From Steroidobacteraceae bacterium (lineage in GTDB: Bacteria; Pseudomonadota; Gammaproteobacteria; Steroidobacterales; Steroidobacteraceae): a stretch of 64,000 bases of DNA. The notes under the pieces were generated by a model. The model did not search any database. It was not told the DNA's origin and worked only from the letters and a program-made list of their open reading frames with translations. Both the position numbers and the translations under genes were made by a program. Of the stretch, positions 1 through 64,000 are shown one piece after another; the first letter of the stretch is position 1; each line of letters starts with the position of its first letter. The DNA lies in the NCBI GenBank assembly GCA_025451275.1, contig JANWKR010000091.1:1-64000 (forward strand), written 5' to 3'.

Positions 1-53
1 TAGTCGCCCAGCAGCCGCACGAACCGGCGAGCTTGGGCGACCGGCCGCGCCAT
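1..53 (-). CDS. Start of an unidentified gene (cut by window edge)
   Basis: An ATG at 53-51 overlaps the TGA (55-53) of the preceding serine hydrolase remnant as TGATG, the same tight coupling seen elsewhere here. Only 17 codons are visible before the edge (reading MARPVAQARRFVRLLGD), rich in arginine as in a cytoplasmic N-terminus. No family can be assigned. The start is inferred from the overlap alone. Confidence 0.4.
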   Translation of the reverse strand, partial: MARPVAQARRFVRLLGD

Positions 54-372
54 CACTGCTTGCGCTCCGGCAGCGGCCGCAGGTTCGGATCGGGTCCCGT
101 GGCGCTGCCTGCGGCGTGCTGTGCATCGGCGTCGGGCAGGTAGAGCCTGGCGATCTGCAGGGCGAGCGCATACGGCTCCGGAGCATCACGGCTGGTGAGC
201 ACGACGACCGTGAAGTGTCGCCGCGGCCAGCGCACGATGACGTTGCGGAAGCCGACGGTACGCGCCCGCTGTAGGGGCGCATGAGAGAGTCGATGCGAGC
301 GCCCACGTCGGCGCCGGGCGCACCGCAGGCGCCGAGCAGCATCAGCGCCGCCGCCGGCAGCGCACGCTTCAC
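53..372 (-). pseudogene. Remnant of a beta-lactamase-fold serine hydrolase lipoprotein, internally deleted and frameshifted
   Basis: From GTG at 372, which overlaps the MFS stop as GTGA, the frame gives a lipoprotein leader with lipobox LGAC and then ARIDSLMRPYSG, typical of the first residues of the mature domain. At about 255-275 the reading jumps to another frame, which continues as RTVGFRNVIVRWPRRHFTVV and ends at TGA 55-53. That second part looks like the final strands and helix of class C-like serine hydrolases (GFRN, TVVVLTSRD, PYALALQIARL). The whole catalytic core, including SxxK and YxN, is missing, roughly 250-300 residues by comparison with the family. Both ends are recognisable and in the right order, so this is one gene that lost its middle, or an assembly collapse. 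No function is expected. Confidence 0.75.
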
Positions 373-1664
373 GCCGCGCCGCTCTCCCCGGGCAGCAGCT
401 GCGGCCGCACGGCCGCCAGCGCGCGCGGCGCGCTCTCGCGCATCAGGCTCATCGACACGACGCCGATGACCGCAGCGCCCAGCATGTACCAGCCCGGTGC
501 GAGTGGGTTGCCGGTGGCGCGGATCAGCCAGTTGATGATGAGCTGCGTCGAGCCGCCGAACAGCGAGATCGCCAGCGCGTAGACGATCGCCACCGTGCCG
601 GCGCGCCGCGAGCGCGGCACGCTCTCGGCCAGCGCGGTCAGCACCGGCGGCTGCGAGAGGCCGGTCAGGATGCCGAGCAGCGCCGCCGAGGCAAACAGTG
701 CCGCGGGCGTGTGGAACTCGACGATGATGCGGAACGCCGGGTAGGTGCAGGCGGCGAGCAGCGCGGTGGCGCCGATCATCACCGGCTTGCGACCGATGCG
801 GTCCGACAGTGCCCCGCCGACCGGGTCGAAGCAGGTCATGCACAGCGCGTTGATCAGCGTTCCGAGGAAGGCGGTCTGCGCGCTCATGTGCAGCGTGTGG
901 GCCGCGAAGGTCGTGAGGTTGGTCTGCGTGTAGCCGATGATCGTGGCGGACCCCAGCATGGCGAAGCCGAGGAGCGCCACGCGCCGGTAGCCGCCGGGCG
1001 CAGCCGGCGGCGGCGCCGCATCCGCGCCGAGGAGGGTCTCGGGCAGCGAGCGGCGGATCGCAAGGCCCACGGGCACCACGAGTCCGCCGAGCACGAACGC
1101 GACCCGCCAGCCCCACTCATCGAGCGCCTGCGGTGTCAGCAGCGTCGCCAGCACCGCGCCAACCAGGCCGGCGGCCACCGAGCCCGCATCCGCGGTCGCC
1201 GGCTGCAGCGAGCTGTAGAAGCCGCGCCGGGCGGGCGGCGCGGCTTCGACCAGGAATGCCATGCTCGGGCCGACCTCGCCCCCGACCGCGAAGCCCTGCA
1301 GCAGCCGCCAGGCGATGACCAGCATGGGGGCGGCGATGCCGATCGAGTGATACGAGGGCGTGAGGGCGAGTCCCACCATCCCTAAGCCCATGAGCGAGAA
1401 CGACAGCATCATCGCCGGGCGGCGCCCGCGGCGGTCGGCGAGCCGCCCGAGCACCACGCCACCGAGCGGGCGCATGAGGAAGCCGGCGCCGAACGTCGCC
1501 AGCGACAGCAGCAGGCTCGAGGTCGGGTCGCGCGCGGGGAAGAAGGTGCGGCTGATCTGCAGCGCGAAGAATGCGTAGGCGATGAAGTCGTAGAACTCCA
1601 GGCCGTTGCCGATCACCACGGCGGCCACGTGGCGGCGGGGCATGGCTGCGGCGGCTGGCTGCAC
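369..1664 (-). CDS. MFS transporter, metabolite:H+ symporter type
   Basis: A 431-residue inner-membrane transporter of the major facilitator superfamily. The opening GNGLEFYDF, at the start of TM1, is characteristic of the metabolite:H+ symporter (proline/betaine, shikimate, ketoglutarate) branch. The TM2-TM3 loop motif GRLADRRGRRPAMM and its repeat DRIGRKPVMIG in the second half mark the two six-helix bundles, and about twelve hydrophobic segments are visible. Substrate cannot be told. The start may be GTG at 1664, just after the trkH stop, or ATG at 1643 (MPRRHV). It follows trkA-trkH in the same direction, and its stop overlaps the start of the broken hydrolase gene. Confidence 0.85.
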   Translation of the reverse strand: MQPAAAAMPRRHVAAVVIGNGLEFYDFIAYAFFALQISRTFFPARDPTSSLLLSLATFGAGFLMRPLGGVVLGRLADRRGRRPAMMLSFSLMGLGMVGLALTPSYHSIGIAAPMLVIAWRLLQGFAVGGEVGPSMAFLVEAAPPARRGFYSSLQPATADAGSVAAGLVGAVLATLLTPQALDEWGWRVAFVLGGLVVPVGLAIRRSLPETLLGADAAPPPAAPGGYRRVALLGFAMLGSATIIGYTQTNLTTFAAHTLHMSAQTAFLGTLINALCMTCFDPVGGALSDRIGRKPVMIGATALLAACTYPAFRIIVEFHTPAALFASAALLGILTGLSQPPVLTALAESVPRSRRAGTVAIVYALAISLFGGSTQLIINWLIRATGNPLAPGWYMLGAAVIGVVSMSLMRESAPRALAAVRPQLLPGESGAA

Positions 1665-1665
1665 G

Positions 1666-3114
1666 CTACTTGCGCCAGTAGGCTGGCCGGAACAGCACGA
1701 TGACGCTGAAGATCTCCAGCCGGCCGAGCAGCATGGCCAGCGTGCAGATCCAGATCTGCAGCGCCGACAGCGCGTGCAGGTTGTGCGGTGCGCCCGCCGG
1801 CCCGAAACCGTGCGCGGTGTTGTTGATGGAGGCCACCACCACGCTGAAGGAGTCGTCGAAGTCGAGGCCGGTGAGCAGCATGGCGAAGGTGAACACCACC
1901 ACCGTCATGAAGTACAGGAAAATGAAGGCCAGCACCGACTGGCCGACCCCGTCGGGCACCGGCCGCCCGCCGATGCGCACCGGTGCCATGGCCGCGGGGT
2001 GGATGAGGAGCTTGAGCTCGCGGCCCGCCTGGCGCGCGAGCAGCAGCGCCCGGAACATCTTGATGCCGCCGCCGGTCGAGCCGGTGCTGCATACGATGCA
2101 CGACAGGAACAGCATCCAGTAGGGTGCGAACACCGGCCAGCTCTGGTAGTCCTGGCTGGTGAGCCCGCTGGTGGTGGCCTGCGACACGACGTTGAAGGCC
2201 GCGTGGCGCAGCGACTGCATGAAGTCGCCGTACACCCCGTGCACGGTGAGCAGCACCGCGATGCCCACCACGCTCAGGGCCAGCACCACGAGGATGGCGC
2301 GCACTTCCGGGTCCTGCTGGTAGCTCTCCAGTGACAGGCGCCGCAGTGCCATCAGGTGGCGCGCGAAGTTGAGCGAGGCGACCACCATGAGCGCCACCAG
2401 CGTCAGCTCGATGGCGGGCGAGTTGAACCAGGCGACGCTCTGGTCGTGGGTGGAGAAACCGCCCAGGCCGACCGCCGCGAAGGCGTGGCAGATGGCGTCG
2501 AAGGTGGACATGCCGCACACCTTGAGCGCCACGACGCCGGCGACGGTGAGCAGCGCGTACACGAACCACAGCTGCTTGGCGGTCTCGGTGATGCGCGGCG
2601 CCAGGCGCTCGTCCTTGACCGCGCCCGGCGCCTGGCCCTTGTACAGCTGCATGCCGCACACGCCCAGCAGCGGCAGCACGGCGAGTGCCATGACGATGAT
2701 CGACAGGCCGCCGAACCAGTGCAGCGAGGCGCGCCAGAAGTTGAGCGACGGCGGCAGGCCATCGAGCCCGGTGAGCACCGTAGAGCCGGTGGTGGTGAGC
2801 CCCGACATGGCCTCGAAGAAGGCGCGCGTGAACGACAGCCGTGGAATGCTCAGCAGCAGCGGCAGTGCCGCCGCCGCCGGCAGCACCAGCCAGCCGAGCG
2901 TCATCAGCAGGAAGCCGTCGCGCGCCTTGAGCTCGCGCCGGCCGCGCCAGGTGGCGGCGACCAGCACTCCGCCGCCGGCGGCCGCCAGCGCCGCCGCCAG
3001 CAGGAACTGCGGCCACAGGCCATCGCCCATGAGCAGCGAGCAGCCGATGGGCAGTGCGTAGGTGAGCGCGAACGTCGCGAGCAGCAGTCCCAGGGCGTGC
3101 GCGACCGCGAGCAC
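1666..3114 (-). CDS. trkH: Trk potassium uptake channel subunit TrkH
   Basis: The membrane subunit of the Trk K+ uptake system (482 residues), working with the cytosolic regulator TrkA encoded just upstream. The four pore-loop signatures of the TrkH/KtrB superfamily can be read: SGLTTTGSTVL, VGLGGFSTHDQS, TTSGLTSQDY and, towards the end, NNTAHGFGPAG, preceded by CSTGSTGGGIKMFR. These carry the selectivity-filter glycines. Length fits the family. The start is GTG at 3114, five bases below the trkA stop, so trkA and trkH are almost certainly cotranscribed. Confidence 0.95.
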   Translation of the reverse strand: MLAVAHALGLLLATFALTYALPIGCSLLMGDGLWPQFLLAAALAAAGGGVLVAATWRGRRELKARDGFLLMTLGWLVLPAAAALPLLLSIPRLSFTRAFFEAMSGLTTTGSTVLTGLDGLPPSLNFWRASLHWFGGLSIIVMALAVLPLLGVCGMQLYKGQAPGAVKDERLAPRITETAKQLWFVYALLTVAGVVALKVCGMSTFDAICHAFAAVGLGGFSTHDQSVAWFNSPAIELTLVALMVVASLNFARHLMALRRLSLESYQQDPEVRAILVVLALSVVGIAVLLTVHGVYGDFMQSLRHAAFNVVSQATTSGLTSQDYQSWPVFAPYWMLFLSCIVCSTGSTGGGIKMFRALLLARQAGRELKLLIHPAAMAPVRIGGRPVPDGVGQSVLAFIFLYFMTVVVFTFAMLLTGLDFDDSFSVVVASINNTAHGFGPAGAPHNLHALSALQIWICTLAMLLGRLEIFSVIVLFRPAYWRK

Positions 3115-3118
3115 GGCG

Positions 3119-4489
3119 TCAGCGCGTCGAGTGCAGGAACAGCCGCTCCACCGCCTCCAGGTGGCGGCGGTCGGCGAGGAACAGGATCACGTGGTCGTCG
3201 GCCAGCACGCGCGTGTCGTGGTGCGCCATGATGACCTGCTCGCCGCGGACCACCGCGCCGATGGAGGCACCCTCGGGCAGCGGGATGTCGGCCACGGCCC
3301 GCCCCACGATGCGCGAGCTGCGCTCGTCACCGTGCACCACCGCCTCGAGCGCCTCGGCCGCGCCGCGCTTGAGCGCGTGCACGCGCACCACGTCGCCGCG
3401 CCGCACGTGCGCCAGCAGCGAGCCGATGGTGATGGTCTGCGGCGAGATGGCGATGTCGATCGGGCTCGACTCCACCAGCTCCGTGTACGAGGGCTTGTTG
3501 ATGAGCGCCATCACCTTGTGCGCGCCGAGGCGCTTGGCCAGCATGGCCGAGAGGATGTTGGCTTCTTCCGAGTTGGTCATGGCCGCGAACACGTCGGCGC
3601 TGTCGATGTTCTCCTCGATCAGCAGCTCCTCGTCCGCGGCGTCGCCGTGCAGCACGATGGCCCTCTCCAGGATCTCGGAGGCGCGGCGCGCGCGCGTCGC
3701 GTCGCGCTCGATGAGCTTCACCTGGTTGTGCTTCTCGAGCGTGCGCGCCAGGCGCAGGCCGATGTTGCCGCCGCCGGCGATCAGCACGCGCCGCGCCGGG
3801 TCGTCGCCGCGGCGCAGCTCACCCATGACGCGGCGGATGTCCTCGCGCCCGGCGAGGAAGAACACCTCGTCGGCGTCGGCGATCACCGTGTCGCCCTCGG
3901 GCGGGATGGCGCGGCCGTCGCGGTAGATGGCCACGACGCGCACCTCGACCTTGGGCAGGTGCTGCGGCAGTTCGCGCAGGCTGTGGCCGACCAGGAGCCC
4001 TCCGGCGCGCGCCCGCACGCCGATCAGGCGCACCTTGCCGTCGGCGAAGTCGAGCACCTGCAGCGTGCCGGGGTGGTGGATCAGGCGCTCGACGTAGTCG
4101 GTCACCAGCTGCTCGGGGCTGATCACGAGGTCCACCGCCAGTCCCTCCGAGCCGAACAGCGTCGGGCGGTTGGTGTACTCGGCGGCGCGGATGCGCGCGA
4201 TCTTGGTGGGCGTGCGGAACAGCGTGAACGCCACCTCGCAGGCCATGACGTTCACCTCGTCGCTGGAGGTGAGCGCCACCAGCACCTCGGCCTCGGCGGC
4301 GCCGGCTGCCTCCAGCACGGTGGGGAGTGCGGCGTTGCCGGCCACGGTGCGCACGTCGAGACGGTCCTGCAGGTCGCGCAGCACGTCCTCGTTGGTATCG
4401 ACGACCGTGACCTCGTTGGCCTCCTCGCGCGACAGGTGATGGGCGGCGGTGCGCCCGACCTGGCCGGCGCCGAGGATCAGAATTTTCAT
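3119..4489 (-). CDS. trkA: Trk system potassium uptake protein TrkA
   Basis: The peripheral, NAD(H)-binding gating subunit of the Trk potassium system (456 residues). It has two tandem RCK units: a Rossmann fold opening with ILGAGQVGRTAAHHL at residue 3 and a second with IAGGGNIGLRLART near residue 235. Each is followed by a C-terminal RCK_C domain, the second around VRVHALKRGAAEALEAVV. Two-domain length is typical of gammaproteobacterial TrkA. It starts with ATG 24 bases after the uvrD stop and runs straight into trkH. Confidence 0.96.
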   Translation of the reverse strand: MKILILGAGQVGRTAAHHLSREEANEVTVVDTNEDVLRDLQDRLDVRTVAGNAALPTVLEAAGAAEAEVLVALTSSDEVNVMACEVAFTLFRTPTKIARIRAAEYTNRPTLFGSEGLAVDLVISPEQLVTDYVERLIHHPGTLQVLDFADGKVRLIGVRARAGGLLVGHSLRELPQHLPKVEVRVVAIYRDGRAIPPEGDTVIADADEVFFLAGREDIRRVMGELRRGDDPARRVLIAGGGNIGLRLARTLEKHNQVKLIERDATRARRASEILERAIVLHGDAADEELLIEENIDSADVFAAMTNSEEANILSAMLAKRLGAHKVMALINKPSYTELVESSPIDIAISPQTITIGSLLAHVRRGDVVRVHALKRGAAEALEAVVHGDERSSRIVGRAVADIPLPEGASIGAVVRGEQVIMAHHDTRVLADDHVILFLADRRHLEAVERLFLHSTR

Positions 4490-4513
4490 GGCTCCCCTAC
4501 CTGACCCGCGCGG

Positions 4514-6712
4514 CTACAGCGGCTCGAGGTTGGCGTACTGCACCATCAGCCACTTAGTGCCCTGGCGCTCGAAGCTTACCTGCACGCGGGCGTGCGCGCC
4601 CGAGCCTTCGACGTTGAGCACCACGCCCTCGCCGAACTTGCCGTGGCGCACGCGCGCACCGAGGCGCACCCCGGCGACCGCCGGTTCCTCGGGGCGGAAG
4701 CGCCCCACCGCCACCGGACGCGACACCTGCACCCGCGGGCGCACCTCCTCGATGAGCTCCTCGGGGAGCTCGCGGATGAAGCGTGAGGCCTGCCCGTAGC
4801 TGTCGACGCCGTGCAGGCGGCGTTGCTCGGCGTAGGTGAGGTACAGCTGGCGCATGGCGCGCGTCATGCCGACATAACACAGGCGCCGTTCCTCCTCGAG
4901 GCCATCGAGGCCGGCGGTGGAGCGCTGATGCGGGAACAGGCCCTCCTCCATGCCGGCGAGGAACACCACCGGGAACTCCAGGCCCTTGGCCGAGTGCAGC
5001 GTCATCATCTGCACGCAGTCCTCCCACTCGCCCGCCTGGCCCTCGCCGGACTCGAGCGCCGCGTGCGCCAGAAACGCCTCCAGCGGCGGCAGGTCGGAGG
5101 CCTCGGGCGTGAAGCCGCGCGCGGCGCTCACCAGCTCGTCGAGGTTCTCGACGCGCGCCTCGCCACGGTCGGCCTTGTCGCGCTTGTAGTGCTCGACCAG
5201 ACCGCTGCCGCGCAGCACCTGGTCGACCTGCTCGTGCAGGGCCAGCGCGCGCGTCTCGCCGGCCAGCCGCTCGATGAGCGCCATGAAGCCGTGGATGGCG
5301 GCGGCGGCGCGCGCGCCGAGGCTGCCGGCGGCGATGCAGGCGCCGGCCGCTTCCCACAGCGAGGTGCCCGCGCCCCGGGCGTACTCGCGCAGCACGTCCA
5401 GGCTCTTGGCACCGACGCCGCGGGTGGGCAGGTTCACCACGCGCTCGAACGAGGCGTCGTCACGGCGGTTCGACAGCAGGCGCAGGTAGGCGAGCGCGTC
5501 CTTGATCTCGGCGCGCTCGAAGAAACGCAGCCCGCCGTACACGCGGTACGGCACGCGCGCCGACAGGAACGCCTCTTCGAACACCCGCGACTGCGCGTTC
5601 GAGCGGTACAGGATGGCGATCTCGCGCCGCAAGCCCCCGCGCGCCACGTGCTCGCGGATGCGGTGGGTGACGAACTCGGCTTCGTCGCGCTCGTTGAAGG
5701 CGGCGTACAGCCGGATCAGCTCACCGCGGGCGCCTTCGGTCCACAGCTGCTTGCCGAGGCGCCCGGCGTTGTGGGCGATGAGGCCGTTGGCGGCCTCCAG
5801 AATCGTGGCGGTGGAGCGGTAGTTCTGCTCGAGGCGGAACAGCTGCGCCTGGGGATAGTCGCGGCGGAACTGCTGCAGGTTCTCGGCGCGCGCGTTGCGC
5901 CAGCTGTAGATGGCCTGGTCGTCATCGCCCACCACGAACGGGTAGCTCGGGCGCGCATCGCCGGCCGCCAGCTGCTGGCCCGCGGCGATCGCCTGGGGCG
6001 GCGCCAGCAGCTTCAGCCACGCGTACTGGATGTCGTTGGTGTCCTGGAACTCGTCCACCAGCACGTGCTGGAAGCGCCGCCGGTAGTGCGCCAGCAGCGC
6101 CGGGTTGTCGCGCCACAGCTCGTAGGCGCGCAGCAGCAGCTCGGCGAAGTCCACCACCCCGGCGCGCGCGCAGGACTCCTCGTAGGCTGCGTACAGCTTG
6201 ATCAGCTGGGCGCGGGTCGGGTCGTTGCCGTCCTTGAGGTGCTGGGGCCGGCGGCCCTCGTCCTTGTTGGAATTGATGAACCACTGCACCTCGCGCGGCA
6301 CCCAGCGGGTCTCGTCGAGCTCGGCGGCGCGCACGATCTTCTTGATGAGGCGCTGCTGGTCCTCGGAATCGAGGATCTGGAAGCCCTGCGGCAGGCCGGC
6401 CTCGCGCCAGTGCACCCGCAGCAGGCGGTGGGCGATACCGTGGAAGGTGCCGATCCACAGGGCGCTGCCCGGCACGTTGAGCAGCTTCTCGACCCGCGCG
6501 CGCATCTCGGCGGCCGCCTTGTTGGTGAAGGTGACGGCGAGGATGTTGTGCGGGGAGGAGTTCTCGGCCTGGATCACCCAGGCGATGCGGTGCGTGAGCA
6601 CGCGCGTCTTGCCGCTGCCGGCGCCGGCCAGTACCAGCACCGGGCCGAGCGGGGCGGTGACGGCCGCGCGCTGCGCGTCGTTCAGCGGGTTGAGGATCGG
6701 GGACAGATCCAT
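4514..6712 (-). CDS. uvrD: DNA helicase II (UvrD), SF1 3'-5' helicase
   Basis: An ATP-dependent 3'-5' helicase for nucleotide excision and mismatch repair (732 residues, the usual UvrD length). Walker A GAGSGKT lies at residues 30-36 (motif I). Motif Ia is TFTNKAAAEM, motif II VDEFQDTN, motif III GDDDQAIYSWRNA, motif IV LEQNYRSTATILEAAN, motif V MTLHSAKGLEFPVVFL and motif VI EERRLCYVGMTRA. The C-terminus ends in the UvrD RNA-polymerase-binding Tudor-like segment (GARVRHGKFGEGVVLNVEG). It lies between an AI-2E-type membrane protein and trkA, all on the same strand with short gaps. Confidence 0.96.
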   Translation of the reverse strand: MDLSPILNPLNDAQRAAVTAPLGPVLVLAGAGSGKTRVLTHRIAWVIQAENSSPHNILAVTFTNKAAAEMRARVEKLLNVPGSALWIGTFHGIAHRLLRVHWREAGLPQGFQILDSEDQQRLIKKIVRAAELDETRWVPREVQWFINSNKDEGRRPQHLKDGNDPTRAQLIKLYAAYEESCARAGVVDFAELLLRAYELWRDNPALLAHYRRRFQHVLVDEFQDTNDIQYAWLKLLAPPQAIAAGQQLAAGDARPSYPFVVGDDDQAIYSWRNARAENLQQFRRDYPQAQLFRLEQNYRSTATILEAANGLIAHNAGRLGKQLWTEGARGELIRLYAAFNERDEAEFVTHRIREHVARGGLRREIAILYRSNAQSRVFEEAFLSARVPYRVYGGLRFFERAEIKDALAYLRLLSNRRDDASFERVVNLPTRGVGAKSLDVLREYARGAGTSLWEAAGACIAAGSLGARAAAAIHGFMALIERLAGETRALALHEQVDQVLRGSGLVEHYKRDKADRGEARVENLDELVSAARGFTPEASDLPPLEAFLAHAALESGEGQAGEWEDCVQMMTLHSAKGLEFPVVFLAGMEEGLFPHQRSTAGLDGLEEERRLCYVGMTRAMRQLYLTYAEQRRLHGVDSYGQASRFIRELPEELIEEVRPRVQVSRPVAVGRFRPEEPAVAGVRLGARVRHGKFGEGVVLNVEGSGAHARVQVSFERQGTKWLMVQYANLEPL

Positions 6713-6745
6713 GGGGGGCGCATTCTACTGTAAAGGCCCCCCTCG

Positions 6746-7801
6746 CTAGGCGTCCGCCGGCAGGCCCTCCTGCGCGAAACGCACCAGCGCCACCACGAAG
6801 CTGAGCAGCACCGGGCCGACGATGAGGCCGAGGATGCCGAACGCCGCCACCCCGCCCACCGCGCCGATGAAAATTGCGAGCGTCGAGACCTCGGCGTGGT
6901 GCGCGGTGATCAGCGGGCGCAGCACGTTGTCGAGCACGGCCACCGCCGCGGTCCAGCACGCCAGGAAGATGGCCGCGCCCCAGTGCCCGGTGAACACGAG
7001 GTAGAGGATGAAGGGGACGGGAATGAGGGACGCGCCGGCGGGCAGGAAGGCGGCGATGGTGGCCAGTACGCCGAACACCACCGGCGAGGGCAGCCCCACG
7101 AGCGCGAAGCCGATGCCGATGAACAGGCCCTGCGCCAGCGCGGTGGCGGCCGAGCCGAACACCACCGCGCGTGTGACCTCGCCCAGATACTTCATGAGCT
7201 GATGACGGCGCTCGCGCTCCACCGGAATGAGGCGCTCGAGGCCGGCGATCATGGCGCGCCCGTCCTGCAGGAAGAAAAACAGCATGAACAGCATCATGAA
7301 GAAGCCCACCAGCGTGCCGAACAGGCCGAGGGCGACGTTGCCGCCCATGGCGGCGGCGGACTTCAGCAGCGTCTGCACGCTGTCGCTGACCCAGCCCTGC
7401 ACTTCGCCGACGCTGACCGAGGCATTCTCGCGCACCCATTCCACGGCGTTGCCGATGAGCGGCACGTGCGCCAGGCGCTCAGCCGCGTCGCTGTAGCTCA
7501 GCAGCGAGTGGCCGCGCAGGTAGTCGATCATGCGTGCCACCTGCCCGGCGAACACGACGCCGAGCACCGACAGCGGCACGAACACGAAGAACGGCGTCAG
7601 CGTGGTGAGGATGCCGGCCGCCAGTGCGCGCCGGCCCCTGAGGCGGCGCGTCAGGCGCTCCTGCAGCGGATAGAGGATGAAGGCCAGCACCGCGGCCCAG
7701 CCGATGACACCGCGCAGCGGCTCGAGAATGCGATACAGCGCGTAGCCGAGGATCGCGGCGGTGACCAGCTGGAAGGTGCGGCGATAGAAGAGCGAATGCA
7801 T
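6746..7801 (-). CDS. AI-2E transporter family (PerM/TqsA-like) membrane protein
   Basis: A 351-residue polytopic inner-membrane protein with about seven to eight hydrophobic stretches: two at the N-terminus, one near residues 60-85 and a cluster from about 145 to the end. A soluble segment of about 65 residues (roughly 80-145) follows the third helix, and the C-terminal half carries glycine- and proline-rich helices (IGFALVGLPSPVVFGVLATIAAFLPAG). This is the layout of the AI-2 exporter/PerM superfamily. Substrates across the family include autoinducer-2 and Na+(Li+)/H+, so no specific role is claimed. It is the first gene of the leftward uvrD-trkA-trkH run. Confidence 0.85.
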   Translation of the reverse strand: MHSLFYRRTFQLVTAAILGYALYRILEPLRGVIGWAAVLAFILYPLQERLTRRLRGRRALAAGILTTLTPFFVFVPLSVLGVVFAGQVARMIDYLRGHSLLSYSDAAERLAHVPLIGNAVEWVRENASVSVGEVQGWVSDSVQTLLKSAAAMGGNVALGLFGTLVGFFMMLFMLFFFLQDGRAMIAGLERLIPVERERRHQLMKYLGEVTRAVVFGSAATALAQGLFIGIGFALVGLPSPVVFGVLATIAAFLPAGASLIPVPFILYLVFTGHWGAAIFLACWTAAVAVLDNVLRPLITAHHAEVSTLAIFIGAVGGVAAFGILGLIVGPVLLSFVVALVRFAQEGLPADA

Positions 7802-7862
7802 CCCCCTAGCCTAGCGGGATCGGCCGGCCGAGGCGATGCGGGGCGGCATTTCTCCACAAATC

Positions 7863-8924
7863 CTAACCTCCGCCGGCCGTCGCGGCCGGCTCGTCGGGGG
7901 CGGCGAAGCGGCTGACGAAGGCGGGGTCGGTGAGGCTGTCGAGGAAGGCGACGAGCTCGGCGCGCTCGTCGGCGGTAAGCCCGGCGCGGGGCAGGCGCGG
8001 ATCGAGGCTCATGCCGCGGGCGGCCTGGGTGCCGAGCTGCGCGTAGTGCGCCAGCACCGCCTCCAGGGTCGCGAAGCGCCCGTCGTGCATGTACGGGGCG
8101 GTGAGGGCGACATTGCGCAGCGTCGGCACGCGCACCGGACGCACGCTCGTGCCGTCGACCGCGAAGCTCGCCGCGCCCGTGGCCCCCTTGGCGTCGCGCC
8201 AGTTGCCGGCGAAGTTGATGCCGGAGTGGCAGCCCGAGCAGCCGACCCGCGGCGAGAAGAACAGCGCCATGCCGCGCTTGGCGCTCGCCGGCAGCACGTC
8301 GTGCTCGCCGCGGAAGACGTAGCGGTCGAAGGCCGAGCCGCCCGAGATCAGCGTGCGCTCGAAGGCGGCGATCGCCCGCACGATGCGCACGAAGGTGACC
8401 GCACCTGCCGCGCACGGCTCACCCGCGGCGGCCTCGCCCGGCTCGCCGAACGCGGCGGCGAAGCCGGCCGCGTAGTCTTGATCGGCGGCGAGCGCCTGGC
8501 ACAGCGCGGGCTCGCGCCCCCTGAGGCCGAGCTCCACCGGGTGCTCGTTGAGCATCGGCTCGAGCATCTGCGCCTCCAGCGTGCGCGGCTCGCGCCGCGT
8601 CCAGCCGAGACTGATGCTGTAGGCGACATTGACGAGCGCCAGCGCGTTGTGCGGCAGCGTCGCGCCGGTGGCGCCGAGGGCCAGGGCGCGGCCGTCCGAG
8701 AAGGCGCGTGCCGGCTGGTGGCAGCTCGCGCAGCTGTAGCGGCCGGTGACCGACAGGCGGGGATCGAAGAACAGGCGTCTGCCCAGGTCGACCTTGGCCT
8801 GCGACATCGGGTTGTCGGCCGGCACCGCCGGCGGCGGGAAGCCGCGCGGCAGCTGCCAGGCGTAGGCGGCGGGAGGCCCGGCACGTGCCGTGGCCGCCAC
8901 GGCCAGCAGGGCCGCGAGCAGCAC
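7863..8924 (-). CDS. Di-heme cytochrome c peroxidase-like protein of the MbnH/MXAN_0977 type
   Basis: A periplasmic two-heme enzyme of the cytochrome c peroxidase/MauG superfamily. Two CxxCH heme sites are visible: CASCH, followed by the HQPARAFSDGRALALG segment, and CSGCH in the second half. The blocks LEPMLNEHPVELGL and AFERTLISGGSAFDRY are those I associate with MbnH-type di-heme enzymes, which oxidise a tryptophan of a partner copper protein. No MbnP-like partner gene is in the window. The start is unsure: GTG at 8924 gives a signal peptide ending TARA but with no basic n-region. A CTG at 8957 overlapping the upstream stop, or GTG at 9032 inside the TPR gene, are alternatives. Confidence 0.85.
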   Translation of the reverse strand: MLLAALLAVAATARAGPPAAYAWQLPRGFPPPAVPADNPMSQAKVDLGRRLFFDPRLSVTGRYSCASCHQPARAFSDGRALALGATGATLPHNALALVNVAYSISLGWTRREPRTLEAQMLEPMLNEHPVELGLRGREPALCQALAADQDYAAGFAAAFGEPGEAAAGEPCAAGAVTFVRIVRAIAAFERTLISGGSAFDRYVFRGEHDVLPASAKRGMALFFSPRVGCSGCHSGINFAGNWRDAKGATGAASFAVDGTSVRPVRVPTLRNVALTAPYMHDGRFATLEAVLAHYAQLGTQAARGMSLDPRLPRAGLTADERAELVAFLDSLTDPAFVSRFAAPDEPAATAGGG

Positions 8925-8953
8925 GCCGGCGCGCGCCGGAGGCGCGGGGCCGG

Positions 8954-9637
8954 TCAGCGCCAGCTGGCGGCAGTGCCGGCGCGCGTGAGCGAGGCGGTCT
9001 GGCCGGCGATCTGGGCGCGCTCCTGGATCCACTTGTCGACGTCGTCGAGGTTGATGGCGGTGCTGGCCGGATTGGCACGCTGGGTGGCGAGCCAGCCCTT
9101 CATGGCGCCGAGGAGCTTACCGGCGAGGCCGCGGTCGCCGGAATACAGGTCGAGATAGGCCTGCTGCGCGTCCGAGATGCGGTTCAGGCCGAGGAATGCC
9201 TCACCGCGGTACTCGAGCGCGTCTGCGTAGCCGGGCTTGAGCGACAGGGCCTTCTCGTAGGCGGCCAGGGCCTCGTCGTACTTGCCGAGCTTGCGGCTCG
9301 AGTAGCCGAGGTAGTTCCAGGCCTCCGGCATGGTGAAGTCGAGGCTGGCCGCCTGCCTGAAGCTGTCGAGTGCCTTGCCGTACAGCTCCTGCGCTTCCTT
9401 CGCCTGCTTGTCCTTCTTGCCGGGGTCCTTGGCCTCGAGGGAGGCGGCCTGCGCCTTGTCGGCCTTCTTCACGTAGCGCACGCCGTCGTTGTAGGCCGAG
9501 CGTGCCAGGTCCGCGGGACTCTGCTGGCGCACCTCGGGCATGCGCTGCGGCATCGACATGGAGCCGCCGCCGTTCGACCAGGCGGGCAGCGCCGTGAGCA
9601 GCAGGCAGGCACAGGACACGGGGACCGCGGTGCGCAT
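8954..9637 (-). CDS. Exported TPR-repeat protein
   Basis: A 227-residue protein with a signal peptide (residues 1-21, ending PAWS) followed by a charged segment rich in Lys/Asp/Glu. Two clear tetratricopeptide repeats follow (PEAWNYLGYSSRKLGKYDEA and ADALEYRGEAFLGLNRISDA, about residues 105-165), so it is probably a periplasmic scaffold. The C-terminus (about 190-227) holds no further TPR. It ends where the di-heme protein gene begins, so the two are likely cotranscribed, and a role in assembling or docking that enzyme is possible but unproven. Confidence 0.75.
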   Translation of the reverse strand: MRTAVPVSCACLLLTALPAWSNGGGSMSMPQRMPEVRQQSPADLARSAYNDGVRYVKKADKAQAASLEAKDPGKKDKQAKEAQELYGKALDSFRQAASLDFTMPEAWNYLGYSSRKLGKYDEALAAYEKALSLKPGYADALEYRGEAFLGLNRISDAQQAYLDLYSGDRGLAGKLLGAMKGWLATQRANPASTAINLDDVDKWIQERAQIAGQTASLTRAGTAASWR

Positions 9638-9773
9638 GGGAACTCTCCTCGACGCGCCACGCTAGGCGCGCGCGCCTATGCTGCAGCGGCGCGGCGCGGC
9701 CGGCAACCGCGGGGAACCACAGCGCGCGTGGGCACCGTTCCCGTGCCACTGCCGCGGGTGGCGGCGCAGCGGG

Positions 9774-12257
9774 CTACTGTCCGCCCGCGTGCTTGCCCCA
9801 GCGGTAGTTGATCCGCAGGCCGAAGACCCGCGGCTCGTTGGTCGTCTCGCGCAGGTCGAAGTTGCCGGTGTTGGTGTAGATGATCGCGTTCTTGTCCGCG
9901 AGGTTGGTGACGTAGGCCTCGAGCAGCCAGTCGGAGTTCTCGGGGTTCAGCCCCAGGCGCAGATTGAGCAGGCTGTACTCCGGCTGCAGCATGCGCGGGA
10001 AGCCGTTCGAGCCGACCACGTGCAGGTCGTTCCACATGTCGCCCTTGTGGGCCATGTCGAGCTGTGCATAGCCGAGCAGCTGACCGCCGAGGGGATGCTC
10101 GTACCTGAGGTTCCAGCTGTAGTTGAAGTACGGCACGTAGGGGAGCCGCTCGCCGACATTGCCCTGGAAGGTGGCGTACGTGCTCGAGACCAGGTGCGAA
10201 TCGGTGTAGCTCGCCGAGGCCTGGAATGACCAGTTGTCGTTGAGCTTGTAGTCGACGTTCGACTCGACGCCGTAGATGCGCGCATCGCCGACGTTGGCGT
10301 TGAAGCTGCTCGAAGGGCACAGGTCGACGTCGTAGATGAGGGTCTGGAGATCCTTCCACTTCATGTAGTAGGCGGCGCCGTTCCACAGCAGCCGGCCGCC
10401 GAGGCTGGTGGTCTTCCAGCCGACCTCGAAGCTGTTGAGCGTATCGGGGGTGTAGTCATGCTGCACCCCGTTGGGGTTGCCGTTCGCGTCGACGTAGCAG
10501 CTCGGGGGCAAGGCATTGGTACCGCCGTCGCGGAAGCCCTGCGCGAAGTCGCCGTACAGCATGACGTGGTCGGTGAGCCGGTAGTTGATGCCGAACTTGC
10601 TGTTCCACTTGTGCGAGCTGCCCACCGACAGGGTCGAAGTCACCGGCTGATAGGCGAACTGGCCGTAGGGGCTGTAGTAACTGAAGTCCGAGTGGAAGTG
10701 CACCAGCCCCGCTTCGACGTTGAGCCGGTCGGTGATGTCGAAGTTGATGTTCGCGAATTCGGTGGTCTGCCGGTAGTCCGAGCGCGTGGTGTAGTCGTAC
10801 CACACCCCCGGAGGGAGCGAGGAAGCGGTGGTGTTGTAGTAATAGAGCTCGTACTGGAACGCGGCTCCGCCGGGCTGCAGTCCCGGCATGTAGTACGGAC
10901 TGCCGGAGTTCTTGTCGGTGGTCTTCTCCCAGTACAGGCCGGCGAGCCAATGAAAGCGTCCGCCCGCCTTCGAGGTAAGCCGCAGCTCGTCCGCCCAGCG
11001 CACCGGGTTGGTGTGGTACTCGTAGTACTGCAGCGGCACCTTGCAGCCGGTGAAGGGCGTGCCGCCGTAGGCCGGGTCGCTCTGGCAGGCGAAGCCCTCC
11101 TGCGAGCCGGGGGGCGCACCGTTGTGAAAGAACGGCGTGTAGGAGGGGGCGAAGTTCTGCATGTACTGCGAGTACTCGTCCCAGCGCCGCGTGGGCAGCG
11201 ACCAGTAGGTGCTCGCGAACACCAGGTCGGCGATGCCGACGTCCCCGTCCAGGCGCGCCTCCCAGAGCTTGGCTTGATTGCCGAGCTGCTCCGGGCCAAA
11301 GCGCTCGACGGTGCGGGGCGCCAGGGTCGGATCCTCGTCCCAGGCGCCGAAGGCGTTCATGCGCTGATAGTCGCTGGTAAAGAGCGCGCTCCACTTCTCG
11401 TTGATCTGCCACTTGAGGGCGATGCGCGCGCCCTCCTGGTGCTCGCGATTGAAATCGTTGCGCGCCCAGGCCGAGTTGTCCGACACGGCGCCGTTCACCC
11501 AGGTGCGCGTCACCAGCTTGTTGTCGATGAAGCCGCCGTGCGAGGCGCTGAAGGCCGAGACGCGCAGGCCGAGCGTGCCGCTGATCAGCGGGATGTTGAG
11601 GAAGCCCTCGTAGGTTTGGTTGGTACGACCGTCCTGGATCTTGCCGCCGTCGAGGTCGATGCCGGCGCTGAAGTTGCTGACGTCAGGTTTGTTGGTGATG
11701 TAGCGCACCGCGCCAGCCATGGAGCCGGCGCCGAAGGTCGTACCCTGTGGACCGTTGAGCACCTCGATGCGTTCGATGTCGTACAGGTGCAGGTCGGGCT
11801 GCACGCCGTACCAGCTGAGCGAATTGTCGTCGAGGAAGAATCCGGTCGCGGAGCTGTTGGCGTAGTTCGGGTTACTGCCGTCGGAGACGCCGCGCATGAA
11901 GAAGGTCTGGGTGCCCGGTCCGATGCTGATGAAGGATATGGACGGCACCTTGGCCGCATAGTCGTCGAAGCTCGTGATGCCGAGGTTCTGCACGTCCTTG
12001 CTCGTGAACACATCAATGCTGATGGGCACCGTCTGCAGGTTCTCTTCGCGCTTGCGCGCCGTCACCACCACTTCCTGCAGCGCACCGCCGCCGGTCTCGG
12101 CCGCCGCCGCGGCGGCGTCCACCGCGTACGCGCGCCCTGCCGCGGCACCGGCCAGCGCGGTCGCGACTGCCACGCCTATTTTGGAAGCTGGGCTCCCCGA
12201 GCGTGGGAAGCGGGAGAGGGACGGACCACGGGTGATTCGATTGCGGATAGATGACAT
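9774..12257 (-). CDS. TonB-dependent outer-membrane receptor
   Basis: An 827-residue outer-membrane gated transporter. A long signal region (about 1-45, ending AYA) is followed by a TonB box-like EVVVTARKREENLQ. Next comes the plug domain (FTSKDVQNLGI, FFMRGVSDG, IERIEVLNGPQGTTFGAGSMAGAVRYITNKP, about 60-190) and then a barrel of alternating aromatic strands. The repertoire resembles the large IroN/FecA-like class common in Sphingomonads and Steroidobacter relatives. The ligand cannot be inferred. The last strand reads GLRINYRW but is followed by seven extra residues (GKHAGGQ), so the protein lacks the usual terminal aromatic. It is adjacent to a TPR-sulfotransferase gene. Confidence 0.92.
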   Translation of the reverse strand: MSSIRNRITRGPSLSRFPRSGSPASKIGVAVATALAGAAAGRAYAVDAAAAAAETGGGALQEVVVTARKREENLQTVPISIDVFTSKDVQNLGITSFDDYAAKVPSISFISIGPGTQTFFMRGVSDGSNPNYANSSATGFFLDDNSLSWYGVQPDLHLYDIERIEVLNGPQGTTFGAGSMAGAVRYITNKPDVSNFSAGIDLDGGKIQDGRTNQTYEGFLNIPLISGTLGLRVSAFSASHGGFIDNKLVTRTWVNGAVSDNSAWARNDFNREHQEGARIALKWQINEKWSALFTSDYQRMNAFGAWDEDPTLAPRTVERFGPEQLGNQAKLWEARLDGDVGIADLVFASTYWSLPTRRWDEYSQYMQNFAPSYTPFFHNGAPPGSQEGFACQSDPAYGGTPFTGCKVPLQYYEYHTNPVRWADELRLTSKAGGRFHWLAGLYWEKTTDKNSGSPYYMPGLQPGGAAFQYELYYYNTTASSLPPGVWYDYTTRSDYRQTTEFANINFDITDRLNVEAGLVHFHSDFSYYSPYGQFAYQPVTSTLSVGSSHKWNSKFGINYRLTDHVMLYGDFAQGFRDGGTNALPPSCYVDANGNPNGVQHDYTPDTLNSFEVGWKTTSLGGRLLWNGAAYYMKWKDLQTLIYDVDLCPSSSFNANVGDARIYGVESNVDYKLNDNWSFQASASYTDSHLVSSTYATFQGNVGERLPYVPYFNYSWNLRYEHPLGGQLLGYAQLDMAHKGDMWNDLHVVGSNGFPRMLQPEYSLLNLRLGLNPENSDWLLEAYVTNLADKNAIIYTNTGNFDLRETTNEPRVFGLRINYRWGKHAGGQ

Positions 12258-12370
12258 CCGAGACCTCCCCGACGACTTATCTGTGAGCGCTGCCGGCCGC
12301 TGGCTGCGCTGCCGTGATCATCCTTTGAGGCGTTGTCTCTAGTCAACGACCGTTCAACAGCGCCGCGCGC

Positions 12371-14374
12371 TCAGGCGAAGCGCTCGAGGCAGTCGCCGAG
12401 CGCATGTCGCAGGGGTTCAAGCTCTTGCGCAAAATTGCGCCAGTAGCCCACCCCGCTGGTATATATCGGCTGTCGCACCTGCTCGGCGCTCGGGGTGCGC
12501 ACCGCGCGCTGGGTCTCGTGAAAGCTGAGGCACCCGGCCTCGAATTCAAGCCCGCAATGCTCGAGCAGGCGACGGATGTTCGCCTCCGGATCGCGCACCA
12601 AATCCTCGTACTGGACATGCAGCACCTTGTGGGGCAGCACGCGATCCCAGTGGTCCATGAGGGCCAGGTAGCTGCGGTAGTAGCGGCCGAGATCCTCGAG
12701 GTCGTAGCTGAAGGTCTGCCCCGAGGCGAAGTGCTGCTTGAAGGTGCTGAAGCAGGCGTCCATGGGGTGGCGGCGTACGTCGACGATGGTCGCGTGCGGC
12801 AGGATGCAGTGAATGAGCCCGACGTGGCTGAAATTGTTCGGCAGCTTGTCGGTGAAGCGCTCACGCCCGCGCCGCAGCGGCAGAGTCTCGCGCAGGTAGC
12901 GGCCGCCGAGCTCGGCCAGCTGCGCGGCGGAGTAGGCATTGAGCTGTTCCGGGTAACCGTCGCGGTTGGCGCCGCTGTCCTCGCATTCGCGCACGATGTT
13001 GAGGATGTTCGGCAACTCCATGGTGCCGTCCACGCGCGAGTGGCTCGCGAGAATCTGTTCCACCAGCGTGGAGCCCGAGCGCGGCAGGCCGACGATGAAG
13101 ATCGGCGCGAGGCTCGGGTCGCCGCTGCCGCCGTGGGCCGCGAAGAACTCGCTGCTGAAGAAGGCGCGGATGCGCGCGCTGCGCTGCTCGAAGCTGGCGC
13201 TGTCGAAGGGCGCCTCACGTCGCCGCGTGGCGTTGCCCTGCGCATAGGCGGCGAAGGCTTCGGGATAGCGCCGGCGCTGCTCCAGGGCCTTGCCGACGGC
13301 GAAGTACAGCTGCGCCCCGCCGGGGCGCTGGCCGACGCCCTCGGCCACGCGGCTCTCCATGGCCTCGAGCTCGGCGTCGCTGAATGAGTAGTTCTTGAGA
13401 TCCGCCAGGCTCCAGTAGGCCTCGGGGTTGGCCGGGTCGGCCGCGAGCACCGCCTTGTAGGACGCCTCACTGTCGGCGCGCCGGCCGAGCGTGCGCTGGA
13501 CGTGGCCGATCGACATGCGGATCCGCAGCTCCTCGGGCTTGAACCGCGCGGCGTGCTGGTAGGCTTCCAGCGCCTCCTCGTGGCGCATGAAGCGGACCGC
13601 GACCGAGGCAACGGTGACCCAGGTCTGTGGATTTTCCGGCTCGATCTGCAGCAGCTGGCGGGCGGCGGCGTGCGCCTCCTCGACGCGTCCCATGGCCAGC
13701 AGCGCCGGCCCCAGCCCGCGGTACGCGAGCGGCACGTGGGCCGACTGCTTGAGCGCGTGGCGCAGCAGCCGCTCGGCGTCGTGCGGCACGTCGGCCGCGA
13801 GTGACAGCGCCGCCAGGCCGCACAACGCCGCCACGTGGCCCGCATCCTGCTGCAGGATTTCCCGGAACAGCTGCTCGGCACGCTTGCGATCGTCGGCCAC
13901 CAGCGCCGCGGTCGCCTCCTCGACGCGTGGCCGCGCCGGCTCCGTGACCCGGGCGCGCTCGAAGGCGATGCGGGCTTCGGCATACAGTCCGAGGTCGACG
14001 AGCGTATCGCCGTAGGCGAGCCAGGCGCGGTGATGGCGTGGCGCCTTCTCGAGCACCCGCCGCACCTCGGCGCGCGACTCGGCGGTACGGCCGGCGCGGC
14101 GGTAGGCGCGCGCCAGGTCCACGCGCGCCTCGGCGAATTCGGGAGCGCTGGCCAGCACGCGCTCCAGGAGCGCGATGCTCTCCTCGATCCGCTCCTGGTC
14201 GAGCAGCGCCGCGCCGATCAGCCAGAGGCAGTTGACCTCTCCCGGACATTGCGCCTCGAGCGAGCGCAGCCAGCCTTCGGCCCGCAACGCCTGTCCCGCG
14301 CGCAGTGCCGCGTGCGCCTGGCGCAGGTTTGCGGCGAAACCCGGTGGTGGCGACTTCGCAAGGGGCGCAGCCAT
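12371..14374 (-). CDS. TPR-containing sulfotransferase family protein
   Basis: A 667-residue fusion of about 350 residues of tetratricopeptide repeats and a C-terminal sulfotransferase domain. The PAPS-binding 5'-phosphosulfate loop is FIVGLPRSGSTLVEQILASH (about residue 390), and the 3'-phosphate motif is VDVRRHPMDACFSTFKQHF. TPR units such as WLAYGDTLVDLGLYAEARIA recur through the first half. Proteins of this architecture often sit next to TonB-dependent receptors, as here, but their acceptor is unknown. It is separated from the receptor by 113 bases and reads the same way. The start is ATG at 14374, with the S9 peptidase promoter immediately beyond. Confidence 0.9.
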   Translation of the reverse strand: MAAPLAKSPPPGFAANLRQAHAALRAGQALRAEGWLRSLEAQCPGEVNCLWLIGAALLDQERIEESIALLERVLASAPEFAEARVDLARAYRRAGRTAESRAEVRRVLEKAPRHHRAWLAYGDTLVDLGLYAEARIAFERARVTEPARPRVEEATAALVADDRKRAEQLFREILQQDAGHVAALCGLAALSLAADVPHDAERLLRHALKQSAHVPLAYRGLGPALLAMGRVEEAHAAARQLLQIEPENPQTWVTVASVAVRFMRHEEALEAYQHAARFKPEELRIRMSIGHVQRTLGRRADSEASYKAVLAADPANPEAYWSLADLKNYSFSDAELEAMESRVAEGVGQRPGGAQLYFAVGKALEQRRRYPEAFAAYAQGNATRRREAPFDSASFEQRSARIRAFFSSEFFAAHGGSGDPSLAPIFIVGLPRSGSTLVEQILASHSRVDGTMELPNILNIVRECEDSGANRDGYPEQLNAYSAAQLAELGGRYLRETLPLRRGRERFTDKLPNNFSHVGLIHCILPHATIVDVRRHPMDACFSTFKQHFASGQTFSYDLEDLGRYYRSYLALMDHWDRVLPHKVLHVQYEDLVRDPEANIRRLLEHCGLEFEAGCLSFHETQRAVRTPSAEQVRQPIYTSGVGYWRNFAQELEPLRHALGDCLERFA

Positions 14375-14383
14375 CTGTGCAGT

Positions 14384-14414
14384 TTGCCTCGGCCGCGGGG
14401 GTTCGGGCTACACT
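14384..14414 (+). promoter_or_regulatory. Putative sigma-70 promoter of the S9 peptidase gene
   Basis: TTGCCT at 14384-14389 and TACACT at 14409-14414 with a 19-base spacer, ending 44 bases before the GTG start. The spacer is two bases longer than ideal. Confidence 0.4.
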
Positions 14415-14458
14415 CACGCACGCGCCCCGGTCCGGCGCGCCAAACACTGCGAGACATC

Positions 14459-16435
14459 GTGCGCCTGACACGCCTGCAGACTGCTTTTGCCCTGATACTC
14501 GGCCTCACCCCGCTGGCAGCGCTCGCGGGGCGGCCGCTCGAACCTGCCGACTGGTACCGCTTCCGGGCCGTGTCGGATCTGCAGATCGCCCCCGACGGCC
14601 GTGCGGTCGCCTACCTCGTGACGCGCTACGACCGTGCCTCCGACCAGAGTCTGCGCGAGCTGTGGCTCGCCGACTGGGATGGCCGCCACGCCGCGGCGCG
14701 CGCGCACGGGCTGAGCGCCAGCGAGCCGCGCTTCAGTCCCGACGGGCGCCTGAGCTATCTCGCGGCCCGCGCGCAGGACGCCCCGGCGCAGCTGTGGCTG
14801 CTCGGGCGGCATGGCGAGAAGCCGCGGCAGCTCTCGCACGTCAGTGACGAGATTGAATCCTATGCCTGGGCGCCGGACGGGCGTCACGTGGTGCTCGTGA
14901 TGCGCGCGGGCGAGCACGGGCAGCCCCAACCTCAGGTCATCGACGCCTATCACTTCAAGGAGGACGTCGAGGGCTATCTCACCGCCGAGTCGCGCACCCA
15001 CCTGTACCTGCTGGATGTCGCGAGCGGCGCCTGCCAGGCGCTCGCGGCCGACCCCGCGCGCGCCGACTCGCACCCGGTGTTCTCTCCCGACGGACGGCAG
15101 CTGGCGTTCATCGGCAATGGTTCCGCGCGCGCCAGCGCCGGGCGCGACGAGATCTACCTCATGGATCCCCGTCCGGGCGCGCTGCCGCGGCTGCTGCTGT
15201 CGACCTGGTCACCGAACAACCACTGGCTGTCCTTCAGCCCCGACGGGCGGCAGCTCGGCTTCCTGCAGGGCGAGGCGCTGCGCTACAACGCCTACATCGA
15301 CGATTCGCTGGCGCTGGCGGATGCTGGCAGCGGCGCCGTGCGCGCCCTGACCGCGCCGCTGGATCGAGGCATCTACTCGCCGCGCTTCACCAGCGATGGG
15401 GGTGCCGTCATGTTCGCTGTCGAGGACGACGGGCGGCAGTATCCGGCGCAGGTAACGCTCGCGAGCGGCGAGATCGCGCCCTTGGCGAGCGGTCCCGAGG
15501 TGATCAAGGAACTCGCGACCGCCGCCGGTCACACCGCGGTGCTCGCCTCCCATGATAGCCAGCCGGTCGAAGTGTTCGCGCTCGAGAACGGCCGCCTGCG
15601 AGCGCTGAGCGCCCAGAACCGGGCGCTGTTCGCCGAGCTCACGCTCGGCTCGCTCGAGGACATCGCCTTCAAGAGCCGCGACGGTACCGAGATCCACGGG
15701 CAGATCGTGAAGCCTCCGGGCTATGAGAGCGGCCGCCGCTATCCGACGCTTTTGTGGATCCACGGGGGTCCCCAGGGCCAGGACGATCACTCGCTCGAGC
15801 TCGAGGCCTATGGGCCCCCTCTGGAGCGGCTGCTGTTCGCGAGCCACGGCTACGTGGTGCTCGCCGTCAACTATCGCGGCGGCACCGGGCGCGGTGCCGC
15901 CTTTGCGCACGCGATCGCCGCTGACTGGGGACACCTCGAGGTCGAGGACCTGCTCGCGGGGGTAGACTGGGCCGTCAGGGAGGGCATCGCCGATCCCGAA
16001 CGGCTCGGGGTCGGCGGCTGGAGCTACGGCGGGCTCCTCACGGACTACGCCATTGCCAGCGACACGCGCTTCAAGGCCGCCATCAGCGGCGCCGGCAGCG
16101 GCGATCAGGTGGGGATGTACGGGACCGACGAATACATCATCGAGGACGACAACGAGATCGGGCCGCCCTGGCGCAGCACCGAGCTGTGGCTGAAGCTCTC
16201 CTATCCGTTCTTCCACGCCGACCGCATCCACACCCCGACGCTGTTCCTGGGCGGGGACCGCGACTTCGACGTGCCGATCGGCGGCGGCGAGCAGATGTAC
16301 CAGGCCCTGCGCAGCCTCGAGGTGCCCGCGCAGCTCGTCGTCTACCCCGGGGAGTATCACACCTTCAGCCGCCCGAGCTTCCTGGTGGACCGCTGGCAGC
16401 GCTATCTCGACTGGATGGCGAGATACCTGCGCTGA
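14459..16435 (+). CDS. Secreted S9 family prolyl oligopeptidase-like peptidase
   Basis: A serine peptidase of the DPP IV/acylaminoacyl-peptidase group (658 residues). The GTG at 14459 was chosen because it gives a clean signal peptide (RLTRLQTAFALILG to LAALA, cleavage near residue 23); the frame stays open far upstream only by composition. Residues about 30-400 are a WD-like beta-propeller with FSPDGR-type repeats (RFSPDGRLSYL, VFSPDGRQLAF, SFSPDGRQLGF). The alpha/beta-hydrolase domain carries nucleophile GGWSYGG, aspartate in GGDRDFDVPIGG and histidine in GEYHTFSRP. It probably degrades oligopeptides in the periplasm. Its TGA abuts the stop of the convergent glyoxalase II gene. Confidence 0.92.
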   Translation: MRLTRLQTAFALILGLTPLAALAGRPLEPADWYRFRAVSDLQIAPDGRAVAYLVTRYDRASDQSLRELWLADWDGRHAAARAHGLSASEPRFSPDGRLSYLAARAQDAPAQLWLLGRHGEKPRQLSHVSDEIESYAWAPDGRHVVLVMRAGEHGQPQPQVIDAYHFKEDVEGYLTAESRTHLYLLDVASGACQALAADPARADSHPVFSPDGRQLAFIGNGSARASAGRDEIYLMDPRPGALPRLLLSTWSPNNHWLSFSPDGRQLGFLQGEALRYNAYIDDSLALADAGSGAVRALTAPLDRGIYSPRFTSDGGAVMFAVEDDGRQYPAQVTLASGEIAPLASGPEVIKELATAAGHTAVLASHDSQPVEVFALENGRLRALSAQNRALFAELTLGSLEDIAFKSRDGTEIHGQIVKPPGYESGRRYPTLLWIHGGPQGQDDHSLELEAYGPPLERLLFASHGYVVLAVNYRGGTGRGAAFAHAIAADWGHLEVEDLLAGVDWAVREGIADPERLGVGGWSYGGLLTDYAIASDTRFKAAISGAGSGDQVGMYGTDEYIIEDDNEIGPPWRSTELWLKLSYPFFHADRIHTPTLFLGGDRDFDVPIGGGEQMYQALRSLEVPAQLVVYPGEYHTFSRPSFLVDRWQRYLDWMARYLR

Positions 16436-17227
16436 TCACCAGCGGTTGCGCAGCTCGCGCAGCCTGACGAACACGGTCTGCGCATCCGGCCGCTCCGGCA
16501 GGTCGGGGAACTTCGCCCGCAGCCCGGCGATCACCGCCGGCTGCTGCAGGCGGAAGAAGGTGTTGATGTGCAGCTCCTCGGCCAGCGTCGTGACGTGCGC
16601 CGCGGCCGGAGCGTGCGTGCGCGCCGCCTCCAGCAGCCGGGCCGCCTCCGCGTTGCCCGGCTCGCGGTCGAGCGTGAACTCGAGGTTGCGGGCCAGGTAC
16701 TCGTGGCCCGGGTAGATGCGCGTCGCCGGCGGCAGGCGCGCCAGCTGCGTGACGAAGGTGTGGTAGAGCGCCTCGGGCGCGCCGCCGTTATAGCAGTTGC
16801 CGGCGCCGGCGTTGAACAGCGTGTCGCCGCAGAACAGTGCCGGCTCTTCGGTGTGTGACAGCAGGCACACGTGCGTCATGGTGTGTCCGGGTGTGTCGAG
16901 GCACTCGAGCTCGACCGTGCGCCCGACGCGGATCAGGTCGCCGCGCGCGAGGCCGCGATCGACGCCGCCGATGCGGCTCGCGGCCCCGGCATGCGCCGCC
17001 ACGGTGGCCCCGGTCGCAGCCTTGAGCGGGGCGTTCCCGCCGGTGTGGTCGCCGTGCTCGTGCGTGTTCACGATCTGCGTGATCCGCCAGCCGCGCACCC
17101 GCGCCGCCTCCAGGCACAGCCGCCACTCGAGCGGGTCCACGGCCAGCGCCTCGCCGGTCTCCGGGCAGGCGATCAGGTAGTGGAAATTGCGCAGCGCGTT
17201 TCCCGACCAGATGCGTTCCGTGAGCAT
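16436..17227 (-). CDS. gloB: Hydroxyacylglutathione hydrolase (glyoxalase II)
   Basis: A metallo-beta-lactamase-fold enzyme that hydrolyses S-D-lactoylglutathione to D-lactate and glutathione, the second step of methylglyoxal detoxification (263 residues, normal length). The metal motif THEHGDH lies at residues 55-61. Further ligands are in DTPGHTMTHVCLL and CGDTLFNAGAGNCYNGG, and GHEYLARNLEFTLD opens the C-terminal glutathione-binding region. The end VFVRLRELRNRW matches the family. It is transcribed away from a small conserved gene and ends back to back with the S9 peptidase gene in a TGATCA palindrome. Confidence 0.95.
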   Translation of the reverse strand: MLTERIWSGNALRNFHYLIACPETGEALAVDPLEWRLCLEAARVRGWRITQIVNTHEHGDHTGGNAPLKAATGATVAAHAGAASRIGGVDRGLARGDLIRVGRTVELECLDTPGHTMTHVCLLSHTEEPALFCGDTLFNAGAGNCYNGGAPEALYHTFVTQLARLPPATRIYPGHEYLARNLEFTLDREPGNAEAARLLEAARTHAPAAAHVTTLAEELHINTFFRLQQPAVIAGLRAKFPDLPERPDAQTVFVRLRELRNRW

Positions 17228-17284
17228 GGGCCCGTCCTTTTATGTAGCGTCCCTGCAACGTACCCCGGAACCGGCGGCGCGCGC

Positions 17285-17290
17285 CATAAT
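17285..17290 (+). promoter_or_regulatory. Probable -10 element (CATAAT) giving a leaderless transcript
   Basis: CATAAT ends exactly six bases before the ATG at 17297, so a normal start point would fall on the start codon. No good -35 is visible. Confidence 0.4.
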
Positions 17291-17296
17291 GAGCGC

Positions 17297-17734
17297 ATGA
17301 CGCACACCTTCCTGTTCCAGCCGGCGGTGTGGACCTCGACCGGGACGGTGTGGCGCGCGGACGGCGAGCCGCTGGAGGCGGTGGGCCGCACCGAGATCGC
17401 GCATCGCCCGGAATGCTGGCTGCTGTCGGGCACGCTGAAGGTGCTCGGCTCCCCGCCGGCGGAGTTCGTGCACGCCTACCTGATCGAGCCGCCCCAGCCC
17501 GAGCACGTCGGCATGAAGTGGACCTTCGAGAGCGCCATGTTCGGCAAGCTGCAGGGGCGCTTTGCGGCCATCGGCCCGTCGATCCTGTCGGTGTACGGCT
17601 GCGTTGCTTCCGGCTACTACGGCTCCGAGCACCTCGGCCAGGTCGACGCCGACACCTACCGCACCGCCGGCATGATGCTGCTGCAGGACAAGATCGTGTA
17701 CTCGTGGCAGATGCTGCTGAAGCGGGGGGCGTGA
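17297..17734 (+). CDS. Conserved hypothetical protein, 145 residues
   Basis: Starts MTHTFLFQPAVWTSTGTVW and contains MKWTFESAMFGKLQGRFAAIG and ASGYYGSEHLGQVDADTYRTAG. It has no signal peptide or membrane segment and is mostly beta-strand in character. The regularly spaced aromatic and glycine residues suggest a small beta-barrel, lipocalin-like fold, but I do not recognise a named family. The ATG at 17297 was chosen over the longer open frame because it follows the divergent gloB promoter region and a -10-like box. The gene stops three bases before the pirin ATG, so the two form an operon. Confidence 0.75.
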   Translation: MTHTFLFQPAVWTSTGTVWRADGEPLEAVGRTEIAHRPECWLLSGTLKVLGSPPAEFVHAYLIEPPQPEHVGMKWTFESAMFGKLQGRFAAIGPSILSVYGCVASGYYGSEHLGQVDADTYRTAGMMLLQDKIVYSWQMLLKRGA

Positions 17735-17736
17735 GC

Positions 17737-18435
17737 ATGCTGAGCGTGCGCCGCAGCGCCGAGCGCGGCTCCTTCGATCACGGCTGGCTGCAGACTTCCC
17801 ACACCTTCTCGTTCGCCGGCTACGACGACCCGCGCTGGGTGGAGTACGGGCCGCTGCGCGTCATCAACGAGGACCGCGTCGCCGCCGGGCAGGGCTTCGC
17901 CAAGCACGGCCACCGCGACATGGAGATCGTGACCTACATCCTCGAGGGCGAGCTCGAGCACCACGACTCGATGGGTAACGGCTCGGTGATCCGCGTCGGC
18001 GACGTGCAGCGCATGAGCGCCGGCACCGGCGTCACCCACAGCGAGTTCAACCCCTCGTCCGCGCAGGCGGTGCACCTGCTGCAGATCTGGATCCAGCCGG
18101 CCGCGCGCGGACTGGCGCCGGGCTACGAGCCGAAGCACTTCACGGCGCAGGACAAGCGCGGCCGGCTGTGCCTCATCGCCGCCCCGGATAGCGCGGCGGG
18201 CGCGGTGCTCGTGCACCAGGACGCGCGCGTCTACGCCGGCCTGTTCGACGGCGCCGAGCGCGCCAGCTACGCACTCGCCGCCGGCCGGCGCGCCTGGCTG
18301 CAGCTGGCGCGCGGCACGCTGAGCGTGGGAGAGACGCGCCTCAGCGCCGGCGACGGCGCCTACACCGCCGGCCCCGTGCCGCTCGGGCTGCACGACGGCG
18401 CGGGCGCCGAGGTGCTGCTGTTCGACCTGCCGTGA
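17737..18435 (+). CDS. Pirin family protein (YhaK-like bicupin)
   Basis: A 232-residue bicupin of the pirin family. Opening SVRRSAERGSFDHGWLQTSHTFSFA, then FAKHGHRDMEIVTYILEGELEHHDS, supplies the metal-binding histidines (HGHRDME and HHD) of cupin domain 1, completed by GVTHSEFNPS. Domain 2 (about 140-232) lacks the metal set, as in YhaK. Family members include quercetinase-like and redox-sensing proteins; the biological role is unknown. The start is ATG 17737, though GTG 17731 in the same frame overlaps the upstream stop and is an alternative. Confidence 0.9.
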   Translation: MLSVRRSAERGSFDHGWLQTSHTFSFAGYDDPRWVEYGPLRVINEDRVAAGQGFAKHGHRDMEIVTYILEGELEHHDSMGNGSVIRVGDVQRMSAGTGVTHSEFNPSSAQAVHLLQIWIQPAARGLAPGYEPKHFTAQDKRGRLCLIAAPDSAAGAVLVHQDARVYAGLFDGAERASYALAAGRRAWLQLARGTLSVGETRLSAGDGAYTAGPVPLGLHDGAGAEVLLFDLP

Positions 18436-18439
18436 GCGC

Positions 18440-19348
18440 TCAGGCCGGGCGCAGCATCGGCAGGTAGTGATCGACCAGCAGCGCTGCGAACAGCCACATG
18501 AGATAGGTGACCGAAAAGCGGAACACGCGCATCGGCAGCTCGGCGCGCGCGGTGAGCTTGAGCGCGAACGCGTAGTAGAGAAAGCCGCTGTTCAGCACCA
18601 GCGCCGCGGCCAGGTACACCAGTCCGCTCATGCCGGTGAGGTAGGGCATGAGCGTCACCACGACCAGCAGCACCGTGTACAGGAGCACCTGCAGGCGCGT
18701 GTAGTCGACGCCGTGTGTCACCGGCAGCATGGGGATGCCGGCGCGCGCGTACTCGTCGCGGCGCGCGATCGCCAGGGCCCAGAAGTGCGGCGGCGTCCAC
18801 ACGAAGATGATGAGGAACAGCAGCAGCGCGTTCGGCTCGACGCTGCCCGTCACCGCGGTCCATCCCAGAACCGGCGGGGCCGCCCCGGCCGCGCCCCCGA
18901 TCACGATGTTCTGCGAGGTCGCGCGCTTCAGCCACACGGTGTAGACGACCGCGTAGCCGATCAGCGAGCAGAAGGTCAGCACGGCGGTCAGCAGGTTGAC
19001 CAGGAACGCGAGCAGCGCCATGGCCGTCACTCCCAGCACCGCGGCGAAGATGAGCGCCTCGCGCTCGGACAGGGCGCCGCTCGGCAGCGGCCGCGCCCGC
19101 GTGCGTGCCATCTGCTCGTCGATGCGCCGGTCGAGCACGTGGTTGATGGTGGCCGCGCAGGCGGCGGCGAGCGCGATGCCGAGATTGCCCCACACCAGCG
19201 CCGCGAGCGGCGGCAGGCCGGGGCTGGCGAGCAGCGTCCCGACGATCGCGGTGAACACGATGAGCGTCACGACCTTCGGCTTGGTCAGCTCCAGGTAGCG
19301 GCGCCAGAGCGCGCCGGCACCCGGTGCATAGTCCGATGTGGTCGCCAC
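18440..19348 (-). CDS. ctaB: Heme O synthase (protoheme IX farnesyltransferase)
   Basis: An inner-membrane prenyltransferase that attaches farnesyl to heme b to give heme O, the precursor of heme A (302 residues). UbiA-superfamily motifs are present: [19 protein letters not shown], carrying the Asp-rich NxxxDxxxD site, followed by LPSG. A second acidic segment lies in the region of [22 protein letters not shown]. About nine hydrophobic segments are visible. Clustering with ctaA, surf1 and the oxidase genes fits assembly of aa3 oxidase. It ends four bases from the convergent pirin gene. Confidence 0.96.
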
Positions 19349-19436
19349 GGCGCTCGCTTGCGGGACGGTTGGGGATGCGCAGCCTAGCAGATCGCACCCC
19401 GCGGCTCACGGCGTTGCCGTGGGCCCCGCGGCTGGC

Positions 19437-19442
19437 TAAGTT
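19437..19442 (+). promoter_or_regulatory. Probable -10 element (TAAGTT) at leaderless spacing
   Basis: TAAGTT ends six bases before the GTG at 19449; the same hexamer and spacing precede ubiA. No clear -35. Confidence 0.3.
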
Positions 19443-19448
19443 CACGCC

Positions 19449-19769
19449 GTGCGCGGCTTTCACAGCGTGTTGGGCGTGCTGCTCGCGGTGGGATACGCCG
19501 CGCTGCTCGCTCACCCGGCGTGGCTTCCCGGGCTGACGGCGGCGGCGCAGTTCGCGCCGCCGTACTCGCGCGCCGGCACCGGGGTCACGGTGGCCTACGG
19601 CCTGCCGCTGGCGGCGATTGCCTGCTTCCTCATGCCGCGGCGCCTCATGCTGTGGCTGTCGCCACGCGTGCCGCCGCTGAACGACTACCTGCTCACCGCG
19701 GGCTTCTGGTATCTCGCCGGCTACCTGCTGCTGGCGGTATCGGCCGGGCTGCTGCTGCTGTTCCGCTGA
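19449..19769 (+). CDS. Small membrane protein of unknown function
   Basis: 106 residues with three hydrophobic segments: about 5-22 (LGVLLAVGYAALLAHPAW), 45-62 (VTVAYGLPLAAIACFLM) and 80-104. A short basic linker (PRRLMLWLSPRVPP) sits between the second and third. I recognise no family. Regular membrane-protein composition, a GTG start with a -10-like TAAGTT six bases ahead, and its place divergent from ctaB support it as real. Its last 49 bases overlap the 3' end of the convergent class D beta-lactamase gene. Confidence 0.6.
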   Translation: MRGFHSVLGVLLAVGYAALLAHPAWLPGLTAAAQFAPPYSRAGTGVTVAYGLPLAAIACFLMPRRLMLWLSPRVPPLNDYLLTAGFWYLAGYLLLAVSAGLLLLFR

Positions 19770-20575
19770 CTTCCCCGCGGCAGGCGCGCGAGCAGCGCGG
19801 GCAGGTCGCGCAGCAGGCTCTCGCGGGCGCGCTTCGCGGCACTTTCTTGCTGCGGCGTCTCGTCGCTGAGGCAGCGCGCGAATGCCACGACGCGCGTGCC
19901 CTGCACCGCCCAGCCCACGAACCAGCCGACCTGGAGGCGACGCTCGGAGGAGCCGTCGGCGTTCTGGCGGAAGCCGTTGCCGGTCTTGCCGTGCACCTCC
20001 CAGCCATCGGGCAGCGCGCCGACGAGCGTGAGGCGCGCGGTCAGGTCGTAGGCGCGCGCGCTCACCGGCAGCTGGCGCGCGATCAGGCGGTGCAGGAAGG
20101 CGAGCTGCTCCAGCGGCGAGATCTGCAGCGAGGAGGTGAGCCAGGCGTGGGTGAGGCCGTTGTCCTGGCCGGCATCGCCGCCGAGGTCGGCGTTGCCGTA
20201 GCCGAAGGCCGTCACGTAGTGCTGCAGGCGCCCGCGCCCCAGCCACTCGGTGAGCAGCTGCGAGTACCACACCACGGAGTTCCTGATCCAGCTCGTCGGA
20301 TCCGTGGTCGCGCGCCAGGAAGGCATCCAGTCCGCGTAGCCCTGCTTGAACGGCAGCGCCGGCAGGTGCTCGTCGCTCAGGTAGCCGCTGTCGTAGCCCA
20401 TGAGGCTGAGCGCGATCTTGAACGTCGAGGCAGGCGTCACGCGCTCGTCGCACCGACCGTCCTGACGCAGGACCTGCCCGGTGGCTGCGTCGGCGAGCGC
20501 GGTGCAGGTGGCGGCGCGTGCGCCGCTGCAGCCGAGGGCCAGCAGTGCCAGGGCTAGGATGCCGTGCGGCCTCAT
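19721..20575 (-). CDS. Class D (OXA-type) beta-lactamase
   Basis: A 284-residue periplasmic serine beta-lactamase. Signal peptide about 1-21 (LALALLALGCSGARA). Active-site motifs in order: STFK at 50-53, SVV at 100-102, YGN at 126-128 and KTG at 197-199, then GWFVGW. These are the S-x-x-K, S-x-V, Y-G-N and K-T-G set of class D enzymes, so the catalytic residues are intact. The ATG at 20575 overlaps the ctaA stop (ATGA), making it the last gene of the oxidase assembly run. The C-terminal 20 or so residues (serine-rich) overlap a convergent small gene. Whether it confers resistance or acts on cell-wall precursors cannot be told. Confidence 0.9.
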   Translation of the reverse strand: MRPHGILALALLALGCSGARAATCTALADAATGQVLRQDGRCDERVTPASTFKIALSLMGYDSGYLSDEHLPALPFKQGYADWMPSWRATTDPTSWIRNSVVWYSQLLTEWLGRGRLQHYVTAFGYGNADLGGDAGQDNGLTHAWLTSSLQISPLEQLAFLHRLIARQLPVSARAYDLTARLTLVGALPDGWEVHGKTGNGFRQNADGSSERRLQVGWFVGWAVQGTRVVAFARCLSDETPQQESAAKRARESLLRDLPALLARLPRGSQRNSSSSPADTASSR

Positions 20576-21597
20576 CGCGGTGTCAGCGCGCGCAGCAGCG
20601 CGAGCGTCGCCAGCAGCAGCAGCGCCGCGCCGGCGGTATGGGCGGTGGCGATCCACAGCGGGAAGCCACGCAGCACCATGGTGATGCCGATGGCGAGCTG
20701 CAGCGCGAGTACCGCCAGCAGCGCCCAGGCGCGCGGCCGCGCCGCCGACAGCCCGCGCCGCCGCAGCACGTACACGGCGGCGGCGCCGAGCAGCAGCGTC
20801 GCGAGGACCGCGCCGAGCCGGTGCGTCACGTGGATTGCGACGCGCGCGGGGGTGGCGAGCACGCCGCCCTCGTAGTCGATGCGACCGTGCCAGGGTACGA
20901 AGGCGTCCGCAAAGTCGGCGTGCGGCCACAGGCGCCCCTGGCAGGTGGGGAAGTCCGGGCAGGAGATGGCCGCGTAGTTGCTGCTGGTCCAGCCGCCGAG
21001 CGCGAGCTGCACGACCAGCGCCGCCAGGCCGAGCAGCGCCAGGGCGCGCGCGGCGCCGTAGCCGCTGCCGCCGCCGGCGAGGCTGCGGCCGGGGCCGGCC
21101 AGGGCGCTCGCGCCCCACGAGCTCTGCGGCAGCGACAGCGTCAGCCACCACAGCATGCCGAGCGTCGTCATCCCGAACAGCAGGTGCAGCGTGACGATCA
21201 GGGGATTGAGCTGCCAGGTGACGGTCAGCATGCCGAGCAGGGCCTGCACGATGAGCGTCGCCAGCAGGGCCAGCGCGAACGGCACGCTCGTCAGGCGCGC
21301 ACGGCGCGTGCGCACGGCGAGCACCGCCAGCGCCAGGATGATGAGGCTGAGGGTGCCGACCGCGTAGCGGTGCAGCATCTCGCGCCAGGCCTTGCCGACT
21401 TCCAGCGGGCGGGCGTAGTCGGCGGTGCCGGGGCTGGCGGCCGCGCCGACCGGGCTCAGCTGGCCGTAGCAGCCCGGCCAGTCCGGGCAGCCGAGGCCGG
21501 CGGCGGTGAGGCGCACGTAGGCGCCGAGCACGACTACCGCGAAGCACAGCAGCACGCCGAGAATGGCGAGACGGCGCATCCAGCGGGCGAGCGGCAT
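20572..21597 (-). CDS. ctaA: Heme A synthase (COX15/CtaA)
   Basis: An inner-membrane enzyme that oxidises the C8 methyl of heme O to give heme A (341 residues, eight predicted helices). Heme-ligating histidines are in LHRYAVGTL, IVTLHLLFG, IHVTHRLG and ATAHTAG. The paired-cysteine loops AGLGCPDWPGCYGQ and ISCPDFPTCQGR are the typical disulfide loops of type B2/C CtaA. It is coupled to the downstream class D beta-lactamase by ATGA and follows the SCO-like gene after 20 bases. Confidence 0.95.
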   Translation of the reverse strand: MPLARWMRRLAILGVLLCFAVVVLGAYVRLTAAGLGCPDWPGCYGQLSPVGAAASPGTADYARPLEVGKAWREMLHRYAVGTLSLIILALAVLAVRTRRARLTSVPFALALLATLIVQALLGMLTVTWQLNPLIVTLHLLFGMTTLGMLWWLTLSLPQSSWGASALAGPGRSLAGGGSGYGAARALALLGLAALVVQLALGGWTSSNYAAISCPDFPTCQGRLWPHADFADAFVPWHGRIDYEGGVLATPARVAIHVTHRLGAVLATLLLGAAAVYVLRRRGLSAARPRAWALLAVLALQLAIGITMVLRGFPLWIATAHTAGAALLLLATLALLRALTPR

Positions 21598-21617
21598 GTT
21601 GGTTTTCTAAGTTGGTG

Positions 21618-22226
21618 TCAGCCGATGTGCGACAGCCGCAGCAGCTTCTTCAGGTCCTCGAGCAGGCCGCGCGGATCCTGGCGCGCATCGTAGCTCATCA
21701 TGAGGTTGCCGAGCGGGTCGACGACGTACACGGTGTCGGCGCGCTGCGCGCCGGGGAAGGCGTCAAGGAGCGGTGCGGCGGCCGGCGCGCCGGCATCCAG
21801 CACCAACAGCCCGGGGTGCTCGTGGCTGAGGAACTCGCGCGCGCAGCACGCCCCGGTCACCAGGAAGACGCGCGCCACCCGCGACATGTCGGCATTGAGA
21901 GCCAGGCGCGTCTGGCGCATGAGGACGAGGGCGGCGCGACACGCCGCCTCGCAGCTGCCGTCGCCCACGTATACCAGCGACCACCGGCCGTCGAAGAGCG
22001 CCGGCGGCCCGCCGTCTTCCGGCGCGCCGGCGATCGGGGCGCGCGTGAGCGGCACGTCCGGCAGCGGACGCGGGGGCGTGATGAGCGTGCCGTGGTTGAC
22101 GCTGCGCGCCGGGCGCCAATCGGTGCCGTAGTAGGTGTAGAACGCCAGGATCAGCGGCAGCAGGAACACCGCCGCCAGCGCCGCCAGGGTGCGCAGGTTG
22201 CGCGCGCGCAGGGCCGCGGCGCTCAC
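21618..22226 (-). CDS. Membrane-anchored thioredoxin-like protein of the oxidase cluster (SCO-like)
   Basis: 202 residues: one transmembrane anchor (about 10-32, TLAALAAVFLLPLILAFYTYYG) and a periplasmic domain. Two strand-like stretches around SLVYVGDGSCEAACRAALVL and VARVFLVTGACC suggest a thioredoxin fold. The CEAAC motif (C-x3-C) is positioned like the copper-binding CxxxC of SCO1/SenC; an adjacent CC pair is a further oddity. GTG at 22226 overlaps the surf1 TGA (GTGA), which fixes the start. A role in copper delivery or thiol chemistry for CuA assembly is inferred from the motif and location only. Confidence 0.75.
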   Translation of the reverse strand: MSAAALRARNLRTLAALAAVFLLPLILAFYTYYGTDWRPARSVNHGTLITPPRPLPDVPLTRAPIAGAPEDGGPPALFDGRWSLVYVGDGSCEAACRAALVLMRQTRLALNADMSRVARVFLVTGACCAREFLSHEHPGLLVLDAGAPAAAPLLDAFPGAQRADTVYVVDPLGNLMMSYDARQDPRGLLEDLKKLLRLSHIG

Positions 22227-22960
22227 CTCGTGCCCCCGCGCCGCGCGCGGCGCACGCCCAGCACCGCCCAGATGACGAGCGCCAGAGCGGCGAAGCACCA
22301 CCACTGGATGGCGTAGGCGAAGTGCCGCAGCGGCGCCATGCCCGGCGGCTGCCACTCGCGCGCGTAGCCGAAGGATACCTGCGGGTCGAGCAGCAGGATG
22401 CGCGGCGCCAGCGGCGCACCGAACGCCTGGGCCAGCTGCTCGAGCGTCGGGAAGCTGGTGAGCGTCGGCCACGTGCCCCCGGCGGCCGGGGCGGCGCGGC
22501 CGCTCGCGAGCCCGGGGCTTGGCAGCTCGGCGAGCCGGCCGGTGAGCGTCACGCAGGCCGGGGCGGCCAGCGCCACGTCCGGCAGCTGTGCGCGCGTGCC
22601 GGTGAAGGGCACCCAGCCGCGATCGACCAGCAGCGGCGCCGCGCCGCCCACGCGCTTGAGCGGGGTCAGCACCTCGTAGCCCGGCCGGCCGCGGAACGAG
22701 CGGTTGTCGAGCAGGAACTGGCGCGCGCCGTCGAGCTCACCACTCACCGCGACGCGCTGGAACAGGGGTACGCTCGTGACCTCGCGCTGGCCGAGTTCGT
22801 GCACCTGGTCGGCGCCGCGCGCGAAGCGCGTCCACTCCTCCTGGGCGCGCGCGCCGCGCTGCCACTGCCACACGCCGAGTCTGACGCACAGCGCCGCGAA
22901 CACCAGCACCGCCAGCGTCGGGGCGAGGCCGGGGGCGAAACCCTTCAGCTCCGGCCGCAT
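22223..22960 (-). CDS. SURF1 family cytochrome oxidase assembly protein
   Basis: A 245-residue inner-membrane protein with the SURF1 layout: one helix at residues 12-30, a periplasmic domain, and a second helix near 220-238. Typical motifs are LGVWQWQR (helix 1 end), PLFQRVAVSGELD, LLDNRSFRGRPGYEVLTPL, LLVDRGWVPF and HFAYAIQWWCFA at the C-terminal helix. SURF1 assists heme A insertion into subunit I. It is divergent from the small twin-helix gene and coupled to the SCO-like gene. Confidence 0.93.
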   Translation of the reverse strand: MRPELKGFAPGLAPTLAVLVFAALCVRLGVWQWQRGARAQEEWTRFARGADQVHELGQREVTSVPLFQRVAVSGELDGARQFLLDNRSFRGRPGYEVLTPLKRVGGAAPLLVDRGWVPFTGTRAQLPDVALAAPACVTLTGRLAELPSPGLASGRAAPAAGGTWPTLTSFPTLEQLAQAFGAPLAPRILLLDPQVSFGYAREWQPPGMAPLRHFAYAIQWWCFAALALVIWAVLGVRRARRGGTR

Positions 22961-22988
22961 GGCGCATTGCCGCGTGCCGCCGGCACGC

Positions 22989-22994
22989 TACACT
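22989..22994 (+). promoter_or_regulatory. Probable -10 element (TACACT) close to the start codon
   Basis: TACACT ends eight bases before ATG 23003, implying a leader of no more than two bases. Confidence 0.35.
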
Positions 22995-23002
22995 TCCCAT
23001 CC

Positions 23003-23230
23003 ATGAATGGCCTCGCTGGACTCCTGGCGCTCGTGTGCCTGCTGGCGATCGTGGGGAGCCTCGGCTCGGCGCTGTGGCACCTGTCGCGCGGCACCGAGGA
23101 GGATTCCGCCAAGCTGGCACGCGCGCTCACCGTGCGCATCTCGCTGTCGCTGCTCCTGTTCGCGCTCCTGATGCTGGGCTGGTACTTCGGGCTCATCACG
23201 CCGCACACGCTGCAGGGTACCGCGCCCTGA
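23003..23230 (+). CDS. Twin-transmembrane protein (DUF2909-like)
   Basis: 75 residues with two hydrophobic helices (about 4-24 and 46-66) joined by a polar loop LSRGTEEDSAKLARALTVRI. The layout and its place divergent from surf1, within cytochrome oxidase genes, match the small DUF2909/twin-TM protein common in gamma- and betaproteobacterial cta clusters. Function unknown; an accessory role in oxidase assembly is usually assumed from context. It is the only plus-strand gene within the oxidase block apart from the 106-residue protein. Confidence 0.8.
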   Translation: MNGLAGLLALVCLLAIVGSLGSALWHLSRGTEEDSAKLARALTVRISLSLLLFALLMLGWYFGLITPHTLQGTAP

Positions 23231-23267
23231 GAGGCGCCTGCGGCTGCCGCGCCGACGCGCGCCGCCG

Positions 23268-24155
23268 CTACAGCCAGTAGACGAAGATGAAGAGCCCGAG
23301 CCACACCACGTCGACGAAGTGCCAGTACCAGGCGACCGCCTCGAAGGCGAAGTGACGCGTCGGGGTGAAGTGCCCGCGCAGCACGCGCAGCCAGATCACC
23401 AGCAGCATGATGGCGCCGACCGTGACATGCAGGCCGTGGAAGCCGGTGAGCATGAAGAAGGTCGAGCCGTAGATGCCGGTCGAGAGCCGCAGGCCGAGCT
23501 CGCGGTAGGCCTCGCCGTACTCGTGCGCCTGGAAGCCGACGAAGGTGAAGCCGAGCAGGAAGGTGAGCGCCAGGAACAGCGCCAGCTTGCCGCGCTGGCC
23601 GGCGCGCAGCGCGTGGTGCGCGATCGTGACGGTCACGCCGCTGGTGAGCAGGATCGCCGTGTTGAGCGCGGGAATGCCGATCGCCGGGATGATGCGGAAG
23701 CTGCCATCGGCGTGGCCGCCGACGTGCCCCGGACCGTTGGTGGGCCATACCCCCTCGTACTGCGGCCAGAGGATGAAGTTGGTGAACACCTTGACGCCCT
23801 GGCCGCCGAGCCACGGCACCGACAGCACGCGCGCGTAGAACAGCGCCCCGAAGAACGCCCCGAAGAACATCACCTCCGAGAAGATGAACCACATCATCCC
23901 CATGCGGAAGCTCTTGTCGACGTGCAGGTTGTAGATGCCGTGCTGGTTCTCGTCGATGACCGTGGCGAACCAGCCGAAGAACATGTAGGCCAGCAGGATC
24001 GGCCCGGGCAGGAACACCCAGCCGCCCGCCCAGTCGTTCAGATAGATGATCGCGCCCAGCATGATGGTGAACAGCGCCACCGAACCGCGGATCGGCCACG
24101 GACTGTGGTGCGGGATGTAGTACTGGGAGCTGTCGTGAGCGGGTGCGTTGGCCAT
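23268..24155 (-). CDS. ctaE: Cytochrome c oxidase subunit III
   Basis: 295 residues, seven predicted helices, inner membrane. Typical segments: YIPHHSPWPIRGSVALF, MMWFIFSEVMFFGAFFGALF (with the conserved Glu in helix III), GFTFVGFQAHEYGEAY, FFMLTGFHGLHVTVGAI and the end AVAWYWHFVDVVWLGLF. Subunit III stabilises the catalytic core and the proton entry path. It lies 11 bases downstream of ctaG. Confidence 0.97.
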   Translation of the reverse strand: MANAPAHDSSQYYIPHHSPWPIRGSVALFTIMLGAIIYLNDWAGGWVFLPGPILLAYMFFGWFATVIDENQHGIYNLHVDKSFRMGMMWFIFSEVMFFGAFFGALFYARVLSVPWLGGQGVKVFTNFILWPQYEGVWPTNGPGHVGGHADGSFRIIPAIGIPALNTAILLTSGVTVTIAHHALRAGQRGKLALFLALTFLLGFTFVGFQAHEYGEAYRELGLRLSTGIYGSTFFMLTGFHGLHVTVGAIMLLVIWLRVLRGHFTPTRHFAFEAVAWYWHFVDVVWLGLFIFVYWL

Positions 24156-24166
24156 GGCGTAGCTTT

Positions 24167-24709
24167 CTAGCGTCGCGTGACGCGCGAGGATTCGTCGTAG
24201 AAGGTGTAGGCGAGCGTGATGATGTCGATGTGGCGCGGCAGCGCCGGATCGATGATGAAGCGCACCGGCATGTCACGCCCCTCGTTGAGGGCGAAGTGCT
24301 GCGGCGCGAAGCAGAAGCACTCGGTCTTGTGGAAGTAGGCGGCGACCTCGGACGGGGCGATGTTGGGCACCGCCTGCGCCACCGTGTCGCGGCCGGTGAG
24401 GTTGTGGGCGTAGAACTCGGCCGTGTACAGCTGCCCCGGGTGCACCTGGATGCTGCGCGCCTCGGGGCGGAACTCCCAGCCGCCGGCGCTGGCCACGTCG
24501 GCCAGGAACTGCACCGTCACCGTGCGGCTGGGGTCCGGGTGCTCGATGGCGGTCACTTTCTGCAGCAGCTTCGCCTGGTCGCCGTAGCCGGTGACCGCGC
24601 ACAGCACGTTGTAGAGCGGCACCAGCGCAAAACCGAAGCCGAAGCTGCCGGCCGCGATCGCCACCAGCTTCCAGGTCATGTTCAGGGTGGCGCGCCGCTG
24701 CTCGTTCAT
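24167..24709 (-). CDS. ctaG: Cytochrome c oxidase assembly protein CtaG (Cox11)
   Basis: 180 residues: an N-terminal membrane anchor (about 15-35, [21 protein letters not shown]) and a periplasmic immunoglobulin-like copper domain. The copper motif CFCF is in [15 protein letters not shown], followed by [12 protein letters not shown]. It delivers copper to the CuB site of subunit I. The ATG at 24709 overlaps the stop of the 49-residue gene upstream (ATGA). Confidence 0.96.
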
Positions 24710-24855
24710 CTGCCGCGCATCAAGATGAGCACGATGAAACCCAGGTAGAAGGCGGCGGCGATGGCGCCGAACAGCAGCGCGCTGCGGCGCACGCGCCGCC
24801 GCCGCGCCTGCTGCGCGGCCACCGACAGCGTCGCACTGACCGCCTCGGACGCCAT
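24706..24855 (-). CDS. Cytochrome oxidase small assembly protein, 49 residues
   Basis: A short gene between ctaD and ctaG. The ATG at 24855-24853 overlaps the ctaD TGA (TGATG) and the TGA overlaps the ctaG ATG. It encodes a basic N-terminus ([14 protein letters not shown]) and one helix ([18 protein letters not shown]). Overlaps on both sides leave no spare base and strongly support translation. Small single-helix proteins at this position are a known feature of proteobacterial ctaD-ctaG operons; the role in assembly is inferred from that. Confidence 0.8.
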
Positions 24856-26462
24856 CAGTGCGCGGCGCCGCGCGCGATCACGGCCTCAGAGGGCGGCGAG
24901 GTCCAGGAATGGAACGGCGGCGGCGAGGGCAGCTCCCACTCGAGCCCGTGCGCGCCTTCCCAGGCCTTGTTGCCGATGCGCACGCCGCCGCGCACGCACT
25001 TCCAGATGATGTACGGGAACAGCAGCTGCGACAGCCCGAAGCCGAAGCCGCCGAGCGAGGACACCATGTTCCAGTCGGCAAACTGCACCGCGTAGTCGGG
25101 GATGCGGCGCGGCATGCCGGCCAGCCCGAGGAAGTGCTGCGGGAAGAACAGCACGTTGACGAAGATGGCCGACAGCCAGAAGTGCCAGGTGGCGAGCTTC
25201 AGGTCGTACATGTGGCCGGTCCACTTGGGCAGCCAGTAGTAGACGCCGGCCATCATGCCGAAGATGGTCCCGGGCACCAGCACGTAGTGGAAGTGCGCCA
25301 CCACGAAGTAGGTGTCCTGGTACTGGTAGTCGGCCGGCACGATCGCCAGCATCAGCCCGGAGAAGCCGCCGATGGTGAACAGGAACAGGAACGCCAGCGC
25401 GAACAGCATCGGCGGCTCGAAGCTGAGCGAGCCCTTCCACATGGTGGCGGTCCAGTTGAACACCTTCACGCCGGTGGGCACCGCGATCAGCATGGTGGAC
25501 AGCATGAAGAACAGCTGTGCCGCGAGCGGCATGCCCACGGTGAACATGTGGTGCGCCCAGACGATGAACGACAGGAACGCGATCGAGGCCACGGCGTACA
25601 CCATTGCCTCGTAGCCGAACAGCGGCTTGCGCGAGAAGGTCGGGATGATCTCCGAGACGATGCCGAAGGCCGGCAGGACGAGGATGTACACCTCGGGGTG
25701 GCCGAAGAACCAGAAGATGTGCTGGAACATCACCGGGTCGCCGCCGCCGGCGGCGGTGAAGAAGGTGGTGCCGAAGTAGTGGTCGGTGAGCATCATGGTC
25801 ACCGCGCCGGCCAGCACCGGCATCACCGCGATCAGCAGATACGCGGTGATCAGCCAGGTCCACACGAACAGCGGCATGCGCAGCAGCGTCATGCCCGGCG
25901 CGCGCATGTTCATGATGGTGACGACGACGTTGATGGCGCCGAGGATCGAGGAGGCGCCCATCAGGTGGATGGAGAAGATCAGCATCGGGAACGAGGCGCC
26001 GGTCTGCAGCGTCAGCGGCGGGTACATGGTCCAGCCGCCGGCCGGCGCCCCGCCCGGCACGAAGAACGACGAGATCAGCAGCGTGAAGGCGAACGGCAGG
26101 ATCCAGAAGCTGAAGTTGTTGAGCCGCGGCAGCGCCATGTCCGGTGCGCCGACCTGCATGGGGATCATCCAGTTCGCAAGTCCGGTCCAGCCCGGCATGA
26201 TCGCGCCGAAGATCATGATCAGCGCGTGCATGGTGGTGAGCGAGTTGAAGAACTGCGGATCGAAGAACTGCAGCCCGGGCTTGAACAGCTCGAGCCGGAT
26301 CAGCATGGCCGCTCCGCCGCCGATGAAGAACATCGTGCAGGCGAAGATCAGGTACATCGTGCCGATGTCCTTGTGATTGGTCGAATAGACCCAGCGGCGC
26401 CAGCCGTGCGGCTTGTGGTCGTGGTCGTCGTGCGCTGCGTCGTGGGCGAGATGCTCAGCCAT
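24855..26462 (-). CDS. ctaD: Cytochrome c oxidase subunit I (aa3 type)
   Basis: 535 residues, twelve helices, holding heme a and the heme a3-CuB centre. Ligand histidines: [14 protein letters not shown] (low-spin heme), [14 protein letters not shown] (CuB histidine and cross-linked Tyr), HHMFTVG (two CuB histidines) and [10 protein letters not shown] (hemes a3 and a). A K-channel region is readable. The polar C-terminus, with the preceding subunit II gene and CtaG downstream, marks an aa3-type cytochrome c oxidase rather than a quinol oxidase. It starts with ATG 36 bases after ctaC. Confidence 0.98.
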
Positions 26463-26498
26463 GGCGTTTCTCGATAGCGATTGAGTGTGGACGCGGGA

Positions 26499-27350
26499 TC
26501 AGGACGCGTTCGGAGCGGGTGCCGGAGGCGCCGCCGGCTTCTGCTGCGTGGCCTTGTCCTTCAGCCACGCCGCGAAGTCGGCCTTGGAACGCACGTCGAC
26601 GACGATGGGCATGAAGCCGTGGTCGCGGCCGCACAGCTCGGCGCACTGGCCGCGGTACAGGCCGGGCTTGTCGGTGTCGACCTTGAACCAGGCTTCGTTC
26701 ACGAAGCCGGGGATGGCGTCCTTCTTCACCCCGAAGGCCGGCACCCACCAGGAATGGATGACGTCGGCACCGGTGATCAGCAGCCGCACCTTGGTGTCGA
26801 CCGGGACCACCAGCGGCTGATCGACGTTCAGCAGGTAGTGCTCGACCGTGTGCGGATCGATGCCGGAGTCGAGCTCGCGCGCGGCGTTGCTGGCGCGGTC
26901 GAGGTGCGAGTAGTAGGACACCCCGTCGTCGAGGTAGTCGTAGTTCCAGCCCCACTGGAAGCCGGTCACCTTGATGGACAGCTCGGTCTTGCTGGTGTCC
27001 TCGATCTCGACCAGCGTGCGCGCCGCCGGTACCGCCATGGCGACGAGGATCATCACCGGGATGACCGTCCACACGACCTCCACCTTGGTGTTGTGCACCA
27101 TGGTGGTGTCGGGCACGGCGCCCTTGGACTTTCGGAAAGTCACGATCGACCAGATCATGACCCCGAACACGACGATGCCGATGACCACGCATACCCAGAA
27201 GATGAGCATGTGCAGGTCGTAGATCTTGCGGCTGATGTCGGTGACGCCCTGCGTCAGGTTCAGTTCGCCCCAGCCGGACTCGGCGTGCGCCGCCGGTGCG
27301 AGGGCGGCGGCCGCGGCCAGGGCGAGGGACATAAGCTTTGCGCGAATCAT
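26499..27350 (-). CDS. ctaC: Cytochrome c oxidase subunit II (CuA)
   Basis: 283 residues: signal peptide (about 1-23, ending AHA), two transmembrane helices (about 45-70 and 90-110) and a periplasmic cupredoxin domain. The binuclear CuA site is GQCAELCGRDHGFMPI, with the histidine in VIHSWWVPAFG. An aromatic patch GFQWGWNYDY for electron entry is present. There is no fused cytochrome c domain. The end is Ala/Pro/Lys-rich. First gene of the leftward oxidase operon. Confidence 0.97.
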   Translation of the reverse strand: MIRAKLMSLALAAAAALAPAAHAESGWGELNLTQGVTDISRKIYDLHMLIFWVCVVIGIVVFGVMIWSIVTFRKSKGAVPDTTMVHNTKVEVVWTVIPVMILVAMAVPAARTLVEIEDTSKTELSIKVTGFQWGWNYDYLDDGVSYYSHLDRASNAARELDSGIDPHTVEHYLLNVDQPLVVPVDTKVRLLITGADVIHSWWVPAFGVKKDAIPGFVNEAWFKVDTDKPGLYRGQCAELCGRDHGFMPIVVDVRSKADFAAWLKDKATQQKPAAPPAPAPNAS

Positions 27351-27427
27351 TCTCTTTAAGCCTTACAGCGCCCGGCGCTCACGGCCGGTACGCACACTTC
27401 ACCCAGTAAGCCACTTCGCCCCGCCGC

Positions 27428-27907
27428 CTACGGCCAGGAGGGCGATTCGTTGACGCGCCCGATGAGACGCTGCAACCGCAGCGCCAATCCGCGCCGCTCC
27501 TCCTCCGTAAGAAAGCTGCCCAGCTCGCACTGCCGGCCGTGCGACTCGATGGTCAGCCGGCTCGGGTGCAGGCGCGTGGCGGGGCGGCGCAGTTTAACCT
27601 GCGCCCAATGCCGCGGGAACACGACCTGGGCGCGGCGGCTGCGCTCGCGCGATTCGACGCTCACGTCCGCCTCGGTGACGGTGATGGTCTGGCGGCAGAA
27701 GCGCCGCGCCAGCGAGGCATTCAGCGCCCACGCCAGCACCGCCAGTTCCAGGCCCGCGAACGGCAGCACCGGCCAGAACCCCTTCAGCGCCAGGAACCCG
27801 CCGATGGCGAGCGGCGGAACGCACACGCTGAGGAAGAACAGCTGCGCCCCGCGCACGCTCAGCGAGCAGTTCGGGCAGATCTCGATGCATAGCGGCGGGC
27901 GCTCCAC
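27428..27907 (-). CDS. DUF2244 family membrane protein
   Basis: 159 residues with two adjacent helices (about 22-40 and 48-66), then a soluble beta-rich domain with VTEADVSVESRERSRRAQVVFPRHWAQVKL. This is the layout of DUF2244 integral membrane proteins often found beside cta genes. Function unknown. The end LIGRVNESPSWP follows LTEEERRGLALRLQ. It precedes the ctaC gene by about 80 bases on the same strand. Confidence 0.8.
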   Translation of the reverse strand: MERPPLCIEICPNCSLSVRGAQLFFLSVCVPPLAIGGFLALKGFWPVLPFAGLELAVLAWALNASLARRFCRQTITVTEADVSVESRERSRRAQVVFPRHWAQVKLRRPATRLHPSRLTIESHGRQCELGSFLTEEERRGLALRLQRLIGRVNESPSWP

Positions 27908-27951
27908 GACCCGGCCGATGGTAGCGCGCGAGGCCGCTAATTCAAGCCACC

Positions 27952-29523
<1,572 letters not shown>

Positions 29524-29531
<8 letters not shown>

Positions 29532-30309
29532 GCAGGAACTCGGTGAGCAGCTCGGTGAACTGCCGCGCGTGCGACAGGAACGGCACGTGCGTGGCGCCGC
29601 GGATCTCGGCGAACCGGCCGCGCGGCAGCGCCTCGGCCAGGGCGCGCGAGGCCGCCGGGCGCACCACCAGATCCTGCTGCCCGGCGATGACCAGCACCGG
29701 CACGTCCACCAGCGGCAGGCCCGCGCGCAGGTCGCCCTGGCGCAGCCGCTCCAGGCCGCTCGCCAGCGCGTCCGGCTTGGGCGCGCCGTGGCGCTCGAGC
29801 GCGGCGCGCAGTTGGGCGCGTGCGCGCGCACCGGTCCGCGGTGCCAGGCCGCGCACCTGCAGGGCGAGGAAGTCATCGACCGCGCGCTCGGGCTCGAGCA
29901 GCAGCCGTCCGGCCAGCCGGTCGATGAGTCCGGGCGCGGTGCCGCAGCGCCAGCCCTTGGCGGCGGCGAACCTGGCGGTGGTGGAGACCAGCACCAGGCG
30001 CACGATGCCGGCCGGCATGGCCGCGGCGAGATCGAGCGCCAGCTGGCCGCCGAGCGACCAGCCGAGCAGGCTGTAGCGCTGGGTGAGCGGCGCGAGCGTC
30101 TCGTGCACGCGCCAGGCCTGCGCGGCCGGCGAGGCGGCGCGCGGGTCCCAGTCGCTGCCGCCGTGGCCCGGCAGGTCGATGGCGATGACGCGGAAGCGCC
30201 GTGCCAGGCGTGCGGCGAGCTCCTGCCAGACGCCGAGGTTGGAGCTCCAGCCGTGCAACAGAACCACATCGCGCCCGCGTCCATGCATCTGGTAATGGAG
30301 GGCGCTCAC
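29524..30309 (-). CDS. bioH: Pimeloyl-ACP methyl ester carboxylesterase
   Basis: An alpha/beta-hydrolase that removes the methyl cap from pimeloyl-ACP methyl ester, ending chain building for biotin (261 residues). Oxyanion region VVLLHGWSSNLGVW, nucleophile GWSLGGQ, acid in VIAGQQDLVV and histidine in GATHVPFLSH. The GTG at 30309 overlaps the bioF stop as GTGA. BioH encoded inside the bio operon, rather than elsewhere as in Escherichia coli, is common in Pseudomonas-like genomes. Confidence 0.94.
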
Positions 30310-31496
30310 CCGGCCGCGCCCCCGGCGCGGATCAGCACGGCGAGCGCCTCGGCGAGCGCATCGACCTCGCGCTCGGTGTGCGCGGCCGACAGGGTCACGC
30401 GCAGCCGGGCCGAGCCCGCCGGCACCGTGGGCGGGCGGATGGCCGCCACCCAGAACCCGCGCTGTGCCAGCGCCTGCTGCGCCGCGAGCGCCTGCCCCGG
30501 ACTGTCGCACAGCACCGGCTGGATGGGCGTTGCGGAGGGGACGAGCGCGACGCCGCCGGCCGCCGCGGCGCGGCGGAAGCGCGCGGTGAGCTCCAGGACC
30601 CGCGCGCGGCGCCAGCCCTCGGTCTGCGCCAGGCGCAGTGCGGCGCGCGTAGCGGCTGCCACCGGCTGCGGCAGCGCGGTCGTATAGATATAGGTGCGCG
30701 CCTTCTGCATGAGGTACTCGATGAGCGCGCGCGATCCGGCCACGAAGGCGCCGAAGCAGCCGAAGGCCTTGCCGAGGGTGCCGATGAGCACCGGCACCGC
30801 CTCGGCGTCCAGGCCAAAGTGCTCGAGCGTCCCCCCGCCGCTGGTGCCGACGACGCCGAGCCCGTGGGCGTCGTCGACCGCCAGCCACGCACGCGCCGCC
30901 CGCGCGGCCTGCGCGAGCTCGGGCAGCGGTGCGAGATCCCCGTCCATGCTGAACACCCCGTCGGTGGCGAGGAGCGAAGTATGCCGCGGATACCCGCCGG
31001 CGAGGCGCGCCGCGGCGGCGGCATCCGCGTGCGGGTAGCGGCGCAGCGTGGCACCCGAGAGCCGCGCGCCGTCGATGAGCGAGGCGTGCGACAGGCGGTC
31101 GAGCAGCACCTGCTCGCCGCGCCCGGCGAACGTTGCCAGGACTGCGAGGTTGGCCATGTAGCCGGTCGAGAACAGCAGGGCCCGCTCGCGCGCGGTGAAG
31201 GCGGCCAGCTCCTCCTCGAGCGCCGCGTGCTCGGGGCCGTGTCCGCTCACCAGGTGGGCGGCGCCGCTGCCCGTGCCGCCTGCCGCGGCGCACTCGGCCA
31301 GCGCCCGCGCCAGCGCCGGGTGGCGCGCCAGTCCCAGGTAGTCGTTGCTGGCGAAGTCGGTGAGCTCGCCCGTGCCGGGCACGACGATGCGTCGCCCGTC
31401 GTGGCCGAGCGGGGCGAGCGTCAGCCGGGTGCGGCGCAGCTGCGCCGCCTCGAGCTGCGCCAGCGCCCCCTCAAGCGTGGCCGGATCCCGCCTCAT
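30306..31496 (-). CDS. bioF: 8-amino-7-oxononanoate synthase
   Basis: A PLP enzyme that condenses pimeloyl-ACP and L-alanine (396 residues). The fold-type I motifs are [40 protein letters not shown] (PLP-binding Asp) and [17 protein letters not shown] with the Schiff-base lysine. Its first 26 bases overlap the bioB 3' end. It is translationally coupled to bioH. Confidence 0.96.
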
Positions 31497-32496
31497 GCCC
31501 CTGCGCCGTCAGCCCGAGACGCGCGAACAGCCGCCGGTCGCGGGCCACGTCCGGGTTGCCGGTGGTGAGCAGCTTCTCGCCATAGAAGATGGAGTTGGCG
31601 CCGGCGAGGAAGCACAGCGCCTGCAGCTCATCGCTCATGTCCTCGCGCCCGGCCGACAGCCGCACGTGGGCGCGCGGCATGAGGATGCGCGCCACCGCGA
31701 GCGTGCGCACGAAGTCGAACGGGTCGACGTCCGCGGCATCCGCCAGCGGCGTGCCGCGCACCCGCACCAGGCGGTTGATCGGCACGCTCTCGGGGTGTTC
31801 GGGCAGGCCGGCGAGCGTCACCAGCAGCTGCGCGCGGTCGCGCGCCGACTCGCCCATGCCGAGGATGCCGCCGCAGCACACCTTGAGGCCGGCGGCCCGC
31901 ACCGCGGCGAGCGTGTCGAGCCGGTCCTGGTAGCTGCGCGTGGTGATGATCTCGCCGTAGTACTCGGCCGAGGTGTCGAGGTTGTGGTTGTAGTAGTCGA
32001 GGCCCGCGGCCCTCAGCAGCTGCGCCTGTTCCTCGGTCAGCATGCCGAGCGTGGCGCAGCTCTCGAGTCCGAGCTCGCGCACCGCGCGCACCATGGCCGC
32101 GATCGCCTCCAGGTCCTTCGCCTTCGGCGCGCGGTAGGCGGCGCCCATGCAGAAGCGCGTGGCGCCGGCCGCCTTGGCGCGCAGCGCGCAGGCGCGCACC
32201 GCCTCGAGCTCCATGAGCGACTCGCGCCCGACACCGGTGTCGTAACGCACGCTCTGCGGGCAGTAGGCGCAGTCCTCGGGGCAGGCGCCGGTCTTGATCG
32301 ACAGCAGCGTGCTCATCTGCACGGTGTTGGCGGCGTGATGGGCGCGGTGTACCAGCTGGGCGCGCAGGATCAGGTCCATGAAGGGCTGCGCGAACAGCGC
32401 TTCGACCTCCTCGAGCGACCAGTCGTGGCGCACCCCGCCTGCGGGGGCGAGGGGCGCACTGAGCGGTGCGGGGTGGGCGGACATGGCGCGGACCAT
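31471..32496 (-). CDS. bioB: Biotin synthase
   Basis: A radical-SAM enzyme that inserts sulfur into dethiobiotin (341 residues). The [4Fe-4S] motif [11 protein letters not shown] follows LLSIKTGA. The rest shows the BioB signatures [32 protein letters not shown] and [16 protein letters not shown] with conserved Arg/Cys ligands of the [2Fe-2S] cluster. The start is ATG 32496, with ATG 32484 (MSAHPAP) equally possible. First gene of the operon. The roughly 210 bases upstream hold no gene I can support. Confidence 0.96.
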
Positions 32497-32706
32497 GCCC
32501 GAGCGCGGACGGCCATGTCAACGCGCCGGTCGCGACAAAGTCGACAATTGCTCGGAAAATGGCCAGCGGCCCGCACCGGCCTGGGCCGCGTCACGGCAGC
32601 GCCGGCAGCGCCGCGGGCTGGTACGCGCACCGCCGCGCCAGTCCCCTGGTGCTGGCGGCCATGCCGCACGCGCTGTACGTCGGTCTCAGCAAGAGCTGGT
32701 GAGTCT

Positions 32707-33636
32707 TCAGGCGTAGACGTACTGCAGCAGGATGCCGACGAACACGACCAGGCCCACGTACTGGTTATTGACGAAGGCGCGCAGGCAGCCGCCCGGGTCG
32801 CGCCGGCGGATCAGCCATTGCTGCCACAGGAACAGCACTGCGGCGGCGCCCACACCCGCGTGATACCAGCGCCCGAACTCCATGCTGCGCCCTACCAGCA
32901 CGAGGGCGTACAGCATCATCAGCTGCATCACCCCGATCAGGAAGCGGTCCATGTCCGCGAACAGGATGGCGGAGGACTTCACGCCGATCTTGAGGTCGTC
33001 CTCGCGGTCGATCATGGCGTAGATGGTGTCGTAGAGTGCCGCCCAGATGACGGCTGCCAGGTACAGCACCCAGGCGACGCGCGGCAGCGTGCCGCGCTGC
33101 GCGGCGAACGCCATCGGCACGCTCCAGCCGCCGAAGGAGATGCCGAGGTACAGCTGCGGCATGGGGAAGACGCGTTTCAGGAACGGGTAGGAGACGGTCA
33201 GCGCCGCGCCGATGCAGGCGAGTTTGATGGTCAGCAGATCGAGGCGCGTCACGAGATACAGCGCGACCGCCAGCAGCAGCACGAACAGCACCAGCGCCTC
33301 GAGCGGCGCCACGCGCCGCGCCGCCAGCGGCCGGTCGCGGGTGCGGCGCACGTAGGGATCGATGTTGCGGTCGGCGAAGTCGTTGATCACGCAGCCGGCC
33401 GCCCGCATCACCACCACGCCGAGCACGAACACGATCAGCACGCGCGGCGTGGGGCGTCCCTCGCCGGCGATCCACAACGCCCATAACGCCGGCCACAGCA
33501 ACAGCCACGTGCCCACCGGCTTGTCGAGGCGCATGAGGCGCGCGTACTCGGTGGCGCGGCGGCCGAGACGGTAGGACAGCGGCGCATCGGGAGGCCGCGG
33601 CGGCGTCAGCGGCAGTTCGGGTGCGGCTGCGGACAT
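32707..33636 (-). CDS. ubiA: 4-hydroxybenzoate octaprenyltransferase
   Basis: A membrane prenyltransferase of ubiquinone synthesis that joins the polyprenyl chain to 4-hydroxybenzoate (309 residues, about nine helices). The two Asp-rich sites NDFADRNIDPYVRRTRDRP and YDTIYAMIDREDDLKIGVKS bind Mg-diphosphate. MRLDKPVGTWLLLWPALWAL is the usual N-terminal motif. A TAAGTT -10-like box lies six bases before the ATG, suggesting a leaderless message. No ubiC neighbour is seen. Confidence 0.96.
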   Translation of the reverse strand: MSAAAPELPLTPPRPPDAPLSYRLGRRATEYARLMRLDKPVGTWLLLWPALWALWIAGEGRPTPRVLIVFVLGVVVMRAAGCVINDFADRNIDPYVRRTRDRPLAARRVAPLEALVLFVLLLAVALYLVTRLDLLTIKLACIGAALTVSYPFLKRVFPMPQLYLGISFGGWSVPMAFAAQRGTLPRVAWVLYLAAVIWAALYDTIYAMIDREDDLKIGVKSSAILFADMDRFLIGVMQLMMLYALVLVGRSMEFGRWYHAGVGAAAVLFLWQQWLIRRRDPGGCLRAFVNNQYVGLVVFVGILLQYVYA

Positions 33637-33642
33637 GGGCGA

Positions 33643-33648
33643 AACTTA
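33643..33648 (-). promoter_or_regulatory. Probable -10 element (TAAGTT) of ubiA at leaderless spacing
   Basis: Six bases separate this hexamer from the ubiA ATG at 33636, placing the likely start point on the start codon. No convincing -35 is seen. Confidence 0.35.
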
Positions 33649-33786
33649 CCACAGCGCGCGCAGCGCGCCGGCGCAGCGGTTTGCGCACCCCGGGTCCGTC
33701 CGGTAGCGTTGCCGCACTCCGGCACGGCTCGCCGCATCATGCGCACCCCATCCCTCCTCGCGTTCCGCTCCTAGTCGGCGACGATC

Positions 33787-36174
33787 GTGGCGGCGCGCCA
33801 TCGCAGCCGCTGTGGCGCGCGCTTGCGGCGCCGCCCCCGCCCGCTGTCGGCGGGGCTGCTGCTGGCGGCGCTCGCCGGTGGTGCGGCTCCGGCGCTGGCG
33901 GCGCCCCCCGACGCGGGGTCGCGCGCCTACGCGGCGGTCGATCCCTTCATCGGCACCGCCGGCGACGGTCACATGTTTCCCGGCGCGGTCGTGCCGTTCG
34001 GCATGATCCAGCTGTCGCCGGACACGCAGATCCTGCCGCGCGACAAGGCCTACGGCTGGGCCGCGGGCTACCGTCACGAGGACTCGACCATCGTCGGCTT
34101 CTCGCACACGCACTTCTCCGGCACCGGGCACTCCGACCTCGGCGACGTGCTGCTGATGCCGATCGCCGGCGCGGTGCGCCTCGAGCGCGGCGCGGTCGAC
34201 AAGCCCGGCAGCGGCTACACCTCGCGCTTCAGCCACCGGGACGAGGTCGCGCAGCCCGGCTACTACGCCGTGACGCTGGCGGACTACGGGATCCGCGCCG
34301 AGCTCACCGCGAGTGCGCGCGTCGGCGTGCACCGCTACGCCTTCCCCGCCGGCAGCCCGGCGCACGTACTCATCGATCTGCGCACCAGTCTCTACGACTA
34401 TCCCGGCAAGGTGCTGTGGTCGCGGCTGCGGCTGCGCCCGGACGGCACCGTGACGGGCTTTCGAGAGACGCGTGGCTGGGCGCCCGGGCGGCAGCTGTAC
34501 TTCGCGCTGCGCTTCTCACGCGTGCCGAGCGGCCATGCCCTGCACGACACCGAGCAGGATCTGCTTTACAAGGGCTTCCCGCCGCCGGCCGACAGGGACC
34601 CGCGCGCGCGTGCACAGGTCGAGGGCCGGGCGCTGGTGGGCGTGTTCGATTTCAACGATGCCGCTGGCGGTGCGCTGCTGGTCAAGGTGGCGATCTCCGG
34701 AGTCAGCGAGGACAACGCCGTCGCCAATCTCGCCGAGGTGCCGGACTGGGACTTCGACGGGGTGCGGCAGGTGGCGCGGCGCGCCTGGACCGAGGCGCTC
34801 GCGGCGGTCGAGATCGAGGCACCGCCCGAGCTGACGCGCAGCTTCTACACCGCGCTCTATCACGCCTACCAGGCCCCGAGCCTGTTCATGGACCGTGACG
34901 GCCGCTACCGCGGCCCCGACAACGCAGTGCACCAGGCGCAGGGCTTCACCAACTACTCGACCTTCTCGCTGTGGGATACGTACCGCGCGCTGCACCCGCT
35001 GCTCACCATCCTGCAGCCGCCACAGCGTACCGACGACATCGTGCGCTCGCTGCTCGCTGCGCAGCACGCCAGCCCCTACGGCATGCTGCCGGTCTGGGCG
35101 TTCCAGGGTCAGGAGACCTGGTGCATGATCGGCTACCACGCGGTGGCGGTGATCGCGGACGCCTGGATGAAAGGCATCCGCGGCTACGATGCCGAGGAGG
35201 CGCTCGCGGCCATGGTGGCGACCGCGAGCTACGGGCCCTACGGCGGGCTGGCCGGCTACATGCAACTCGGCTGGGTGCCGATCGACGAGGAGGGCGAGGC
35301 GGCCTCCAAGACGCTCGAGTACGCCTACGATGACTGGACCATCGCGCGCATGGCGCAAGGGCTCGGCAAGGGCGAGCTCGCCGCGCAGTTCTACCGGCGC
35401 GCCGGCAACTGGCGCAACGCTTTCGATTCCAACACCGGGTTCATGCGCGCCCGCAAGCGCGACGGCACGTTCCGCGAGCCCTTCGACCCCGCGGCCAGCG
35501 GCTACGGCACCGACTACACCGAGGGCAACGCCTGGCAGTACTCGTGGTACGTGCCGCAGGACGTCGCCGGCTTCGCGCAGGCCTACGGCGGGGCCGACCG
35601 GCTGCTGGCACGCCTGGACGAGGTATTCGATGCCCGGATCGATCCCAAGGTGTTCGCCCACATGGAGGACATCACCGGGCTCATCGGCTGGTATGCGCAC
35701 GGCAATGAGCCGAGCCACCACCTCGCCTACCTGTATGCCGCGGCCGGGCAGCCGTGGCGCACGCAGGCGCGCCTGCAGAAGATCATGGACACCCAGTACG
35801 CGCCGCGCGCGGACGGCCTCGCCGGCAACGACGACCTCGGGCAGATGTCGGCGTGGTACCTGTTCACGGCGCTCGGCTTCTACCCGCTCGCGCCGGCGAG
35901 CAACGAATACATCATCGGCCGCCCGTTCCTGAAGCGTGCCGTGCTGCACCTGCCCAACGGGCGCACGTTCACCGTGCGCGCCCCGGCCGTCGACGACGCG
36001 CACCCGTACGTCGCGGCGCTGACCCTGAATGGCAAGCCGCTCAGGCGCGTCTTCCTGCGTCACCAGGAGATCATGGCGGGCGGCGAGCTGCGCTTCACCA
36101 TGTCGGACCGGCCCAACCATGCGTGGCCGGGCGCGGGGGCCGAGCAGCCCTACTCGCTGTCGGCGCGTCCCTAG
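33787..36174 (+). CDS. Secreted GH92 family alpha-mannosidase
   Basis: A calcium-dependent exo-alpha-mannosidase of glycoside hydrolase family 92 (795 residues). Signal peptide about 1-39 (LSAGLLLAALAGGAAPALA). The N-terminal beta-sandwich starts DPFIGTAGDGHMFPGAVVPFG. The catalytic (alpha/alpha)6 region shows FSLWDTYRALHPL, GYHAVAVIADAWMKG, YTEGNAWQYSWYVPQD, GNEPSHHLAYLY and GNDDLGQMSAWYLFTALGFYP, including the acidic residues of the Ca site. It would trim mannose from glycans outside the cytoplasm. It stands alone, with no other glycan genes nearby, and its TAG shares a CTAG with the convergent HIT gene. Confidence 0.94.
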   Translation: MAARHRSRCGARLRRRPRPLSAGLLLAALAGGAAPALAAPPDAGSRAYAAVDPFIGTAGDGHMFPGAVVPFGMIQLSPDTQILPRDKAYGWAAGYRHEDSTIVGFSHTHFSGTGHSDLGDVLLMPIAGAVRLERGAVDKPGSGYTSRFSHRDEVAQPGYYAVTLADYGIRAELTASARVGVHRYAFPAGSPAHVLIDLRTSLYDYPGKVLWSRLRLRPDGTVTGFRETRGWAPGRQLYFALRFSRVPSGHALHDTEQDLLYKGFPPPADRDPRARAQVEGRALVGVFDFNDAAGGALLVKVAISGVSEDNAVANLAEVPDWDFDGVRQVARRAWTEALAAVEIEAPPELTRSFYTALYHAYQAPSLFMDRDGRYRGPDNAVHQAQGFTNYSTFSLWDTYRALHPLLTILQPPQRTDDIVRSLLAAQHASPYGMLPVWAFQGQETWCMIGYHAVAVIADAWMKGIRGYDAEEALAAMVATASYGPYGGLAGYMQLGWVPIDEEGEAASKTLEYAYDDWTIARMAQGLGKGELAAQFYRRAGNWRNAFDSNTGFMRARKRDGTFREPFDPAASGYGTDYTEGNAWQYSWYVPQDVAGFAQAYGGADRLLARLDEVFDARIDPKVFAHMEDITGLIGWYAHGNEPSHHLAYLYAAAGQPWRTQARLQKIMDTQYAPRADGLAGNDDLGQMSAWYLFTALGFYPLAPASNEYIIGRPFLKRAVLHLPNGRTFTVRAPAVDDAHPYVAALTLNGKPLRRVFLRHQEIMAGGELRFTMSDRPNHAWPGAGAEQPYSLSARP

Positions 36175-36641
36175 CGGGGCGCCGTCCAGGGGTCAGTCAA
36201 GCGATCGGGCTGCCGCAGCTCAGGCAGCCGGGCGCGCAACCGCAGCGCATAGGCTTCGCGCACCGCCTGATCCGGCAATGCCGGGGCGGACGGGTACACG
36301 CGCAGCAGCCCGTCCTGGAGCAGCCGCGGGTGCACGTGGACGTGCAGGTGCGGCACCTCCTGCTCTGCGGCTGCGCCGATGGAGTGCCACAGGCTGAGTC
36401 CCTGGTTCGGGAAAGCGGCGGCGACCGCGCGGCTGATGCGCGCGACCGCGGCCATGAGCGCCGCGCCCGTCGGCGGGTCGAGCTCACGGACGTCCTGCAG
36501 GTGGCGTCGCGGGATGACCAGCGTGTGGCCGGCGTGAAACTGCCGCAGGTCGAGGAACGCCAGGGTCAGTTCGTCCTCCCAGACGATGGCGGCGGGCGCC
36601 CTGCCGCACGCGATCCCGCAGAACACGCACTCGCTGTCCAC
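36171..36641 (-). CDS. HIT family nucleotide hydrolase/transferase
   Basis: 156 residues of the histidine triad superfamily. The triad HLHVHVH lies at residues 98-104, preceded by LDLRQFHAGHTLVIPRRH. An N-terminal CVFC (residues 5-8) resembles the zinc pair of Hint-like proteins. The C-terminal 45 residues (Leu/Arg-rich, ALRLRARLPELR) extend a typical HIT protein. Substrates are usually nucleotide conjugates of AMP; nothing more specific can be read. The start is GTG at 36641, downstream of recG. Confidence 0.88.
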   Translation of the reverse strand: MDSECVFCGIACGRAPAAIVWEDELTLAFLDLRQFHAGHTLVIPRRHLQDVRELDPPTGAALMAAVARISRAVAAAFPNQGLSLWHSIGAAAEQEVPHLHVHVHPRLLQDGLLRVYPSAPALPDQAVREAYALRLRARLPELRQPDRLTDPWTAPR

Positions 36642-36655
36642 GAGCCGGGCCGCGC

Positions 36656-38773
36656 TCAGCCGACGCGCCCGTAGCGCTCGCCGGCACCGATCCAGCGCTC
36701 GGCGAGCGCCGCGATGGCCTCCGGGTGCGCGACCAGCAGCTGTTCGGCCGTCTCCTGCACGCGTGGCAGCAGGTCGGCATCACGCATGAGGTCGGCGACC
36801 TTCAGCTGCGCGAGGCCGGTCTGGCGCGTGCCCAAGAGCTCCCCCGGGCCACGCAGCTCGAGGTCGCGGCGTGCGATCTCGAAGCCGTCGCAGCTCTCGC
36901 GGATCACCTTGAGGCGCTCGCGCGCCAGCTCCGAGAGCGGCGCGCGGTACAAGAGCACGCAGCTGCTCGCCTCGGTGCCGCGCCCGACGCGGCCGCGCAG
37001 CTGGTGCAGCTGCGCCAGTCCCATGCGCTCGGCGTTCTCGATCACCATGAGCGTGGCGTTCGGCACGTCGACTCCCACCTCGATGACGGTGGTGGCGACC
37101 AGCACCTGGATCCTGCCGGCCTTGAAGGCCAGCATCGCCTGGTCCTTCGCCGCCGGCGGCATGCGCCCGTGCACCAGGCCCACGCGCACCCCCGGCAGTG
37201 CCGCGGTCAGCTGCGCGGCGGTCTCCTCTGCCGCCTGCGCGCGCAGCTCGTCGGACTCGTCGATCAGCGGGCATACCCAGTACACCTGCCGCCCGGCGCG
37301 GCAGGCGGCGACGATGCGCGCCACCACCTCCGGGCGGCGCTCCTCGCTCACCACCACCGTCTGCACCGGCGTGCGGCCCGGCGGCAGCTCGTCGATCACC
37401 GAGATGTCGAGGTCGGCGTAGGCGGTCATGGCGAGCGTGCGCGGGATCGGGGTGGCCGTCATGATCAGCTGGTGCGGCAGGCGGCCGGCGCGCTGACCCT
37501 TCTCGGCGAGCTTCAGGCGCTGCTGCACGCCGAAGCGGTGCTGCTCGTCGACGATGACGAGCGCCAGCTGGGCGAAGTCGATGCCTTCCTGGAACAGCGC
37601 GTGCGTACCGACCACCACGCGTACCTCACCGGCGGCGATCGCCGCCAGCGCGCTGCGGCGCGCACGCGCCGGCTGGCCGCCCGAGAGCAGCGCCACGGTC
37701 TCGCCGAGCGGCTTGAACCATTCGTGGAATGCGCGCCAGTGCTGCTCGGCCAGCAGCTCGGTGGGCGCCATGAGCGCGGCCTGTGCGCCGCTGCCCGCGG
37801 CGCGCGCCGCCGCCGCCGCCGCCACCACCGTCTTGCCGCAGCCGACGTCGCCCTGCACCAGGCGCACCATCGGCGCCGCGGCGCCGAGATCGGCGTCGAC
37901 CTCGGCGAGCGCGCGTGCCTGCGCTCGCGTCAGCGTGAACGGCAGCCGCTCGAGGAACCGCGCCTCGGCTCCGCCTACATCGGCAAGCGGCAGCGCCGGA
38001 TCGGTCTTCACGGCGCGCTTGCGCAGCCGCAGCGTCAGCTGGTGCGCCAGCAGCTCTTCGAACGCCAGGCGCCGCTGCGCCGGGTGCCGCCCGGAGGCGA
38101 GCTCGGCCAGCCGCACCTCGCGCGGCGGCGCGTGCACGTACGCGAGCGCCTCGTGCAGCCCAGGCAGGCCGGGCGGCAGCGTGCCGCGCGGCAGCAGGTC
38201 GGGGAGAGCGGCGCGCCCGAGCGCGCGCAGCGCTTCCTGCACCAGCGCGCGCAGCCGGCCCTGCGGCACTCCCTCGGTGGTCGGATAGATCGGAGTGAGG
38301 GTCTCCTCGAGCGGCGCGGCCGCCGCACTCAGGCGCCGGTACTCGGGATGCACCATCTCCAGGCCCAGCGGCCCGCGGCGCACTTCGCCGAAGGCGCGCA
38401 GGCGCGTACCACGTGCCAGGTTGGCCTGCTGGCTGGCGGAGAAGTAGAAGAAGCGCAGCGTCAGCATGCCGGAGCCGTCGGAAATGCGCGTCAGGAGCTG
38501 GCGCCGGCCGCGGTAGGCCACCTCGGTCAGCTGCACCTCGCCCTCGACCGCCGCGCGCGTGCCGGGCGCGAGAGTGCCGAGCGGCACCACGCGCGTGCGG
38601 TCCTCGTAGCGCAGCGGCAGGACGAACAGCAGGTCGGCGACGCGCTCCACGCCGAGGCGCGCCAGCCGCTCGGCGAGCGCGGCGCCCACGCCGCGCAGCG
38701 TGGTCACCGGGCGCGCGCCGGGAGCCGGGACGGCGGCCGCGGCGGGGGGCTTCAGCCGAGGTGCAGGACGCAC
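36656..38773 (-). CDS. recG: ATP-dependent DNA helicase RecG
   Basis: A branch-migrating SF2 helicase that remodels stalled forks (705 residues). The N-terminal wedge (OB) domain shows [16 protein letters not shown] and [12 protein letters not shown]. Walker A is GDVGCGKT and motif II is [48 protein letters not shown] and [15 protein letters not shown] follow, then [12 protein letters not shown]. The C-terminal [12 protein letters not shown]-like segment ([19 protein letters not shown]) is standard. GTG 38773 overlaps the ridA end by 22 bases, so a slightly later start is possible. Confidence 0.96.
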
Positions 38774-39135
38774 TCGATCTCGACCTGCGCACCGCGCGGC
38801 AGCTGCGCCACGCCGATGGTCGAGCGCGCCGGGTACGGCTTGGGGCAGTACTGCGCCATGACCTCGTTGATCTTGGCGAAGTGCGACAGGTCGGTGAGGA
38901 AGATGGTGAACTTCACCGCCTGGGCGAGCGAGCCGCCGGCGGCTTCGGCGACCGCCTTGAGATTCTCGAACACGCGGCGCGCCTGCGCCTCGATGTCACC
39001 GGCGACCAGCTGCATGGTGGCCGGGTCGAGCGGCACCTGGCCGGACATATAAACGGTGTCCCCGACGCGCAGCGCCTGGGAATAGGTGCCGATGGCCTGC
39101 GGCGCCCGCTCGGTATGGATGATCTGCCGGCTCAT
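38752..39135 (-). CDS. ridA: Reactive intermediate/imine deaminase RidA
   Basis: 127 residues of the YjgF/YER057c/UK114 family; it hydrolyses enamine/imine products of PLP enzymes such as 2-aminoacrylate. Conserved [52 protein letters not shown] and [22 protein letters not shown] are present, with the active-site Arg in PARST. The ATG 39135 (MSRQIIHTE) was preferred to the longer frame that runs into the spoT end. It sits between spoT and recG, as in pseudomonads. Confidence 0.95.
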
Positions 39136-39157
39136 GTCTCGCTCCTGTGCATGGTCG

Positions 39158-41407
39158 TTAGCCGCTCTCTTCGGCGTCGGAGTCGCTGTCCGCCTCGGCA
39201 TCGCCGTCGGCGTCCTGGTCGGCATCGGCGCTGTGCGCTTCGTCGCGCGCGTGGGCGGCGATGGTGCGCGTCAGGCGCGTGACGTCCGGCATGCGGCGGA
39301 TGACGCGCACCAGGCGCGCCAGGTGGCGCCGGTCGCGTACGCGCAGCTCGAACGTCAGTACCGCGGTGTCGGCGTCCTGCTCGTCGATCGACACGTGGTC
39401 GATGTTGGTTTCGGTGCTGGCGATGGCGGCCGCCACCGCCGCCAGCACGCCGGTGCGGTTCACCACGTACACGCGGATCTCGGACGAGAACAGCCGGTCG
39501 GGCGAGGTCTGCCAGCTCACCGGCAGCCAGTTCTCGGGATGCTTGCGGTAGTCCTCGACGTTGACGCAGTTCTCGCGGTGGATGACCACGCCGCGTCCCG
39601 CCGACAGGAAGGCGAAGATCGGGTCATAGGGGATCGGGAAGCAGCAGCGCGCGTAGGTGACCAGCAGGCCCTCGGTGCCGGCAATCGCCAATGGCGCGAG
39701 CTGCGCACCGCCGGTGATCGCCGGCGCGGTCGGCAGCAGGCGCCGCGCCACCAGCGGCGCCAGGCGCTCGCCCAGGCCGATCTTCTCGTACAGCTCGTCG
39801 AGGTCCTTCATGCCGAGCTCGCCGAGCGCGGCGCGCACGACGTCGGCGCGCACGTCCTCGAGCGACAGCGAAAACTCACCCAGCGCCTGCTGCAGCAGCT
39901 TCGAGCCGAGCGCGATGGCCTCGCTGCGGCGCAGACCCTTGAGGTAGTGGCGGATGGCCGTGCGCGCCTTGGCGGTGACGACGAAGTTGACCCACGAGGG
40001 GTTGGGGCTCGCGCCCTTGGCGGTGATGATCTCGACCGTCTGGCCGTTGCGCAGCACGGTGCGCAGCGGCGTCAGCCTCCGGTCGACCTTGGCGGCCACG
40101 CAGCGATTGCCGATGTCGGTATGCACGCTGTAGGCGAAGTCCACCACCGTCGCGCCGGAGGGCAGGCGCAGGATCTGGCCCTTGGGCGTGAAGACGTACA
40201 CCTTGTCGGGGAACAGGTCGACCTTGACGCTCTCGAGGAACTCCTCGGACGAGCCCGCCTCCTGCAGCGACACCAGGTTCGACAGCCACTCGCGCGTGCG
40301 CTGCTGCTGCATCGAGTCCGCATCGCCGCCGGTCTTGTACTTCCAGTGTGCGGCGATGCCGGCCTCGGCCACGCGGTGCATGTCATTGGTACGCAGCTGC
40401 GCCTCGATCGGTACCCCGTTCGGGCCGAACAGCGTGGTGTGCAGCGACTGGTAGCCGTTGACGCGCGGGATCGCGATGTAGTCCTTGAAGCGCCCCGGCA
40501 TGGGCTTGAACACCGAGTGCACCACGCCGACCGCGCGATAGCAGGTGTCGGGCGTGTCGACCACGATGCGGATGCCGTACACGTCGACGATCTCGCTCAG
40601 CGTGGTGCGCTTGCGGCGCATCTTGCGGTAGATGCTGTAGAGGTGCTTCTCGCGCGTGATGACCTGCGCCTGGATGCCGGCCTTGAGCAGCGCCGCGTTC
40701 AGCTGCTGCTCGATCTTCTTCAGGAACTCCTTCTGGTTGCCGCGCGCACGCTTCAGCGCCCGCTCCAGCACCAGGTAGCGGCGCGGGTACAGCGCCTTGA
40801 AGCCGAGGTCCTCGAGCTCGAGCTTGAGGGCGTAGAGACCGAGGCGCTCGGCCAGCGGCGCGTAGATGTCGAGCGTCTCGCGCGCGATCGCCCGGCGGCG
40901 CGCCGGCGCCATGGCCTCGATCGTGCGCATGTTGTGGGTGCGGTCGGCGAGCTTGACGAGGATGACGCGCAGGTCGCGCACCATCGCCAGCAGCATCTTG
41001 CGGAACGACTCCGCCTGCGCCTCCTCGCGGCTCTTGAACTTGATCTGGTCGAGCTTGGTGACGCCGTCGACGATTTCGGCCACGTCGGCGCCGAAGCGCG
41101 ACGCCAGCTGGTCCTTCGGCGTCGGGGTGTCCTCGATGACGTCGTGCAGGATCGCGGCGACGATGGTGTCGGCGTCGAGCCGCAGGTCGGCGAGGATGGC
41201 GGCCGCGGCCACCGGATGGGCGATGAACGGTTCGCCCGACAGGCGCTTCTGGCCGTGGTGCACGGAGGTGCCGAACTCGGCCGCCTCCTTGATGCGCGTC
41301 ACCTGGTCGGGCGGCAGGTAGTCGCCCACGGAGCCGAGCAGCTCCTTCAGCCCCGGAGTGCGTCTTCCGCCGGGTAGCAGTCCCAGGAGCGAAGACGCGT
41401 AGTCCAC
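39158..41407 (-). CDS. spoT: Bifunctional (p)ppGpp synthetase/hydrolase SpoT
   Basis: Makes and breaks the stringent-response alarmone (749 residues). The HD hydrolase site is intact ([31 protein letters not shown]). The synthetase domain has YGIRIVVDT and [21 protein letters not shown]. The RFKD tetrad (R-x-K-D) near residue 300 is the form known from bifunctional enzymes, against E-x-D-D in RelA-only enzymes. A TGS domain ([24 protein letters not shown]) and a C-terminal ACT domain follow. The last 25 or so residues are an Asp/Glu/Ser/Ala-rich tail ([14 protein letters not shown]). GTG start at 41407, 15 bases after rpoZ. Confidence 0.97.
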
Positions 41408-41422
41408 GGGCTGGCCCTTGGG

Positions 41423-41701
41423 TCAGTCTCCGAGGCCGAACTGCGGCGCGCGGAAGGTCGACTGGTTGTCGGCGTCGGGCACCGGCACTTCAGGTGCGGG
41501 CTCGGGCTCGCGCAGCATCTCGGCGGTGATGTTGCCGGCGGCGATCTCGCGCAGCGCCAGCACGGTCGCCTTGTCGTTCTCGAGCGGCAGCGTCGCTTCC
41601 GCGCCGTTGGCGAGGCGGCGCGCGCGCTGCGCGGCCAGCAGCACGAGCTGGAACAGGTTGTCGACGTTCTGCAGGCAGTCTTCTACGGTGATACGGGCCA
41701 T
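41423..41701 (-). CDS. rpoZ: RNA polymerase omega subunit
   Basis: 92 residues. MARITVEDCLQNVDNLFQLV and LLAAQRARRLANG are the conserved beta'-clamping segment, followed by ENDKATVLALREIAAGNI. Omega helps assemble core polymerase and forms part of the ppGpp site, fitting its place between gmk and spoT. The start ATG 41701 is set by homology; an upstream in-frame start would add eight residues. Confidence 0.96.
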   Translation of the reverse strand: MARITVEDCLQNVDNLFQLVLLAAQRARRLANGAEATLPLENDKATVLALREIAAGNITAEMLREPEPAPEVPVPDADNQSTFRAPQFGLGD

Positions 41702-41749
41702 GGTTCGCTCAAGGTTGGGAGGCACCGCGGCAGGTGCGCAGGGTCGTTA

Positions 41750-41755
41750 ATAATA
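41750..41755 (-). promoter_or_regulatory. Possible rpoZ -10 element (TATTAT)
   Basis: An AT-rich TATTATTAA stands out in the 96-base gmk-rpoZ gap, about 49 bases before the rpoZ ATG. No convincing -35 was found. Confidence 0.3.
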
Positions 41756-41797
41756 CGCGAAAAGTGCCTGCCGCGGCCAGCGCAGCGGGGAGCGCGC

Positions 41798-42418
41798 TCA
41801 GACGGGTGCGAGCAGCTCGCCGAGCAGCGGCGCCAGCTCCGGACGGGTGCTCTTAAGGTCGGCGCCCTGACCGGCGATGATGCGGCGGAGTTCGCCGACT
41901 GCCTTGTCGAAGTCGTCGTTGACCACCACGTAGTCGAACTCGCGGTAGTGGGACATGTCGGCGGCCGCGTCCTTGAGGCGCCGGGCGATGACCTCCGCGG
42001 TGTCGGTGGCGCGCCGCGCCAGACGCTCGGCCAGGGAGTGGCGCGAGGGCGGCAGGACAAAGATGCTCACGCAGCGTGGCATGCCGCGCCGCACCTGCTG
42101 CGCGCCCTGCCAGTCGATCTCGAGCAGCACGTCGTGGCCGTCGGCCAGCTGCTCGGCCACGAAAGGCCGCGAGGTGCCGTAGTAGTTGTCGAACACGCGC
42201 GCGGACTCGAGGAACTCCCCGCGCTGGGCGAGCTCCTGGAATTCCGCCAGCGGCAGGAAGTGGTACTCGCGCCCCTGCTGCTCGTTGGGACGCCGCAGCC
42301 GGGTGGTGTGCGAGATCGACAGCCGCAGGTTCGGCTCACTGGCGAGCAGCGCCTTAACCAGCGTGGTCTTGCCGGCGCCGGAGGGCGCCGAGATCACGAA
42401 CAGCGTCCCGGCTCTCAT
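41798..42418 (-). CDS. gmk: Guanylate kinase
   Basis: Phosphorylates GMP to GDP with ATP (206 residues). P-loop SAPSGAGKTTL at the N-terminus; the GMP-binding segment is LRLSISHTTRLRRPNEQQGREYHFL; VLLEIDWQGAQQVRR and IFVLPPSRHSLAERLARRATDT follow. The ATG at 42418 overlaps the rdgB stop (ATGA). Standard gmk-rpoZ-spoT order. Confidence 0.97.
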   Translation of the reverse strand: MRAGTLFVISAPSGAGKTTLVKALLASEPNLRLSISHTTRLRRPNEQQGREYHFLPLAEFQELAQRGEFLESARVFDNYYGTSRPFVAEQLADGHDVLLEIDWQGAQQVRRGMPRCVSIFVLPPSRHSLAERLARRATDTAEVIARRLKDAAADMSHYREFDYVVVNDDFDKAVGELRRIIAGQGADLKSTRPELAPLLGELLAPV

Positions 42419-43026
42419 GGGGCGGCAATATAGCCCGCGCCTTTGAGCATCGCGACGAGGGCGGTGAGCGCCTGACCACGGTGGCTGACGGTGTTCTTCT
42501 CCGCGGCCGGCAGCTCCGCGGCGGTGCGTTGCTCGCCCTCGGGCACGAACACCGGGTCGTAACCGAAGCCGCCGCTGCCGCGCCCGGCGTGGACGATATG
42601 GCCCTCCCAGGTTCCGTGCGCGATGAGCGGTGCCTGGTCCCCGACGCTGCGCACCCAGACGATGACGCACTGGTAGCGGGCCTGGCGGTAGCTGTCCGGT
42701 ACCCCGGCCAGCTCGCGCAGCAGCAGGCGGGTGTTTTCTGCGTCGTTCGCCGCGGGCCCGGCGAAGCGCGCCGACCACACCCCGGGGCGGCCGCCGAGGG
42801 CATCCACCTCGATCCCCGAGTCGTCCGCCAGCGCCGGCAGGCGGGCGTGCCGCGCCGCGTGGCGCGCCTTGAGGAGTGCGTTCTCCACGAACGTGGCGCC
42901 GGTCTCCTCGGCGGGCTCGATGCCGAAGGCGCTCTGGGGGGTCAGCTCGAGCGCCAGCGGTGCCAGCAGCTGGGCGAACTCGCGCAGCTTGCCGGGATTG
43001 CCGCTCGCCAGCACTGCGCGCGTCAA
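42415..43026 (-). CDS. rdgB: dITP/XTP pyrophosphatase (RdgB/Ham1)
   Basis: Removes non-canonical purine nucleotides such as dITP and XTP from the pool (203 residues). [11 protein letters not shown] at the N-terminus binds triphosphate, [15 protein letters not shown] holds the catalytic Asp, and [17 protein letters not shown] and [11 protein letters not shown] are signature motifs. The start appears to be TTG 43026, overlapping the rph TGA as TTGA; it places [10 protein letters not shown] in register with the family. GTG 43014 is the alternative. Confidence 0.95.
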
Positions 43027-43739
43027 CCGAGCGCCTGCGCCTGCAGTGCGAACAGCTCGCCGATGCCGTGCGCGGCGAGGTTGAGGAGCGCGTCGAGCTC
43101 GTGACGGCGGAAGGCATGGCCCTCGGCCGTGCCCTGGATCTCGACGAACCCGCCGCCGTTGTTCATGACGACGTTCATGTCGGTCTCGGCCTGCGAGTCC
43201 TCGGCGTAGTCCAGATCCAGCACCGGTTCCCCGGCATAGATGCCGACCGACACCGCGGCCACCTGGCCGTGCAGCGGGCTGGCAGGGATCAGGCGACGGC
43301 GCACGAGCTGCTCGCACGCCTCGGCGAGCGCCACGTAGGCGCCGGTGATCGAGGCGGTACGTGTGCCGCCGTCCGCCTGCAGCACGTCGCAGTCGAGCGT
43401 GACGGTGCGCTCGCCGAGCGCCTTGAGGTCGGCGACCGCGCGCAGCGCGCGGCCGATCAGGCGCTGGATCTCCTGGGTACGCCCGGTCTGCTTGCCGCGC
43501 GCCGCCTCGCGCGCCGTACGGGTGTGAGTCGCGCGCGGCAGCATGCCGTACTCGGCGGTGATCCACCCTTGTGCCTTACCGCGCAGGAACTGCGGCACGG
43601 TGTCCTCGACGCTCGCGGTGCACAGCACGTGGGTATCGCCGAACTGCACCAGCACCGACCCTTCCGCGTGGCGGGTGGGCCGGCGCGTGAAGCGCACGGC
43701 GCGCAGCTCGTCGGGGCGGCGTCCGGAGGGTCTGGCCAC
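43023..43739 (-). CDS. rph: Ribonuclease PH
   Basis: A phosphorolytic 3'-5' exoribonuclease for tRNA 3' ends (238 residues). Typical [19 protein letters not shown] start, [55 protein letters not shown] and [20 protein letters not shown] are present, and [18 protein letters not shown] carries metal ligands. GTG start. It lies between a PP2C phosphatase gene and rdgB on the same strand. Confidence 0.97.
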
Positions 43740-43748
43740 CGCGCGCTC

Positions 43749-44492
43749 CTAGGCGCCCAGCCAGCGCAGCGCCGCCGCCGAGGTGTTGTCGCTCGAGCTG
43801 CCGGAGCGCTTCACCGCCCGCTCGCCGAGCGTCAGCAGCTTCTCGCGCAGCGCGCCGCCGCCGCCGAGCTCGGCCACGATCTCGCTGTCCTTGAGCGAGC
43901 CCCACAGGCCGTCGGTGCACACCAGCAGCACGTCGTCGGGCTCGAGCGGCCGGCGCCGCGACAGCGACATGTCCGGCAGGATCGGATCGCCACCCAGGCA
44001 GCACTCGACGAAGTTGCGCATCGGGTGATTGTGCGCCTGCTCGGCCGAGATCAGTCCCTCGCGCAGCAGCAGCTCGACGTGGCTGTGGTCGCGGCTGCGG
44101 GTCACCAGCGTGCTGCCGCGCACGTGGTACAGGCGGCTGTCGCCGACGTGCGCCCACCAGCTGGCGTTCTGCTGGATCAGGCACACGGCGCAGGTGGCGC
44201 GCGGGCGCTGCTCGAGCGGCAGCTGCGCGCCGAGCTTGACCACCTCTTCGTGCGCGCGCCCCAGCGTCAGGTGCAGGAAGCCGAGCGGGTCGAACAGCGG
44301 CTGTGGCGAGTGCCAGAAGGCCTCTACGATCACCTGCTGCGTGACCTGCGCCGCGCGCGCACCGTCGGCGTGGCCGCCCATGCCGTCGACCACCACCAGC
44401 AGCGCTGCCTGCTCGGCCACCGCGGCGGTGACCCGGTCCTGGTTCTCCTCGCGGCCTCCGAGCAGCGTGATATCGGCGTATTCGACCCGCAA
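43749..44492 (-). CDS. PP2C-family serine/threonine protein phosphatase
   Basis: 247 residues with the metal-dependent phosphatase motifs: GGREENQDRV (first Asp), VVVDGMGGHADG, WAHVGDSRLYHVR, TRDHSHVE, VLLVCTDGLWGSL and SGSSSDNTSAAAL. It resembles the PppA/Stp-type bacterial phosphatases that oppose PknB-like kinases; no kinase gene is in the window. The start is TTG at 44492 (MRVEYADITLLGGREE), the only start that keeps the first catalytic Asp region; a GGAA lies about 10 bases ahead. Divergent from yicC. Confidence 0.9.
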   Translation of the reverse strand: MRVEYADITLLGGREENQDRVTAAVAEQAALLVVVDGMGGHADGARAAQVTQQVIVEAFWHSPQPLFDPLGFLHLTLGRAHEEVVKLGAQLPLEQRPRATCAVCLIQQNASWWAHVGDSRLYHVRGSTLVTRSRDHSHVELLLREGLISAEQAHNHPMRNFVECCLGGDPILPDMSLSRRRPLEPDDVLLVCTDGLWGSLKDSEIVAELGGGGALREKLLTLGERAVKRSGSSSDNTSAAALRWLGA

Positions 44493-44555
44493 GAAGGATT
44501 CCGTGTGTCTGTTAGACTGCGTCTGCGCTTTATATCACCTGCGACGAGCGCCAGC

Positions 44556-45422
44556 ATGATCGCGAGCATGACCGGCTTCGCGCGCCGTGAATCCAGCGGG
44601 CCGTGGGGCACGCTGGTGTGCGAGCTGCGCAGCGTCAACCACCGCTTCCTCGAGGCCGGCTTCCGCCTGCCGGACGAGCTGCGCGCGGCCGAGACCGAGC
44701 TGCGTGCGCGCCTCGCGCGGCACCTGCGGCGCGGCAAGGTCGACTGCACCCTGACCTACCGCCGCGCGCCCGGCGCCGGCGGCACGCTCGAAGTGGATGC
44801 CGCCGCGCTCGAGCGGCTGCTCGGCGCGCTGCAAGTGGTGTCGCGGGCGATCCGTGAGCCCGCCACCGTGAGCGCGCTCGAAGTGCTGCGCTGGCCCGGC
44901 GTGCTACGCGAGGACGGCGGTGGCGGAGAGCAGCTGCTGGACGCGGCCTACGCGGTGTTCGATGCGACGCTTACCGAGCTGGCGGCGGCGCGGGCGCGCG
45001 AGGGAGCGCGGCTGCGCGAGCTGCTGGAGCAGCGCTGCACCGCGCTCGAGGCGCTGCTGCAGGACGTGCGTGCGCGGCTGCCCGAGATGCAGGCCCACGT
45101 GCGTGCGCGCCTCGAAGCGCGCGTCGCGGAGCTCACCGCCAGCGTCGACCCCGAGCGCCTCGAGCAGGAACTGGCGCTGCTGCTGCAGCGGCTCGACGTC
45201 GACGAGGAGCTCGAGCGCCTCGGCGGCCACCTCACCGAGGTGCGGCGCGTGATCGACGGCAGCGAGCCGGCCGGCCGCCGCCTCGACTTCCTCATGCAGG
45301 AGCTCAACCGCGAGGCCAACACGCTGTCCTCGAAGTCGCAGGACCTCGAGACCACGCGCAGCGCGGTGGACATGAAGGTCGTCATCGAGCAGATGCGCGA
45401 GCAGGTGCAGAACGCGGAGTAG
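44556..45422 (+). CDS. yicC: YicC/YloC family endoribonuclease
   Basis: 288 residues. The conserved start MIASMTGFARRE, LVCELRSVNHRFLEAGFRLP, GKVDCTLTYRR, the coiled-coil middle (LRELLEQRCTALEALLQDVRARLPEM) and the end LDFLMQELNREANTLSSKS, then MKVVIEQMREQVQNAE, are those of YicC, an RNase first studied in E. coli and Bacillus. The frame is open far upstream, but ATG 44556 starts the family homology. After its TAG the same frame runs into a remnant of an ORF6N protein. Confidence 0.95.
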   Translation: MIASMTGFARRESSGPWGTLVCELRSVNHRFLEAGFRLPDELRAAETELRARLARHLRRGKVDCTLTYRRAPGAGGTLEVDAAALERLLGALQVVSRAIREPATVSALEVLRWPGVLREDGGGGEQLLDAAYAVFDATLTELAAARAREGARLRELLEQRCTALEALLQDVRARLPEMQAHVRARLEARVAELTASVDPERLEQELALLLQRLDVDEELERLGGHLTEVRRVIDGSEPAGRRLDFLMQELNREANTLSSKSQDLETTRSAVDMKVVIEQMREQVQNAE

Positions 45423-45440
45423 CGTCCAGCGCCATCTAGG

Positions 45441-45647
45441 CTTGCTTCTAACAGAGAGTTAGCCCGTCAGTTTGCGCAGCTGGAAGCTCGCCCAGGCAAG
45501 AAACTCGCCGACCATGACCAGAGCATCGCCGCTATTCTCTCGGCGATCCGCCAACTAATGGACCCCCCGTCCGCGAGGGGCCGCCCAATTGGGTTTACGG
45601 CGGATCTGGGCAAGAAGAAATCGTCGTGCTCAGTAGGCGGCCGTTAG
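45441..45647 (+). pseudogene. C-terminal remnant of an ORF6N-domain (KilA-N-like, phage-type) protein
   Basis: A 68-codon stretch with no start codon of its own, ending TAG 45645-45647. It reads LASNRELARQFAQLEARPGK, then AAILSAIRQLMDPPS and RGRPIGFTADLGKKK. This matches from memory the tail of ORF6N-domain proteins, which end LASxxELARKLxELE ... AIRxLMxPPEPxxRPIGF. The DNA-binding N-terminal domain is absent, so this is a decayed fragment of a mobile or phage-borne gene. It lies in the yicC frame just after the yicC stop, probably by chance. The sequence AACTGACCCCTGTTA (about 45675-45690) resembles the edge of a repetitive element, without proof. Confidence 0.7.
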
Positions 45648-45809
45648 CGTGCTGCATCACATGAACACCGAGCCGAACTGACCCCTGTTACGCGTGCGCG
45701 TGTATGCCGCGCCGCGCGCGCCGGGGCCGAGCCGTTTTATGGCGGCGATGTACGCGCGTCCGCGGCGGCGCGAACGCAGGCCGGAACTCGGCGGCGCTGA
45801 ATCCGGTAG
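45648..45809. other. Intergenic spacer without recognised gene
   Basis: Between the ORF6N remnant and the cupin terminator. I see no coding frame with family resemblance and no tRNA. Confidence 0.5.
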
Positions 45810-45833
45810 GGCGCCGGCCGTGTGGCCGGCGCC
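45810..45833 (-). terminator. Hairpin downstream of the cupin gene
   Basis: A perfect 10-base GC stem (45810-45819 with 45824-45833) and a 4-base loop, 13 bases after the cupin stop on the minus strand. There is no T-run, so termination would be weak or factor-assisted. Confidence 0.45.
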
Positions 45834-45846
45834 GCCGGTCTGTCAG

Positions 45847-46329
45847 CTAGGGTTTGGCGCTCTTGCTCGGATCGTCGGCCGGGTTGACGTAGGTGAGCGC
45901 GAACGGGCCCTGCAGGTGCACCTGGATGGTCGCGCCCGTGGTCGTCCACGCGTAGTGATGCATCGTGGCCGGCGCCACGGCGTAACCACCGGCGGTGAGT
46001 GTCTGGCCGTGAGCAGGATCGAGGGTGTCGCCCATGCCGATGCCGAGCGAGCCGGCGAGCACCGTGACGTGCTCGTCGGTCGGGTGCCAGTGCGGCGGGA
46101 TCTTGTAGCCGGCGGGCATCTTCAGGCGCACGGTGACGAGTCCCTTGCCGGCCGGGTCGCCGTCGATCACGGCGAACTTGGCGCCGGCCGGCAGTATCGG
46201 CGGCGGCGCGCCCCATTTGACGGACTTGCCACTGTCGAGCAGGTGATGATCGCCCGCGGTGTCGGCGGCTGCGACTACCGCGAGCGCCGACAGCGCCAGC
46301 GCCGCAAGCGGCAGTACGTTGGTCTTCAT
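45847..46329 (-). CDS. Exported cupin domain protein
   Basis: 160 residues: signal peptide about 1-22 (LPLAALALSALAVVAAA) and a single cupin barrel. Metal-binding residues occur in IPPHWHPTDEHVTVLAGS (HxH and a following Glu-His) and in VAPATMHHYAWTT. This is the layout of small periplasmic cupins of unknown activity. A GC hairpin (46343-46359, six-base stem) lies in its leader 13 bases before the start. Monocistronic by appearance, divergent from the methyltransferase gene. Confidence 0.85.
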   Translation of the reverse strand: MKTNVLPLAALALSALAVVAAADTAGDHHLLDSGKSVKWGAPPPILPAGAKFAVIDGDPAGKGLVTVRLKMPAGYKIPPHWHPTDEHVTVLAGSLGIGMGDTLDPAHGQTLTAGGYAVAPATMHHYAWTTTGATIQVHLQGPFALTYVNPADDPSKSAKP

Positions 46330-46471
46330 TAGAGTGCTCCGTGGGGGCGCAAGGCCCCCGTGTCTCCCAGCGCGTAACGCTACCCCGCCCTGCGTAGGCG
46401 GTAATGCCTGACCGTCCGGATGTGTTATCCCGCGACCCGAATTCTTCCGCGGCCCGGCCGCGGGCGGCCAC

Positions 46472-46477
46472 TATACT
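46472..46477 (+). promoter_or_regulatory. Probable -10 element (TATACT) of the sugar O-methyltransferase gene
   Basis: A near-consensus TATACT 42 bases before ATG 46520; the -35 region is GC-rich and not recognisable. Confidence 0.4.
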
Positions 46478-46519
46478 GGCGCGCGCCGGGGCGGAGCCGG
46501 ACGCGAGAATGCACACCTC

Positions 46520-47452
46520 ATGACCAGCGCAGCGAAGAGCGGAGCCCATTCCGTGGTGCGGCGCATGGCCGCCAAGCTCCTGGGCGACTACCGGCCGCCG
46601 GCGCTCAGCCACACGCACGAGCTGCTGCAGGAACTGGCGGCGGCGCAAGGCGCCGCGGCCGGCGAGGAGTGGGCCGCGTTCAGCGTGGCCATCAGCGATG
46701 CCTTGCGGAAGCAGGGCGCGGACGGCTTCCTGCGGCTGCCGCCGATCGCCAAGACGGTGCATTCGCGGCAGCGCAGCCTCGCGCCAAGGTATCTGTCGTA
46801 CCTGCTGCGCTCCGCGCACTTCACGCCGGCGCTGCAGAAGGCACTCACCGAATCGCCGGTCGGTCAGCCGCTCGTCAACCCGTACTACCCGTGGAGCAGT
46901 CCGCTGCTGGTGCAGCACGGCTATCATTTGGTGCGGCTGCTGGAGGCGACTGACTTCGACCTGGCACGCATCCGCCTGGTCACCGACTTCGGGGGCGGCT
47001 ACGGCAGTTTCTGCCGCCTGCTGCGCAATCTCGGCTACCGCCAGCGCTACCTGATCTGCGACCTGCCGGTGATGTGCGCACTGCAGCGTTTCTACCTGCG
47101 CAACGTGTTTCCCAGCGGTGCGGACGGACAGCCGCCGGATAACGTGCAGTGGCTCAGCGGCGACATGCAGGCGACGCTGCGCCGCGAGACCGCGCAGGCG
47201 CGCCCCGCGCTGTTCGTCGCAACCTGGTCGCTGAGCGAGTCGCCGCTCGCGGTACGCAACGAAGTCGCAGCGGCGCTGCCCGGGTACGCCTACGTGCTGT
47301 GCGCCTACCAACGCGCCTTCGGTACCTACGACAACCACGCGTATTTCACGGCGCTGGCTCAATCGTTGCCACAGTTCGAGTGGCGGCACGCCGAGTGCCC
47401 GGTCTACGCCAACAACTTCTACCTCATCGGGCGCAACCGCGCCGCCGGCTAG
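46520..47452 (+). CDS. Putative sugar O-methyltransferase
   Basis: 310 residues, cytoplasmic. The SAM-binding core is VTDFGGGYGSFCRLLRNLGYRQRYLICDLP, then VQWLSGDM and LFVATWSLSESPLAVRNEV. The N-terminal third (LSYLLRSAHFTPALQKALTE, YYPWSSPLLVQHGYHL) is helical. This resembles the putative sugar O-methyltransferase family (TIGR04371-like) found with polysaccharide genes, but no such genes are near, so the substrate is unknown. Its TAG shares the tetranucleotide CTAG with the convergent oxidoreductase stop. Confidence 0.75.
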   Translation: MTSAAKSGAHSVVRRMAAKLLGDYRPPALSHTHELLQELAAAQGAAAGEEWAAFSVAISDALRKQGADGFLRLPPIAKTVHSRQRSLAPRYLSYLLRSAHFTPALQKALTESPVGQPLVNPYYPWSSPLLVQHGYHLVRLLEATDFDLARIRLVTDFGGGYGSFCRLLRNLGYRQRYLICDLPVMCALQRFYLRNVFPSGADGQPPDNVQWLSGDMQATLRRETAQARPALFVATWSLSESPLAVRNEVAAALPGYAYVLCAYQRAFGTYDNHAYFTALAQSLPQFEWRHAECPVYANNFYLIGRNRAAG

Positions 47453-48582
47453 CGGCTGCGCGCCGCGCGACCACGCGCCGCTCGGGCCGGCGGCTCGTCG
47501 AACACGCCGCGCCGGTGGAAATAGATGAGGCTGGCGGCGCGCCGCATCGGACGGGTGCCCAGCAGCAGGTTGAACGCCAGATCGCTCTGAAAGTGGTCGA
47601 ACAGGAAGCGCAGCACGCGCTTGGCACCAAGGGTCGGATAGCTCGCGCGCACGTCCCGCGCGGGATCCTCGCCGCGGCCGCTGAGGAAGTCGGCGATCGC
47701 ATGGCCGGTCGCGAGGCCATGCTTGAGCGCCATGTGGATCCCTCCGGCCGTCACCGGCGACACCATGCCGGCCGCATCACCGACCAGCAGCACGCGCGGC
47801 GCCGCCACACGCTCGACGATCCCGCCGCAGGGTATGAGTCCGGCACGCACCGCGGCCGGCACCCCGAAGCGGAACAGCGGCGCGATCTTCGCCAGGAATG
47901 CCGCCATCGATGCCTTCACGGCCGCGCCGTCGCCGCCGCGCAGCCGGCGTGCGAGCCCGACCTGCACCACGCCGACCCCCTGCACTACCCAGCCGATGTA
48001 GCCCGGCATCAGCTGCCGGTCGATGAAACAATGCAGCCGGTCGGGTTCGTCGATCTGGACGTGCGCGTACTCGTGCTCGATGCCCGCCAGGAAGTGGCGG
48101 TTCTCGCCCAGCCCGAGCACGCGCGCCACCGTCGACTTCGGCCCGTCGGCGCCGACCAGAAAGCGGGTTCGCCCGAGGTCGTCGCCGAGGAAGAAGCCAC
48201 TGCCCTCGCGTGCCGCGCGCGTGAATCCCACCCCGAGGCGCAGGGTGACGCCGGCCGCAGCGGCGTGCGCGGCCAGCCAGCGCATCAGCCCGGGCGTGTC
48301 GGTGGCAAGAAAGAAGTAGCCCGGCGCGGCGAGATCCACGCACGACATGTTTGGCGCATAGAGACGCACGCCGTTGATCCGCCGCACCAGGCCGCCCGGC
48401 AGGCCGTCGAGCAGCGGTACCTGCTCGATGACGTCGCGCACCAGGATGCCGGTGGTGTGCAGCTTGCCGCCCGGGTCGTGCTTGCGCTCGAGCACCGTGA
48501 CCCGCGCGCCGCTGCCAGCCAGCGCCGTCGCGCAGGCCAGCCCCGCGAAGCTCGCTCCGACCACGACGCAATCCTGCTGCAT
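47449..48582 (-). CDS. FAD-dependent oxidoreductase, geranylgeranyl reductase-like
   Basis: 377 residues. FAD-binding GxGxxG-type motif CVVVGASFAGLACATALAGSG at the N-terminus with VTVLERKHDPGG, the FLVGADGPKSTVAR motif in the middle, and VLLVGDAAGMVSPVTAGGIHMAL near residue 270, as in PHBH-fold geranylgeranyl reductases/halogenases. Two flanking cysteines (SCVDL, IPCGG) are present. Reduction of a prenyl chain or polyunsaturated lipid is possible but not shown. ATG 48582 (MQQDCVVVG) was chosen over the longer frame. Confidence 0.82.
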   Translation of the reverse strand: MQQDCVVVGASFAGLACATALAGSGARVTVLERKHDPGGKLHTTGILVRDVIEQVPLLDGLPGGLVRRINGVRLYAPNMSCVDLAAPGYFFLATDTPGLMRWLAAHAAAAGVTLRLGVGFTRAAREGSGFFLGDDLGRTRFLVGADGPKSTVARVLGLGENRHFLAGIEHEYAHVQIDEPDRLHCFIDRQLMPGYIGWVVQGVGVVQVGLARRLRGGDGAAVKASMAAFLAKIAPLFRFGVPAAVRAGLIPCGGIVERVAAPRVLLVGDAAGMVSPVTAGGIHMALKHGLATGHAIADFLSGRGEDPARDVRASYPTLGAKRVLRFLFDHFQSDLAFNLLLGTRPMRRAASLIYFHRRGVFDEPPARAARGRAARSR

Positions 48583-48731
48583 GCCGGCTGGCCCCTCCCG
48601 TGTCCGCATTGTGCGGCAGGCGCTGCCTGGCAGACGCTGCGTTTTCATGCGGACGGAGCGAGGAGCCGCGGACCGCGGCGCCGGCGGGCTGCCGCTTCTT
48701 AAGGCTGTGCCAGGTCGGGCCGCGGTCTACC

Positions 48732-50009
48732 ATGGCCGCCATGCCCGCGCTCGTGACCCCGCCCCTCGCCCTGTACATCCACTTCCCGTGGTGCGTGCGC
48801 AAGTGCCCGTACTGCGACTTCAATTCCTACACCCTGCAGGGCGAGCTGCCACGCGAGGCCTACCTGGCGCGCCTCGAGCGCGATCTCGCCGCGCAGGCCG
48901 GCGCGGTGCGTGGCCGCGAGATCGTGAGCGTCTTCCTCGGTGGCGGCACGCCGAGCCTGTTCCCGCCGGCGGCCATCGACCGGCTGCTGGCGGCGGCGCG
49001 CGCGCATCTTGTATTCGACCCCGATGCGGAAGTGACCCTGGAGGCCAACCCGGGCACGATCGAGCGCGGCCGTTTCGCCGAGTACCGTGCCGCCGGCGTC
49101 ACGCGCGTCTCGCTCGGTGCGCAGACCTTCGATGCGGCCACCCTCGCGGTACTCGGACGCATTCACTCGCCGGAAGAGACACGCCGCGCCGCCGAGGAGC
49201 TGCACGCCGCGGGGCTCGCTAATTTCAACCTCGACCTCATGTACGCGCTGCCGGGCCAGGATCCCGCCGGCGCACTGCGCGACGTCGCGGAGGCGCTGGC
49301 GCTCGCCCCGGCACATCTGTCGCACTACCAGCTCACCCTCGAACCCGGCACGGTATTCGCCGCGCGCCCGCCGCCCCTGCCGGACGAGGACGCGGCGGCC
49401 GCCATGCTCGGCGCGTGCGCCGCGCGGCTCGAGGCCGCGGGGTTCGGGCAGTACGAGGTGTCGGCGTGGGCACGCCCCGGCGCGCAGTGCCGGCACAATC
49501 TCAACTACTGGACCTTTGGCGACTATCTCGGCGCCGGCGCCGGCGCGCACGGCAAGCTCACGCAGGCCACGGCCATCGTGCGCACCACACACCTGCGCGA
49601 GCCGCGCCGCTATCTCGCAGCGCAGGCGCCCGAGTCACGGCCGGTGCCCGAGAGCGAGCGAGCGTTCGAGTTCATGCTCAATGCCCTGCGTCTCACCGCC
49701 GGATTCGAGGCGCGGCTGTTCACCGAGCGCACCGGGCTTGCCTGGGAGAGCATCCGTGCGCCGCTGGCCGCCGCCGAGGCGCGGGGGCTGCTGGTAGGCA
49801 CCCCGTCCGGCTGCCGCCCGAGCTCCCTGGGACTGCAGTTTTTGAACGATTTACTGCTCGAATTTCTGCCGGAAATGCCAGAAAAGTCCTACGTTTCCGC
49901 GTTGTCAACGCCTACACGATCCGGTGGCGCCGGACACGCCGCGGGCCGTTATTCACAAGCACTGAATGGCTCTTCAAAGAATGAGCGAATTACACGTGAA
50001 ACCGGCTAA
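48732..50009 (+). CDS. hemW: Radical SAM protein HemW (heme chaperone)
   Basis: 425 residues. The radical-SAM cysteines are CVRKCPYCDFNSY, with a fourth aromatic/cysteine context typical of HemW rather than oxygen-independent HemN. FLGGGTPSLFPP, LEANPGTIE, RVSLGAQTFD, FNLDLMYALPGQ and HNLNYWTFGDYLGAGAGAHG are signature blocks. Homologues end about where LGLQFLNDLLLEFL stands (residue 380); here some 45 more residues follow (KSYVSALSTPTRSGG to ERITRETG) in a locally AT-richer stretch, suggesting loss of the original stop. The start is ATG 48732 or 48741. Confidence 0.93.
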   Translation: MAAMPALVTPPLALYIHFPWCVRKCPYCDFNSYTLQGELPREAYLARLERDLAAQAGAVRGREIVSVFLGGGTPSLFPPAAIDRLLAAARAHLVFDPDAEVTLEANPGTIERGRFAEYRAAGVTRVSLGAQTFDAATLAVLGRIHSPEETRRAAEELHAAGLANFNLDLMYALPGQDPAGALRDVAEALALAPAHLSHYQLTLEPGTVFAARPPPLPDEDAAAAMLGACAARLEAAGFGQYEVSAWARPGAQCRHNLNYWTFGDYLGAGAGAHGKLTQATAIVRTTHLREPRRYLAAQAPESRPVPESERAFEFMLNALRLTAGFEARLFTERTGLAWESIRAPLAAAEARGLLVGTPSGCRPSSLGLQFLNDLLLEFLPEMPEKSYVSALSTPTRSGGAGHAAGRYSQALNGSSKNERITRETG

Positions 50010-50050
50010 GCCGCTGGACATGATGCGCGTAAGCGCTTGATGATACAGGT

Positions 50051-50056
50051 TAAAAT
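50051..50056 (+). promoter_or_regulatory. Possible -10 element (TAAAAT) before the inverted repeat
   Basis: A good TAAAAT two bases ahead of the palindrome at 50058-50080; no convincing -35. Confidence 0.25.
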
Positions 50057-50057
50057 C

Positions 50058-50080
50058 CCTTGGTCATTTTTTGACCAAGG
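50058..50080. repeat. Perfect 9-base inverted repeat with T5 loop
   Basis: CCTTGGTCA at 50058-50066 and its complement at 50072-50080 separated by five T. It is 48 bases after the hemW stop. No T-run follows the stem on either strand, so an operator or structured leader is as likely as a terminator. Confidence 0.6.
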
Positions 50081-50127
50081 TAACAAATATGCAATCTAGC
50101 CGCGAAATCGAGACCTGCGCGGGGGGA

Positions 50128-50162
50128 CCGTCCACAGAGTTGTCCACAGCTTCTGTGGATAA
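50128..50162. other. DnaA-box cluster
   Basis: TGTGGATAA at 50154-50162 is the complement of the perfect DnaA box TTATCCACA. TTGTCCACA at 50140-50148 differs by one base, and CCGTCCACA at 50128-50136 is a weak third copy. An AT-rich stretch with the TTGGTCA palindrome lies just to the left (50041-50098), followed by GC-rich DNA. The pattern resembles a small origin or a DnaA-regulated promoter. Confidence 0.5.
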
Positions 50163-50209
50163 GGAACCGGCCGCCCCGGCCTTGGGCGGGGACGTCCGCC
50201 AGCCCGAGC

Positions 50210-50238
50210 TTGAGACCGCCCCGCGCTGCCGCTAAACT
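50210..50238 (+). promoter_or_regulatory. Sigma-70 promoter of rpmE
   Basis: TTGAGA (50210-50215) and TAAACT (50233-50238) with an ideal 17-base spacer; leader of about 60 bases to the rpmE ATG. Confidence 0.65.
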
Positions 50239-50306
50239 CCCGCGCCCTTTAACCCGAGCGCTCACCGCCCCATTTAGGTGAGCCAGCCCAAGCAACCGAG
50301 CCTGTC

Positions 50307-50522
50307 ATGAAAGCCGCGATTCATCCCGAGTACAAAGAGATCACCGTCACCTGCACGTGCGGCAACACGTTCAAGACCAGCTCGACCCTCGGACACGATC
50401 TGCAGGTCGAGGTGTGCTCGAACTGCCATCCTTTCTATACGGGCAAGCAGAAGATCGTCGACACGGCCGGCCGCGTCGACAAGTTCCGCAAGAAGTACGC
50501 CGCCGTGAGCGGCGCGAAGTAG
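50307..50522 (+). CDS. rpmE: 50S ribosomal protein L31 (zinc form)
   Basis: 71 residues. [19 protein letters not shown] with cysteines 16 and 18, and [14 protein letters not shown] with cysteines 37 and 40, make the four-cysteine zinc site of the C+ form. The end [11 protein letters not shown] is standard. It has its own promoter. The zinc-free paralogue expected in many genomes is not in this window. Confidence 0.97.
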
Positions 50523-50558
50523 CACGGAACGCCGCCCGCTTCCGCCCCGCATGCCTAC

Positions 50559-50576
50559 CGGCGAGTAGCCTCGCCG
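50559..50576 (+). terminator. Weak hairpin after rpmE
   Basis: A six-base stem CGGCGA/TCGCCG with a six-base loop, 37 bases after the rpmE stop; only a short T-rich stretch follows a few bases later. Confidence 0.3.
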
Positions 50577-50670
50577 CGCCTTGATTTGCCCGCGCGGTCC
50601 ATGTAAGTCTCCTGCGTTCCGCCCGCGCGCTTTCGTGCGCGCCAGCCCACATGGACCAGCGGCTTCTCAC

Positions 50671-51975
50671 ATGACCGACGAGACCGGCAAGACCTTCGAG
50701 CTGACCGACCCCGCCAGTGGGCGCAGCGCGCACCTGCCGGTACGCTCGGGCAGCATCGGGCCGGGCGGGCTCGACATCGCCAGTCTGCAGAAGGATCTCG
50801 GCGTCTTCACCTACGATCCGGGCTACGGCATGACCGCGCCCACGGACAGCCGCATCACCTACATCGACGGCGACGCCGGCGTGCTGCTGTATCGCGGCTA
50901 TCCGATCGAGCAGCTGGCCGAGAAGAGCTCCTTCATGGAGGTCGCCTACCTGATACTGATCGGCGAGCTGCCGACCGCCAAGGAGCTGGCCGAGTTCACC
51001 GGCAACATCCGTTATCACACCATGATCAACGAGACGTTGCTGCGCTTCTTCAACGGCTTTCACCACAACGCGCACCCCATGGCGATGGTGTCGGCGGTGA
51101 TCGCATCGATGTCGGCGTTCTATCACGACACGATGGACATCCATAACCCGCGCCACCGCGAGATCTTTTCGCACCGCATCATCGCCAAGATCCCGACCAT
51201 CGCCGCCGCGGCGCACAAGCATTCCCTCGGGCAGCCGTTCGTCTATCCGCGCAACGACCTCGACTACGCCTCCAACGTGCTCAGCATGCTGTTCGCGGTG
51301 CCGTGCGAGCCCTACAAGCTCGATCCGGTCGCGGCCAAGGCGCTCGACCTGCTGTTCGTGCTGCACGCCGACCACGAGCAGAACGCCAGCACCTCGACCG
51401 TACGCCTGGCCGGCTCGACCGGCGCCAACCCCTACGCCGCGATCTCCGCCGGGGTGTCGGCGCTGTGGGGACCGGCGCACGGCGGTGCCAACGAGGCGGT
51501 GCTGTCGATGCTCGAGCAGATCGGCACGGTCGACAACATCCCCAAGTTCCTGACCATGGCCAAGGACAAGTCGAGCCACTTCCGCCTCATGGGCTTCGGG
51601 CACCGCGTGTACAAGAACTTCGATCCGCGCGCCAAGATCATCCGTGAGATGTGTCACCGCGTGCTGGCGGCGCTCGGCCGCGACGACAACCCGCTGCTGG
51701 AGCTGGCGCTGCGGCTCGAGGAGATCGCACTCAAGGACGAGTACTTCGTCTCGCGCAAGCTCTACCCGAACGTCGATTTCTATTCGGGCGTCATCTACAG
51801 CGCCATCGGCATTCCGCGCTCGATGTTCACGGTGATGTTCGCGATCGCGCGCACCGTGGGCTGGGTGGCCCACTGGCAGGAGATGATCTCCGATCCCGGC
51901 ATGCGCATCGGCCGGCCGCGCCAGCTGTACACCGGCCCGACGCGTCGCGACTACGTCGACATCAAGAAGCGCTGA
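50671..51975 (+). CDS. gltA: Citrate synthase
   Basis: Condenses acetyl-CoA and oxaloacetate (434 residues, type II hexameric length as in gammaproteobacteria). [83 protein letters not shown] and [17 protein letters not shown] contain the catalytic His residues; the catalytic Asp lies in [14 protein letters not shown]. The start is ATG 50671, although the frame is open upstream. The TGA lies one base from the convergent gene's stop. Confidence 0.97.
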
Positions 51976-51976
51976 G

Positions 51977-52588
51977 TCAGGCGTCCGCGAGCAGCGCCTC
52001 GACCTCGAAGGCGTTGGCGCGGCGCATCGGCCGCCCGTCTACCGGGCTCACCGGTGCCTGGCGGATGCCGTCGGTGGGAAAGACCGTGGCCTCGATCGAC
52101 TGGTCGTCGACCGCGAAGCGCACGCCGGGGAAGGCGCGCACCCGCTCCGGGTCGAGCTTGACGCGCTTCTCGGTCACCTCGTGCGGAATCCCTTCATCGA
52201 GAAGCTTCAGGGTCACTGACTCGGCGCGGTCGGTGAACAGGTGCAGCTGCACCTCGGAGTGCTGCGTGGCGGTGCCCGACAGCACCGCGCCCACCAGGCG
52301 CGGCTCGAACTCCGACAGGTAGCGCATCGCCGACAGCGCCGCGCGGCGCTGCGCGGTGAGCGCGGTGACGTGCGACTCGCCGCCGAACAGGCGTTGATAC
52401 TCGGCCAGTGCCGCCTCGATCTCGCTGTTCTTGGGCAGCATCGCGGCGCCGTCCTCGACCCCGAGCCGCTCGGCGGCCTTGCGCTTGGCCGCCAGGAAGT
52501 CGCCGATGCCGTGCTCGGCCATGATGCGCGCCGCCTCCTGAGCCAGCGCGCGTCTGACGTTGTCGGCGCGCGTCGGGTGTCGCTTCAC
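51977..52588 (-). CDS. Conserved hypothetical protein, 203 residues
   Basis: A soluble protein. Its N-terminal half is helical (RADNVRRALAQEAARIMAEHGIGDFLAAKRKAAERLG). The middle carries LVGAVLSGTATQHSEVQLHLFTDRAESVTLKLLDEGIPH and the end is beta-rich, finishing RRANAFEVEALLADA. The GTATQHSEVQLHLFTD stretch recalls a nucleotidyltransferase fold (G-S/T...D-x-D-like acidic pattern), but I would not name the family. It follows mrcA in the same direction by 12 bases and is likely cotranscribed. Confidence 0.75.
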   Translation of the reverse strand: MKRHPTRADNVRRALAQEAARIMAEHGIGDFLAAKRKAAERLGVEDGAAMLPKNSEIEAALAEYQRLFGGESHVTALTAQRRAALSAMRYLSEFEPRLVGAVLSGTATQHSEVQLHLFTDRAESVTLKLLDEGIPHEVTEKRVKLDPERVRAFPGVRFAVDDQSIEATVFPTDGIRQAPVSPVDGRPMRRANAFEVEALLADA

Positions 52589-52600
52589 TGTTATCGCCCT

Positions 52601-55063
52601 TTAGAAGATCGGCTCGCTGTTCTGCTGCCCTTCCGGGCCCTGGGTGAGCGCGGCGTCCTGCGCTGAAGGCAGGTGGTTCACCATGAAGATCTCGGGTACG
52701 CCGTCCGCGTTCTCGGCCGACACGAGCGTGCCGGTCTCGGGCGAGATGCGCAAGGTGACGAGCCCGTCCGGCATGGTGCGCGGCTGCTCCGGCACGCCCT
52801 TGAGCGCTTCCTTCATGAACTCGATCCAGATCGGCAGCGCGGTGCGCGCGCCTTCCTCGGCCTCGCCCAGCGGCCGCTCCTGGTCGAAACCCACCCACAC
52901 GGTGGCGACGAGGTTGCGGGTGAAGCCGTTGAACCAGGTGTCCTTGGCCTCGTTGGTGGTGCCGGTCTTGCCGGCGATGTCGCTGCGCCCGAGCGCCAGG
53001 GCGCGCCGCCCGGTGCCGCGCTTGATGACGTCCGCCATCATGTCGGCCATGAGATAGGCGTTCTGTGCGCTGATGACCCGCGGCGCCACCTGCGTGGCGG
53101 GCAGCGGCGCAGGTTCTCCGTGCTCGCCGGCCGGCGCCGCGCGCGCCGGCTCGGACACCCGCACCGGGGCGGCGCTCTGCTGAGCCGGCTCGCCCGGCTG
53201 GCCGTCATCGCACTGCTGGCACACCATGCGCGGTGCGGCCTGCCACACCACCTGCCCGGCGGCGTCCTCGATGCGGTCGATGAAGTAGGGCGCGACGCGG
53301 TAGCCGCCGTTGGCGAACACCGCGTAGCCGCTGGCGACGTCGAGCGGCGTGGCCTCGAGCGTGCCGAGGGCGAGCGTCAGGTCGTGCGGCATGCTCTTGG
53401 GATCGAAGCCGAAGCGGCTGATGTAGTCGATGGCGGTCGGGATGCCGATCGCCTTGAGCACGCGGATCGAGACCAGGTTGCGCGAACGCACCAGCGCCTC
53501 GCGCAGCCGCGTCGGGCCGCCGAACTCCTTGGTGGAGTTCTCGGGACGCCAGGAGTCCTCGTTGCCGTTGCCCTCGAGCACGATGGGGGCATCCAGCAGC
53601 ACGGTCGCCGGCGTCAGGCCGTTCTCGAGCGCCGCCGAGTACAGGAACGGTTTGAATCCCGAGCCCGGCAGGCGCCGCGCCTGGGTGACGCGGTTGTACT
53701 TGTTGGTGAAGTAGTCGAAGCCGCCGACCAGCGCCACGATGCTGCCGTCGTTCGGGTCGAGTGCCACCAGCGCGCTCTGCGCCTCGGGGATCTGGCCGAG
53801 CTGCGCGTGCCCCTTGTCGTCGGCCACCACGTACACGACGTCGCCGCGCGCGAGTACCTGGGAGGCATCCTTGGGGGCCGGTCCGAGTGTCTCGTTGCGC
53901 AGCTCCTTGCGCGCCCACGACAGGCCGTCCCACTCGATCTCCACCGGTCCCAGCGACTTCACGTACGCCTTTACCGTCCGGTCGTTGACCGCGGTTACCA
54001 CTGCCGGGGCGAGATTGCCGATCCCGGCGTACTCGTCCACCAGGTCGTCGTAGTCCGGCTCGCCGTGCGCGGGCAGGTCGACGTGCCCGGCCGGCCCGCG
54101 CCAGCCGTGGCGGCGGTCGTACTCGATGAGCCCGACGCGCACCGCGCGGTTGGCGGCCGTCTGCAGCCGCCCGTCGATGGTGGTGTAGACCTTGTAGCCG
54201 GCGGTTTCGGCCGCCGGGCCGAAGCGCTGGCGCAGCTCGAGGCGCGCCATTTCCGCGACGTACGGCGCTTCGACGTCAAACAGCGGCGCGTGCGCGCGTG
54301 CCTGCATCGGCTCCTTGTTGGCGGCCTCGGCGGTCGCGGCGTCGATGTAGCCGAGCTCGCGCATGCGCCGCAGCACGTAGGCGCGGCGCTGCGTGGCGGC
54401 CTGCGCATCGACGATGGGATTGAAGCGCGACGGCGCCTTGGGCACGCCGGCGATGGTGGCCGCTTCGGCGACGTCGAGCTTGTCGAGCGTCTTGCCGAAG
54501 AAGGCCTCGGCCGCCGCCGCCACGCCGTAGGAGCGCTGGCCGAAGAAGATGACGTTCAGGTACAGGCCGAAGATCTCCTGCTTCGTGAACTCGTGCTCCA
54601 TGCGATAGGTGACGAAAGTCTCCTGCAGCTTGCGGCGCGCGGTCTTGTCGAGCGTGAGGAACATGTTGCGCGCCGCCTGCATGGTGATGGTGCTCGCGCC
54701 CTGGGTCTTCTCGCCGGAGATGACATCGATGAGCGCGGCGCGCACTACGCCGAAGTAGTCGATGCCGTGGTGCTCGAAGAAGCGCTCGTCTTCGGCGGCG
54801 AGGAAGGCATGTTTGACGACCTCGGGAATCTGGTCGTAGGTCACCGGGATGCGGCGCTGCTCGCCGATCTGCGCGATCAGCTTGCCGGTGCGCGTGTACA
54901 CACGCAGCGGCACCTGCAGTTCGACGTTGCGCATGGCGTCGAGCGACGGCAACGACGGCACGAGATACACGTAGCCGCACGCCAGTGCGTAGGCGCCAAG
55001 AAGTGTGACGAGGATCACACCGCCGGCGGCGAGCGCCCCGAATCGAAACCAATTCCATTTCAC
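52601..55063 (-). CDS. mrcA: Penicillin-binding protein 1A (class A, bifunctional)
   Basis: An inner-membrane peptidoglycan glycosyltransferase/transpeptidase (820 residues). Membrane anchor about 7-30. GT51 domain: EDERFFEHHGIDYFGVVRA with the catalytic Glu, GASTITMQAARNMFLT, KIFGLYLN-like EIFGLYLNVIFFGQRSYG. An OB-like insertion (about 320-400) follows, then the transpeptidase with SxxK in LPGSGFKPFLYSAAL, SxN in VRSRNLVSIR and KTG in AGKTGTTNEAKDTWFNGF. GTG start at 55063. It is divergent from pilMNOPQ, the same arrangement as ponA-pilM in pseudomonads. Confidence 0.95.
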   Translation of the reverse strand: MKWNWFRFGALAAGGVILVTLLGAYALACGYVYLVPSLPSLDAMRNVELQVPLRVYTRTGKLIAQIGEQRRIPVTYDQIPEVVKHAFLAAEDERFFEHHGIDYFGVVRAALIDVISGEKTQGASTITMQAARNMFLTLDKTARRKLQETFVTYRMEHEFTKQEIFGLYLNVIFFGQRSYGVAAAAEAFFGKTLDKLDVAEAATIAGVPKAPSRFNPIVDAQAATQRRAYVLRRMRELGYIDAATAEAANKEPMQARAHAPLFDVEAPYVAEMARLELRQRFGPAAETAGYKVYTTIDGRLQTAANRAVRVGLIEYDRRHGWRGPAGHVDLPAHGEPDYDDLVDEYAGIGNLAPAVVTAVNDRTVKAYVKSLGPVEIEWDGLSWARKELRNETLGPAPKDASQVLARGDVVYVVADDKGHAQLGQIPEAQSALVALDPNDGSIVALVGGFDYFTNKYNRVTQARRLPGSGFKPFLYSAALENGLTPATVLLDAPIVLEGNGNEDSWRPENSTKEFGGPTRLREALVRSRNLVSIRVLKAIGIPTAIDYISRFGFDPKSMPHDLTLALGTLEATPLDVASGYAVFANGGYRVAPYFIDRIEDAAGQVVWQAAPRMVCQQCDDGQPGEPAQQSAAPVRVSEPARAAPAGEHGEPAPLPATQVAPRVISAQNAYLMADMMADVIKRGTGRRALALGRSDIAGKTGTTNEAKDTWFNGFTRNLVATVWVGFDQERPLGEAEEGARTALPIWIEFMKEALKGVPEQPRTMPDGLVTLRISPETGTLVSAENADGVPEIFMVNHLPSAQDAALTQGPEGQQNSEPIF

Positions 55064-55117
55064 AAAAAACCAACTCCGTTGCTTGCGCTAGCTTCGGGGG
55101 CTATGCATAGTAGCCGC

Positions 55118-55206
55118 CGATTCTTGGGCAAACTCACCGAAAGGTGGGGACGCAAAGCCTCCGGTCTACGGGTCACGTGCCTATGACAGCGGGGTTGCCG
55201 GTTCGA
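55118..55206 (+). promoter_or_regulatory. Cyclic di-GMP-I (GEMM-I) riboswitch aptamer
   Basis: All hallmark elements are present in order. GGGCAAAC at 55126-55133 is followed by P2 with a GAAA tetraloop (CACC-GAAA-GGTG, 55135-55146). Next come GGGACGCAAAGCC at 55146-55158, the P3 arm, and GCGGGGTTGCCGG at 55189-55201. Position 55128, equivalent to G20 of the Vibrio Vc2 aptamer, is G, the base linked to c-di-GMP rather than cAMP-GMP preference. It is oriented towards pilMNOPQ, starting about 420 bases before the pilM ATG. It probably ties pilus assembly genes to c-di-GMP. No neat terminator directly follows the aptamer. Confidence 0.93.
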
Positions 55207-55503
55207 ACGTTAACGCACTCCGATCCGACGGGCCATGACGCCCTCGAGAGACGCGAGACCACGCTCGACCGACCGACTCGTATGCACTCCGCCCGCTTCC
55301 GCGAGGCTTTTGACGTCCCCTAGAGGACGCTTGGACAAGTCGCAGCCGCATAGGTTGAACCCCCGCCCCCAGGGGGGGTCGCGTGACACTCCCGGCACGG
55401 TCGACGCACCGTGGCGGAGCAGCGTGCGGTTCCGTGAGCCGCCTCACGTTCAATTTGACAGTGCGCTGATATATAGTGTCTCCGGATTTATACAGGGCGG
55501 TCA
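55207..55503 (+). other. Long leader between riboswitch and pilM, no supported gene
   Basis: About 300 bases with no convincing coding frame. It holds a C5/G-run hairpin around 55360-55378 and a TTGACA at 55455-55460 whose AT-rich follow-up (TATATAGT, 55470-55477) is too close for a normal -10. A second promoter or an expression platform could lie here; I cannot decide which. Confidence 0.5.
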
Positions 55504-55530
55504 TTTTCAGGCGTAAACACCTGAAAAGGA
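55504..55530 (+). promoter_or_regulatory. pilM: Hairpin over the pilM Shine-Dalgarno
   Basis: TTTTCAGG (55504-55511) pairs perfectly with CCTGAAAA (55520-55527) across an 8-base loop. The right arm runs into the AAGGA (55526-55530) that lies eight bases before the pilM ATG. It could limit ribosome access. Confidence 0.6.
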
Positions 55531-55538
55531 AATAAAAA

Positions 55539-56603
55539 ATGTTCCTTCTCCAGCGCAAGTACCGCCCCATCCTGGGACTCGATATAACGACCTCGTCGGT
55601 CAAACTTATCGAGCTCGCCATGGCGGGGGGCCAGTACCGGGTGGAGGCCTATGCGGCCGAGCCCACGCCCCAGAACGCCATCAATGAAAAGGCGATCGTG
55701 GACGCGGACGCGGTGGGCGAGGCGATCCGCCGCGCCGTCAAGCGCGCCGGCGCCAAGAGCGGCGATGTGGCGGTGGCGATCTCCGGCGATGCGGCGATCA
55801 CCAAGGTGATCCAGATGCCGCGCGCGCTGCGCGCCGGCGATCTCGAAGCGCAAGTCGAGATGCAGGCCGACCAGTACATCCCCTTCCCCATGGACGAGGT
55901 GTCGTACGACTTCGAGGTGCTGGGCCCGAACGACAAGGACCCGGACACTAACGACGTGCTGCTGGTCGCGACGCGCACCGAGAACGTCGAGCAGCGTCAG
56001 GCGGCCGTGAAGGCCGCAGGCCTCGCCGCCAAGATCGTCGACGTCGAGGCATTCGCGCTCGAGAACGCCTGCAAGCTGATGACGCACCAGATGCCCGACG
56101 GCGGCATCGACCGCGCCATCGCGGTTGTGGACTTCGGCGCCAGCAGCACCACCTTCAGCGTGCTGCGCAACCTTAAAGTGGTGTACACGCGCGACTTCGC
56201 TTTCGGCGGGCAGCAGCTCACTGAAGAGATCATGCGCACCTATGGCCTGGCGATGGAGGAGGCGGGGCGCGCCAAGAAGGAAGGCGGGCTGCCGGGCAAC
56301 TACCAGTCCGAGGTGCTCGATCCGTTCATCGACGACATGACGCAGCAGGTCAGCCGCTCGCTGCAGTTCTATCTCGCCTCCGGCTCGGGCCGTGAGCAGC
56401 CGGAGAAGATCCTGGTGTGCGGCGGCTGCGCCAACATCCCCGGAGTCGCCGAAGTGATTTCCAGCCGCGTCGGGATCTCGGCCGAGAAGGGCGACCCGCT
56501 CGGCCAGATGAAGCTGTCCTCGCGCGCCAAGGCGCAGGCAGTGCAACGCGACGCCACGGCGCTCCTGACCGCCTGTGGCCTCGCCCTGCGGAGTTTTGAC
56601 TGA
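55539..56603 (+). CDS. pilM: Type IV pilus assembly protein PilM
   Basis: A cytoplasmic actin-like ATPase that recruits PilN to the inner-membrane alignment complex (354 residues). ILGLDITTSSVKLIEL, AVVDFGASSTTFSVL and ILVCGGCANIPGVAEVI are the ATPase motifs; MPDEVSYDF-like PFPMDEVSYDFEVLG and the EEIMRTYGL segment are typical. The ATG is preceded by AAGGA embedded in a hairpin. First gene of pilMNOPQ, downstream of a c-di-GMP riboswitch. Confidence 0.96.
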   Translation: MFLLQRKYRPILGLDITTSSVKLIELAMAGGQYRVEAYAAEPTPQNAINEKAIVDADAVGEAIRRAVKRAGAKSGDVAVAISGDAAITKVIQMPRALRAGDLEAQVEMQADQYIPFPMDEVSYDFEVLGPNDKDPDTNDVLLVATRTENVEQRQAAVKAAGLAAKIVDVEAFALENACKLMTHQMPDGGIDRAIAVVDFGASSTTFSVLRNLKVVYTRDFAFGGQQLTEEIMRTYGLAMEEAGRAKKEGGLPGNYQSEVLDPFIDDMTQQVSRSLQFYLASGSGREQPEKILVCGGCANIPGVAEVISSRVGISAEKGDPLGQMKLSSRAKAQAVQRDATALLTACGLALRSFD

Positions 56604-56604
56604 C

Positions 56605-57222
56605 ATGCCGCGTATAAACCTGCTTCCCTGGCGCGAGGGCCAGCGCAAGGAGCGCAAGCTGGCGTTCCTGGTGTCGCTCGGCATCGCGGCGCTCGCCGCG
56701 GGCGTGACCGCCTTCGCCGCCTACCTGCTGTACGGCTCGATGATCGAGGGCCAGGAGCATCGCAACGCCGAGTTGCGCGTGCAGATCAAGACCCTCGACA
56801 AGCAGATCGAGGAGATCAACAGCCTCGAGAGCGAGAAACAGAAGTTCATCGCGCGCATGGAGATCATCGAGAAGCTGCAGCGCTCGCGGCCGGAGATCGT
56901 GCACGTGTTTGACGAGATCGTGCGCACCCTGCCCGAGGGCGTGTACCTGACCGCGGTGAAGCAGTCGGGGAACAAGGTGAAGTTCGATGGCATCGCGCAG
57001 TCCTCGACGCGCGTGTCCTCCTTCATGCGCAACATCGACGGCTCGCAGTGGCTGCGTAACCCGGAGCTGCTGGTGGTGCAGACCGTGAAGGGCTCGGGTC
57101 CCGGCTCCAGCTTCACGCTCACCGCCGACCAGGTCTCCAACGTCTCCCCGGACAGCGACGCCACCAAGGCCGCCAAGGGCAAGATCCGCAAGGCGAGCGC
57201 GGGCGCGGGGGTGCGGCAATGA
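56605..57222 (+). CDS. pilN: Type IV pilus assembly protein PilN
   Basis: 205 residues: the short cytoplasmic tail MPRINLLPWRE (the INLLPWR motif that docks into PilM), one helix (about 20-42), a coiled coil (LRVQIKTLDKQIEEINSLESEKQ) and a periplasmic ferredoxin-like domain. It starts one base after the pilM stop. Its TGA overlaps the pilO ATG (ATGA). Confidence 0.95.
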   Translation: MPRINLLPWREGQRKERKLAFLVSLGIAALAAGVTAFAAYLLYGSMIEGQEHRNAELRVQIKTLDKQIEEINSLESEKQKFIARMEIIEKLQRSRPEIVHVFDEIVRTLPEGVYLTAVKQSGNKVKFDGIAQSSTRVSSFMRNIDGSQWLRNPELLVVQTVKGSGPGSSFTLTADQVSNVSPDSDATKAAKGKIRKASAGAGVRQ

Positions 57223-57878
57223 ACCTCCTCGAAGAAATCCGCTCACTCGACCCGCGCGATCCGGGGCGCTGGCCGCTGCCGTTCCGTGCCGGCGCGGTGG
57301 CACTGGCGTTCGTGGTCATCGCGCTCGGACTCTTCTAGGTGTTCGTGTGGAACGACCCGCGCCCGGAGCTGCAGCGCCGGCAGGCCGAGGAGCTGGCCCT
57401 GCGGCAGGAGTTCCACGACAAGCATGCCAAGGCGGTCAACCTCGAGGTCTACAAGCAGCAGCTGAAGGACATCGAGCGCTCCTTCGGTGCGCTGCTGCGG
57501 CAGCTGCCGGGCAAGACCGAGGTGCCGAGCCTGCTGGTGGACATCTCGCAGACCGGTCTCGCGGCCGGCCTGCAGGAGAAACTGTTCCAGCCCGAGGCCG
57601 AGCAGAAGAAGGACTTCTACGCCGAGCTGCCCATCAAGATCCGCCTGAGCGGCAGCTATCACCAGTTCGGTGAGTTCGTGAGCGGCATCGCGGCGCTGCC
57701 GCGCATCGTCACGCTGCACGACATCGACATCAAGTCCGACAGCAAGGACGCCTACGACCAGTTGTCGCTCGAGCTCACGGCCAAGACCTATCGCTACATG
57801 GACGAGGACGAGATCGCCGCGGGCGAGGCGGACAAGAAGAAGGACGTCGTCCATCGTCCGCGACCGGCGGGGGGCTGA
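57219..57878 (+). pseudogene. pilO: PilO gene interrupted by an in-frame TAG at codon 40
   Basis: The ATG at 57219, overlapping the pilN stop, begins MNLLEEIRSLDPRDPGRWPL and enters the membrane helix (VALAFVVIALGLF), where TAG occurs at 57336-57338. The same frame then continues VFVWNDPRPELQRRQAEELA, through the coiled coil and the periplasmic PilO domain, to TGA 57876-57878 with no further break. Read through, the product would have 219 residues, normal for PilO. A TAC-to-TAG change would explain it. A GTG (57339) follows directly and could restart, but that product would lack the cytoplasmic tail and most of the helix. Nonsense mutation, sequencing error and suppression remain open. Confidence 0.85.
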
Positions 57879-57883
57879 CGCAC

Positions 57884-58438
57884 ATGATGCGCGCACGATA
57901 TTCCATGCATAGGCTTTCCTCATCGCCGACCGGACTGCGCCTGCTGTGCGTGGCGCTCGCCTGCGTGTACGCGGGGCTGACCGCCTGCTCCAGCGCCGAC
58001 GACGAGCTGCAGCGCTTCATCGAGGACACGAAGAAGGAGCCGGGCGGGCGCGTCGAACCCATCCCGGAGATCAAGCCCTACGAAAGCTTCGTGTATTCGG
58101 CTTCCGACATGCGCTCGCCGTTCCTGCCCAGCAGCCCGGGTTCGGGCGCGGGCCTGGCCGGCATCCGCCCGGACCAGAAGCGCAACCGCGAATTCCTCGA
58201 GCAGTACTCGCTCGACACGCTGAGGATGGTTGGCACGCTGAGACTCGGCGGCCAGATGTACGGCCTGGTCGAGACCAAGGACGGCCTCGTGCACCGCGTG
58301 AGCGCGGGCAACCACATGGGTCAGGCCGAGGGCAAGATTACCGAGATCACACCTTCCAAGATCAGTCTCATCGAAATCGTTCCGGACAGTCTCGGCGGCT
58401 ACATGGAGCGCCCCGCCGCGCTCGGCCTGAACGAGTAA
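57884..58438 (+). CDS. pilP: Type IV pilus lipoprotein PilP
   Basis: 184 residues. Lipoprotein signal with lipobox LTAC (Cys near residue 35), then a flexible stretch with EPIPEIKPYESFVYSASDMRSPF, the segment that contacts PilN/PilO. The C-terminal beta-domain (LDTLRMVGTLRLGGQMYGLV to KISLIEIVPDSLGGYMERPA) binds the PilQ N-domains. Three in-frame ATGs are possible starts (57884, 57887, 57905); the last gives a more usual signal length. Confidence 0.93.
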   Translation: MMRARYSMHRLSSSPTGLRLLCVALACVYAGLTACSSADDELQRFIEDTKKEPGGRVEPIPEIKPYESFVYSASDMRSPFLPSSPGSGAGLAGIRPDQKRNREFLEQYSLDTLRMVGTLRLGGQMYGLVETKDGLVHRVSAGNHMGQAEGKITEITPSKISLIEIVPDSLGGYMERPAALGLNE

Positions 58439-58460
58439 AGGTTCAGCAGGGAGTTCACAG

Positions 58461-60614
58461 ATGCATGCGTCTAGCCTGATTAATCGTCTCCTCGGCGCGG
58501 CTGCCACCGCCCTGCTCGCAGGAGTACTCGGCTTGGCAGCGGGAACCCCGGCGCGTGCCGCGGACCACCCCGCGCTGCAGGCCATCGACGTGCAGCCCCT
58601 GCCCGGACAGCAGCTGCAGGTCACCATGCGCCTGTCGGGGCCGGCCCCGCAGCCGCTGTCGTTCACGATCGACAATCCGGCGCGCATTTCCTTCGACCTG
58701 CCGAACACGACGCTGGCGCTGCCCTCGCGGCGCATCGACGTGCACGCCGCCGGGCTCGACACCATCGTCGCGGCCGAAACCAAGGACCGTACGCGCCTGG
58801 TGCTGAACCTCGACAAGCTGGTGCCGTACGACACGCGCGTGCAGGGCAACGACGTCATCGTCATGCTCGGCACCGGCAATGCCACCTCCAACGCCCAGGC
58901 GGCCACCGCCGCGGCGACCACGGCCGCCACCGGCAGCAGCGCGCGCGAGCTGCGCGCCATCGACTTCCGCCGCAGCGCCGACGGCGCCGGGCGCGTGGTG
59001 GTGAAGCTCTCCGACCCGCACATCCACATCAACCTGCACCAGCTCGGCAGCCAGATCGTGGTCGACTTCTCCGATGCCAGCGTGCCGGCCAACCTGGTGC
59101 GCCGCTACGACGCCACCGATTACGGCACGCCGGTCAACGGTTTCGACGTGACCCGCGTCGGCAACGGCTCACGCATCGCCATCACCGCGAGCGGCGACTT
59201 CGAGCAGCTCGCCTACCAGTCGGACGACCAGTACGTGGTCGAGGTGGCGCCGCGCCGCAAGGCGCTGAACGTGGCCGACGAAAAGCCGGTGTACACCGGC
59301 GAGCGGCTGACGCTCAACTTCCAGGACATCGAGACGCGCGCCGTGCTGCAGCTGCTGGCTGACGCCAGCGGCCAGAACATCGTGGTCAGCGACTCGGTGA
59401 GCGGCAACGTCACGCTGCGCCTGCAGAACGTGCCCTGGGACCAGGCGCTGGATATCGTGCTGCGCACCAAGGGCCTCGACAAACGCAAGCAGGACAACGT
59501 CATCATCGTCGCGCCGCAGGCCGAGCTGGCGGCACGCGAGAAGGCGGAGCTGGCGGCCAGGAAGGACGTGCAGGAACTCGCGCCGCTGCGCTCCGAGTAC
59601 CTGCAGGTTAACTACGCCAAGGCCTCAGACATGGCGGCGCTCATCAAGACGCAGACCAACTCACTGCTGTCGCCGCGCGGCAGCGTGGCGGTCGATGAGC
59701 GCACCAACACCCTGCTGGTGCAGGACACCAACGACCGCCTCACCGACATCCGCCGCCTGGTGGCGACCCTCGACATCCCGGTTCGCCAGGTGCTGATCGA
59801 GGCGCGCATCGTGATCGTCAACAACGATTTCGAGCGCCAGCTGGGCGCGCGCTTCGGCTTCACCAACTTCCAGAAGAACGGCAACACCGGCCTGGTCACC
59901 ACCACCGGCACGGCGGCCGGTACCGACCTGGCGATCGGCTCGGCGCTGAGCAACGTGCAGAGCACCGGCTCGATCTTCCCGGTCTCGGTGCCGACCGGTT
60001 CGGCGGCCGCCAACCGCTACAACGTCAACCTGCCGGTCTCGAGCCCCGCCGGCTCGATCGCCTTCGGCATCCTCGGCAACAACTTCATCGTCGACCTCGA
60101 GCTGTCGGCGGCGCAGGCCGAGACCCAGGCGAACATCATCGCTTCGCCGCGCGTCATCACGGCGAACCAGAAGGAGGCGACGATCGAGCAGGGCGTGGAA
60201 ATCCCCTACCAGCAGTCGGCCTCGAGCGGTGCGACCACCATTCAGTTCAAGAAGGCGGAGCTGCTGCTGAAGGTGACGCCGCAGATCACCCCCGACAACC
60301 GCATCATCCTCGACCTCGACGTCAAGGACGACGCGGTCGGCACGGTGGTGGTGGCATCGGGCGGCGTGAACGTGCCCTCGATCGACACCCGCGAGGTCGC
60401 CACGCAGGTGCTGGTCAACGACGGCCAGACCGTGGTGCTCGGCGGTATCCTCACCACCACGCAGCGCGAGGACGACACCAAGGTTCCGTACCTCGGTGAC
60501 ATCCCGATCCTCGGTCACCTGTTCAAGAGCACCGACCACAAGGACAACAAGGACGAGCTCATGGTCTTCATCACCCCGAAGATCGTGCGCGAGGGCGTGA
60601 ACGTCTACAACTGA
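58461..60614 (+). CDS. pilQ: Type IV pilus secretin PilQ
   Basis: An outer-membrane secretin channel for the pilus (717 residues). Signal peptide about 1-34 (ending PARA). Two AMIN domains that bind peptidoglycan (about 40-140, FDLPNTTLALPSRRIDV; 165-265, ELRAIDFRRSADGAGRVVVKLSD). The STN/N0 domain is LTLNFQDIETRAVLQLLADASGQNIVVSD and the N1 domain YLQVNYAKASDMAALI. The secretin core ends VNDGQTVVLGGILTTTQREDDTKVPYLGDIPILGHLFKST. Complete. It is followed by a strong terminator, so the operon ends here. Confidence 0.96.
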   Translation: MHASSLINRLLGAAATALLAGVLGLAAGTPARAADHPALQAIDVQPLPGQQLQVTMRLSGPAPQPLSFTIDNPARISFDLPNTTLALPSRRIDVHAAGLDTIVAAETKDRTRLVLNLDKLVPYDTRVQGNDVIVMLGTGNATSNAQAATAAATTAATGSSARELRAIDFRRSADGAGRVVVKLSDPHIHINLHQLGSQIVVDFSDASVPANLVRRYDATDYGTPVNGFDVTRVGNGSRIAITASGDFEQLAYQSDDQYVVEVAPRRKALNVADEKPVYTGERLTLNFQDIETRAVLQLLADASGQNIVVSDSVSGNVTLRLQNVPWDQALDIVLRTKGLDKRKQDNVIIVAPQAELAAREKAELAARKDVQELAPLRSEYLQVNYAKASDMAALIKTQTNSLLSPRGSVAVDERTNTLLVQDTNDRLTDIRRLVATLDIPVRQVLIEARIVIVNNDFERQLGARFGFTNFQKNGNTGLVTTTGTAAGTDLAIGSALSNVQSTGSIFPVSVPTGSAAANRYNVNLPVSSPAGSIAFGILGNNFIVDLELSAAQAETQANIIASPRVITANQKEATIEQGVEIPYQQSASSGATTIQFKKAELLLKVTPQITPDNRIILDLDVKDDAVGTVVVASGGVNVPSIDTREVATQVLVNDGQTVVLGGILTTTQREDDTKVPYLGDIPILGHLFKSTDHKDNKDELMVFITPKIVREGVNVYN

Positions 60615-60638
60615 TCGGCGCCCGTTCAGCGAAAGATG

Positions 60639-60669
60639 CAGCGGCCGCCTCCGGGCGGCCGCTGTGTTT
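60639..60669 (+). terminator. Rho-independent terminator of the pil operon
   Basis: A perfect 11-base GC stem (60639-60649 with 60654-60664), TCCG tetraloop and a following TGTTTT, 25 bases after the pilQ stop. Confidence 0.8.
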
Positions 60670-60689
60670 TGGGCTCCGGCGCAGTGCGG

Positions 60690-61367
60690 CTAGCCGGCGC
60701 GCGCGGCGATCACGTCCACGACGATGACGATCGGGCCGGTGGGCGCGCCGGTCGGTGAGCCGCCGGGCGGCTCGAGGCTCACCGCCAGCTTGTCGGAGGC
60801 CGCCAGGGCGGTGCGTTGCGCGCCGCTCAGGGCCCGCTCCAGGGTGCCCCCGACCGGCAGCACCCCGAGCGACACCGGCCTGCCCCCGGTCGGCAGCGCC
60901 CACAGCTCGTAGGCCTTGCCGGCGCCGGGCGCGACGGGCCCGACGGTGCGGATGGTGAGCGAAGTCAACTCATGCGGCCGCTCGATGCGCCACTGCGCGT
61001 GCGCGGCATCGGGGCCGAGTACCGCCAGCGTCTCGAGATGGGTGCGCTGCTGTTCGCGCACGAAGAGCCCGACCAGCAGCGCAAGTCCCACCACGGCTGC
61101 CGCGAGCGCGAGTCTCGCGGAGCGGCGCGCCGGCTGCGCCCCGAACAGCCGCCGGCCGATGCCCGCCCAGACACGCGCCGCGGGCTGCACCGGCGCCAGC
61201 CGGGCGCTGAGGATGCCGAGGTCGTCTTCCCAGCGGTGCACGCGCACGCGCGCCGCGGCGCTCACGCCGCACAGCCGTTCGAAGCGGCGCCGCGCGCCGC
61301 CGCGCAGGGTGCCGAGGACGTATTCCGCGGCGAGGCGCTCGAGCAGCTCAGGGCGCTCGTAGGTCAT
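60690..61367 (-). CDS. RskA-type anti-sigma factor
   Basis: 225 residues. An N-terminal cytoplasmic helical domain (MTYERPELLERLAAEYVLGTLRGGARRRFERL), one membrane helix (about 85-105, LALAAAVVGLALLVGLFV) and a C-terminal extracytoplasmic RskA domain with AHAQWRIERPHELTSLTI, AYELWALPTGGRPVSLGVLP and LAVSLEPPGGSPTGAPTGPI. It should hold the adjacent ECF sigma factor at the membrane. The ATG at 61367 overlaps the sigma stop (ATGA), a classic coupling. There is no zinc HxxxCxxC motif. Confidence 0.9.
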   Translation of the reverse strand: MTYERPELLERLAAEYVLGTLRGGARRRFERLCGVSAAARVRVHRWEDDLGILSARLAPVQPAARVWAGIGRRLFGAQPARRSARLALAAAVVGLALLVGLFVREQQRTHLETLAVLGPDAAHAQWRIERPHELTSLTIRTVGPVAPGAGKAYELWALPTGGRPVSLGVLPVGGTLERALSGAQRTALAASDKLAVSLEPPGGSPTGAPTGPIVIVVDVIAARAG

Positions 61368-61942
61368 GGCTCCAGACACCTGCGCAACGACTGCAGGCTG
61401 CGCCGTACCCAGCTCTTGATCGTGCCGAGCGGCTCACCCAGTGCACGCGCGATTTCCCCGTGCGTCAGCCCCTGCTCGTAGGCGAGCACCAGGCAGCGCC
61501 GCTGCGGCGGCGCGATCAGCTCCAGGCAGCGCAGCAGCGCGCCGCGCACGCTGCCGCCGTCCGCGGGCCCCGGCATCTGGAACTGCGGCTCGAGTTCCAG
61601 CTGCGACTCGTCGAGCACCAGCGTCGGCCGCGCGCCGCGCTGCACGTCGATGGCCCGGTAGCGCGCGATCGCGATGAGCCAGGCCAGCGGCCGGCCGCGG
61701 ATGGCGTCGAACTGCGCGGCCTGCTGCCAGACCTTGACGAACACATCCTGCAGCACATCCTCGGCCAGGTCGCGCTTCTTCAGCATCTGCAGCAGCACCG
61801 CCAGCAGCATCGGCGCGACGCGGGCGTACAGAGCCTCGAACGCGCTGCGGTCCTGGTTCGCACAGCGCCCGAGCAGGGCTTCCAGTACGGCACTGTCGGC
61901 AGCGTCCGCGGTGGCGTGGCCGCTGCCCTCTGCCTGACTCAT
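61364..61942 (-). CDS. ECF-type RNA polymerase sigma factor
   Basis: 192 residues. Region 2: FEALYARVAPMLLAVLLQML, AEDVLQDVFVKVWQQAAQFD and PLAWLIAIARYRAIDVQR. Region 4: CLELIAPPQRRCLVLAYEQGLTHGEIARALGEPLGTIKSWVRRSLQSLRRCL, a helix-turn-helix for the -35 element. Paired with the RskA anti-sigma gene downstream and preceded by the HupE/UreJ-like gene on the same strand, nine bases away. Group resembles the ECF families linked to RskA (SigK-like). Confidence 0.94.
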   Translation of the reverse strand: MSQAEGSGHATADAADSAVLEALLGRCANQDRSAFEALYARVAPMLLAVLLQMLKKRDLAEDVLQDVFVKVWQQAAQFDAIRGRPLAWLIAIARYRAIDVQRGARPTLVLDESQLELEPQFQMPGPADGGSVRGALLRCLELIAPPQRRCLVLAYEQGLTHGEIARALGEPLGTIKSWVRRSLQSLRRCLEP

Positions 61943-61951
61943 GCCGCCATC

Positions 61952-63097
61952 CTAACCGAGACTCGCGCCGGAAAGGCGCGCCACCAGCCAGCAGCTGGCG
62001 GCCACGCCGATCGCGATCGAACCGGCCGGCATGAATGCCTGCCGGTACAGGCGCGTATGCCGCAGCAGGAACGCCGGTGGCAGGATCGCAAGGACGATCG
62101 CCATCTGGCCGACCTCGACGCCGCAGTTGAAGCCCACCAGCGCCAGCGCCAGGTTCGTGCCGCGCAGACCCAGATCTGCCAGCACCGAGGCGAAACCGAA
62201 GCCGTGCACCAGCCCGAAGGCGAAGGCCACCACCCAGCGACGGTCGACGATCACGGGCCTGAGGTTGTTGAGCGCCCCGAGCAGCACCGTCACCGCGATC
62301 GCGGACTCCACCCAGCGCGCCGGCAGGTGCAACACGCCGAGCACGGCGAGGGAAAGGGTGAGCGAGTGGGCGAGGGTAAAGGCGGTCACCACCTTCAGCA
62401 CATCGAGTACCGCATCGCGCAGCGATTCGCGTGCTTCCCAGCCGCGCCTGCCGCGCAGCACCACCGCGGGGAACAGCAGCGTCAGCAGGAACAGGATGTG
62501 GTCGTAGCCCTTCCAGATGTGCCAGATTCCCTCGCCCAGAAAGTCGCGGAACTGCTGCCAGCGTCCCGGGGAGGCGAGGTTCAGGCCGACCACCGCGGAC
62601 TCGCGGCTCAGCACCTCCGCCTGCTCATGGCCGGCGGCCGAGACCTCGAGCAGGCCGCGGTGCGTGGGGTCGACGTCGAACAGCAGCGAGTAGCGCACCG
62701 CGAGCTCCTGCAGAGCGAGCGTGCAGTCGGCGCGGAAGCGCAGCACGGCGTAGTGTCCGTCCACGTGCTCATCCACCTGCAGCTGCGTGAGCTCGGGTGC
62801 GCAGGCGCTGCGATCGCCATGGCCGACGGCCTCGAGCCCCAGGTGGGCGAAGGCGTAGGCGGCAACGCGCGCGCGCGCGGCCCGGAGCTCGCCCCAGGTG
62901 ATGTCGCCGTCGTGGTTCGCATCCAGCCCCAGCACGAAATCCAGGTCGCGCAGCGCAATGTCCCAGCGGCCCTCGAGCACGGTGCCGGAGTCCGGCACGG
63001 AGAGGGTCAGGTAGCTGTCGCTCGGCTTGTGCGCCAGCGCCGCGCCGCTGCCGAGCATGAAGAGCAGCCCGAGCAGGAACCGGCGCGCGCGCTTCAT
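61952..63097 (-). CDS. HupE/UreJ-family membrane protein with N-terminal EF-hand
   Basis: 381 residues: signal peptide (about 1-22, ending ALA) and an extracytoplasmic domain of about 165 residues. That domain contains the EF-hand loop DANHDGDITWGEL (Ca2+-binding pattern, residues about 58-70). The membrane domain that follows has six or seven helices with intramembrane histidines (GYDHILFLLTLLF, FTLAHSLTLSLAVLG, FGLVHGFGFASVLADLG, FNCGVEVGQMAIVL). The latter is the HupE/UreJ fold tied to nickel or other metal transport. Substrate and role unknown. It overlaps the TPR gene upstream by four bases. Confidence 0.85.
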   Translation of the reverse strand: MKRARRFLLGLLFMLGSGAALAHKPSDSYLTLSVPDSGTVLEGRWDIALRDLDFVLGLDANHDGDITWGELRAARARVAAYAFAHLGLEAVGHGDRSACAPELTQLQVDEHVDGHYAVLRFRADCTLALQELAVRYSLLFDVDPTHRGLLEVSAAGHEQAEVLSRESAVVGLNLASPGRWQQFRDFLGEGIWHIWKGYDHILFLLTLLFPAVVLRGRRGWEARESLRDAVLDVLKVVTAFTLAHSLTLSLAVLGVLHLPARWVESAIAVTVLLGALNNLRPVIVDRRWVVAFAFGLVHGFGFASVLADLGLRGTNLALALVGFNCGVEVGQMAIVLAILPPAFLLRHTRLYRQAFMPAGSIAIGVAASCWLVARLSGASLG

Positions 63098-64000
63098 CCG
63101 CCGGCACCGGGCAGCGCCCGGTCCTCGTAGCGCGCGGCCGCGATCCAGGCCGCGACCGCGCCGCGGTCGGCGGTGGAGTGCGCGCGCTCGGCCGCCTTCA
63201 CGTACAGCCGCACGTCGATCGGCTCGCGCTGCGTGCGAAAGTTCGCCGCGGCCGCCGCCAGCGCCGCCTGCGGATCATCCGCCACCTCGAGCAGGAACAG
63301 CGCCTGCTCCCGGACATGCGTCACATCGCCGTCGCGCCGCGCTTCGCGCATGCGCGCGGCGTACATCGCGGCCCAGCGGGCCGCAGCGCCATCGCCGCAG
63401 CGTTTGCCCGCGACGGCGAGGCGCAGCAGCAGCCCGTCCTGCGCTTCCTTGCCCGCGAGCAGGGTGAGGACGTCCTGAGCGCGGCCCCGCGCGAGGAGCA
63501 GATCCGCCAGCGCGGCGCTCACGTAGGGGTCATCGGGCGTCGCTGCGAGCGCGGCGCGCAGATCCGTCTCCGCGGTCGCGCCCTCCCCGAGCCGCTCGGC
63601 CATGTCGGCGAGCACGGTCAGCGTCCAGCTGCGAACTTCCGCGGGCAGGCGCGGGTCGGTGCTCGCCACCTGCCGGAGGCTCGCATAGCTTGCCGCAAGC
63701 GCGCCGCTGCGTCCGTCGACGCTGGCCAGGCACGTCAGGGCCACGAGCGCGTCGGCCGCGCGGGTCAGGCGCGCGCAGGCGCGCCGCGCGGCAGGGTAGT
63801 CGCCCCTGAGCTCCAGCAGGGCGGCCTGCGTCAGCCAGGCCTGGCCGTCCAGCGGCGCGAGCGCGAGCGCCCGGTCGAGGAGCGCCAGCGCGGCATCGAA
63901 CTGATGCAGGTATTGGAGCGCGGTCGCCTGCAGCAGCAACGCGCGCTCGGGCGGGTGCGCGCGGCTCAGCCAGGGCGCGAGCACCGGCTCGGCATAGGCA
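63094..64000 (-). CDS. TPR-repeat protein (N-terminus beyond the window)
   Basis: At least 301 residues, running out of the window at its 5' end; the last visible codons upstream read AYAEPVLAPWL. TPR-like pairs of helices recur (LQYLHQFDAALALLDRALAL, AWLTQAALLELRGDYPAA, VSAALADLLLARGRAQDVL). The C-terminus (YVKAAERAHSTADRGAVAAWIAAARYEDRALPGAGG) is not repeat-like. Its stop overlaps the HupE/UreJ-like start (ATGA), so the two are cotranslated. Confidence 0.8.
   Translation of the reverse strand, partial: AYAEPVLAPWLSRAHPPERALLLQATALQYLHQFDAALALLDRALALAPLDGQAWLTQAALLELRGDYPAARRACARLTRAADALVALTCLASVDGRSGALAASYASLRQVASTDPRLPAEVRSWTLTVLADMAERLGEGATAETDLRAALAATPDDPYVSAALADLLLARGRAQDVLTLLAGKEAQDGLLLRLAVAGKRCGDGAAARWAAMYAARMREARRDGDVTHVREQALFLLEVADDPQAALAAAAANFRTQREPIDVRLYVKAAERAHSTADRGAVAAWIAAARYEDRALPGAGG

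Follow-up and report, generated by a model that had tools for sequence, protein, structure and literature searches.

The pilMNOPQ operon in the 64,000-nucleotide stretch of DNA analysed here (the window) is probably served by two stacked promoters: an upstream one, P1, giving an aptamer-bearing RNA under the control of c-di-GMP, and a downstream one, P2, giving an aptamer-free mRNA under the control of cAMP-CRP. The GEMM-I aptamer, the motifs of the two promoters, which are conserved and spaced at near-fixed distances, and a gene for a cAMP-type CRP are all in place; we infer that P1 and P2 are both active, that transcripts from P1 extend into pilM and that c-di-GMP affects the run-through, in either direction. 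According to this scheme P1 (TTGCGC-N17-CATAGT) would start RNA at the aptamer, while P2, located between the aptamer and pilM and activated by CRP, would produce mRNA with an aptamer-free leader of ~55 nt. The P2 share of pilM mRNA would then be set by cAMP-CRP, and the amount of P1 RNA reaching pilM intact by c-di-GMP. The long gap between the aptamer and pilM is read here as mostly a second control element, common to many relatives. The features on which this reading is built are the following.

52601–55063, minus strand: divergent gene of the mrcA/ponA type for PBP1a, GTG start at 55063 (Pfam Transgly, Transpeptidase, PCB_OB).
55083–55088, plus strand: −35-like hexamer of P1, TTGCGC (counts of TTGN3-N17-CATNNT before the aptamer).
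55106–55111, plus strand: −10-like hexamer of P1, CATAGT, with a spacer of 17 (sequence, alignments, counts).
55117–55202, plus strand: c-di-GMP-I (GEMM-I) riboswitch aptamer (cmscan RF01051, 74.3 bits).
55203–55433, plus strand: variable spacer between the aptamer and P2.
55235–55516: open frame of 93 aa.
55291–55307, plus strand: weak terminator-like hairpin (−7.8 kcal/mol) followed by TTTT.
55434–55447, no strand assigned: CRP/Vfr-type box GTGAGCCGCCTCAC centred at 55440.5, a perfect GTGA-N6-TCAC (conservation in relatives).
55449–55454, plus strand: −35-like TTCAAT of P2, a weak match 17 bp before TATAGT (aligned with conserved TTC[AT]ATTT[AG]AC).
55467–55477, plus strand: −10 region of P2, TGATATATAGT (its distance from the box is nearly fixed among relatives).
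55504–55527, plus strand: inverted repeat TTTTCAGG-N8-CCTGAAAA, hairpin-capable in RNA, with exact arms at 55504–55511 and 55520–55527.
55526–55530, plus strand: ribosome-binding site of pilM, AAGGA (sequence).
55539–56603, plus strand: pilM (Pfam PilM_2, 421 bits; TIGR01175, 365.9 bits).
56605–57222, plus strand: pilN (Pfam PilN).
57339–57878, plus strand: pilO as a listed open frame, start codon provisional (Pfam PilO).
57884–58438, plus strand: pilP (Pfam PilP).
58461–60614, plus strand: pilQ secretin (Pfam Secretin, AMIN).

An earlier note on this DNA had placed a GEMM-I aptamer facing pilMNOPQ at 55118–55206. The operon, which encodes the anchoring apparatus of surface pili, was recognized by Pfam, and the covariance search with the Rfam GEMM-I model, which that note had proposed, returned a high-scoring match at this place (E 1e-12 over the 64-kb window, model positions 1–87 covered in full, gathering score 35 bits). 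It was the sole Rfam match at or above gathering score in the entire window, and a permissive search of 55000–55700 added only two matches, both far under their gathering scores (E 2.9 and 4.6). By sequence and structure the aptamer is assigned to the c-di-GMP-I (GEMM-I) class, with c-di-GMP as the predicted ligand. The unusually long gap pointed out earlier is real; it measures 336 nt from the aptamer end to the ATG (55203–55538), the previous figure of 332 being valid for a count from 55207.

The same gap was registered in relatives. A search with pilM as a query produced 80 loci, most of them from MAGs that bear the titles Gammaproteobacteria, Proteobacteria or Steroidobacteraceae; three of them (L030, L036, L066) had too short upstream DNA, and the near set with the window included comprises 78 loci. 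The aptamer core was found in 50 of these 78, at a distance of 276–442 nt from the start of the pilM match, and the long gap is therefore a property of the group. Nine of the 50 aptamers (in the window and eight other loci) were scored by cmscan and 41 were recognized by the GACGCAAAGC core and alignment, while cmscan of the 31 near loci without this core, the three short ones included, gave zero aptamer matches. Alignment of 35 sequences revealed four conserved blocks: TATGCATAGTA directly before the aptamer, the aptamer itself, a third block GTGA-N6-TCACGTTC[AT]ATTT[AG]AC..CTG[AT]TATATAGT, and a less strict fourth one running from TTTCAGGCGTAA to CCTGAAAAGGA. Between the aptamer and the third block near relatives have 141–296 nt of variable sequence.

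A wider survey covered 117 genomes of the order, 86 of which had pilM over the cut-off, and 80 upstream regions were taken; six were left out because of a contig edge or broken pilM, or as the window itself (G000, the window; G132, G078, G064, G026, G108), and two of those taken (L116 and L182) were too short to judge. Aptamers were detected by cmscan in 28 of the 80 regions; RF01051 was the best model for 27 of them and RF03167 for the one in L151. All share the strand of pilM, and their ends precede the PilM HMM match by 263–386 nt; in the window this match begins 30 nt within the gene. By family they are distributed as f1, 3; f4, 1; f6, 4; f10, 5; f11, 4; and f15, 11. The near and order sets overlap (e.g. 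G001, G002, G003, G090, G135), and counts given below for the two are not independent.

The transcription start of P1 is predicted at ~55118, one base into the aptamer match. Of the 28 order genomes with the aptamer, 27 have the pattern TTGN3-N17-CATNNT ahead of it (0.13 expected from shuffles); so do 43 of 49 near loci, in a single one of which the pattern is off position (0.12 expected). In its strict form P1 is present in 42 of 50 near loci with the aptamer (~0.2 in shuffles) versus only 2 of 28 without it (~0.1). Hexamers of P1, like those of P2, are weak, and a sigma-70 scan of 54900–55700 reported no promoters. In 12 of the aptamer-less near loci, inspected at full length, TGCATA[GT]T (the −10 element of P1) is absent together with the spacer motifs TTGGAC and CGTTGA. 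Two loci, L075 and L078, carry apparent decayed aptamers behind a P1-like sequence, L056 has P1 without the aptamer, and all three retain a perfect CRP/Vfr-type box. On the pilM tree of 78 rows the aptamer label needs at least 5 changes, two of them forced by starred branches, versus ~23 for shuffled labels; this count does not distinguish gain of the aptamer from its loss.

As the last of its options the earlier note had allowed for a second promoter in the leader, and comparative evidence supports it. Since GTGA-N6-TCAC occurs in the window three times (0.71 expected; 5 of 100 shuffles had as many), a single site says little without relatives; the other two matches fall within the frames of citrate synthase (51644) and PBP1a (55005). 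Within the expected 55-bp stretch the perfect 8/8 box was found in 41 of the 77 order regions that are at least 700 bp long, versus 0.08% of shuffles, and a box with at least 7/8 matches in 48 of 77 (2.4% of shuffles). Among near loci it is perfect in 64 of 78 (40 of the 50 aptamer-bearing and 24 of the 28 aptamer-less ones). The boxes of near loci contain 32 different N6 cores, which means that the half-sites are held while the core drifts; conserved half-sites with a free core are what one may expect of a class II site of CRP/Vfr. A pattern that joins the box to the sequence following it, GTGANNNNNNTCACGTTCNATTTNAC, has a single match in each of 7 of the 117 genomes and none in the reversed-pattern control. 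All seven matches are at pilM: six by coordinates, just upstream of the gene, and the seventh in G114, where the contig end overlaps the contig with pilM and the aptamer core is also present upstream.

The −10 region behind the box is conserved as well. In a neutral search its mean match in near loci was 4.67 of 6, compared with 2.61 for a control position 90 bp upstream; in the order set the corresponding means were 4.52 and 3.00. The distance from the box centre to the best −10 element was 29.5–31.5 in 57 of 64 near and 27 of 42 order loci by the same neutral search; a search with a TG bonus and a tie rule favoured 29.5, and without both of them the register 31.5 was found in 49 of 64. The window permits two registers, the extended −10 element TGATATATA or TATAGT at 55472–55477. 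With the P2 start predicted at ~55482–55484, the box centre would be at approximately −41.5 in the first case (register TATATA) or −43.5 in the second. At such a position the box would be spaced from the −10 region as in a class II promoter, and binding of CRP with activation of P2 is predicted.

The box is more common than the aptamer: it is perfect in 22 of the 50 order regions that lack the aptamer, among them 11 of the 12 from family f7. It is absent in its perfect form from the expected place in 10 of 50 near and 8 of 28 order loci with the aptamer, and in 28 of 50 order regions without it. Perfect boxes located farther upstream were observed 259–309 nt before the HMM start in families f16 (L144, L145, L156, L164), f5 (L115, L118, L122) and f9 (L162, L169), and 184–190 nt before it in three f11 genomes (L153, L157, L160). 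These have no aptamer and a different promoter layout.

The genome from which the window originates (completeness 81%) encodes, judging by sequence, a CRP of the cAMP type. Its protein matches NF008732 over the cut-off (312.5 bits) and resembles E. coli CRP (255.8 bits) and Vfr (252.3) more closely than 3iwz (211), a catabolite-activation-like protein that we take to be a Clp; a Clp-type c-di-GMP-binding activator of P2 was therefore set aside as less likely. In the alignment with E. coli CRP the GE and RSAWVR elements are kept, while T-S reads T-N. These positions presumably form the cAMP pocket of CRP, so that the T-N change would affect a pocket residue. Two matches to class III cyclase domains and 13 to GGDEF were found in the same genome, their enzymatic activities being predicted. 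The CRP frame of this genome (L100, 1441–2238) continues past the CRP match with an acidic tail, a run of Asp/Glu.

How c-di-GMP might decide the fate of P1 RNA is less evident. A simple scan for intrinsic terminators gave sites in 30 of 50 near loci versus 9.35 expected, 26 of the 30 being the CRP palindrome followed by TTC[AT]ATTT or TTCCATTT. Since the palindrome is kept in relatives without the aptamer, it was read as an operator and not as a terminator. From the aptamer end to the box terminator-like sites were found in 21 of 50 near loci, versus 29.5 from shuffles, which is no excess. The window is among these 21, its weak hairpin at 55291–55307 may act as a terminator, and sites of L004 and L031 are at a like distance. 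Consensus folding of the spacer by alifold gave −4.6 versus −0.5 ± 1.1 for shuffled columns, with few pairs and little conserved structure. Neither the terminator search (n = 50) nor alifold found a conserved switching element in the clade of the window. Family f15 has terminator-like sites in 10 of 11 spacers (6.3 expected), 14–35 nt before the place of the box in 8 of 11, and may possess an intrinsic terminator there. Rho-dependent termination in the C-rich spacer is, for the clade of the window, a guess. When the two strands of the spacer were compared by their highest C/G ratio over 78 nt, the sense strand had the larger value in 44 of 50 near loci, 10 of 11 in f15, 4 of 4 in f11, 3 of 3 in f1 and in the single f4, versus 0 of 5 for f10 and 2 of 4 for f6; such a bias of C over G fits Rho loading in part and does not prove it.

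The spacer of aptamer-bearing relatives also contains the recurrent motifs TTGGACAA and CATTCGTTGA (CATAGGTTGA in the window), located at 55331–55358 of the window. TTGGAC was found in 21 of 50 near loci with the aptamer (5.5 in shuffles) versus 0 of 28 without it (2.7), and CGTTGA in 13 of 50 (4.8) versus 0 of 28 (3.0).

If P1 transcripts stop before P2, the aptamer could be a short stand-alone RNA, either trans-acting or an inert binder of c-di-GMP, with pilM expressed from P2 alone. This does not require any read-through and agrees with the sites of f15 and the weak hairpin of the window. Yet the excess of terminators was not registered in the clade of the window, and all 28 order aptamers are on the pilM strand, within a narrow range of distances and in six families, as an RNA acting in trans need not be, an argument tempered by the fact that the survey covered only DNA upstream of pilM. 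We consider this explanation unlikely.

Another possibility was suggested by the inverted repeat adjacent to pilM. The perfect stem described previously is exact, and RNA 55499–55531 folds with −10 kcal/mol (z −3.1; 2 of 200 shuffles equal it). Its right arm does overlap AAGGA, sharing with it only A55526 and A55527; GGA lies beyond the stem, which makes the proposed masking of the ribosome site weak. In the helix predicted next to it, AAGGAA is paired with UUCCUU from codons 2–3 of pilM. The predicted 79-nt leader of P2 (55482–55560) as a whole folds as its shuffles do (z −0.1), and the entire leader 55117–55560 slightly better (z −1.8; 5 of 100). A stem with 7-base arms was found in 25 of 50 near loci with the aptamer and in 15 of 28 without it. 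As a candidate for a conserved RNA switch the hairpin was rejected: 78.5% of 200 cells are paired, and 65 of 500 shuffles are as high; covariation does not exceed that of shuffles, only 2 cells being changed on both sides and 43 unpaired, and 8 of 9 one-sided changes convert A-U to G-U. Pairing falls when the partner is slid, as is to be expected of a structure derived from a single sequence of this set.

The two-part leader of the earlier note, in which a single long P1 transcript allows the aptamer and the hairpin to act jointly on the ribosome site of pilM, fared poorly against these data. Both its elements are real, and distant masking of a ribosome site by a c-di-GMP riboswitch has reportedly a precedent, to judge by the title of Inuzuka 2018. 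Nevertheless, aptamer-less loci keep the stem in 15 of 28 cases and the box in 24 of 28, stem covariation is no greater than in shuffles, only two bases of the ribosome site are engaged, the spacer varies both in its length and in its sequence and has little structure in common among relatives, and P2 is situated between the aptamer and the hairpin. Such a gate is quite improbable, and the hairpin is best read as a part of the predicted P2 leader, separate from the riboswitch.

Very doubtful is also an old gate by which two messengers control type IV pili and in which cAMP-CRP and c-di-GMP would each own a promoter of pilMNOPQ and the riboswitch would meter polymerases reaching the downstream one, thus regulating it, because polymerases from P1 cross the CRP box. 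Least probable is the idea that unstopped P1 polymerases hinder P2 in crossing it, with c-di-GMP tuning P2 by transcription interference: P1, the aptamer and P2 are co-directed, the box is 133–272 nt past the aptamer in 40 near loci and P2 is more widespread than the aptamer, but the hexamers of P1 look weak and weak promoters interfere little.

The closest precedents for the stacked promoters are tfoY and gbpA of V. cholerae, compared here, like the other systems, on the basis of portions of the cited papers. For tfoY, which has the Vc2 GEMM-I aptamer and four promoters, only RNA from upstream promoters carries the aptamer, while promoters within or downstream of it give aptamer-free mRNA (PMC7371385). 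The bypass promoters of tfoY depend on a c-di-GMP-binding activator, VpsR (PMC7371385) or VpsT (PMC11218506), whereas the predicted bypass promoter of the window bears a CRP/Vfr-type box and would serve the pilus alignment operon. In the window a conserved promoter motif is present downstream of the aptamer, and aptamer-free mRNA is predicted. In the case of gbpA with its Vc1 GEMM-I aptamer, cAMP-CRP and c-di-GMP act on one gene (PMC4545359, PMC11218506, PMC4744006), but its CRP site is predicted to precede Vc1 (PMC4545359), so that CRP would drive the aptamer-bearing RNA; the low c-di-GMP effect was reported to be Vc1-independent (PMC4545359). In the window the order is opposite, with the box at 55434–55447 downstream of the aptamer at 55117–55202.

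A GEMM-I-class aptamer before the pilM operon is known in Geobacter metallireducens, but there it is a c-GAMP-sensing ON switch with aptamer-terminator competition (PMC9262584), whereas in the window no such conserved terminator was found and an extra promoter motif lies between the aptamer and pilM. The pilMNOPQ promoter of P. aeruginosa was reported to be Vfr-dependent, which implies CRP-family control of the same operon; the portions of this paper used here do not mention an aptamer (PMC12533971), and the likeness drawn here concerns the regulator. A long distance from aptamer to AUG, up to 220 bp, is also reported for Bc1 of B. thuringiensis, but that gap reportedly contains two intrinsic terminators (PMC11218506), while the gap of the window holds a predicted promoter. 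Both halves of the proposed arrangement have a precedent in tfoY and gbpA (PMC7371385, PMC4545359) and in Vfr control of pilMNOPQ (PMC12533971), and no description of a GEMM-I aptamer combined with a CRP promoter before pilM was found in the portions of open PMC papers that were searched.

Type IV pili are a meeting point of cAMP and c-di-GMP signalling in surface sensing; in P. aeruginosa, for instance, cAMP-Vfr drives pilus genes. The operon in the window seems to sense each of these messengers directly, cAMP by a promoter and c-di-GMP by an RNA sensor. This layout was found in six families of one order; in some relatives the promoter is kept while the RNA side is missing or looks decayed. 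Caution is also called for, as an aptamer located far upstream may not control most of the mRNA of its gene.

The same genome contains a second GEMM-type aptamer (G000 contig C19, 8504–8589, minus strand, equal to L001 1500–1585), for which the best model is c-di-GMP-I-GGC (RF03167, 74.9 bits) and which precedes an Ala/Pro-rich open frame. In some other genomes of the order GEMM-I aptamers are numerous (at least 21 in G030, at least 16 in G080 and at least 15 in G033), so that c-di-GMP riboswitch regulons may be large there.
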